Shown here piece by piece: positions 1 to 37,190 of a DNA stretch of 37,190 nt. Numbering within the stretch: the stretch's first letter is position 1; every line of letters begins with the position of its first letter. The translations under genes were made by a program, and so were the position numbers. Source of the stretch: Bathymodiolus heckerae thiotrophic gill symbiont. Its GTDB lineage: Bacteria; Pseudomonadota; Gammaproteobacteria; PS1; Pseudothioglobaceae. The stretch is taken from contig NZ_FQTP01000006.1 in the NCBI RefSeq assembly GCF_900128515.1, forward strand, positions 1-37,190. Direction: 5' to 3'. Under the pieces are notes generated by a model. That model was not told the DNA's origin, made no database searches, and was given only the letters and a program-made list of their open reading frames with translations.

Positions 1-160
1 AATGGGCATCCTTGATCCAACTAAAGTAACTCGTGCAGCCTTACAACATGCGGCGAGTATCTCCGGATTGATGATTACTACTGAGGCAATGATTACTGAC
101 ATCCCGCAAGAAGCTGGTGCAGCTGCACCTGATATAAGTGGTATGGGTGGTATGATGTAA
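1..160 (+). CDS. groL: Chaperonin GroEL, C-terminal end (partial)
   Basis: Only the last 52 codons are in the window, read from base 2 to the TAA at 158-160; the 5' part lies outside. The peptide begins with the [11 protein letters not shown] stretch of the GroEL equatorial domain, continues with a conserved A-x-S-I-S-G-L-M segment, and ends in the short Gly-Met tail (GMGGMM) typical of GroEL. GroEL is the 14-mer ATP-dependent folding chaperonin of the cytoplasm and is normally the second gene of groES-groEL. A rho-independent terminator follows at 244-272, so it is probably the last gene of its transcript. Confidence 0.95.
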
Positions 161-243
161 GCTTCTGCCTTGTAGAGTAATAAAAGACTGTACAGAATAA
201 GCATGACTATTTTATTAGTTAGTCGGTTATTTTAGATAGCTAT

Positions 244-272
244 AAAAGCCCTGTTTTATGGGGCTTTTTTTT
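244..272 (+). terminator. Rho-independent terminator after groL
   Basis: An 8-bp perfect stem (AAAAGCCC at 244-251 with GGGCTTTT at 261-268) closes a 9-nt loop and runs into eight or more T residues. It separates groL from parE, whose ATG is about 40 bases further on. Confidence 0.9.
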
Positions 273-313
273 GGTATGATACTTGGCAAACTATTCTTGG
301 GCAGATATAAAAA

Positions 314-2197
314 ATGAGTGATTACGATTCTTCTTCGATTGAGGTATTAACTGGATTAGAACCCGTTAGAAAGCGCCCAGGAATGTACACCGAAACTGAG
401 CGTCCAAACCACTTGGCTCAAGAGGTGATTGATAACAGTGTCGATGAAGCGGTTGCCGGTCACGCTAACAAAATCAGTGTCATTCTATATAAAAATGGCT
501 CATTATCTGTAGAGGATAATGGCCGAGGTATGCCGGTTGATATTCACAAAGGCGAAGGCCAATCTGGTGTAGAAGTTATCTTAACTAAACTTCATGCTGG
601 TGGTAAATTTTCAAATGACTCTTATCAATTTTCAGGTGGACTACACGGCGTTGGTATTTCAGTGGTTAACGCCCTTTCAACCTTGGTTGAAATCTGGATC
701 AAACGCAATTCAAAAGAATATCATATTAGCTTTTCAAATGGATTTAAAAAAACAGAGTTAATCGAAGTTGGTGCAGTTGGAAAGCGCAATACCGGCACCA
801 AGGTTAAATTTACTCCAGATGCACAATTTTTTGATACTGTTAAATTCTCAGCAACCAAGTTACGTCATAATTTACGCTCAAAAGCAGTTCTATGTCCTGG
901 ATTAGAGATTAATTTTTATAACGAAATTGACGATACAACTGATAAATGGCTTTATCAAGAAGGATTAAAAGATTATTTATCAATGGCACTTGATGGGCTG
1001 GACTGCCTACCAGAAAAACCCTTTATCGTAAATTTTCAATCATCTGAACAACAGCTTAACTGCTCACTCGCTTGGACACAATACAACACCAATGTGGTTG
1101 CAGAAAGTTATGTCAACCTTATTCCAACGATTGCTGGCGGTACACATGTAAATGGTTTGCGCTCAGGGCTAACCGATGCGCTAAAAGAATTTTGTGAGTT
1201 TAGAGATTTAACTCCTAAAAATATAAAACTAACGCCGGATGACGTTTGGCAAAGAATTGCCTATGTATTATCCATTAAAATTTTAGATCCTCAATTCTCT
1301 GGCCAAACTAAAGAAAGGTTATCTTCTAGAGAGTGTGCCACCTTTGTTTCTAACACAGTTAAAGATGCCTTTAGTTTGTGGCTTAATCAGCATACCGATA
1401 TTGCAGAACAAATTGCTCAGCTTGCCATTGCTAATGCGCAAACAAGGCTTAAAACTAACAAGAAAATCATTCGAAAGAAGATTGTTAGTGGCCCTGCCCT
1501 ACCAGGAAAATTGTCAGATTGTACAAGTACTGACCTTTCTCAAACTGAAGTGTTTTTAGTTGAAGGTGATTCGGCTGGAGGCTCTGCAAAGCAAGCGAGA
1601 GATAAAGAATATCAAGCAATACTACCACTTAGAGGTAAAATTTTAAATACTTGGGAGGTGGATTCTGACCAAGTATTAGCCAGTAATGAAATTCACGATA
1701 TTAGTATCGCTATCGGTCTTGAGCCAAAATGTGAAAATTTAGATGGCTTAAGATATGGAAAAATTTGCATTCTTGCTGATGCCGACTCGGATGGTGCACA
1801 TATTGCTACGCTTATTTGCACCTTATTTGTTAAGCACTTTCCACTTTTAGTTAAAAAAGGACATGTTTATGTTGCTATGCCGCCATTATATCGTGTGGAT
1901 GCCGGTAAACAAGTGCATTACGCATTAGATGATGGAGAGCGTGATGCTATTATTCGTAAAATTGAATCAGACAATAAGCGCGTTAAAGTTCAAGTACAGC
2001 GTTTCAAAGGGCTGGGCGAGATGAATCCTTCTCAATTACGCGAAACTACTATGCTGCCAGATACAAGACGCCTTATTCAACTAACCCTAGAAAATCCACT
2101 ACAAGTTGAGCAAACTATGGATATGTTGCTGAGTAAAAAACGCGCCAGTGATCGTAAAAAATGGTTAGAAGAAAAAGGCAACCTAGCCAATGTCTAG
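314..2197 (+). CDS. parE: DNA topoisomerase IV subunit B (ParE)
   Basis: The 627-aa protein has the full type IIA topoisomerase B-subunit layout. It starts with the GHKL ATPase domain ([13 protein letters not shown] near residues 37-49, GRGM near 70, [15 protein letters not shown] near 108) and then the transducer domain. The TOPRIM domain follows, with EGDSAGG near residue 417 and DADSDG near 490, and the protein closes with the C-terminal GLGEMNP motif. The early [15 protein letters not shown] segment and the length of about 630 aa point to ParE rather than GyrB, which is longer and carries a different motif there. With ParC (not in the window) it decatenates daughter chromosomes. It overlaps queC by 8 bases, so the two are probably translationally coupled. 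Confidence 0.95.
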
Positions 2198-2876
2198 CGC
2201 CAATAAAAAAGCCGTCATCTTACTATCTGGCGGGCTTGATTCAACTACAACTTTAGCCATTGCGCAATCCCAGGGATTTGAGTGTTTTGCACTAAGCTTT
2301 GATTATGGCCAAAAACAAAAATCAGAGTTAATATCCGCCACCTTGGCTGCTAAAATTTTTAATACCACTAAACACCGAGTGATGAAAATATCGCTTTCAG
2401 ATATTGGGGGCTCTGCCCTAACTGATAACAATATCGATGTGCCAGATTTTGTTGAAAGTGATGAAATTCCTATTACTTATGTCCCCGCAAGAAATACCAT
2501 ATTTCTATCTTATGCGTTGGCCTGGGCTGAAGTGCTTGATTGTCAAGATATTTTCATTGGTGTTAATGCGCTAGATTATTCAGGTTACCCAGATTGTCGA
2601 CAAGAATACATTGATGCCTTTGAAACAATGGCTAACTTAGCCACCAAACAAAGTTTCGAAGGTCAAAAAATCAGCATTCACACGCCATTAATAAAGCTTA
2701 ACAAAGCTCAAATTATTCAATTAGGACTAGACCTAGGTGTGGATTATAAAAATACCACAAGCTGTTATCAGGCCAATGACCAGGGTGAGGCTTGCGGTGT
2801 TTGCGACGCTTGTGAATATCGTAAGATAGGGTTTATTAAAGCGGGAATTGACGACCCAACTCGTTATCAAAATTAA
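2190..2876 (+). CDS. queC: 7-cyano-7-deazaguanine synthase (QueC)
   Basis: The 228-aa protein converts 7-carboxy-7-deazaguanine to preQ0 with ATP and ammonia, a step of queuosine tRNA modification in the cytoplasm. It shows the PP-loop ATP pyrophosphatase motif SGGLDS at residues 13-18, the family FDYGQKQ segment near 38, and VPARNTIF near 99. Near the C-terminus a zinc-binding cysteine set lies at residues 192, 202, 205 and 208 (C-x9-C-x2-C-x2-C), as expected for QueC. The length is normal. The start lies inside the end of parE, indicating co-transcription with it. The link to parE is not a pathway link as far as the sequence shows. Confidence 0.95.
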
Positions 2877-2899
2877 TTCTATTTTTTTGCAATTTAATC

Positions 2900-2927
2900 T
2901 TGTTTTATAGTCAATAACCGATAAAAT
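2900..2927 (+). promoter_or_regulatory. Candidate sigma70 promoter for acpP
   Basis: TTGTTT at 2900-2905 and TAAAAT at 2922-2927 are separated by 16 bases, in the 84-base gap between queC and acpP. A good ribosome binding site (AGGAAG at 2949-2954) lies 6 bases before the acpP ATG. The match to consensus is moderate, and the position fits a highly expressed acpP. Confidence 0.5.
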
Positions 2928-2960
2928 AATAACTTTATTAAATCAAATAGGAAGTATCAA

Positions 2961-3188
2961 ATGAGCATTGAGGAAAGAGTTAAGAAGGTTGTAGCTGAAC
3001 AGTTAGACGTAAGTGGTGATATCGATAACAACGCTTCATTCATTGATGATTTAGGTGCTGATTCTTTAGATACTGTTGAATTAGTAATGTCTCTTGAAGA
3101 AGAGTTTGACTGTGAAATCCCTGATGATGAAGCAGAAAAAATTACAACAGTTCAACTAGCGATCGATTACATTAACAATAATTTGTAA
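2961..3188 (+). CDS. acpP: Acyl carrier protein
   Basis: The 75-aa acidic protein carries the [15 protein letters not shown] motif; Ser35 in ADSLD is the 4'-phosphopantetheine attachment site. ACP shuttles acyl chains in type II fatty acid synthesis in the cytoplasm. It is complete and of normal length, has its own candidate promoter and strong ribosome binding site, and lies directly ahead of fabF as in many proteobacteria. fabD and fabG, often upstream of acpP, are replaced here by queC. A hairpin with a T-run in the acpP-fabF gap probably raises acpP over fabF expression. Confidence 0.97.
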
Positions 3189-3217
3189 TATTTCGTTTAG
3201 TTAGTTAGTTAAGTAAT

Positions 3218-3253
3218 AAGGCGCTTTCTTCACGGAATTAAGTGCCTTTTTTT
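3218..3253 (+). terminator. Hairpin terminator or attenuator between acpP and fabF
   Basis: A 7-bp stem with one G-T pair (AAGGCGC at 3218-3224, GTGCCTT at 3242-3248) and a 17-nt loop is followed by a run of T. It lies 23 bases before the fabF start, so it is probably a partial terminator that lets some transcription continue into fabF. Confidence 0.65.
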
Positions 3254-3275
3254 AATTTTTAGAATATGGTAAGTT

Positions 3276-4514
3276 ATGAGTAAAAGAAGAGTTGTTATTA
3301 CTGGTATGGGTATTGTTTCTCCTGTTGGAAACACCATTGAAGGATCTTGGAAGAATATCTTAGCTGGAAAATCTGGCATTAACCTACTGAGCAATCTTGA
3401 CACCGAAGGTCAGTCAGTTAAATTTGGCGGATCAGTTAAAAACTTTGAAATTACAGATTACTTAAAACCTAAAGATGCTAAAAAAATGGACACCTTTATC
3501 CATTACGGTATGGCTGCCGGTATTCAAGCATTTGAAGATTGTGGCATTGAAGTTACCGAAGAAAATTCTGAGCGTATTGGTGTCGCTATTGGCGCTGGAA
3601 TCGGTGGCCTAGGAACAATAGAACGTACTGCCGATCTTTTTAGAGAAAAAGGTGCCAAGCGCATCTCTCCTTTCTTTGTACCCTCCTCTATTATTAATAT
3701 GATTTCGGGCAATCTGTCTATTAAATATGGCTTTAAAGGCCCTAACTTTGCCATTGTTACCGCATGCACTACTGGCACTCATAATATCGGTGATGCATCA
3801 CGCTTAATCGAATACGGCGATGCTGACGTAATGATTGCTGGTGGCGCTGAAATGTCAACTACCAATTGTGGTCTGGGTGGCTTTGCTGCTGCTCGTGCAC
3901 TTTCTACTCGTAATGATGACCCGGCTACAGCCTCTCGTCCTTGGGATAAAGATCGAGATGGCTTTGTATTAGGCGATGGTGCTGGTGTCGTGGTTCTAGA
4001 AGAATACGAGCACGCTAAGGCACGTGGTGCAAAAATTTATGCAGAAGTACTGGGTTACGGTATGAGTGGTGATGCTTATCACATGACACTACCATCTAAA
4101 GGTGGCGAAGGTGCAGCACGTTGCATGAAAAATGTCATGCGTAATGCAGGTGTTAATACTGATCAAATTGATTATATCAATGCGCACGGAACCTCTACAC
4201 CTGCAGGCGACCAAGCAGAAACTGATGCGGCTAAATTAGCCTTGGGCGACCATGCTTATAAGTTAGTCATGAGCTCAACCAAATCAATGACTGGTCATTT
4301 ATTGGGTGCAACAGGTGGTATTGAGGCTATCTTCACCGCATTGGCCTTAAGAGATCAGGTGGCACCACCAACCATCAATATTTTTAATCAAGATGAAAAA
4401 TGCGATTTAGATTATTGTGCCAATGAAGCCAGAGATTTAAAAATAAATTATGCGATTTCTAACTCGTTTGGCTTTGGCGGCACTAATGGCAGTATTCTAC
4501 TTGCTAAAATCTAA
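3276..4514 (+). CDS. fabF: 3-oxoacyl-[ACP] synthase II (KAS II)
   Basis: The 412-aa protein is a complete FabF condensing enzyme of fatty acid elongation, using acyl-ACP and malonyl-ACP in the cytoplasm. It begins with [15 protein letters not shown]. The nucleophile Cys164 sits in TACTTG, and the two active-site histidines are in [11 protein letters not shown] and in [12 protein letters not shown]. The Gly-rich NSFGFGGTN ends the fold. The length matches the family. It follows acpP after an 87-base gap holding an attenuator-like hairpin and ends at a strong bidirectional terminator. Confidence 0.97.
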
Positions 4515-4515
4515 A

Positions 4516-4543
4516 AAAATACCTAGCAATTGCTAGGTATTTT
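4516..4543. terminator. Bidirectional terminator after fabF
   Basis: A perfect 28-base palindrome (AAAATACCTAGCAA then its complement) lies between the convergent fabF and the small gene ending at 4562. It has A residues on one side and T on the other, so it can stop transcription from both strands. Confidence 0.88.
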
Positions 4544-4561
4544 GTTGATTATCAGTAGAAA

Positions 4562-4777
4562 TTATTTTTCTATTGCCAAATCTACGCTTTTAATCTGATC
4601 TGCATCGGAAATTAACTCTTTAGCAAAATCGTAAACAATACCTGCGCCATTTTGAATACTTGAAAGCGTTGCCTCTTTGTTAACCACTAACACCCAACTC
4701 TCTTCTGTAGAAATAAATTGGATTGCGCCGCCAATTAACGCCAAAATAATAACAACACTTAGAATAAATTTAATCAT
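4562..4777 (-). CDS. Small single-pass membrane or exported protein, function unknown
   Basis: A 71-aa product reads from the ATG at 4777. That start is preferred to an ATG 10 codons earlier because it has a purine-rich ribosome binding site (AAAGGTAAGG) and places a clean hydrophobic stretch (MIKFILSVVIILALIGGAI) at the N-terminus, an uncleaved anchor or signal sequence. The rest (about 48 residues) is soluble, mixed charge, with no motif I recognise. It follows the peptidase gene on the same strand with about 35 bases between them, so it may be co-transcribed with it. Confidence 0.6.
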   Translation of the reverse strand: MIKFILSVVIILALIGGAIQFISTEESWVLVVNKEATLSSIQNGAGIVYDFAKELISDADQIKSVDLAIEK

Positions 4778-4812
4778 AACCTTACCTTTAAAAATAATAA
4801 CAGGCATTGTAC

Positions 4813-6732
4813 CTAAGTTGTAATGCCATTTGCCTTTAACAAGGCTTCAATTCCAGGTTTCTCACCTCTAAAGGCCTCATAACTAGCCATAAACTCTTGG
4901 CTGCCACCCGTTTCTAAAACATTATGCAAAAAATCAAGTGATGCTTGTGAGCCAATACCGCCTTGTGTATTCACGTAATCGTAAGCATCGGCTGCCAACA
5001 CTTCTGCCCATTTATAACTAAAGTAACCTGCTGCATAACCACCTGAAAAAATATGCCCAAATGTATTTAAGAATCGACTATCTTTAATGCTTGGCATAAG
5101 CGCGGTATCTTTTCGAACCTCAGTTAAAACCTTGTAAGTATCTTTCAAGCTTAAATGAGTTTTTAAATCCCAGATTGAAAACTCACATTGTCGTAGCATA
5201 CCCATGGCTGATTGGAAATTCTTAGACTCAATCAGTTTATTGTATAAATTATCAGGCAGTGTTTGTTTAGTTTGATAATGCTCAGACATCCTTGTCACTA
5301 CATCACGCTCATAACAGAAAAACTCCATATACTGGCTTGGCAATTCGACGCCATCCCACGGAACGCCAGAGATACCTGCTGCACAGGCATATTTAACCTT
5401 GGTTAATACGTGATGCAATGCATGTCCAAATTCATGAAAAATAGTCACAATTTCATCAAATTCAAATAGTGCAGGTTTGCCCTCAGAGGGAGAATTTAGA
5501 TTGCAAACAACAAAAGCAATTGGTTTATCTTGGCCTTGTAGTGGCTGATAATCCGCCATCCAGGCGCCACCACGTTTGTCTTTTCGTGCGTATAAATCTA
5601 AATAAATTTTGCCTATTAATTTACCATTTTTTGTTATTTCTAATACTCGGACGTCATCATGATAGCTCGGCTCATCAATTTGATGCAAGCTAACTTGGTA
5701 CAAATTTTCAATGGTTGAAAACAGGCCTTCTAATACTTTTTGCTCTGGAAAATACGGCGTCAATTCTGATTTTTTAAAGTCAAATTTTTGCTCTTTTAAT
5801 TGTTCACTATAAAAACCCAAATCCCAAGGCATAAGCTCTATTCCAGCAAACTTTGCCAATTCATTTAATTCTGCTTGTGCTTGAGACTTTGATTTACCTA
5901 CTAAATTAGATAAAAACTCTAAAATTTGATCAACACTTTCCACCATTTTTGATTCGATGGATAACTGTGCGTAATGATCAAAACCAAGGATATTTGCCAT
6001 TTCAGTTCGAAGACTGAGTATTTCATCCATAACAGCTTTATTATCAAAATCAGCTGATGTGATACCAAGTTCCGATGCGCGTGACACATAGGCACGATAA
6101 ACCTCTTCTCGCAATGCTCGATTATCCAAATAAGTCATGACGTCCATATAAACAGGCATTTGTAAGTTAAGTTCATAACCTTTATCTATTTTAATTTTTG
6201 CAAGCTCAACCTCGCCATAACCTATCAACTCATTCAACTCAACAACCTTTGTCCATTCGTTAGTGGCTTTAAGCGAGTTTTTTGAAAATTTATTACTAAG
6301 TAAACTTAAGCGCTCTTTAATGGCTTTAAAGCGTTTTGACTGCTCTCCCTTTAAACCCACACCTGATAATTCAAACCCATCAATTGACTCTTGTAGTATG
6401 TGCTGTTGCTGTTTATTTAACTTGGTATTTTTTAGGTTTTTATAAGCTTGATATAGGTTCTTATTACTGGAAATATCAGAATAAAAATTAGTAATAATTG
6501 GTAAGGTTTTTTCATATTCAGCATTAAACTCATCACTAAACATAGTTGCATTTAAATGAGAATTAACACTGGTCAAACGCCCTAATTCAGATTCAAATTC
6601 ATCAATAGGTGTAATTACACTATCCCAATTATCACTTTGCTCAGCTAAAGCTACGACTTTCAAACCTTTTTCAACTAAATTTTCAATAGATGCAACAATG
6701 TTTTTTGGTTGGAAATTTGGCGTGAAATTCAT
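4813..6732 (-). CDS. prlC: Oligopeptidase A, M3 family zinc metallopeptidase
   Basis: The product of about 639 aa has the M3 signature HEFGH (first His near residue 433) followed by ALHHVL, the downstream GISGVPWDGVELPSQ segment that supplies the third zinc ligand (E) in this family, and the C-terminal FGHIFSGGYAAGYFSYKWAEVLAADAY region, all typical of PrlC/Dcp-type peptidases. It degrades short cytoplasmic peptides, including cleaved signal peptides. I chose the ATG at 6732, which has GAGG six bases upstream, over an in-frame TTG four codons earlier. PrlC is usually about 680 aa, so this one is slightly short, but all domains are present. Confidence 0.92.
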   Translation of the reverse strand: MNFTPNFQPKNIVASIENLVEKGLKVVALAEQSDNWDSVITPIDEFESELGRLTSVNSHLNATMFSDEFNAEYEKTLPIITNFYSDISSNKNLYQAYKNLKNTKLNKQQQHILQESIDGFELSGVGLKGEQSKRFKAIKERLSLLSNKFSKNSLKATNEWTKVVELNELIGYGEVELAKIKIDKGYELNLQMPVYMDVMTYLDNRALREEVYRAYVSRASELGITSADFDNKAVMDEILSLRTEMANILGFDHYAQLSIESKMVESVDQILEFLSNLVGKSKSQAQAELNELAKFAGIELMPWDLGFYSEQLKEQKFDFKKSELTPYFPEQKVLEGLFSTIENLYQVSLHQIDEPSYHDDVRVLEITKNGKLIGKIYLDLYARKDKRGGAWMADYQPLQGQDKPIAFVVCNLNSPSEGKPALFEFDEIVTIFHEFGHALHHVLTKVKYACAAGISGVPWDGVELPSQYMEFFCYERDVVTRMSEHYQTKQTLPDNLYNKLIESKNFQSAMGMLRQCEFSIWDLKTHLSLKDTYKVLTEVRKDTALMPSIKDSRFLNTFGHIFSGGYAAGYFSYKWAEVLAADAYDYVNTQGGIGSQASLDFLHNVLETGGSQEFMASYEAFRGEKPGIEALLKANGITT

Positions 6733-6875
6733 GACTATCCTCAAAGTAATAATTGTGAAGAGGCTTTAACATTGTGCATGGCACTTTCTAAATGAATCAA
6801 GGAATTTATTAACAAATAAACAACTGTAATAAATTTTGAAAGCAACACAAGAAAATATTAAAACAACAAGTAATT

Positions 6876-6905
6876 TGGTGGAGAAAGAGGGATTCTATTA
6901 ACCCT
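6876..6905 (-). other. tRNA-Ser-like 3' end, possible attachment-site relic
   Basis: Read on the - strand, the last 18 bases (ATCCCTCTTTCTCCACCA) look like the T-stem, acceptor and CCA of a serine tRNA. A four-pair T-stem (AGGG/CCCT) can form, but the T-loop is 10 bases instead of 7 and no tRNA body precedes it. Integrating elements commonly carry such a 3' tRNA copy at one end. This is a resemblance seen by eye, not a folded prediction. Confidence 0.3.
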
Positions 6906-7009
6906 AACAACCTATTGATAATAAAGTAATTTTCTATATATTTTATAAAATATTCCTAAATGCTAAGTAAAACGCTTACTACATTCTTAATTTTGGGCGC
7001 TGCTTCTTT

Positions 7010-7108
7010 TTAGCGACCCTGATGATATCTAATATCCGCCAACTTGGAGAGTAGAGACTCATCATTCCAGGTAAAATTTGGCCAGTTTTGATCTTTATAA
7101 ATCCACAT
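7010..7108 (-). pseudogene. DUF4172/Fic-family protein, N-terminal stump
   Basis: The 32 codons from the ATG at 7108 encode MWIYKDQNWPNFTWND and then ESLLSKLADIRYHQGR before a TAA. This matches the start of the DUF4172 domain found at the N-terminus of many Fic-family proteins (WIxQxxxWPxFxWd...L...vr..QGR). The Fic domain itself (HPFxxGNGR) is absent, so about 90% of the gene is lost. Upstream there is a good ribosome binding site (AGGGTG) and a near-consensus promoter. It lies downstream of the conjugation remnant and could be its former cargo. Confidence 0.7.
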
Positions 7109-7152
7109 ATCATTCACCCTATTATTTAAGGTGATTATATACATCATTCACC
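7109..7152 (-). repeat. Pair of 10-bp direct repeats in the Fic-stump promoter
   Basis: GGTGAATGAT (- strand) occurs at 7143-7152, between the -35 and -10 boxes, and again at 7109-7118, directly before the start codon. The spacing is 34 bases. GGTGA at the first copy also pairs with TCACC just after the -10 box. The arrangement looks like operator sites for an autoregulated gene. Confidence 0.5.
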
Positions 7153-7162
7153 GCAAAGTCAA
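7134..7162 (-). promoter_or_regulatory. Near-consensus sigma70 promoter upstream of the Fic stump
   Basis: On the - strand TTGACT (7162-7157) and TATAAT (7139-7134) are separated by exactly 17 bases, one mismatch from full consensus. It points at the Fic-stump ATG 25 bases downstream of the -10 box. Confidence 0.72.
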
Positions 7163-7302
7163 AAATTATATATTTTCAATACCGTCATGATAAGGGGTGG
7201 TGCAGAGGCTCTATACCTAATCTTAAATCTTGCTACTGTCTTTTGGCCAAGCTTTCAGACAAAAAAATTATTTTGCGTAGAGGTCTTTAATCACTAAAGG
7301 GT

Positions 7303-7389
7303 TCATTCTGTAATGTTTTTTTTCGTGCCTAGGTAAAATCTACTTATTGTCCTGTTAGTTTGCTCTTTTTGTGTCTGTATATTTTTCAT
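7303..7389 (-). pseudogene. Short open frame after dotI, possible start of a lost gene
   Basis: A 28-codon frame (MKNIQTQKEQ...) begins at 7389, 67 bases past the dotI stop. In Dot/Icm-like and IncI-type operons a dotH/traN gene commonly follows dotI/traM, so this could be what remains of the next gene. The peptide is too short and featureless to assign, and it may be chance. Confidence 0.2.
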
Positions 7390-7456
7390 AACTATATCCA
7401 TTTTTTATTTTTATCTCGATTTTTATAATACACCCTTACTATGTCGATAACTCACT

Positions 7457-8113
7457 TTAAAGTCGTTTCTTAATGTTTTGAGATTCAGTAATAAAACTAA
7501 ATACCTCAACTCCTCCGATTTTCTTTCTATTGTCGGTTCTTTGAATGACAATCGTTGCTATTACTTTTTGAGTAAAACTAGAATTTGAGGAGCTCTCATA
7601 ATGAATTGTAATTGGCATTTCAAACTTCCACTTCATCCTGCCATTGTGCTCTAGTTTTTTAATAAGAACCGGCAACTCTATAAGCGCATGTGTGTACATT
7701 TTCTTTTTCTTGATAAAGTTTAAAATTTCCTCAAATTCCACAATAAAATTATCAAATGATGCCTCATAAAACATCGATTCTACACTTTCTATTTTTTGTC
7801 TAAAATTAATATAGTTAGTTGAATACAATGTCATCGCAAAATCTCTACTAAATTGCCTTGCTACTTCATCTGTTACTAGGGGCTTGTCAAGTGCAACAAG
7901 TTGAGTCACAACCCCTGTTGGACTTACAGTGAAATACCTATCGTGTGTATTATAAATTACCATTGCTGAGATAATTATTGATCCAACAGCAGTCAACATC
8001 GCCAACAATGATATAAGGGTACTTCTTTGGATAGAGTTTACTAGCGATTCATTTGTTGCTATTGACTCTGGTATTACTGGCACTTCCTCTGTTTTTTCAT
8101 TTTTTGTATTCAT
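7457..8113 (-). CDS. dotI: DotI/IcmL (TraM) family type IV secretion protein
   Basis: The 218-aa product has one transmembrane segment near residues 32-54 (ISLLAMLTAVGSIIISAMVI). A periplasmic domain follows, with the family's RYFTVSPTGVVTQLVALDKP stretch and a C-terminal MPITIHYESSS...ATIVIQRT...GGVEVFSF pattern, as in IcmL/DotI and TraM of IncI plasmids. DotI sits in the inner membrane and forms part of the transfer channel of MPF_I-type conjugation or Dot/Icm secretion systems. The frame is intact, with its start 8 bases after the preceding gene and a good GGAAGG/AAAGG ribosome binding site. Neighbouring transfer genes are damaged or missing (no dotH, dotG or ATPases in the window), so it is probably a non-functional relic. 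Confidence 0.78.
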   Translation of the reverse strand: MNTKNEKTEEVPVIPESIATNESLVNSIQRSTLISLLAMLTAVGSIIISAMVIYNTHDRYFTVSPTGVVTQLVALDKPLVTDEVARQFSRDFAMTLYSTNYINFRQKIESVESMFYEASFDNFIVEFEEILNFIKKKKMYTHALIELPVLIKKLEHNGRMKWKFEMPITIHYESSSNSSFTQKVIATIVIQRTDNRKKIGGVEVFSFITESQNIKKRL

Positions 8114-8121
8114 AAAAACCT

Positions 8122-9156
8122 TTACCTTCCAATTTCTTCCATTTTTGAATCGACAGTATGTGACAATTGTAATGTTAATATTATTAAAATTTGTTTGTTT
8201 ACTTCTAAAAGGTCTAGCACCATCTTATTGTTAAGTGTTTGATTTTTGTATAATTCTCTTAAAACGGCAACATCATTTTTTATCAAAAGAGGCTCTAGCC
8301 CATCAGTAAAACGATTCTTAACCATACCTTGAACCAATGAATGAGACGATGCGCTCTGCTCTCCGTCTCTGATAACTTCAAGCTTTGGATAAATAACTTG
8401 CTTCACAAGAATATCTTTTAATAGCTCTTTTTGCATTGATAGATTGTTAGATTTCGCCTGATTAACCTGCCCATTAACAGTATTTAACTCTCGCCCTGAA
8501 AATACATTTTGCCTACTATTGTCAATCAAATGATCTAGAAGTGTTGCGACTTTATCGCCATCTTCTTTTGAGATTGTCTCTTGGTCAAAAAAATCAGACA
8601 TAATATACCTGCCATTACCTGGTAACGTGCTTACATATTGGTTATAAACGGCTTTTTGCTTACTATATTCTTCGACTTTTTTATCTTGTATCTCTTTATT
8701 ATTGTTCTTAATCTGTTCGATGATACTATTCTTGTTGCCACCATGAGAGATTGCGTCACCGATTGCTATACGTCTACACAGATCTTTTTTGTCTGGTCTA
8801 GAATCAGTGCCGTATTGTCTTGATGTATAAATCTTTGAATCACTAGCAGACTTACTCTTGGCTATCAACTCGCTCGCTTTATTTAAATCTTCTTGCGTCT
8901 TAATGGCGACATCAGATATTTTCTTTTGTGCAGCCATTTGTTCAGAGTGGGTATCTTTTAATGTTTTAACGACGGCCTGTTCCATTTCATCAATATTAGT
9001 GTTAACATTAGAGAATCCGCTGGTGATTTAATTTTTAAGCTCTGCTGCTCTTGAGTTGATAGCCTCAACTGCTGCTGCACCACAGCAGGCTGCATTAGCT
9101 TGCTGAATGGTAAGAAAACCCAATAATACTATTGTTTTATTTATAGAAAAGATCAT
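8122..9156 (-). pseudogene. Secreted helical protein of the transfer locus, interrupted by an in-frame stop
   Basis: The natural start is the ATG at 9156, preceded by a strong GGAGGTG ribosome binding site. It opens a classic signal peptide (MIFSINKTIVLLGFLTIQQA then NA, followed by ACCGAAAV). After 42 codons a TAA (9030-9028) interrupts the frame, which then continues open in the same frame to 8122; the full product would be 344 aa. The next ATG (8985) has no ribosome binding site. The mature part is rich in charged helices (likely coiled coil near the N-terminus), ending just before dotI. A periplasmic transfer-system role, like VirB5-type proteins in general layout, is an inference from position; I do not recognise the family. 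Confidence 0.6.
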
Positions 9157-9600
9157 TTGACCCACCTCCAATTGTAGCGTTGTATTTTTTGTTAATGATT
9201 GGAATATCGGGTATCTTTTCATTAATAGCCTACCATCATGGTTTGAATTCACACTAATACTGCCTAGTGGAGTATCAAGCCCCTGATTTATAGTGTTAAT
9301 ATTGCTCGATATTACAGAATTTGCTTTATCACACATCGAGTTCAAAAAATTATCTAATAAATCATCAACATTAGGCAATGAAAAGCCAAGACCCTTTAAC
9401 GATACATCAAAACTATTAAGACAGCTAGAGTCAATCACATCACCACCGGTGATAATCTCAGATGCAGCGACTGACTCTAGTTTTTGCACGGAAACTTGAT
9501 GCTCTGCAACTCTGGACACAACATCATCACACCTGCTACCCAATACTTTAGTATTTACAGCAGCAGCTGACATACTGCCAAATATTATTATTAAAAATAA
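9157..9600 (-). pseudogene. Secreted Cys-containing protein of the transfer locus, 5' end removed by the IS
   Basis: The open frame contains an ATG at 9573, but reading upstream in frame gives PLFLIIIFGS before that methionine, the hydrophobic core of a signal peptide ending at about SMSAAAV. The true start has therefore been cut off where the IS1595 element begins (about 9600). The mature part (NTKVLGSRCDDVV...) has cysteines in RCDD, SSCLN and SMCDK contexts and no recognised domain. The frame has no stop of its own and runs into the signal peptide of the next gene, so a frameshift near 9170-9240 is likely. Probably a periplasmic or exported component of the former conjugation system. Confidence 0.5.
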
Positions 9601-9620
9601 AGGGTCATGACAACTTAAGC
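9600..9620 (+). repeat. IS1595 left inverted repeat
   Basis: This 21-base end is the exact reverse complement of 10314-10334 and of the orphan end at 36920-36940. Confidence 0.9.
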
Positions 9621-9632
9621 ATATTTAAAATC

Positions 9633-10329
9633 ATGTTAAAGTACCGTTATGAAAGTAAAAAAAACAAGTATGTAAATCGTTCCCGTATTTCAGAGAAGAA
9701 ATTTAGAGAAATAATTAAGTATTTTTCTCTTGATTTGAACGCAGTTCAAATCAAGGAATTAACAGGATTGAGCAGACAAACAAACAACAAATATTTAACC
9801 GCTATTAGGCTTAGAATTGTAGAATTATCCATACTTCAATCTGCCCCACTAGTGAGTCGATGAAAGCTATTTTGGCGCACGGCGCGTCCGCGGAAAACGC
9901 GGCCGTGGCGCCTTAGGGAAAACCATTGTTTTTGGCTTGCTAAAAAGAGGTGATAAGGTTTATACTGAGATTGTTCCAAACTGCAAAAGTACTACCCTAC
10001 AAAGGATTATCAAGGGTAAAACTAGTATTGAAAGCGTCATTCATTCTGATGGTTGGCGAGGGTATAATGGTTTAGTAGATTTTGGCTATAAGAAGCATTT
10101 TAGAGTACATCATAGCAAGAATGAATTTGCTCGTGGTAATGCACATATTAACGGCATAGAATCATTTTGGGGTTATGCCAAAACAAGGCTGGTAAAATTT
10201 AAAGGAATGAATAAAAATATGTTTAATTTACACTTGAAAGAATGTGAATTTAGATTCAATAATCGCAAGCAAAATCTTTATAAGATTTTGCTTGAAATGT
10301 TCAGAAAAGAGTCGCTTAAGTTGTCATGA
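9633..10329 (+). pseudogene. IS1595/ISXO2-like transposase, frameshifted
   Basis: Two frames together encode a DDE transposase. The first runs 9633-9863 (76 codons, helix-turn-helix-like N-terminus, ending SAPLVSR). The second is open from 9856 and reads VDESYFGARRVRGKRGRG, then GKTIVFGLLKRG, HSDGWRGY and HINGIESFWGYAK, to the stop at 10329. These supply the catalytic D, D and the C-terminal N/E region. Relatives read about S-GEIE-VDESYFG at the join, so roughly 14 bases (a length of 3n+2) appear to be missing at about 9854-9858. The second part lacks a start ahead of the first catalytic Asp, so the gene is probably inactive unless frameshifting occurs. Confidence 0.82.
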
Positions 10330-10334
10330 CCCTT
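10259..10334 (+). repeat. 76-bp direct repeat, copy 1 (IS1595 right end)
   Basis: These 76 bases are identical to 36865-36940 in the same orientation; the two copies are 26,606 bases apart. The copy covers the last transposase codons, the hairpin and the right inverted repeat. Confidence 0.95.
10266..10294 (+). repeat. 13-bp perfect hairpin in the transposase 3' end
   Basis: CAAGCAAAATCTT (10266-10278) pairs with 10282-10294 across a 3-base loop, inside codons for the transposase C-terminus. The same hairpin is present in the orphan copy at 36872-36900, close to its break point. It could affect IS transcript stability or be a break-prone structure. Confidence 0.7.
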
Positions 10335-11142
10335 TATATTTAATACGCGGGTTCACCAGTCTAACAATATCAAACAGGATTTTTGGAACACTCCATTTTG
10401 GAATTGACTTGCCTACCACACCGCACATAGCATTATAAATTTCACGAGAAGAATAAGGCGCACCATCTGTTGCGATAAATATTTCTCCATTGGAGCGCTT
10501 ATCTTCGGAAACTAGAAAAATTACCTGAACCAAATCATCTACATGAATCATAGAGCGCCGATTCCCCATCTCAGGCAAGGGTGGAAACCAACCTTTCTTA
10601 ATTCCCGCTAACATTAATTGTAAATTACCCTTAACCTCTGGGCCGTAAACCAATGAGGGGCGAATGATTGACACATGCATGCCAGATTCGTTACCTATTT
10701 TTAAAAGTTTTAACTCTGCCTCTCGTTTGCTTTTACCATAGACCCCTTCAGGCTCATTCTGATCGGATTCATTAATACACTTGCCAGAAGCCAAGCCCCC
10801 TCCAGCCTTCACACTGCTAATAAAAACAAAACGTTTTACACCGCTTTCTACTGCCAATCTGGCCAGCTCAACTGTAGCTTCCACGTTAATCACACGATAT
10901 AAATCTTCAACTTTACTAGGATCTTGCATATCGTGCGCAAAGCCCGCAAGATGAAAAACTGTATCTACAGATTCAAGTGCGTGCTTAGATATTCTATCCT
11001 GCTCCAGATTACATACAACTGTTTCATAATTATTGACCTTAGATCTAGCAAGCAATCTAACATCGCACTCTATAGTGTTCAACAAGCCAAGTAGTCGACT
11101 ACCAATAAATCCAGTTGATCCTGTTACTAAATACATCGTCAT
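10324..11142 (-). pseudogene. wbjF: WbjF-like NAD-dependent sugar epimerase/reductase, 3' end cut by the IS
   Basis: An extended SDR protein with the Rossmann motif TGSTGFIGSRLL (near residue 7), the VFHLAG segment and the catalytic YxxxK as YGKSK (near 134). The frame ends LVNPRIKYKGS, and the last three residues and stop come from the IS end, so about 30-40 C-terminal residues are missing compared with typical members of about 310 aa. It starts directly after the upstream glycosyltransferase stop. In Pseudomonas O11 clusters the order wbjB-C-D-E-F is followed by an initiating transferase (wbpL); that part is absent here. A reductive role on UDP-4-keto-6-deoxy-HexNAc or an undecaprenyl-linked sugar is inferred from relatives. 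Confidence 0.72.
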
Positions 11143-12363
11143 CTAATCGTTATAACCAACCAATTGACTGGTTAAATTATTGATAATACTATCTTTATTA
11201 AAGGTCGTTTCTAGTAACTTTGTATTATTAATGATAAATTTAAATTTTTCATTCTCAGGCATATCTATACACTTTTCAAAAGATTTTTTAATAAGCTCCA
11301 CATTAGATGGATCTGCACAGACCCCGAGACTATTATCGTTCACAATATCTGCCACATCGCCATTAATAATAGCTAATATAGGCTTCTTAGCCGCGATATA
11401 GGTTTGAGTTTTAGCAGGAACAGTTACTGAGAATATTGGCTCATTAATTAAAGATACAATTAGAAAGTCACTAGCTTTATAAAATTTAGCCATATCTTCG
11501 CGCATTTGTTTGCCGTGGAAAATTATGTTTGGATTGTTATTCGAGAGTTTTTTTAAAAAAATCAGATTAGAACCATCGCCAATAATATTCAGTTGAGATT
11601 TTTTTTGATACCCATCTGGTAATAAACAAAAAGCATTGATAATATTCTCTAGATTTTGCACCTTGCCAACATTTCCAGCAAAAGTAAAATGAATTTTTTG
11701 ATTTTTGCTTAGGGCAATAGGATCCATATCCATATCTAAATCATCTGCCCAATTTGGAGCGTAATTAAACTTTAAGCCCTTCTTAATATATGGCTCTAAT
11801 TTTGACTCAAAGCCTTTGCTTGAAATAGCAACAGCAGTAATGTTGTGATGCATAAATTTCACAAACGCATCTAACAGGGTTGAGAGCATCTTAGTTTTTT
11901 TAAAACCATATGCATAAACACTATCGGGCCAAACATCTTGCACCCAAAACATAGTTGGCTTCTTATATAACTTACGAATTACAACTGCTGGCAACATATC
12001 TGTTAGTGAGCCCAAATTAAACCCGAAAACATAGTCATATCTTCTGCCAATAAAAATTGCAACAATACTGCCAAAAATCATAAAGTTTATATATTTAAAG
12101 ATCTTTTTAACTGTACTGTCTCTATAGCCTGTAACAGCGTGCACTCTGAAAATATTTATACCTTGGTATTCGTTTTTTCGAAAGAATCCATTTTTATAGC
12201 CCAGGAAAACCTTTCCTAATGGATAAGTCGGGACTAAAGTTAATACATCAACATCATAACCTTTGCCTTTCCATGACAAAGCAACATCATTTATCTTAAA
12301 TTCTTCAGGGTAAAAGCACTCTGTAACAATTAATATTTTCTTAGGCACTAATACTTTTTCCAA
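11143..12363 (-). CDS. wbjE: Glycosyltransferase family 4, WbjE-like (candidate L-FucNAc transferase)
   Basis: A GT-B protein of about 400 aa. The N-terminal half begins KKILIVTECFYPEEFKINDV and the C-terminal half carries FAGNVGKVQNLENIINAF and the late SVTVPAKTQTYIAAKKPILA region, where many GT4 enzymes have the nucleotide-sugar E-x7-E motif. It follows wbjD directly, the position wbjE holds in L-FucNAc clusters, so L-FucNAc transfer to the lipid-linked chain is the likely role. The start is uncertain: a TTG at 12363 lies in the end of wbjD, and a GTG at 12348 overlaps its stop codon; neither has a strong ribosome binding site. Confidence 0.8.
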   Translation of the reverse strand: MEKVLVPKKILIVTECFYPEEFKINDVALSWKGKGYDVDVLTLVPTYPLGKVFLGYKNGFFRKNEYQGINIFRVHAVTGYRDSTVKKIFKYINFMIFGSIVAIFIGRRYDYVFGFNLGSLTDMLPAVVIRKLYKKPTMFWVQDVWPDSVYAYGFKKTKMLSTLLDAFVKFMHHNITAVAISSKGFESKLEPYIKKGLKFNYAPNWADDLDMDMDPIALSKNQKIHFTFAGNVGKVQNLENIINAFCLLPDGYQKKSQLNIIGDGSNLIFLKKLSNNNPNIIFHGKQMREDMAKFYKASDFLIVSLINEPIFSVTVPAKTQTYIAAKKPILAIINGDVADIVNDNSLGVCADPSNVELIKKSFEKCIDMPENEKFKFIINNTKLLETTFNKDSIINNLTSQLVGYND

Positions 12364-13478
12364 ACCACTCTATTTACGTAATCAACATAACTGTGGATTA
12401 TACGAACCATCTTATCCGACACATTAGGCATAGAATAATCGTCAACTTGGCGTATTAGTCTTTGCACACCTCTTGGCTGTTTGTCAATAATAGATAAAGA
12501 CTGCATAATTCTTTCTTTCTGCAAGCCTGTCATAATAACTGCAGCTTCTTCCATGCCTTCAGGGCGCTCGTGTGCTTCGCGAATATTTAAGGCCGGGAAA
12601 TTTAAAATAGAGGACTCTTCATTTATAGTGCCACTATCTGACAACACCACCTTAGCAGACATTTGAAGCTTGTTGTAGTCCTTAAATCCTAGTGGCTTCA
12701 ATAATTGAATTATTGGATTTAATTCAACTTTCATTTCATCAATACGTTTTTGCGTTCTTGGGTGTGTAGAAACAATAATCGGCATTTGATAAATCTCTGC
12801 AATTGCGTTTAATGACTCCATTAAATTCAAAAAGTTCTTATCAGAATCGACATTCTCTTCACGATGCGCACTGACAACAAAAAACTCATATTCTTTAATC
12901 CCTAAACGCGTCAACACATCGGAACTTTCAATGCCATCACGATAAGTATTCAGCACTTCGAACATAGGACTGCCCGTTTTAATAACCATATCTGCCGGCA
13001 AACCTTCACTCAAAAGATAGTCTCTAGCAATGCTACTGTAAGTTAAATTAATGTCAGCCATATGGTCAACTAAACGACGATTAATTTCCTCTGGAACACG
13101 TTGATCAAAACAACGATTACCAGCCTCCATATGAAATGTTGGTATCTTTCTGCGCTTGGCAGGTAATAAGGCCATACAGCTATTTGTATCACCCAAAACA
13201 AGCATAGCCTCCGGCTGAATTTCTTCTAAAACTTTATCGACTTCAATGATAACATTTCCAATAGTTTCAGCACCAGTTGTGCCAGCAGCGCCTAAAAAAT
13301 AATCTGGCTTTCTAATTCCTAGATCATCAAAGAAAATCTCATTCAATTCATAATCATAATTTTGCCCTGTATGAATCAGAATGTGTTCGCAATGCTCATC
13401 AAGCTTCTTAAGGACACATGCAAGACGTATGATTTCTGGACGTGTTCCAACTACTGTTGCAATTTTTAATTTTTTCAT
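12348..13478 (-). CDS. wbjD: UDP-N-acetyl-L-fucosamine synthase (WbjD/CapG, 2-epimerase)
   Basis: The 376-aa protein belongs to the non-hydrolysing UDP-GlcNAc 2-epimerase family: VGTRPEIIRLACVL at the N-terminus, HTGQNYDYELNE near 37, LGDTNSCMA near 96, HMEAGNRCFDQRVPEEINR near 120 and SDSGTINEES near 278. In the WbjB-WbjC-WbjD set, it epimerises C2 of UDP-N-acetyl-6-deoxy-L-talosamine to give UDP-L-FucNAc. It starts 13 bases after wbjC. The stringent order B-C-D makes WbjD/CapG a better call than WecB. Confidence 0.92.
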   Translation of the reverse strand: MKKLKIATVVGTRPEIIRLACVLKKLDEHCEHILIHTGQNYDYELNEIFFDDLGIRKPDYFLGAAGTTGAETIGNVIIEVDKVLEEIQPEAMLVLGDTNSCMALLPAKRRKIPTFHMEAGNRCFDQRVPEEINRRLVDHMADINLTYSSIARDYLLSEGLPADMVIKTGSPMFEVLNTYRDGIESSDVLTRLGIKEYEFFVVSAHREENVDSDKNFLNLMESLNAIAEIYQMPIIVSTHPRTQKRIDEMKVELNPIIQLLKPLGFKDYNKLQMSAKVVLSDSGTINEESSILNFPALNIREAHERPEGMEEAAVIMTGLQKERIMQSLSIIDKQPRGVQRLIRQVDDYSMPNVSDKMVRIIHSYVDYVNRVVWKKY

Positions 13479-13491
13479 ATCTTATATACCT

Positions 13492-14595
13492 CTACACTTT
13501 GTGAGTTATGGTATCAGGATTATCAGGATCGAAAATTTCATTGGCCCAAAGCATGACAATCATATCTTCCGTACTGATATTGGTAATATCATGAGACCAT
13601 CCTGGCACCGTTTCAACAATTTTTAACTCTTTGCTTGTTGTGATAATCTCATACGTTTCATCTAAATCTACATGTCTAAAACCAAATCTTGCCTCACCTT
13701 GGATAACTAAAAACTTTTCAGTCTTGGAGTTATGATAATGACCACCTCTAGTCACACCTGGCTTTGCAGTGAAAAATGAAAATTGGCCACTATCTTTTGT
13801 TTTTAGCATTTCTGCAAACATTCCACGCTCATCACAATGTAAGGGTATTGAATAGGAAAATTGCTCAGGAGAAAGATAACTTAGATAAGTTGAATATAGC
13901 TTACGAATAAGTCCACTACCAACCTTTTCAGTTATAAGTGAATCTCGACTTTCTTTAAATATCTTAATCTGATCGGCTAAATCGCCTAATTTAATTTTAT
14001 ACTCTGGCTGCACTGACAACTTTTTTTTGTCATCTTTCGCTTCCTGTATTATCTTAACAAACTCTTCAACCACATCATCAATATAAACCAGACTCAATTC
14101 AAAATTTTGATTTTTAACTTGGATGGGCAAGTCATGACTTATATTGTGGCAAAAAGTCGCCACAACAGAATTATAATTAGGCTTACACCACTTGCCAAAC
14201 ACACCAGGAAGACGATATATATAGACGGGGCTTTCTGTGCCATCTTCAAGTTTATTTATGGCTGTTTCAGCGTCTAATTTACTTTTTCCATACACATTAT
14301 CTAGCGTGGCTTGTGTAGATGATGCAAAGATAATAGGAATTTTCCTGCCTGTAGAGCGCACTGCTTCACATATTGATTCTGTCAATTTAGTATTACCTAC
14401 ATTGAAATCTTGTTCATTTGTAGGTCTATTTTCTCCTGCTAGATGGACAATGAAATCAGAGTTCTTAACAAGTTCTATCAGGTCATCAATCGAGTTATTA
14501 CGAGTATATGTCGTAATTTTAATATCCAGCCCTCTTAAGTGGATAATTAAGTTCTTCCCAATGAATCCATCAGATCCTGTTATAAGCACTCGCAT
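13492..14595 (-). CDS. wbjC: Bifunctional 3-epimerase/4-reductase for UDP-L-FucNAc (WbjC/CapF)
   Basis: The 367-aa protein has an N-terminal SDR domain (GSDGFIGKNLIIHL near residue 7, YGKSK near 106) and a C-terminal cupin domain from about residue 245 (HCDERGMFAEMLKT, then GGHYHNSKTEKFLVIQGEA, with metal-binding histidines). This is the CapF/WbjC layout, in which the cupin domain epimerises C3 and the SDR domain reduces C4 of the WbjB product. It lies one base after wbjB and 13 before wbjD, in the canonical order. Length and domains are complete. Confidence 0.93.
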   Translation of the reverse strand: MRVLITGSDGFIGKNLIIHLRGLDIKITTYTRNNSIDDLIELVKNSDFIVHLAGENRPTNEQDFNVGNTKLTESICEAVRSTGRKIPIIFASSTQATLDNVYGKSKLDAETAINKLEDGTESPVYIYRLPGVFGKWCKPNYNSVVATFCHNISHDLPIQVKNQNFELSLVYIDDVVEEFVKIIQEAKDDKKKLSVQPEYKIKLGDLADQIKIFKESRDSLITEKVGSGLIRKLYSTYLSYLSPEQFSYSIPLHCDERGMFAEMLKTKDSGQFSFFTAKPGVTRGGHYHNSKTEKFLVIQGEARFGFRHVDLDETYEIITTSKELKIVETVPGWSHDITNISTEDMIVMLWANEIFDPDNPDTITHKV

Positions 14596-14596
14596 C

Positions 14597-15628
14597 TTAT
14601 TCTTCAGGATCTATGATTTCGCCGTTTTTAGCAGCTTGAATAAACTTTAATTTATTCAACAATCGTTTCATGCTATCAACATCTAACTGTGTGGTGTTAT
14701 CTGAATTATATTCATCTGAATCTGTAATATCTTTATCACCATCTTCCACATACTTGGCATAATTCAAATCACGCAGATCCGGTGGTATTTTATAATAATC
14801 ACCCATATCAAGAGCACATGCCATTTCTTCTTTAGATAACAAAGACTCATATCGCTTTTCACCGTGCCTTGTACCGATAACTCGAGTAGGATAGCTAGAC
14901 TTTCCCATTAGATCACAAAGAGCTTGCGTCATGATTCTAACTGTTGCTGCAGGCGCTTTTTGAATAAAAATATCGCCAGGATTTCCATTGTCAAAAGCAA
15001 ATAGAACCAAATCCACTGCATCGTCCAATGTCATCATAAAACGTGTCATGTTTGGATCTGTTAGAGTTAACTCTTTGTTTTCATGAATAAGTTCCACAAA
15101 TAACGGAATGACAGAACCTCTAGATGCCATCACATTGCCATATCTAGTGACACAAATTATTGTTTTGTCACCCCCTTGTCGAGATTTAGCAATAACAACT
15201 TTCTCCATCATTGCTTTGGATATGCCCATAGCATTAATTGGATATACCGCCTTGTCCGTACTTAAACAAATAACTCTCCTCACATTAGCATTAATCGCAG
15301 CGGTCAGCACATTATCAGTGCCAATTATGTTGGTTTTAACCGCTTCAATGGGATGAAATTCACATGATGGCACTTGTTTTAATGCGGCTGAGTGAAAAAT
15401 GTAATCTACATCTCTAACGGCATTCATTATCGAGTCATAATCTCTCACATCACCAATATAGAACTTAACTCTATCGTCGGCATATTGACGTCTCATGTCA
15501 TCTTGTTTCTTCTCATCGCGGCTAAATATTCTAATTTCCTTAATATCAAGCTTTAAAAAACGGCGTAATACGGCGTTACCAAAAGAGCCCGTTCCACCAG
15601 TAATTAATAAAATTTTATTTTTAAACAT
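14597..15628 (-). CDS. wbjB: UDP-GlcNAc 4,6-dehydratase/5-epimerase (WbjB/CapE)
   Basis: The 343-aa SDR protein has TGGTGSFGNAVLRRFL at residues 10-25, the family HSAALKQVPSCEFHPIEAVK segment near 80 and LSTDKAVYPINAMGISKAMM near 121. The catalytic tyrosine of YxxxK is Met here (MGISK), which is characteristic of CapE/WbjB rather than PseB (usually YGATK). It converts UDP-GlcNAc to UDP-2-acetamido-2,6-dideoxy-beta-L-arabino-hexos-4-ulose, the first step to UDP-L-FucNAc. That product is also the PseC substrate, and no PseB gene is in the window. A 62-base gap separates it from the gene upstream, which has room for an internal promoter. Confidence 0.93.
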   Translation of the reverse strand: MFKNKILLITGGTGSFGNAVLRRFLKLDIKEIRIFSRDEKKQDDMRRQYADDRVKFYIGDVRDYDSIMNAVRDVDYIFHSAALKQVPSCEFHPIEAVKTNIIGTDNVLTAAINANVRRVICLSTDKAVYPINAMGISKAMMEKVVIAKSRQGGDKTIICVTRYGNVMASRGSVIPLFVELIHENKELTLTDPNMTRFMMTLDDAVDLVLFAFDNGNPGDIFIQKAPAATVRIMTQALCDLMGKSSYPTRVIGTRHGEKRYESLLSKEEMACALDMGDYYKIPPDLRDLNYAKYVEDGDKDITDSDEYNSDNTTQLDVDSMKRLLNKLKFIQAAKNGEIIDPEE

Positions 15629-15690
15629 TAAATATAATTCTCCAATAATCTAACATAGCCTATAAATCAAACCATTATATGATTGTGTCT

Positions 15691-16515
15691 TTATAGTGCA
15701 ATCTCTTTAACAAAATAATCATTAAGATCTATAAAATTATATTGCTTAATGATGGATCTTAATTTGGTTGTAGAAGCAATTGATTCATTAATCTCATCTC
15801 TAATCTTAGAGTTAATCTTAAAGTCAACAGAATAATCTTTCAACATTTCTACAATATTTTTGATACTGTGTCCACTACCGGTGCCAACATTAACAATGCC
15901 ACAATAATCTGATTCTAATAATTTATTATATATATTACATACATCCAAAATGTGTATGAAATCTCTCACTGACTCCCCATTATTAAATAAATGCAGTTTT
16001 CCATCTCCAGCATGCGAAGCAATCATTTTTGAAATAATCGAAAAATTATCATTACCCCCATACATATTAAAGACTCGGGCAATAATATAATTAATTCCAT
16101 GTGCTGATAAGTAACTTTGAATCATTATTTCACTTGAAATTTTTAATGAAGAGTATAACGAGCTGGGATGAACTTGGTCTTTCTCATGGCAACAAGGATT
16201 TCTTCCATAAACAGCAGCACTACTGGTATATATAACAGTGCCGATTAAGTCTTTTATATTAATTAGCACATCGATTATGTTTGACAGGTCTCCTAGCGTC
16301 TTTTCAGTATATTGTTTAGGATTTGAAAAATCCCCTAACTCTATACTTCTTTGAAAAGAATTAATCACTACGTTAATCCTAACATCTTTATCATGATATT
16401 TTAACAACTCCTGGGCATCACCTCCCGATAGGAGGATTGAATTATTTAAAACCGAACTCAATGACAATGAAAGATTGCTCCTTTCGCCAAATAAAACATT
16501 TATATTTTTTTTCAT
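15691..16515 (-). CDS. NAD-dependent epimerase/dehydratase-like SDR with altered nucleotide motif
   Basis: A 274-aa extended SDR-type protein. It has TSSAAVYGRNPC (near 99), the catalytic YxxxK as YSSLK (near 124), ARVFNMYGGND (near 148) and VRDFIHILDVCNIY (near 184), as in sugar-nucleotide epimerases. The N-terminus reads NVLFGERSNLSLSLSSVL in place of GxTGFIGxxL, so the Gly-rich dinucleotide loop is essentially absent, and the protein is shorter than the usual 310-340 aa. It may bind cofactor differently or be a degenerate or regulatory member. It overlaps the upstream glycosyltransferase by 4 bases. The substrate cannot be told from the sequence. Confidence 0.7.
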   Translation of the reverse strand: MKKNINVLFGERSNLSLSLSSVLNNSILLSGGDAQELLKYHDKDVRINVVINSFQRSIELGDFSNPKQYTEKTLGDLSNIIDVLINIKDLIGTVIYTSSAAVYGRNPCCHEKDQVHPSSLYSSLKISSEIMIQSYLSAHGINYIIARVFNMYGGNDNFSIISKMIASHAGDGKLHLFNNGESVRDFIHILDVCNIYNKLLESDYCGIVNVGTGSGHSIKNIVEMLKDYSVDFKINSKIRDEINESIASTTKLRSIIKQYNFIDLNDYFVKEIAL

Positions 16516-17621
16516 CTCATTGCCATTCCAATTATATCCCCAAGTCTCTTAGTATTTTCTTCAACTGAAAAGCTATCTATTGCAAGCTGATGACCGTTGC
16601 TTGCGATACTTTTTCGCAACTCTGTATCTAAAATTATTTTTGTTAGTGCACTTTCAAGTGCAGCTACATCGTATGGAGGAACTATAATAGCATGTTCACC
16701 ATCCTTCACATAATCTAGAATTACACCTACAGAAGTAACTACCGTTGCAAGTCCAGCTGCCATCGCTTCAATCATTGCATTAGGAAACCCTTCGGCCCAT
16801 GAAGGGAGAACAAAAATATCACTTTTTTCTAAAATACTATCAACAGCTTGTGAATTGGCCCAACCAAAAAAGACGATGCATTTTTCTAGATTATGTTCTT
16901 TTACAAAATGTTTGGCAGCTTTTTCAGCATTCCCGCTCCCTACAAATGTAAGGTGAAACCTGATGCCTTTATTATGCAAATTATTACACGCATATAATAA
17001 TTCAAAAACACCCTTATATTTTTCCAGCCACCCAACAAAAATTAATTTTGACGTGTTATTAAGTTCGGATTTCCTATTTTTACCAATCTCAATTTGTTTT
17101 TCAGTTGCAGTCCAATTATTCACAACCTTTACTTTTGACTTATCAAGCCCAAGCTGATTTATGGCATACCCCTTCCATTTTACCCCTTGACAAAGAAAAA
17201 CAGTTGAATGACCATAGAGAAACCTAATTAACTTTAACATAAGAGGTGATCTGGATGTTTGACTAATAAGATTTCCAGCTCTTGGAAATATTAATGCAGG
17301 ACGTTTAAATAAGTGACACATCCATACCATGACACCTTTCTCAATTGCACTTGCCCCATCTGAGGAAAAAATTAATACCACATCAATTCTATTGAATATC
17401 AATCTATACATTAATATAAATAATCGACGTACAGCCATAACACTTCGAATAAAAAGTTTCGGTGGAGGGTTGGAGATTTGTGATGAATCTAAAGTATCAA
17501 TGTCAAATCTATTTGCTATTGATGATTCCAACAAAATTTTACATGATTTTGCAATACCTCCATAAATAGCCTTGCTTTCTGCTGGGAATGCCCCCACTAT
17601 AAGTAATTTTGGCTTTGGCAT
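16512..17621 (-). CDS. Glycosyltransferase family 4
   Basis: About 369 aa, starting at the ATG at 17621 two bases after the upstream gene; an in-frame TTG three codons earlier is an alternative. The N-terminal half starts KPKLLIVGAFPAES, and the C-terminal Rossmann half has FVGWLEKYKGVFELL near 190 and the donor-binding region LPSWAEGFPNAMIEAMAAGL near 275, with the E-x7-E pattern of GT4. It should act on the cytoplasmic face of the inner membrane, adding one sugar to a lipid-linked repeat unit. Donor and acceptor are unknown. Confidence 0.85.
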   Translation of the reverse strand: MPKPKLLIVGAFPAESKAIYGGIAKSCKILLESSIANRFDIDTLDSSQISNPPPKLFIRSVMAVRRLFILMYRLIFNRIDVVLIFSSDGASAIEKGVMVWMCHLFKRPALIFPRAGNLISQTSRSPLMLKLIRFLYGHSTVFLCQGVKWKGYAINQLGLDKSKVKVVNNWTATEKQIEIGKNRKSELNNTSKLIFVGWLEKYKGVFELLYACNNLHNKGIRFHLTFVGSGNAEKAAKHFVKEHNLEKCIVFFGWANSQAVDSILEKSDIFVLPSWAEGFPNAMIEAMAAGLATVVTSVGVILDYVKDGEHAIIVPPYDVAALESALTKIILDTELRKSIASNGHQLAIDSFSVEENTKRLGDIIGMAMR

Positions 17622-17623
17622 TA

Positions 17624-18745
17624 CTAACAACTGTTATGTTCAATTAAAAGCGACTCATAAGCGCCAGACATACTGCCTTGATCAAAATTTAACTCTGCAA
17701 ACTCTCTTGCATTTTTTATCATATTACTTTTTTCTGAAAAACTCATAACACTTAATCGTTCTATAGAATTACAAATTGATTCTGGAGACAAAGGGTCACA
17801 CAAAAAACCACGCTCTTCGTCGCCAATAATAAAAGGATGATCGCAAACATTTGATGCAATCACAAAGCAACCTTCGATCATTGCTTCGCAAATAACCATT
17901 GGCAAACCTTCATAGATACTAACAAGAAGCAGGGCGTCGCTCTTTCGGTAAAGGCTTACAATATCCTTAACCTCTCCTAACCACGTCCATTTCGATGAAA
18001 GCTTAGTATTTTTAAGCAAATACTTATCCATTTCTTTTTGCATCTCTATAGATTTATCAAAACTACCATCTCTTCTGCCTGCCCACTCTACTCTTGGAAT
18101 CCAGCCATTCCGATCATAGAATAACGAGAGTGCTTTTAATAAATTAACTCCATTCTTGGGATAAGCAATACGGCCAACTACTAACAATTTAAGATTTTTA
18201 TTCTGGGTAATTGTCTGGTCTTTTGAAAGTGCTGGTATTTCGAACCCATTCAAAATTGCATGTGTTTTTTTTGAAAGTCCAGGCCGTCTCTTTAACAATC
18301 TAGCCTCATTAAAGCTATTTGCAACAACTGAATAGGCTGATAAAGATGCCAAATAGAATAAGAGTTTCTTAAGAATAGGTACAGGAGCGTTAGAAGAGCT
18401 CTCTTCACATACAATCAATCTACCCCTTACACTTCTTCCTATCATGGCCAATGCAGCATATATACTTGGCGCATGCATGGAGCTTATAACACCATCATAA
18501 TTGTGCTTTAAAATAATACTGCGTAATTGCTTCACAATATATAAAGAAAATCCATCTTTTTTCTTTTCTACAGCGTGAATTTTAATACCATAGGATTGAA
18601 ATTCTGAAGCAAAAAAATCACCCTTCGGGTTATAGATAAAGAGTTCTACTACATGCCCAAGATCTGAAAGAGATTTAGCCAAATTTCCTTTCAGTTTTTG
18701 CGCCCCTCCAGAACCCAATGAGTCAATTACAATTAGAATTTTCAT
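17624..18745 (-). CDS. Glycosyltransferase family 4
   Basis: The 373-aa GT-B enzyme opens with MKILIVIDSLGSGGAQKLKG, the family acceptor-side glycine loop. It has LLVVGRIAYPKNGVNLLKAL near 190 and SIYEGLPMVICEAMIEGCFV near 278, giving the E-x7-E donor motif. It overlaps the polymerase gene by 23 bases, so the two are translationally coupled. A role in elongating the repeat unit on the cytoplasmic side is inferred; the sugar transferred is not determinable. Confidence 0.88.
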   Translation of the reverse strand: MKILIVIDSLGSGGAQKLKGNLAKSLSDLGHVVELFIYNPKGDFFASEFQSYGIKIHAVEKKKDGFSLYIVKQLRSIILKHNYDGVISSMHAPSIYAALAMIGRSVRGRLIVCEESSSNAPVPILKKLLFYLASLSAYSVVANSFNEARLLKRRPGLSKKTHAILNGFEIPALSKDQTITQNKNLKLLVVGRIAYPKNGVNLLKALSLFYDRNGWIPRVEWAGRRDGSFDKSIEMQKEMDKYLLKNTKLSSKWTWLGEVKDIVSLYRKSDALLLVSIYEGLPMVICEAMIEGCFVIASNVCDHPFIIGDEERGFLCDPLSPESICNSIERLSVMSFSEKSNMIKNAREFAELNFDQGSMSGAYESLLIEHNSC

Positions 18746-19919
18746 GTGATTTTGATTTGTTTTTCATATATAAATAACTACCAGCAATATAAGCAATTAA
18801 TACCCAGACAATTTTTTCAGTTAATCCCTGAGCAGTTAAGTGAAAACCTAAAATTGTCGGCAACAATAAGACTGGTAAAAAATTACCAGAATATTTATAC
18901 ACCCAATAAGATGCAGACATAATTCTATACATAAATATTATATAAAGAATTAATCCTATAACTCCCGTATAAAGCATTACCTCAATAATAACGTTATGCG
19001 GACTTTCAATTGCTCCTAAGAAATTATAGGTTTGAAGATCAGCTCCAGATAAGCCATATCCAAATATAAAATTGTCTTGAATAATTGAAAGAAACTCATG
19101 CCATAAGTAAAGTCTACCACCAAGAGGGAGTGAGCTTTCTCCGTCGAATATTTTAGAAAATCTTGACACAGATAATTCAGACTGCATTAAAACATACAAT
19201 AATAAAGAAATGAAAACTAAGGTAAAAAAAGTCACAACAGCAGAAGATACCAACCCCCTCCTCTCAATAAAAACTTTTATAAAATACCATATACTAAAAC
19301 TAGCTACTAAAATTAAAACCGACGTCCTGGAGCCAGTTTTCAACATAAGCCAAAAAATAAGTGGCATAAACGCAATTAACAGCAAGTGACCCCTTCCCAA
19401 CTTTAAACGCCCTTTAATCATTATTATTATTATCAATGCTGTCGCTAGCTTTGATCCAATTTCATTGTGGCCAGCACCAAACCATGTGTACCTAAGATCT
19501 TGGTTAATTTCCAATCCAATACCAAGAAAAAATAAAATAGATACAGTAATAATACCCAAAGAAAATACCAACAAACCCTTCTCTAAAACTACAGGGTCTC
19601 TTTTGGTATGATTTAAAATTAAAATAAATAATAATATGTTTAACATGAATTCTATGTCAACAATTCTAGATGAATATGCATTTATATTAATCAAACTAAC
19701 TATGGTTAGCCATATAATAATCAATATTAAGGGGGTGGTAAAATGCTTATTTAGAGCACAAGAGTACTTATATTTAATAACAGATATCAAATATAAGATG
19801 GCGGCTATTTTTGAAACTGAAACAAGAAATATTGAAATATTAATATTAATATTCTCCATGCCTAGTAAAAAACAGTACAAATATAAGGCAATATTTTGAA
19901 AAGAAGTAAAAACTCTCAT
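18723..19919 (-). CDS. wzy: Wzy-like O-antigen/capsule polymerase (polytopic membrane protein)
   Basis: The 398-aa protein is hydrophobic throughout, with about ten to twelve membrane segments. A soluble loop in the second half contains GGRLYLWHEFLSIIQDNFIFGYGLSG and SPHNVIIEVMLYTGVIGLILY, which matches the O-antigen ligase/polymerase (Wzy/WaaL) superfamily pattern (R...W...G.G....HN...e...G..G). It would join repeat units in the periplasm. Wzy and WaaL cannot be separated firmly by eye; the location in the middle of the cluster favours Wzy. Confidence 0.78.
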   Translation of the reverse strand: MRVFTSFQNIALYLYCFLLGMENININISIFLVSVSKIAAILYLISVIKYKYSCALNKHFTTPLILIIIWLTIVSLININAYSSRIVDIEFMLNILLFILILNHTKRDPVVLEKGLLVFSLGIITVSILFFLGIGLEINQDLRYTWFGAGHNEIGSKLATALIIIIMIKGRLKLGRGHLLLIAFMPLIFWLMLKTGSRTSVLILVASFSIWYFIKVFIERRGLVSSAVVTFFTLVFISLLLYVLMQSELSVSRFSKIFDGESSLPLGGRLYLWHEFLSIIQDNFIFGYGLSGADLQTYNFLGAIESPHNVIIEVMLYTGVIGLILYIIFMYRIMSASYWVYKYSGNFLPVLLLPTILGFHLTAQGLTEKIVWVLIAYIAGSYLYMKNKSKSHENSNCN

Positions 19920-19957
19920 TATATTATTAACTTCATTTTTTGTTTATAACGCTATTC

Positions 19958-20905
19958 CTAATACAAATTAATATTTTCAAATTTGGATCCAAAGGCTTCT
20001 GCATATCTAACAAGAGATGTTCTAGGGCCAATCAATTTTTTTGATTCTGACAGCATCTCCATCTCAAGAATAATATTATCGCTACACAATACAACCAATC
20101 CTCTTGAAATATTTGTTAACATTAATTCAAGTTCATTTTTTGCTTTTATATCTGCACTAAAACCAGGGTGTAACTTTATAACACCTCCATCAGGCATTCT
20201 ATCAACTAAAGCTTTTAACATGGATTCCCATTGATTATGGGCAACTCGCCGAGGAGCCGGGGTAAGTCCAATAGTTTTAATACCTGTAAGTTTTGGTTTG
20301 TATTTTAACAAGGCGACACTATAATCATTTAAAATTTTACGCTTACAGTTTGGAGCTAGAGGAAAAACATCGGGAAGTATTCCGATAAAAGCTAAAGCAT
20401 CATCACGAAAATAATCTTTAAAATCATTCCTCCTGCTATTTCTATACCTTAGCCTACTTTTCCAAATATTTAACTGATTAGCGGTATAAGGCTTATAGAG
20501 CCCATAAGACAACCACCCTTCTTCAAGATAAATATGACCTGCACACAAGGGCAAACATAGCAATCCTTCTACATCTGGATAGTTCCATGAAGTGTATAAT
20601 AAAAAACGATCATTATTCTTCCTAACCACATTTGCAATACGCCTACCAAATGGGGTTTTTCCAAAAATTTTTGTATATATTACGTCATACCACCTGGGTG
20701 GCGGATTAATGGGTTTTTTTTCTATAATAGATGTATCTGTATTGCGCATGGAAATACAAACTATTTTATCTGACTGAATGCCATATGTATCAATAATGAT
20801 ACGTACAATCATAGCCACTACCGGGTTGCTAATCATAAACACATGCTGATAATCATTATCAATAGCATATTGAATACCGCTTGGTACAAGAGTCTTTTTA
20901 TTCAA
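19958..20905 (-). CDS. Putative glycosyltransferase, weak likeness to sialyl-/polysialyltransferases
   Basis: About 315 aa, no transmembrane segment. I see HIYLEEGWLSYG near residue 130, VIKLHPGF near 245 and IGPRTSLVRYAEAFGSKF near the C-terminus. The pattern of an acidic E-[ED]-G-x-x-S-Y, an H-P pair and a late G-x-x-S-S/T-x-x-x-x-A segment recalls GT-B sialyl- and polysialyltransferases, so a nonulosonate transferase role is plausible in this cluster. The likeness is by eye only. I prefer the TTG at 20905 behind AGGGGTGG; a TTG at 20920 overlaps the upstream stop. No ATG is available near the start. Confidence 0.5.
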   Translation of the reverse strand: MNKKTLVPSGIQYAIDNDYQHVFMISNPVVAMIVRIIIDTYGIQSDKIVCISMRNTDTSIIEKKPINPPPRWYDVIYTKIFGKTPFGRRIANVVRKNNDRFLLYTSWNYPDVEGLLCLPLCAGHIYLEEGWLSYGLYKPYTANQLNIWKSRLRYRNSRRNDFKDYFRDDALAFIGILPDVFPLAPNCKRKILNDYSVALLKYKPKLTGIKTIGLTPAPRRVAHNQWESMLKALVDRMPDGGVIKLHPGFSADIKAKNELELMLTNISRGLVVLCSDNIILEMEMLSESKKLIGPRTSLVRYAEAFGSKFENINLY

Positions 20906-20912
20906 ACCACCC

Positions 20913-21683
20913 CTATTCAATTAAAAAAAATTTAGCACGCTTAAGCCAAGGTTTTATATCGTAAAGCCTCCAAAACAAAAAAGAATAAATCTTGTCATTT
21001 ACACTTTTCTGACGCTTTTTCAAGTTGAGGCTTTTTACACTTGTTGCAGCTTTATAAATTTGAGAAATAGAGAGGTCATATTTAAATTGTTCAATATCCT
21101 CATAACTCATAGTGTCAGGATGGAGGCATATAGTCCACACCCCATATTTTTTTTTCTTTACACTCCATAATTGTTGCGGAATAAAATAAAAGCTTCTTTC
21201 GTAGAAAGGGTATTGAGCAATACCGTCGCTAACTATATTAATATTTGTCTCACAAAGTAAAGCCCGCAATGTTTTACTATCAAAGCTATGCGAAGGAGCC
21301 ACCCAAACTTTTGGATCAAATCCATTTTTACGAAATACGTCTATTGATTTTCTTATTTTTTCTTGTTGCTTCTTAAATGTCAAGCCTGCAAATTCACTTC
21401 TATCATAGTAAGGGAAAAGTAGCTCTTTTCGATTTACTTTATGATACAAATGCTGGTATCCATGCATAGCAATTTCCCAACCTTTGTCCTCCCACTCTTT
21501 AATTAATTTCCAAAAATTAGGATTTAACTCTTGATACATAAGATCTGGATCTCTATTGTCAGGCGTTACTGCAACAATTGGAACAATGCCATACTGCTGA
21601 AATATTTCCTCAATAGCCTTCCATTTTTTAGTATCCATAAATGAAGTGGCATCATCAAGTCTAAATATATATCTAGCTTTCAT
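20913..21683 (-). CDS. Polysaccharide deacetylase-like protein (DUF2334 type)
   Basis: The 256-aa product has a NodB-like fold pattern: FRLDDAT at residues 7-13, PIVAVTPDN near 35, EIAMHGYQHLYH near 70 (the metal-binding H-x3-H pair), VWVAPSHSFD near 127 and ICLHPDTM near 185. This fits the DUF2334/polysaccharide deacetylase group. It lacks a signal peptide, so it is likely cytoplasmic and may act on a nucleotide- or lipid-linked sugar. Removal of an N- or O-acetyl group from a cluster sugar is inferred. It starts 12 bases after the GT2 fusion gene. Confidence 0.78.
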   Translation of the reverse strand: MKARYIFRLDDATSFMDTKKWKAIEEIFQQYGIVPIVAVTPDNRDPDLMYQELNPNFWKLIKEWEDKGWEIAMHGYQHLYHKVNRKELLFPYYDRSEFAGLTFKKQQEKIRKSIDVFRKNGFDPKVWVAPSHSFDSKTLRALLCETNINIVSDGIAQYPFYERSFYFIPQQLWSVKKKKYGVWTICLHPDTMSYEDIEQFKYDLSISQIYKAATSVKSLNLKKRQKSVNDKIYSFLFWRLYDIKPWLKRAKFFLIE

Positions 21684-21695
21684 TTTTTTGCCATT

Positions 21696-23093
21696 TTATT
21701 TATTTTTTAAATTTAAAAAATCAAGCGTATCAGATGTCTTTACTTGGATGCTTTCATCGGGTGACATCTCAACATATCCTATTTTTTCGCCAAACACTCC
21801 ATGTGTTTTTAACACTTGCCACCAAGTTGAAATAATTGAACCATTAAAATGATATAGACGCTCTCGATCAAACGTTAAGTCTTGAAAACGCCCTGGATTC
21901 AAAAGATTTAGTCCATCTTCTCCATGAGAAAATATTGGCTCTCTCTCCTCTTGAACCGATACCACTGAGTCACTTTCTGTAATTCTAAGTACATCTAAAA
22001 CTGTATCAATATGCTTAGTTTGACGACATACCGCATGAAGATTTAGGAATGTTATTACATCTGGAGCAAAGCCCTTTATGTTTTCATAATAATCCCCGGC
22101 ATCAAGCATAAAGCTCTGAATTGGTATATCTCTGGACATCTTTGTATTTTTAGATCGCTTTAGTCGTAAATGCTTTGGAACTTTACCCTCATCCTCTAAG
22201 CGCTTAGAGTAGTCTAATACATTTTGACTCTCAGACGAAACAACTACATCGTTTATTTTGTCTGATCTAGCCGCAACAAGAATAGCCTTCTCAAGCAGGG
22301 AGTGCCCATCAAACTCCCGATAAGGCACATTCTCAAAATTAGGGTATGATTCACGAACCGGAATTATAGCTATACAAGTTATGTCATAATCCCCTTCCAA
22401 CCCTTCGCTAATACGTTTAAATATTCCATTGCGCGCATCAAGAAGTCGTTTAGAGTCGCGACTCATTGAATCTCCATGTTGTCGATAGTAAAATATTGGA
22501 ATGTTTAAGCTCGCTGCTCCGATACGATTGAACAATTTATACCAAAGATCCCATCCATCTTGAGCACTAACAGATTCAGAATACCCTCCAACATTTTTTA
22601 GTGCACGCGTATTAAACATTGTGCACGCTCCATGAGGAGCTAGATGTCCTGCCATATCCTCTACACCTAGCTTATGACGATATTCCATATCTAATATTTT
22701 TCCATCTATATCTACATAGAAATAATTTCCATAAACCATGCCTATATCGGGATTATTTTCTAACTTTGTTACCATACTCAAAAGAGCAGTTTCATCTAGC
22801 CAATCATCTGCATCTAGTCGCACCATATATTTACCATTAGCACGCCCTAAGATATAATTTGATAACTTTTGTAAACCAAGTGGTTTGTGATTTTTAACAA
22901 AAGTAATACGATTCAATTCTTTACGACTAAATTCTTCGGCGATAGTAGATGTGTCATCAGTAGATGCCTCATCAACAATAATCAACTCCCAATTAGTATA
23001 CAGTTGAGATAGAATGCTTTCAACACACTGCGTTAAAAAACAACCGTAATTTCTACACGGTACATAAATTGTCACAAGTGGGTTAGAAGACAT
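21696..23093 (-). CDS. GT2 glycosyltransferase fused to a CMP-sugar synthetase (NeuA-like) domain
   Basis: The 465-aa protein has two parts. Residues 1 to about 235 are a GT-A family 2 glycosyltransferase: VTIYVPCRNYGCFLTQCVES, ELIIVDEASTDDT, VRLDADDWLDE (the DxD region near 92) and HGDSMS. From about residue 238 a second domain starts with IAIIPVRESYPNFENVPYRE and continues with NDVVVSSES, FLNLHAVCRQ and RLYHFNGSIIST, following the outline of CMP-nonulosonate synthetases. The nucleotide loop lacks the usual Gly/Ser/Lys residues of PARGGSKRIPRKN. A bifunctional GT/CMP-synthetase would activate and transfer a sugar. Such fusions are known (for example NeuA-CgtA in Campylobacter). Confidence 0.75.
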   Translation of the reverse strand: MSSNPLVTIYVPCRNYGCFLTQCVESILSQLYTNWELIIVDEASTDDTSTIAEEFSRKELNRITFVKNHKPLGLQKLSNYILGRANGKYMVRLDADDWLDETALLSMVTKLENNPDIGMVYGNYFYVDIDGKILDMEYRHKLGVEDMAGHLAPHGACTMFNTRALKNVGGYSESVSAQDGWDLWYKLFNRIGAASLNIPIFYYRQHGDSMSRDSKRLLDARNGIFKRISEGLEGDYDITCIAIIPVRESYPNFENVPYREFDGHSLLEKAILVAARSDKINDVVVSSESQNVLDYSKRLEDEGKVPKHLRLKRSKNTKMSRDIPIQSFMLDAGDYYENIKGFAPDVITFLNLHAVCRQTKHIDTVLDVLRITESDSVVSVQEEREPIFSHGEDGLNLLNPGRFQDLTFDRERLYHFNGSIISTWWQVLKTHGVFGEKIGYVEMSPDESIQVKTSDTLDFLNLKNK

Positions 23094-23105
23094 TAATAAT
23101 CACCT

Positions 23106-24818
23106 TTATTCTAAGTTATAATCTATACCATTAATAATTGCACAATAAGGCTCAAGATCACGCATTGCTTTAGCCCCTATTAAAAGGTATGCATCTCTAG
23201 CGTCAGTTCCATGCGCAGGTCGAAGACATATTAAATCTTTGAACTGTATTAGTTCACCTGCATTAATATGTCGATTTACATAAACTCCGCGACGAAAAGA
23301 TATTTCATGCTTATTATCTAGTTCACTTTGCTGAGGAATTTTTATCCCGTCACCCCGCAACGTAACAATTTTGGATACATCCGACTTTAATTGCAATACT
23401 TCTTCAGCGACAAGTGACACTTGATGATCTCGAAATGTTTTACCTTTACGAAAATCGGTAAAATGAAATTCTAACACGTCAGCACCCATAGCTGCAGCAC
23501 CACGAAGTGCTGCCATTCCAATAGTATGATCAGAATATCCCACTGCAAGTCCAGTAGTCGATCTAAGGGAGTCCATCACCAATAAATTAGCATCGCTATC
23601 GGGAATAGGGTACATAGATGTACACTGCATAATGCAAAGCATATCTGCTTCGGAATAAATAGAATTTATACTTTGAATATACTTAACTGTCTGCAATACT
23701 TCATCCATTGACGACAAGCCAGTGGAAAGCAAAATAGGCTTACCCCTAAGAGCAAACTCTCGAAGTAATGGCCATGCAGTCATGTCTCCAGAGCCTATTT
23801 TGTAAAAGTCAAGATATGGATCGATCCAATCTAGCATTTCCATACTCCACACAGAAGCAAGATAGATCACACCAGATTTACGACACATTTTAGCTAAAAA
23901 TATATGCTGAGCCTTGGTTAGCTCAAATTTCTTAAAATGCGAGTTTCGATCAGGACTTTCGACAGGGCTAACCAATGTATCGGCATTGTATAATTGTAAT
24001 TTCACACAATCAGAACCAGAGTCAATAGCTTGAATTACCATGCTTTTTGCTACACTAAAGTCGCCTTCATGATTACCTCCAATTTCGGCAATAAGCATAG
24101 GTCCAGATTCGCCCTTCCACAGTGACAGGGTATCATTTCTGGTTGCAGCATTATAAATTTGTTTTAAATTTAACATGGATAAAGATGTTTTAGATCGGTA
24201 AGCAATCTTATTTGCTAATTTGATATCTTTCAAAGTATCAATAGCTAAATGCAAGCCAGAAGCCTCTGGGCATTCTTGATTGATATAAACATATCTATCT
24301 CCAAATTCAGAATTATCATACAAGTAAGACGTAACATGCTCGTGATGTCCAGAATCTTCCATACGTGAAACAACTATACGATAGAAATCAACCTTCATGA
24401 TTTCTATACTCATTCCATACGGGAATGTTCTACCTGGAACATTTGTCACAAAGTCATACTGAGCGGTATCTGCTATTGCCAACATAGCATGTAAAGAGTT
24501 GATATCGACAAATAGATTGTCTCCATTGATACGAACAGCATAATCCCAATTATACGAATCAGCACAAGATAAAAAACGACTAGACACATCATTTAAACTC
24601 CCTCTGAAGCATTTAATTCCAGCTCTTTGGCAGTAGGATGCTATCGGATTGTCACTTTTATCTATAGAAGTCGCCACTACCAAAGGCCTTGAGGATGCAG
24701 CCAATTGAACTCGCTCTACAATATAACTTAATATTGTTCGACCCTGGATTTCAGTAAGTATCTTTCCTAGCAAACGCCTTGAATTATATCGGCACAGTAT
24801 AATAATTCCAATTTTCAT
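23106..24818 (-). CDS. Cytidylyltransferase-nonulosonate synthase fusion (SpsF-like + NeuB-like + SAF)
   Basis: The 570-aa protein joins three domains. Residues 1 to about 230 begin GIIILCRYNSRRLLGKILTE and have RINGDNLFVD, as in SpsF/KdsB-type cytidylyltransferases. From about 240 a NeuB-type barrel follows: MLIAEIGGNHEGDFSVAKSM, CVKLQLYNADTL, YKIGSGDMT, LLSTGLSSMDEV and VGYSDHTIGMAALRGA. The usual EKHFT is EFHFT here, with the following RDHQVS intact. The last 65 residues form an antifreeze-like SAF domain (RRGVYVNRHINAGE...IGAKAMRDLE). It should condense PEP with a six-carbon amino sugar and activate the product with CTP. The substrate is unknown. It overlaps the acetyltransferase gene by 4 bases. 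Confidence 0.82.
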   Translation of the reverse strand: MKIGIIILCRYNSRRLLGKILTEIQGRTILSYIVERVQLAASSRPLVVATSIDKSDNPIASYCQRAGIKCFRGSLNDVSSRFLSCADSYNWDYAVRINGDNLFVDINSLHAMLAIADTAQYDFVTNVPGRTFPYGMSIEIMKVDFYRIVVSRMEDSGHHEHVTSYLYDNSEFGDRYVYINQECPEASGLHLAIDTLKDIKLANKIAYRSKTSLSMLNLKQIYNAATRNDTLSLWKGESGPMLIAEIGGNHEGDFSVAKSMVIQAIDSGSDCVKLQLYNADTLVSPVESPDRNSHFKKFELTKAQHIFLAKMCRKSGVIYLASVWSMEMLDWIDPYLDFYKIGSGDMTAWPLLREFALRGKPILLSTGLSSMDEVLQTVKYIQSINSIYSEADMLCIMQCTSMYPIPDSDANLLVMDSLRSTTGLAVGYSDHTIGMAALRGAAAMGADVLEFHFTDFRKGKTFRDHQVSLVAEEVLQLKSDVSKIVTLRGDGIKIPQQSELDNKHEISFRRGVYVNRHINAGELIQFKDLICLRPAHGTDARDAYLLIGAKAMRDLEPYCAIINGIDYNLE

Positions 24819-25369
24819 TTACGCTTTCCTATGATTGTAGCTGGCGTACCACCTACAATAGTATATGGTGGCACATCTTTTTTAACAACAGAGCCTGCGG
24901 CTATAATGGCTCCATCTCCAATAGAGATGCCGCTGAGTATCACAGAATGGGATCCAACCCATACATCCGACCCTATTTGTATAGGGCTTGAAATATTAAG
25001 CTGTTTATTCATAACATTTTTTTTATCAGTCCCGTGATTACTATCAACAATATACACAAATGGAGCAATCATACAATCTTCACCAATAGTAATCATAGAG
25101 GATGCATAAATGAAGGTATTGAAGCCAATAGTTGTTCGAGAGCCGATAAAAACTTCTGACTTTTCATTACATGGACAAATATGCGCTCCAGTCTTAACAA
25201 TAACATCTTTAAAGAGATGTATATTTTTTGGATAACGCAGCAATTTTGCCCCAAAATAAATTATAGTATCTGAGTGGAGCTTGACGCCACGAAACTTATG
25301 TCTAATATTTTGGAGACGAGTCAACCAAGTGGGTGGCAAATGTTTACGTAACTGCGTATTAGGGATCAT
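24815..25369 (-). CDS. Hexapeptide-repeat acetyltransferase (WcaF/maltose-acetyltransferase type)
   Basis: The 184-aa protein is a left-handed beta-helix acyltransferase. Hexapeptide turns run through IGSRTTIGFNTFIYASSMITIGEDCMI, then YIVDSNHGTD (the catalytic His region), IQIGSDVWVGSHSVILSGI and IGDGAIIAAGSVVKKDV, and it ends PPYTIVGGTPATIIGKRK. It acts in the cytoplasm with acetyl-CoA. It is translationally coupled to the synthase fusion downstream, so O- or N-acetylation of the second nonulosonate or its precursor is a reasonable guess. Confidence 0.85.
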   Translation of the reverse strand: MIPNTQLRKHLPPTWLTRLQNIRHKFRGVKLHSDTIIYFGAKLLRYPKNIHLFKDVIVKTGAHICPCNEKSEVFIGSRTTIGFNTFIYASSMITIGEDCMIAPFVYIVDSNHGTDKKNVMNKQLNISSPIQIGSDVWVGSHSVILSGISIGDGAIIAAGSVVKKDVPPYTIVGGTPATIIGKRK

Positions 25370-25374
25370 AAATA

Positions 25375-26865
25375 TTATTTTGTAAAAAACTGCTCTAAAA
25401 GATGTGTCACACCTTCAAATTCAGACTTAACAAAAGTTTTGTCTAAATAATGAGAAAACCTGTTTTGTGCACTATGATTTTGACATCCTGGCACGGCGTA
25501 TAATTCTTTTTCAGATAATAGAAAATTGATAATTTCCCTTGTCTCTGATATTCTTTTCTTCGTAATATTTTCAAAGGAAAAATTGTCACTCCATGATGTA
25601 ATATTTGGACAACCATTAAACCAAGAGTCTCCAAATATTAAGGCTTTCTTATTCATTACTGCAGCCTCCAATGCAACACTACCGCTAATAGTTGCGACAA
25701 AAATACTATGCTTTACCAACTCTAAGGAATTTATATTTTCAGAAACCAATTTCACTCCATTAACATTTTTAATAAGGTCATAAAACAATGGACTTCTTCC
25801 ACGAGAGCCTTTATCAGCCATATAAAATTGCGATGGATGTTCTTTGACAAAAATATCAACATCATCTGGTAATTGCTTTCTTAGCCTAATTATAGCAATA
25901 ACTTGGTCGTGAAAATCTCCACCATCCGGATTAGTTGTTCTTTCAGGTTCAAAGTGAAGTGCATAATAAACATATTTTTTCGCTAAATCTACAGATTCCT
26001 GCTTTCTTTTAAACTCATTAAGTAAATTTTTCTTCCGTAATCTCTTAATTTTTGACCTGCCAAAAAAACCTATTCTGAATGGATTGATATGATAATAGTC
26101 CTTCTTATAAGACATACGAATTTGAAACCAGGACTCCTTAATAAGAACCATACACCCTGTTTTAATAAAAGTAATAACGCTATTTACCCACTTCGATTGA
26201 AGTCTTTGAGATTTCATATAAGATAGCTCGTAATTATCTCTAGATTTTATATTCGTAATAGAGTCTATGTAATTAAGCACATCACCTTCTATACGTTTAG
26301 ACAAGCTTTTATCAATTTTTATTTTATTTTTCTGTCGAACTCCTGACTTAATATATTGTAAAAACAATAATGGAACTGGCATCCAGGTATTAAATTTAAC
26401 AATCTCTATGTCTAAATATATGCATATTTCATATAATAAATATTGCGCATGAGAATGAGGGTTTTCCACCACAACCAAAGCATCCGGCTGAGACTCCTCT
26501 ACCCTCTTCAATATCCAAATAGCTAATTTATTAAAAATAGCCTCTCTATCTATTCTTCCAAAGGTGCCATATAAGTCAAGCCTATCCATCATCTTTAAAC
26601 ATCTATCCTTAGCGCGTAAATAGTGTTTAGATGAAAAAAATTCAATATTTTCACCATTGTAATTAATATTTTTTATATTTTGTTGATAATGAACAAAGTC
26701 CAACATCCGAACAACAACATCCCCTCCGAAAACCTTAGTTGCTTTATGGTAATGACAATCATCACCAAGCCATAATACTGGTTTTGCAACACCTCTTTCA
26801 TATAGGTCGATAGCGGAATCTAGCCAAACTTTATTACCGGTCATGCAATAGCAGTATTTTTTCAT
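25375..26865 (-). CDS. Capsule-type GT-B glycosyltransferase (KpsS/KpsC-like)
   Basis: The 496-aa protein lacks membrane segments. The C-terminal half has YYALHFEPERTTNPDGGDF near 307, IFVKEHPSQF near 345 and VATISGSVALEAAVMNKKAL near 400, the sequence outline of capsule polysaccharide biosynthesis proteins of the KpsS/KpsC type. Some of these use CMP-linked 2-keto sugars (Kdo). Lying directly after pseI and before the second nonulosonate genes, it is a good candidate for a pseudaminate or related transferase; that is inference. The N-terminal 250 residues have no motif I recognise. Confidence 0.7.
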   Translation of the reverse strand: MKKYCYCMTGNKVWLDSAIDLYERGVAKPVLWLGDDCHYHKATKVFGGDVVVRMLDFVHYQQNIKNINYNGENIEFFSSKHYLRAKDRCLKMMDRLDLYGTFGRIDREAIFNKLAIWILKRVEESQPDALVVVENPHSHAQYLLYEICIYLDIEIVKFNTWMPVPLLFLQYIKSGVRQKNKIKIDKSLSKRIEGDVLNYIDSITNIKSRDNYELSYMKSQRLQSKWVNSVITFIKTGCMVLIKESWFQIRMSYKKDYYHINPFRIGFFGRSKIKRLRKKNLLNEFKRKQESVDLAKKYVYYALHFEPERTTNPDGGDFHDQVIAIIRLRKQLPDDVDIFVKEHPSQFYMADKGSRGRSPLFYDLIKNVNGVKLVSENINSLELVKHSIFVATISGSVALEAAVMNKKALIFGDSWFNGCPNITSWSDNFSFENITKKRISETREIINFLLSEKELYAVPGCQNHSAQNRFSHYLDKTFVKSEFEGVTHLLEQFFTK

Positions 26866-26884
26866 GTAAAAATCTTCCTTTCTT

Positions 26885-27931
26885 TTATAAATGTTTAAAT
26901 TGAACTGCTGTTCCTGATTCTATATCACAACAGACTTTCTTTCCAAGAATATCATCAAGAAATTTTGGCAAAACTCCATAACCAGGCCTAATACTTCTTA
27001 CATGATCCTTGGTAATTATCTCACCTTCTTTGATATTTTTTACAAAATACAACGAACGTCGAAATTTTACGTTAGCCTGTTCGCTCGATTTTCTACCATA
27101 ATCAACCTGTCCAAGCGATTCCCATGCGGTTTTAGCCCCTACACACAATTGCTTTAATTCTTCTGATTCAAGTGAAAAAGAATCGTCAGGACCGCCGCCA
27201 TTACGATCTAGAGTTACATGTTTTTCAATAATTGATGCGCCTAATGCGACACTAGTAATTGCTGTCGTGTTGTCAATTGTGTGGTCTGACAAACCAGTAA
27301 CTAATCCAAATTTGCCCTGCATATCAGCCAGTGTTCTTAAATTATAATCGGCTGCTGGTGCAGGGTAGCCGCTCACACAATGAAGTATGGCCAACTCTTT
27401 ACACCCTCCTTCTCGAGCAGCTTCAATAGCTTCTTGAATTTCTTGTGTATCTGCCATACCAGTTGAGATAATCATGGGTTTTCCAGTTTGAGCTACATAT
27501 TTTATCAAAGGAAGATCCACCGCCTCAAAAGAGGCGATCTTATATGCTGGCGTATTTAAATCTTCTAATAGATCAACAGCGGTATTATCAAATGGAGAGC
27601 TAAATATCGTAATACCAACTTTTTTTGCATAATCGAATAATGGTTTATGCCATTCCCATGGCATAAATGCGCTTTTATATAGTTCATACAAGCTTTGTCC
27701 AGACCAAAGCCCCTCCGTTAATTGGAAGTCTGACAAGGTACTATCAATTGTTAAAGTATCAGGAGTATAGGTCTGTAACTTTACACAATCAGCGCCTGAT
27801 GACTTGGTCATATCTATAATCTTATATGCATTATTAATATCGCCATTATGGTTTGCTGACATTTCAGCAATAATATAAGGTGTAAAACTATTTCCAATTT
27901 TTCTACCGTTGATTGTAATAAAGTCACTCAT
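26885..27931 (-). CDS. pseI: Pseudaminic acid synthase (PseI)
   Basis: About 348 aa from the ATG at 27931, which is preceded by GAGAAG; a TTG four codons earlier is less likely. The NeuB-family barrel shows YIIAEMSANHNGD near residue 20, CVKLQTYTPDTL, FSSPFDNTAVDLLE, YKIASFE, ISTGMAD and SDHTIDN, then IIEKHVTLDRNGGGPDDSFS near 240. A C-terminal SAF domain follows (RRSLYFVKNIKEGE...ILGKKVCCDIESG). The AEMSANHNG and GGGPDDSFS forms are typical of PseI rather than NeuB. It condenses PEP with the 6-deoxy-AltdiNAc sugar released by PseG. It overlaps the formyltransferase gene by 8 bases. Confidence 0.94.
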   Translation of the reverse strand: MSDFITINGRKIGNSFTPYIIAEMSANHNGDINNAYKIIDMTKSSGADCVKLQTYTPDTLTIDSTLSDFQLTEGLWSGQSLYELYKSAFMPWEWHKPLFDYAKKVGITIFSSPFDNTAVDLLEDLNTPAYKIASFEAVDLPLIKYVAQTGKPMIISTGMADTQEIQEAIEAAREGGCKELAILHCVSGYPAPAADYNLRTLADMQGKFGLVTGLSDHTIDNTTAITSVALGASIIEKHVTLDRNGGGPDDSFSLESEELKQLCVGAKTAWESLGQVDYGRKSSEQANVKFRRSLYFVKNIKEGEIITKDHVRSIRPGYGVLPKFLDDILGKKVCCDIESGTAVQFKHL

Positions 27932-28562
27932 TATTCTTCTCAATTATTATATTAAACTTTACTCCATCTTTATAAAAGTAAGCAGGGAATCTTTTTGGGT
28001 CGCATACTCTTATTAAATCGAACTGCTCGTATATAGTTTGATTTATATCAATTACACTATCCTTTGGTGATCTTTTTGGCCAGCATTCGCCATCAAAATT
28101 AGGCTGTTTTTTTGGCTCTATAGTATTGTAATTTTCAATTGCAAAATCCATTAATGCTAGCTCTGAATCAAAAATTAATTCATTAATTTCATCAAAAAGG
28201 GCTGTTTTTGGAATTGACACACTAATCTTCTTCCAAATATCACCAGTGTCGACTTTGTTCTCAGCTTCTAATAAGCTTAAGGTAATATCAGTTGCTCCAT
28301 TAATAATTTCCCACACATGTGGACTCCAACCTCTACCATATGGCAAGTCACTTGCATGAACAACCAGCGTTTTATTAAACTTCTTTCTTTCTGACTTCGA
28401 CACTATGTCAGAACATGATATTAAGAATAAAATGTCGCCAGATGTTATTTCTTTCTTTGAATGGATGATATTTATTTGATGACTTTTATTTGTTTCTACC
28501 CATTTATTTACATAAGTATTTACAGGATGTTCTATAGACGTAATCAATATTGAAATATTCAT
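27924..28562 (-). CDS. Formyltransferase-family protein in the pseudaminate set (PseJ-type)
   Basis: The 212-aa protein has the formyltransferase core LVVHASDLPYGRGWSPHVWE near 87, then ITLSLLEAENKVDTGDIWKK, with His and Asp of the usual N-x-H...D set. The Asn two residues before His is Val here, as I recall for this subgroup found beside pseI and pseG. It sits between pseG and pseI, overlapping both, where other clusters have the acetyltransferase PseH; no PseH-like GNAT is in the window. N-formylation of the amino sugar, giving a 7-N-formyl pseudaminic acid, is the likely result (such forms are known in Pseudomonas). Donor would be 10-formyl-THF. Confidence 0.78.
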   Translation of the reverse strand: MNISILITSIEHPVNTYVNKWVETNKSHQINIIHSKKEITSGDILFLISCSDIVSKSERKKFNKTLVVHASDLPYGRGWSPHVWEIINGATDITLSLLEAENKVDTGDIWKKISVSIPKTALFDEINELIFDSELALMDFAIENYNTIEPKKQPNFDGECWPKRSPKDSVIDINQTIYEQFDLIRVCDPKRFPAYFYKDGVKFNIIIEKNNE

Positions 28563-29629
28563 AATTTATTATCCATAAGTACATTGGCAACTCTCTTTAC
28601 CCCTAAGCCATCAGTTACATGGCGAGCAATATTACTAACATTTAGCATCCATTTTGTTGGATTATTTATTACTCTTGATATACTTCCTATACTTTTCAAT
28701 AACTTAATCGCACCACTTTCTGCAAGAGATTTCGCAATAGTAACTTGATTTTTAGCAATTACAATTTGAATAGTTGGCAAACCCAAGCAACATCGCTCCC
28801 ATGTTGTGGCTCCAGCTGCACCAATTGCGATATCAGAATTTGCCATGATTTCAGCCATATTACCTACATCGACTTTAACTTCTGTCTTGTAGGGTAGTGT
28901 GATCGCTTTGGACTTAACACTCTCAAGATGAGGGGCTGAACCGCCCATTACAACGATAATATTCATATCATTTGGTAAGTTGCATAACTTTAACTCATCT
29001 AAAACATTCTCAGTAACATTGTTAACATCAACACCGCCCATATTAATAAGTAATTGCTTAAACTCTGAGTGACTGCGACGCTCTATACTATACGGTCTCC
29101 ATTTGGAAAATTCCGGTCTGAGTAGTGCATATTGCGATCCCAATAACAACTCACAACCTTTGGTAGTAAATGCTAAATAATCCCCTTGTTGGCGGCCAAA
29201 TGTTTGGTCAAGTAAAATATCGCACTGGTGCTTTCGATCTGCCAAATCATCAATCACCATTAATTTTTCATAGTAAGGCTTAAGTCTCTTTTGCCAATGC
29301 TCATCCAGGGCGTAATGATCAACAATCAACCAATCATTTTTTTTCGCTTTGAGCATATCAACACAATCATCGGCATCTTGTTGTTGGGTCGCCCCTAGCC
29401 AGTGAGAATGCGCTAAACTAGTATCAACTTCAGTCTCTTCAAACATCTCTAACTCATGAACAACAAGCCCATTTGAACGAATCTTATCCATTAAGTTTCC
29501 TTTGTGTCTTCGACAAATAAACTCAACATTTGCTCCATTTTCTTTTAGCACTTGAGTTAGAGTCAAGCAGCGCATCACATGCCCTGTACCCATCTGCAAA
29601 GAAGCATCAACGCGAAAAACAACTCTCAT
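28559..29629 (-). CDS. pseG: UDP-2,4-diacylamido-2,4,6-trideoxy-L-altropyranose hydrolase (PseG)
   Basis: The 356-aa GT-B-fold enzyme starts RVVFRVDASLQMGTGHVMRC, the characteristic N-terminus with the catalytic His of GTGH at residue 18. It has DWLIVDHYALDEHW near 98, DILLDQTFGR near 131 and IAIGAAGATTWERCCLGLP near 269, all typical of PseG/RffG-like UDP-sugar hydrolases. It removes UDP before condensation by PseI. It overlaps pseF and the formyltransferase by 4 bases each. The length is normal. Confidence 0.93.
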   Translation of the reverse strand: MRVVFRVDASLQMGTGHVMRCLTLTQVLKENGANVEFICRRHKGNLMDKIRSNGLVVHELEMFEETEVDTSLAHSHWLGATQQQDADDCVDMLKAKKNDWLIVDHYALDEHWQKRLKPYYEKLMVIDDLADRKHQCDILLDQTFGRQQGDYLAFTTKGCELLLGSQYALLRPEFSKWRPYSIERRSHSEFKQLLINMGGVDVNNVTENVLDELKLCNLPNDMNIIVVMGGSAPHLESVKSKAITLPYKTEVKVDVGNMAEIMANSDIAIGAAGATTWERCCLGLPTIQIVIAKNQVTIAKSLAESGAIKLLKSIGSISRVINNPTKWMLNVSNIARHVTDGLGVKRVANVLMDNKL

Positions 29630-30327
29630 GACAATAGGCCTGTTTCTTGTAAAACCCTGTACATAACCTCTGCCCTTATCCAGTCCTCCGTAGTATCAAT
29701 ATCTTGCACTAAATATCTTGGCAGAATATACGGACTCGCTGTTTCAGAAAAAATCGGCAACTCATCTTTAAAGGCTTGTGTTTTACCCCAATAGAACTGT
29801 CCTGCATCATGATAGGCTTCTTCTAAATCTTGAGATCTAACGTTAAAATTCTCAGGATAAAACATACTCACTTTATCATCTTGAGTAATTCTTATCGATC
29901 TTTGAATTGGAAAGGCAAAGCTTGTCACGCTAAAACAATAATCAGCCTTTAATTCTTGCAGTTGTTGAAAGGCCTTGGATATTGTCTGAGATTGAATAAA
30001 TGGTGCTGTTGCATATAAGCAACACACATTATCAATAGTATTATTATGATCCTCTAGCCATTCAATCGTGTGCTTAATAACTGGAATAGTGCCCGCATAA
30101 TCATTAGACAGCTCAGCTGGCCTGATAAACGGCACTTTAGCACCATACGTTTTTGCAACTTCTGCAATTTCATTGTCATCTGTAGAAACAATAACCTGAT
30201 CAAAACAATTACTCTCAAGTGCAGCTTCAATAGAGTATGCAATAATCGGCTTACCATTAAATGCTTTAATATTTTTTCTTGGGATGCGCTTGCTGCCTCC
30301 TCGTGCAGGTATTACGCATATGTTCAT
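29626..30327 (-). CDS. pseF: Pseudaminic acid cytidylyltransferase (PseF)
   Basis: The 233-aa protein has the CMP-sugar synthetase nucleotide loop IPARGGSKRIPRKNIKAFNG at residues 6-25, then VSTDDNEIAEVA, RPAELSNDYA, LYATAPFIQS and, near the C-terminus, VQDIDTTEDWIRAE with the metal-binding aspartates. It activates pseudaminic acid with CTP to CMP-Pse. It lies between pseC and pseG with 4-base overlaps on both sides, confirming the pathway assignment. The length matches the family. Confidence 0.94.
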   Translation of the reverse strand: MNICVIPARGGSKRIPRKNIKAFNGKPIIAYSIEAALESNCFDQVIVSTDDNEIAEVAKTYGAKVPFIRPAELSNDYAGTIPVIKHTIEWLEDHNNTIDNVCCLYATAPFIQSQTISKAFQQLQELKADYCFSVTSFAFPIQRSIRITQDDKVSMFYPENFNVRSQDLEEAYHDAGQFYWGKTQAFKDELPIFSETASPYILPRYLVQDIDTTEDWIRAEVMYRVLQETGLLS

Positions 30328-31496
30328 GAGCCTATAACCCTTCGTAAATTATTAATTACATAGTCTTGTTGTTTGTTAGTCATCGATGGATACATAGGAA
30401 TACTAAGAGTTTCTTTGTAATATTGCTCTGCAATAGGGCAATAGCCTGAATTAAACCCCATTCTTTCATAATAAGGTTGCAGGTATACAGGGATATAATG
30501 CAGGTTTACCATAATCTTCATACGATGCAATGCTTCGTATACTTGTTGCTGTGTTTTTTCAATAACACTAAGATCTAATCTAATAGGGTAAAGATGATAA
30601 GAAGAGTAACTATCTTGATGTTGCCAAGGCAGACCAATAGGTAAGTCATTCAACAGACGATCATATCTTGTAGCAATCTCATTCCTCCTTGTTATAAAGG
30701 CATTAAGATGATTCATCTGACTCACTCCAAGTGCTGCTTGAATGTCAGTCATTCTGTAATTAAATCCCAATTGTATTTGTTGATAATTCCAAATTTCATT
30801 TTTTGGCCTTGATTGCATTTCTGACTTATCACTTGTAATGCCATGACTTCTATATTTCAGCATACGATTAGAAAGCACTTTATTATTAGTTAGCGCCATA
30901 CCCCCCTCACCAGTAGTCACTATTTTTACTGGATGAAAACTAAAAATAGTAATATCACTGTAACGACAATTGCCAACCCATTGATTTTGATACTTACCGC
31001 CAATAGCATGTGAAGCATCTTCAATAATTTTAAACCCATAAATATTAGATAACTCATGAATACGTTGCATATCGCATGACTGACCACTAAAATGAACGGG
31101 AATAACTATTTTTGGCAATTTTCCAAGTTCCTGTGCATTTTTAAGCTTCTTCTCTAAAGTTTTAGAGCACATATTGTATGTTCTATCATCAATGTCGACA
31201 AAATCTACTTTTGCTCCACAATATAAAGCACAATTCGCTGATGCTACAAATGTGTTTGGAACTGTCCAAAGCCAATCTCCTGGGCCAAGCTCCAATGCTA
31301 GACAAGCAATATGTAGTGCTGATGTAGCATTATTTACTGCTACTGAATATTTTGCTCCGACATGACTGGACACCACATCTTCAAACTTTGGAACCATTGG
31401 CCCCTGTGTTAAAAAATTTGATTTTAATACTGAAATAACCGCGTCAATATCATCTTTGTCAATTAATTGACGACCGTATGGAATCATTTCAAGCAT
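30324..31496 (-). CDS. pseC: UDP-4-amino-4,6-dideoxy-N-acetyl-L-altrosamine transaminase (PseC)
   Basis: The 390-aa PLP enzyme belongs to the DegT/DnrJ/EryC1/StrS family. It begins MIPYGRQLIDKDDIDAV and has NFLTQGPMVPKFE, NNATSALHIACLAL, DASHAIGG near 170 and SFHPVKIVTTGEGG near 198 with the PLP lysine. The sequence as a whole is close to PseC. It aminates the 4-keto sugar made by a PseB-type dehydratase. No pseB is present, so its substrate probably comes from WbjB (14597-15628) or from a gene elsewhere. The first ATG has a good AAGGTG ribosome binding site; a second ATG lies three codons in. Confidence 0.93.
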   Translation of the reverse strand: MLEMIPYGRQLIDKDDIDAVISVLKSNFLTQGPMVPKFEDVVSSHVGAKYSVAVNNATSALHIACLALELGPGDWLWTVPNTFVASANCALYCGAKVDFVDIDDRTYNMCSKTLEKKLKNAQELGKLPKIVIPVHFSGQSCDMQRIHELSNIYGFKIIEDASHAIGGKYQNQWVGNCRYSDITIFSFHPVKIVTTGEGGMALTNNKVLSNRMLKYRSHGITSDKSEMQSRPKNEIWNYQQIQLGFNYRMTDIQAALGVSQMNHLNAFITRRNEIATRYDRLLNDLPIGLPWQHQDSYSSYHLYPIRLDLSVIEKTQQQVYEALHRMKIMVNLHYIPVYLQPYYERMGFNSGYCPIAEQYYKETLSIPMYPSMTNKQQDYVINNLRRVIGS

Positions 31497-31526
31497 TTAT
31501 AACACCTTTTGATTAAAGTTCATAAT

Positions 31527-33365
31527 TCAAAGCTCTTGCATTGCTATTAACGAGCTAAATTTTGAATCTTTCTTGTTGCGTAATTGTTGGTACGTTCCCT
31601 GTTCAATCAGTCTCCCTGAATCCAATACATAAATTCGATCTACATTACGAATTGTAGATAATCGATGAGCAATAATAACCACAGTCATTGTACCGTTAAG
31701 TTTATCAATACTTTCTTGAATAGAGCGCTCTGATTCAGAATCTAAAGCACTTGTAGCTTCATCAAGTATTAATAGTTTTGGTTCACGAAACAGTTCTCGA
31801 GCTATAAACAAGCGCTGTCGCTGCCCACCCGAAAGTCGTATCCCCCTATCCCCAACTAAAGTTTGATATCCGTCAGGAAGGCTTTCTATATAGTCTGAAA
31901 TATTAGCCTGTTGTGCTGCCTTTTTAATACGATCAGAAAGGTTTTCACCTTTATCTTGGCTTTCAAATCCCATGCATATATTGTTAAAAATACTATCATC
32001 AAAAATAATAGTCTCTTGGGAGACATATCCTATCTGCCTTCTCCAGCTTTCAAGCTCTATATCTTCACTTGACACACTATCTATTAGCACCTCGCCTTGT
32101 CTAGGCTTTATCATCAATGTAAGCAAGTCTACCAAGGTTGACTTTCCTGCACCAGACCCACCAACTAAAGCAATTGAAGTCTTTGCTAGAATTTTTAAAC
32201 TAATCCCTTGAATTATATCGTTATGTTTTGAATTGTAACTAAAATACACATTGTCAAAAACAATACCTTGAGTCAATGACCCCACTTTAATAGGTCCGTC
32301 TTTCTCTTTATATTGATACTGCATTCTAATCTCTTCATGTACCAACTCCATACTACCAACGTACTCTAACATGGTTTGTCGAGCACCTTGAATTGCTAGG
32401 ATTGAATTAAGTCCGCGATGGAATAGCACAATAGAGACTAAAATAGGCTCTATTGATTGCCCTAAAAAGAAAATCTGTAACATCAAAATTGACATAATAA
32501 GCGTTACGGCAATAGGCTCGCGTACTGATTGAGTCAATCCAGCTGAAATTCCTGAACGCACCTGATAATCAACAAGATTACCAATCGAAGTCATAACATT
32601 CTTTTCTAAAGTGGGAGTTTGATGAGTAGAAGTTAAATACTTAAAAGCTTGTAATGTTTGAATAAGTAACTTCGACAAATGGCCGTTTTCTTTTGCTGTT
32701 AATCTAGACAAACTTAGAACATATGCACTTAGCCGACGAAATATCAGTAGTAAAATGATGCCTGCACATACAGCCATAAGGCCGAATCGCCAGGCCACTA
32801 AAAAAGCTAATATCAAATATACAACAGTATTAACAATGTGTGCCCCTAGTTGAGTGAATGATGAAAAGGATTGCATCGAGCGTGAAACTTGTTCATTAAT
32901 TACATTAATAAAATACCCTGTATCTTTACTTACATAATAACCATATTGCATCTGACTATAATATGTAAAAAGATCACTTTTTAATTCTCGCAACAGCTGT
33001 CCAGTAAGATTAGCATTGTAAGCTAGAGCTACAAAAGTAAGCGCGCCTTTTATTATAAATGATATTGCGATTACCACCAATACAGTGGCAATTGAATCAC
33101 TTAATCCCAGATAGTTAAGAAAGCCTAATAAATAATCCCCAATATCTGTAGAATTCGTTACATTATCTATAGTTGCAGATTGAACCTCTATTACTGAATT
33201 ATTAATCGTATCCAGTCTCTGTAATAGAGGGAGTAACATCAAGATGCCAAAACCCTCAAAAAGCGCAGCAACCATAGTCAAAGCAAATATCAAATAAATA
33301 CGTGCACCCAAATGCTTCTGGAACATTTTGTAATAATGCAATAAACTATCAGATGTATTTTTCAT
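31527..33365 (-). CDS. ABC-type lipid-oligosaccharide flippase (PglK/MsbA type)
   Basis: The 612-aa half-transporter has an N-terminal six-helix membrane domain (first helix near residues 22-48) and a C-terminal ATPase. The ATPase carries Walker A GGSGAGKST near 400, signature LSGGQRQR near 510, Walker B LLILDEATSALDSESE near 530 and the H-loop IAHRLST near 560. The fused layout and the position within a glycan operon fit PglK/WlaB flippases, which move lipid-linked oligosaccharides across the inner membrane. No Wzx-type flippase is in the window, so this is the candidate exporter for the repeat unit. Confidence 0.85.
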   Translation of the reverse strand: MKNTSDSLLHYYKMFQKHLGARIYLIFALTMVAALFEGFGILMLLPLLQRLDTINNSVIEVQSATIDNVTNSTDIGDYLLGFLNYLGLSDSIATVLVVIAISFIIKGALTFVALAYNANLTGQLLRELKSDLFTYYSQMQYGYYVSKDTGYFINVINEQVSRSMQSFSSFTQLGAHIVNTVVYLILAFLVAWRFGLMAVCAGIILLLIFRRLSAYVLSLSRLTAKENGHLSKLLIQTLQAFKYLTSTHQTPTLEKNVMTSIGNLVDYQVRSGISAGLTQSVREPIAVTLIMSILMLQIFFLGQSIEPILVSIVLFHRGLNSILAIQGARQTMLEYVGSMELVHEEIRMQYQYKEKDGPIKVGSLTQGIVFDNVYFSYNSKHNDIIQGISLKILAKTSIALVGGSGAGKSTLVDLLTLMIKPRQGEVLIDSVSSEDIELESWRRQIGYVSQETIIFDDSIFNNICMGFESQDKGENLSDRIKKAAQQANISDYIESLPDGYQTLVGDRGIRLSGGQRQRLFIARELFREPKLLILDEATSALDSESERSIQESIDKLNGTMTVVIIAHRLSTIRNVDRIYVLDSGRLIEQGTYQQLRNKKDSKFSSLIAMQEL

Positions 33366-33411
33366 ACGTTTTTTATAAAAAACTAAGTCAACTTCACTTT
33401 GATTCTGTGAT

Positions 33412-34452
33412 TTAGTTTAAGTGCTCCACATACCAATCCATCGACTCATCCATTCCTTTAGATATCATAAACTTTGGCTGATAGTCTAGCAGTGTTTTTG
33501 CTTTATTTATATTGGCTTGAGAGTGTCTAACATCCCCGGCTCTAAAATCTCTATAGATCGGCTTCTTCTTTTCCAATCCTGATATTCTCTGAATAAGCCT
33601 TTCTTCAATCATTTGGTAAAGCTTGTTTAGACTTGTTCTATCATTAAGAGCAACATTATATACTTGATCAGTAGCTTCATCATTATCAGTAGTTGCTGCG
33701 AGAAGGTTCATCTGAACTGTATTATCAATATAACAAAAGTCTCTACTAGTTTCGCCATCGCCATTAATAAACACATCTTCTTTATTTAAAATGGCTGCCA
33801 CCCATTTTGGTATTACTGCCGCATAGGCGCCATTTGGGTCTTGTCTTTTACCAAAGATGTTGAAGTATCTTAATCCTATGGTTTTAAACCCATAGGTCTT
33901 TGCAAATACATTTGCGTAAAGCTCATTAACAACTTTAGTCACCGCATAAGGACTTAAAGGACTGCCAATCTTATCTTCTACTTTTGGTAGATCTGGATGG
34001 TCTCCATAGGTAGAGCTTGATGCGGCATAGACAAATCTTTTTACATTAGCATCCTTACTGGCAACTAGCATGTTTAAGAAGCCATCAATATTTGCCCTAT
34101 TAGTATTAATAGAGTCTTCGATTGATCTAGGAACTGAACCCAATGCTGCTTGGTGCAAAACATAATCTACACCATCACACGCTTGTTTGCAATCCTCTAT
34201 CTCTCTTATATCACCATTAATAAACTTAAAATTACCACTTAAGTCTTTACCAGTAGCTTTATTAGCGTCCTCTATTGCCTGATCAATATTATGCTGATGA
34301 CCGGTATCAAAGTTATCCAGACCCACCACCTTTTGATTAAGAATTAGCAACTTCTCTAGTAAGTTAGAACCAATAAAACCCGCAACTCCTGTCACCAACC
34401 AGGTGTTTTGATTGTCTTTTAAATGTTCTTGTAATTGTTCGTATTTAGTCAT
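33412..34452 (-). CDS. tviC: UDP-GlcNAc/UDP-GlcNAcA C4-epimerase (TviC/WbpP)
   Basis: The 346-aa extended SDR has [16 protein letters not shown] at residues 21-36, [13 protein letters not shown] near 46, [14 protein letters not shown] near 98, [13 protein letters not shown] near 143 and the catalytic YxxxK as YAVTK near 167. The N-terminal extension of about 18 residues and the VPRSIED segment are typical of WbpP/TviC. It follows tviB without a gap. The pair should make UDP-GalNAcA from UDP-GlcNAc, giving the glycan an acidic sugar. Confidence 0.92.
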
Positions 34453-35721
34453 TTATAGTCTTCCATCCACTTCATTAGCATCTAGCAAATACTTAATATC
34501 ATAAAGCACATAGTTTTCCTTACCAAAGGCTTTTATTTGCTCTAATGATAACGCTTTAAATTCATCATGTGCAACTGCTAACAATATTGCATCATATTTA
34601 CCTTCTACTGGTTGATTGATTGGCTTAATACCATACTCATGTACAGCTTCACCTTTATCAACCCATGGGTCGTACACATCAACATTGCAATTAAATCCTT
34701 CAAACTCTTCAACTAGATCTACTACGCGGGTATTACGAAGATCAGGACAGTTCTCTTTGAAAGTTAGGCCCATAATCAATACATTCGCATCCACAACATG
34801 AATGCGATTCTTAGTCATTAATTTCGATACCTGGTCTGCCACATAAGATCCCATGCTATCGTTCAATCTACGTCCTGCAAGAATCATTTCTGGGTTATAA
34901 CCAACCTCTAATGCTTTATGAGTCAAGTAGTATGGATCAACACCAATACAGTGCCCTCCTACTAAGCCCGGTCTAAATGGTAAAAAATTCCATTTAGTGC
35001 CTGCAGCTTCTAATACGGATTCTGTATCAATATCTAGTTTATTAAAAATAAGAGCAAGTTCATTAATAAGAGCAATGTTTACATCTCTTTGAGTATTTTC
35101 AATAACTTTAGCAGCTTCAGCTACTTTAATACTACTGGCCTTGTGTGTACCAGCAGTAATAATTTCTTGGTATAACTCGTCAACTTCAGTAGCAATCTCA
35201 GGGGTTGATCCTGATGTTACTTTTTTAATGGTAGTTAAACGATGCTCTTTATCTCCTGGATTAATGCGCTCAGGTGAATAGCCACAGTAAAAATCTTTGT
35301 TAAATATCAAGCCTGACTGCTCTTCAAGAATTGACACACAAACTTCTTCAGTAGCACCTGGATAAACTGTTGATTCATAAATAACAATATCACCCTTTTT
35401 AAGAATGGAACCTACTGCCTCACTAGATTTTTCTAAAGGAGTTAAATCAGGTCTTTTATGTTTGTCAATTGGTGTCGGAACGGTAACAATAAAAATAGTG
35501 CAATCTTTAATATCTTCTAGGTTGGTTGCGTAGCTTAAATGAACTGCATCTTTAAGCTCTTCAGAGGTAGTCTCAAGAGTCGAATCAACACCATTTTTAA
35601 GATCATTAATTCTAGGCTGGTTAATATCAAAACCAACAACTGTACGTTTTTTACCGAACTCGACAGCAAGAGGAAGGCCTACGTAACCAAGGCCGATTAA
35701 GGCTATTTTTTTATTACTCAT
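34453..35721 (-). CDS. tviB: UDP-GlcNAc C6-dehydrogenase (TviB/WbpO)
   Basis: The 422-aa nucleotide-sugar dehydrogenase has [20 protein letters not shown] at the N-terminus (NAD-binding), then [40 protein letters not shown] near 147 and [12 protein letters not shown] near 260 with the catalytic Cys. The C-terminal domain includes [19 protein letters not shown]. This is the TviB/WbpO/CapL group, oxidising UDP-GlcNAc or UDP-GalNAc to the uronic acid. It is the first gene of the polysaccharide operon, about 70 bases downstream of a candidate promoter and palindrome. No clear ribosome binding site precedes it. Confidence 0.94.
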
Positions 35722-35792
35722 AATTAGTTTTTTTGAGATGATTTAATAATTTAAGGGATTTATTTAGGAATTAATTTTATAGAGTGTTAAAA

Positions 35793-35822
35793 GGTATAAA
35801 TGACGATAATGGCTATTATCAA
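35793..35822 (-). promoter_or_regulatory. Candidate promoter of the polysaccharide operon
   Basis: On the - strand TTGATA (35822-35817) and TATACC (35798-35793) are 18 bases apart, or TTATAC at 17. They point towards tviB, with a leader of about 65 bases. No other likely start for the 25-kb operon is visible upstream. Confidence 0.5.
35805..35820. promoter_or_regulatory. Palindrome GATAATGGCTATTATC, possible operator
   Basis: Two perfect 6-base half-sites with a 4-base centre overlap the -35 box and spacer of the operon promoter. This is a typical place for a repressor site; the regulator is unknown. No T-run follows, so it is not a terminator. Confidence 0.45.
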
Positions 35823-35881
35823 GATTCATGAATTAGCCACCCTTCTACAAAGAGTTTAAAATCAGTAGGCTAAGCGCTCTA

Positions 35882-36112
35882 TTAGGCGATTTTCCACTCA
35901 GATTCTATTGTATCTGCTGATAAATCTGCCCCGCACTCCCATTCAATATAGTATTTTCCATTTTGAATTTTTATAAAATTATCATCATCTTTTAATGGCT
36001 CAAATGCCTCTGAGTTTAAATAGGGGGAAACGTCAAACAAGCCTGTCCTGCCGTCTTTTGCAGAAATACGTAATCTGTAGCTCTCCTGTGGCTCTATCTG
36101 AGTGATTATCAT
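35882..36112 (-). CDS. DUF2442 domain protein
   Basis: A 76-aa protein with the DUF2442 outline: YRLRISAKDGRTGLFDVSPY in the first half and IQNGKYYIEWECGADLSADT towards the end. Its ATG overlaps the stop of the DUF4160 gene by 4 bases, a pair that occurs often in bacterial accessory regions and is suspected to act like a toxin-antitoxin or paired regulatory unit. DUF2442 would be the partner or antitoxin-like member, which is inference. Complete and apparently intact. Confidence 0.82.
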   Translation of the reverse strand: MIITQIEPQESYRLRISAKDGRTGLFDVSPYLNSEAFEPLKDDDNFIKIQNGKYYIEWECGADLSADTIESEWKIA

Positions 36113-36381
36113 TGATCAAGCCCTCTGATGGGAAATGGCTTTTTACCGTTAACAGCAAGCTCCCAATCTGCCTTTAAATCATCGTGATGAATTTCAATCC
36201 AAGCAATAACTAGTTTATGTTTTTTGGCGGGTAAATTTCCCGAAAGTAGCTGACCATCTTTAATCGCATAAACACCAACCTCTCCTTGGTATTCTGCATG
36301 AATATGTGGCAAATGGTGTTTACCTGTATCATGAAAAAACATTCTAATAAGTACACCATAAAACATGGATATCGTTGGCAT
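36109..36381 (-). CDS. DUF4160 domain protein
   Basis: The 90-aa protein reads MPTISMFYGVLIRMFFHDTG, then HHLPHIHAEYQGE, LSGNLPAKKHKLVIAWIEIH and DDLKADWELAVNGKKPF, a close fit to DUF4160. The conserved HxPHxHA cluster could bind metal. The ATG has AGGA seven bases upstream. It overlaps the DUF2442 gene and is not related to the polysaccharide operon by any sequence feature. A toxin-like role is only suspected for the family. Confidence 0.85.
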   Translation of the reverse strand: MPTISMFYGVLIRMFFHDTGKHHLPHIHAEYQGEVGVYAIKDGQLLSGNLPAKKHKLVIAWIEIHHDDLKADWELAVNGKKPFPIRGLDQ

Positions 36382-36544
36382 AAATTATTCCTGTTATTTG
36401 TTAGTTAGAAATGATACTCTCATCTGTATTTAGCTCTATCTCTTTTTTTGCCATCTTGGTAACTTTTTCACCTTATTTAGCGATAACTTTATTTTGACTT
36501 AAATCCTGGCGTCATCATCTTTGTCAAGTTTTCTGATGACCAAA

Positions 36545-36864
36545 TTACTCACTCATTAAATCTATTAATGCTTTATATGACTTCTTTTTAAGTAATTTTT
36601 CTAATTGGATGAATCCTTTTCGCTTAATGGTATTCTCTTAGGAAGAATCATTTCACTCGGTATTTCTTTTAACGCATGAAAGTAATGTGACAAAGCTTCT
36701 TCAATCATAAAAGCCTTGTTTAAACTTTTATCACTTGATACTGAATCTAATTCAGCCTTAAATCCCAATATCCAACCAAGCTTTTCTTCAATTTCTTGCA
36801 TTTTATTTTGGCTGAGCCTAATTAGTAATTCTGATGTAATTTTACGAGTATCAATTGCTCGAAT
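36545..36864 (-). pseudogene. Small helical protein gene, frameshifted and truncated by IS sequence
   Basis: From the IS junction at 36864 the frame reads DYIRAIDTRKITSELLIRLS, then MQEIEEKLGW (ATG at 36801) and SLNKAFMIEEALSHYFHALK, IPSEMILPKRIPLSEKD and a TAG at 36601. If one G is restored near 36615, the frame continues GFIQLEKLLKKKSYKALIDL to a TAA at 36545. The LNKAFMIEEALSHY helix pattern followed by a PKRIPLSEK-like tail loosely recalls ribbon-helix-helix antitoxins, but I do not recognise the family. The 5' end is replaced by the 76-bp IS remnant. Confidence 0.45.
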
Positions 36865-36940
36865 ATAATCGCAAGCAAAATCTTTATAAGATTTTGCTTG
36901 AAATGTTCAGAAAAGAGTCGCTTAAGTTGTCATGACCCTT
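36865..36940 (+). mobile_element. Orphan right end of the IS1595 element (76-bp repeat, copy 2)
   Basis: These bases are identical to 10259-10334. They contain the last transposase codons, the 13-bp hairpin (36872-36900) and the 21-base right inverted repeat (36920-36940). The rest of an IS copy is missing. The break lies 7 bases before the hairpin. Confidence 0.93.
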
Positions 36941-37152
36941 GATTTTTTCTACTTCAAAACTTTAAGGTGTACAAATATTATCAATATATTCGCCTTATAC
37001 TCTGATTACGTCACAGCTACCGCACTGCAAACCTTTAAATGCTGGTTAGCAGTAATAATATTACTTGAATTCGCATAACAAGTGCAATTTTAATTGTAAT
37101 TAAATAGCCAGTTGTAATAAACTTTGCTATTTTCTTACTACGGGAAATTGCA

Positions 37153-37190
37153 ATGAATTATCAACAACTGACTAACGATGAACGATACCA
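37153..37190 (+). CDS. IS30-family transposase, N-terminal start (partial)
   Basis: The final 38 bases begin an ATG frame MNYQQLTNDERY, matching the conserved start of IS30-family transposases (M-x-Y-x-Q-L-T-x-x-E-R-Y-x-I). The remainder lies beyond the window. The 5' terminal repeat of the element must lie somewhere in 36941-37152; an AT-rich segment around 37075-37105 is a candidate, but I cannot fix its end. Confidence 0.72.
   Translation, partial: MNYQQLTNDERY

Follow-up and report, generated by a model that had tools for sequence, protein, structure and literature searches.

What is a domain shaped like a CMP-sugar synthetase doing at the end of a glycosyltransferase when the loop that should hold its nucleotide has been rewritten? 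The question is raised by a gene in the genome of the Bathymodiolus heckerae thiotrophic gill symbiont, within a stretch of 37,190 nucleotides that we refer to as the window. The first-pass annotation of this gene described a GT2 glycosyltransferase fused to a domain with the overall course of NeuA, and left three readings for that domain: a specialised synthetase, a sugar-binding module, or an inactive partner of the GT2 domain. The parts of the gene and its closest partner are collected in Table 1.

Table 1. Coordinates in the window of the fused gene, its parts and the neighbouring synthase fusion.
Feature	Position	Strand	Basis
Whole gene, 465 aa, ATG start	21696..23093	(-)	Open reading frame; GT2 domain and NeuA-like domain, the latter a predicted pseudo-cytidylyltransferase
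GT2 domain, residues 1-227	22413..23093	(-)	Pfam PF00535, E 7.6e-26; DxD and Gln178-Asp179-Gly180
NeuA-fold domain, residues 238-465, predicted catalytically dead	21699..22382	(-)	Profile match with 6ifd at E 2.4e-24; superposition with Z 26.0 across 211 residues
Altered nucleotide loop IIPVRESYPNFENVPYRE, residues 243-260	22314..22367	(-)	Pro251, Val256 and Pro257 stand where NeuA has Lys16, Lys21 and Asn22
Region aligned with the NeuA dimerisation arm, residues 382-415	21849..21950	(-)	Conservation profile of 84 members; family-specific His390, Gly394, Arg410 and Glu411
Altered metal motif SIQVKTSDTLDF, residues 448-459	21717..21752	(-)	Gln450 and Lys452 take the positions of NeuA Asp209 and Asp211
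Partner gene: SpsF-type CMP-transferase (about 1-235) and NeuB-type nonulosonate synthase (about 240-570)	23106..24818	(-)	Pfam CTP_transf_3 and NeuB

The C-terminal half of the window protein falls short of the relevant profiles when taken by itself. It reaches 13.8 bits (E 0.052) against the Pfam family CTP_transf_3 (PF02348; cut-off 22.6), stays below the cut-off for PseF (E 0.0015), and scores 21.2 bits where the PseF equivalog TIGR03584 demands 205.7. Among family members, 67 of 78 match CTP_transf_3 at E 0.01, and a profile built from 78 relatives finds the solved NeuA structures 6ifd (E 2.4e-24) and 1eyr (E 7.4e-24). The AlphaFold2 model is of high confidence for the domain (pLDDT 95.5) and for the whole protein (pLDDT 95.2, pTM 0.91), and the best structural matches of the domain are CMP-nonulosonate synthetases (Z 23-26), with GlmU, KdsB, TarI and IspD lower at about 19-20. 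The window domain shares its fold (Z 24-26), including the dimerisation-arm region, with NeuA or CMP-N-acylneuraminate synthetase (1eyr, 6ifd), CMP-Kdn synthetase (9t4z) and CMP-pseudaminate synthetase (9ftb). Profile and superposition thus bear out the NeuA-like course, rule out a chance likeness, and dispose of the different fold that the first-pass annotation had named as a counter-case. What sets the window protein apart from NeuA-type synthetases is the loss of the nucleotide loop and of the metal aspartates, together with the fusion to GT2.

The window protein is one of many. We found a relative at 65% identity in another family of the same class, one more elsewhere in the phylum, and one at 31% identity on a viral contig that also encodes a terminase large subunit. 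Scans with the C-terminal half, whether of genome contigs with the single protein or of viral contigs with profiles, returned no relative, and the GT2-half patterns HGACTM and QDG..LW did work. A four-member profile was then searched against about 85,000 species genomes and the best 80 of 174 loci were kept; in all 80 of these the match is a GT2-NeuA fusion. With the window included, our alignment has 84 rows, representing 83 distinct proteins because L023 and L066 encode an identical one, and a one-off fusion or assembly artefact is therefore ruled out. This set, with its 80 best loci out of 174, covers Gamma-, Alpha- and Deltaproteobacteria, Bacteroidetes, Omnitrophota, Nitrospinae, Nitrospirae, Chloroflexi, Acidobacteria, Planctomycetes, Verrucomicrobia and others, and there are also two archaeal bins (Woesearchaeota and Pacearchaeota) and one phage contig; bins may be contaminated, so that a single taxon assignment is no proof. 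The proteins vary little in length (median 463 aa). In the tree, the fused NeuA-like domains group in a single clade that contains no ordinary NeuA (support 0.999). Members were sampled by GT2 motifs, so the family as drawn here is bounded by its GT2 clade. Fusions of this kind are rare in the class to which the window belongs, being present in 1 of 273 sampled genomes besides that of the window, and the other profile matches there are free-standing NeuA. A public plasmid of Azospirillum argentinense carries a full-length relative annotated just "glycosyltransferase family 2 protein", with an overlapping NTP-transferase gene directly after it and a synthase gene nearby.

Across this family the catalytic residues of NeuA are largely gone. 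In NeuA, Arg12, Ser15, Lys16 and Lys21 contact the phosphates and Asn22 the ribose, Gln104 serves sugar binding and catalysis, and Asp209 and Asp211 hold the Mg ion (PMC2901514; PMC6580227); in the N. meningitidis enzyme, D211A cuts kcat by a factor of 15,000, and the effect of D209A is larger still (PMC2901514). We used this enzyme as the reference and aligned to it by two methods, which gave the same result for the nucleotide and metal sites. In the window protein Arg12 is kept as Arg247, the rest of the loop reads Tyr250, Pro251, Val256 and Pro257 in place of Ser15, Lys16, Lys21 and Asn22, and Gln104, Asp209 and Asp211 have become Asn351, Gln450 and Lys452. The carboxylate-binding Arg165 aligns with Thr407 here, a position that is Arg or Lys in 65 of 84 members. 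Lys21 and Asn22 occur in none of the 84 fused domains and in all 25 ordinary NeuA controls, nine of which were taken with the same profile from genomes of the window's class; Lys21 is mostly replaced by Val, Leu or Ile, and Asn22 by Pro, Ala or Val. Asp211 is present in 12 of 84 fused domains versus 24 of 25 controls, Asp209 in 2 of 84, and the Arg12 position is Arg or Lys in 66 of 84. The unusual loop (IIPVRESYPNFENVPYRE, residues 243-260) and late motif (VKTSDTLDF, residues 451-459) singled out at the start are real; they go beyond what chance would give and are not peculiar to this one protein. Based on these data, we conclude that the C-terminal domain is very probably a dead NeuA. An inactive partner of GT2 is the initial reading that gains support, given that the loop is lost family-wide, the metal aspartates are lost in most members, and the fold and the GT2 residues are kept. 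A working CMP-sugar synthetase, specialised or otherwise, is unlikely.

Loss of the active site has gone together with conservation elsewhere in the domain. The nucleotide-site columns drop from the 93rd conservation percentile in ordinary NeuA to the 40th in the fused family. Sugar-site columns are about average in both, which rules out using conservation of the sugar pocket as proof of nonulosonate binding. Several family-specific residues that rank among the best conserved (Phe388, His390, Gly394, Arg410, Glu411 and Tyr414) fall in the region that aligns with the NeuA arm, and Asp375, His390 and Gly394 are near-invariant, family-specific positions of the domain. In NeuA this dimerisation arm is swapped between subunits, covering and reaching into the active site of the partner (PMC6580227). 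The shift of conservation from the nucleotide site to arm residues indicates that the domain is being maintained and is not decaying at random.

The GT2 domain is apparently intact and, from its sequence, predicted to be active. Residues 8-165 match Glycos_transf_2 with 91.5 bits against a cut-off of 23.3, and the DxD motif is Asp94-Ala-Asp96. Asp46, Asp94 and Asp96 are found in 83 of 84 collected members (one row ends short there) and Asp179 in all 84, and since the sample was chosen by HGACTM and QDG..LW, part of the conservation seen in these two motifs follows from the way members were picked. The nearest solved GT2 relative by sequence is the chondroitin synthase K4CP (2z86, 2z87; E 2e-22), which differs from the window protein in having a second GT2 domain and in lacking a NeuA domain. 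By fold, the first match is a Leptospira glycosyltransferase (6p61), whose solved chain is a single GT2 domain, again unlike the window protein.

The genomic setting links the family to nonulosonate synthesis. In the window the gene sits in a surface-polysaccharide locus on the minus strand and, as had been pointed out, adjoins a synthase fusion: the SpsF-NeuB gene is 12 bp distant, and its SpsF part keeps 25 of 26 family-conserved residues. The locus continues with PseI, a formyltransferase-like gene, PseG, an ordinary PseF and PseC. In a neighbourhood of about 8 kb, 74 of 83 loci encode NeuB, and a contig end cuts short seven of the other nine; over the same distance SpsF is found at 57 loci, a NeuA-type gene at 21, and one or the other at 70. 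In 40 of 74 cases, no more than 100 bp separate the fused gene from the closest synthase or SpsF gene on its strand. For comparison, a small set of 15 viral loci whose GT2 relatives are not fused has no NeuB, and about 45% of genomes in the window's class have any NeuB-family match. No other neighbour family is present at a third of the loci, and the GT2-NeuA protein is the only glycosyltransferase common to most of these cassettes.

The fold, the family-wide loss of catalytic residues, the single clade and the gene coupling are computed results, and on them we place a tentative best explanation, to which we give somewhat less than an even chance: an active GT2 carries a dead NeuA as a dimerisation and positioning module, and a neighbour activates the nonulosonate. 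Dimerisation, acceptor binding and the donor type are what we infer. The neighbouring NeuB would make the nonulosonate and the neighbouring SpsF, or a NeuA, would activate it with CMP. The former CMP-nonulosonate synthetase domain, its nucleotide and Mg binding gone, would make no CMP-sugar; its NeuA-type arm would pair GT2 domains, and the dead domain may keep an acceptor that carries a nonulosonate close to the GT2 site. The GT2 domain would take an NDP-sugar donor through its DxD and add an ordinary sugar to the nonulosonate, which would in this way be built into a surface glycan. A DxD is typical of NDP-sugar users, and a GT2 bearing one is not expected to use CMP-sugars. Sialyltransferases are usually without a DxD, and the GT2 protein SpsA of B. 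subtilis does not transfer legionaminic acid (PMC7439481); from these two points and the DxD of the fused family we propose that the ordinary sugar is added next to the nonulosonate. Three observations count against this explanation, namely the average conservation of the sugar-site columns, the Thr407 that aligns with Arg165 in the window protein, and the standing of GT2-NeuA as the sole glycosyltransferase that most of the cassettes have in common.

The main rival holds that the protein is itself the nonulosonyltransferase of the cassette, with a GT2 domain that uses CMP-nonulosonate and a dead NeuA that holds and hands over the CMP-sugar made by the neighbour. Such a cassette needs a transferase, and being the only glycosyltransferase common to most NeuB and SpsF loci would fit this role better than it fits our best explanation. 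We nevertheless consider it unlikely: the DxD is kept throughout where sialyltransferases usually have none (PMC7439481), the loop that holds ribose and phosphate is lost, and the window offers other candidates at 19958-20920 (EEG and HP motifs) and 25375-26865 (Capsule_synth). The broader form of the claim, that the proteins constitute a widespread nonulosonyltransferase family beyond the known sialyltransferase families, using a CMP-nonulosonate donor with the dead NeuA as donor carrier, is rather improbable. We give similarly little weight to a docking role, in which the dead domain pairs with the active SpsF, NeuA or NeuB fusion, either to form a synthase-activation-transfer complex or to control the active enzyme. 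Gene adjacency is constant and the arm of NeuA does reach into the active site of its partner (PMC6580227), but the types of CMP-transferase swap while the fused protein stays. In particular, a heterodimer with NeuA is disfavoured as a general rule, because the partner is mostly SpsF (57 loci) and less often NeuA (21).

We think it very unlikely that the domain has diverged into a still active nucleotidyltransferase that takes different substrates or arranges its metal differently. The frequent Arg or Lys at the Arg12 position and the non-random changes at Lys21 and Asn22 would suit such an enzyme, but both loop residues and Asp209 are lost, conservation of the site has fallen, and intact CMP-transferases adjoin. 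Another idea, that the domain is left over from a formerly bifunctional protein and has no role today, starts from a decayed active site and from the working glycosyltransferase-NeuA gene cgtA/neuA1 known in C. jejuni (PMC7248181); against it, the domain is full length across many phyla, keeps its near-invariant Asp375, His390 and Gly394, and gives a well-folded model, and we regard it as highly improbable.

Parts of this arrangement have been described before. In Campylobacter jejuni, cgtA/neuA1 (orf5/10) joins a glycosyltransferase and NeuA as one gene in a sialic acid locus (PMC7248181), and since it is counted there among the sialic-acid-making genes we take its NeuA part to be active; that of the window protein is predicted to be inactive, and the two are set apart by this description. 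The sps cluster of Bacillus subtilis (SpsE, SpsF, SpsA) likewise combines a NeuB-type synthase, SpsF and a GT2 for legionaminic acid, but SpsA is without a NeuA domain and is not a CMP-Leg transferase (PMC7439481), unlike the window fusion. A glycosyltransferase-NeuA gene (PMC7248181), the NeuA and SpsF families, and pseudoenzymes as a kind are therefore already known. Our search of the open-access literature found no description of a widespread GT2 family with a dead NeuA tied to nonulosonate cassettes; of the counter-case named in the first-pass annotation, a common and well-described fused family, the first half holds and the second finds no match in these papers. The family is a clear case of a cytidylyltransferase turned pseudoenzyme and joined to an intact transferase, and it warns against calling NeuA-like domains synthetases on the strength of their fold alone. 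Many bacterial surfaces are coated with nonulosonic acids, and to our knowledge the transferase is not known in many nonulosonate loci. The cassette of synthase and CMP-transferase spans many bacterial phyla and two archaeal bins, and the family provides a defined protein for testing which sugar links to the nonulosonate.

Several other genes in these loci deserve mention. The window gene at 19958-20920, without a Pfam or NCBIfam match, lies downstream in five loci and has invariant EEG and KxHP motifs, which we take to resemble those of bacterial sialyltransferases; it is a candidate nonulosonyltransferase, and its assignment to a known transferase was rejected because Pfam and PDB gave no informative hit. 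For PseB, the first step of the pseudaminate path, every gene of this genome scores below the cut-off, the best match being an FnlA-type dehydratase (14597-15628). Between PseI and PseG, where the gene for an acetyltransferase (PseH) is expected, the window has the formyltransferase-like gene (27924-28562), which may lead to an N-formyl pseudaminic acid. In two loci the SpsF part of SpsF-NeuB is decayed, with 17 of 26 (L008:6461-8194) and 9 of 26 (L047:5946-7622) conserved residues, and each has a separate SpsF gene nearby; these parts may be another pseudoenzyme of the cassette. Another type of GT2 protein with a NeuA-like C-terminal part and an odd loop (L045:15046-16422, L086:4538-6028) belongs to a different GT2 branch, and its NeuA part falls outside the main fused clade. 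In L100:6228-7400 a NeuA-like domain with an odd loop is followed by an apparent HAD phosphatase domain. Lastly, the phage contig with a terminase gene (L026:1047-9338) carries NeuA-like, NeuB-like and GT2-NeuA genes together.
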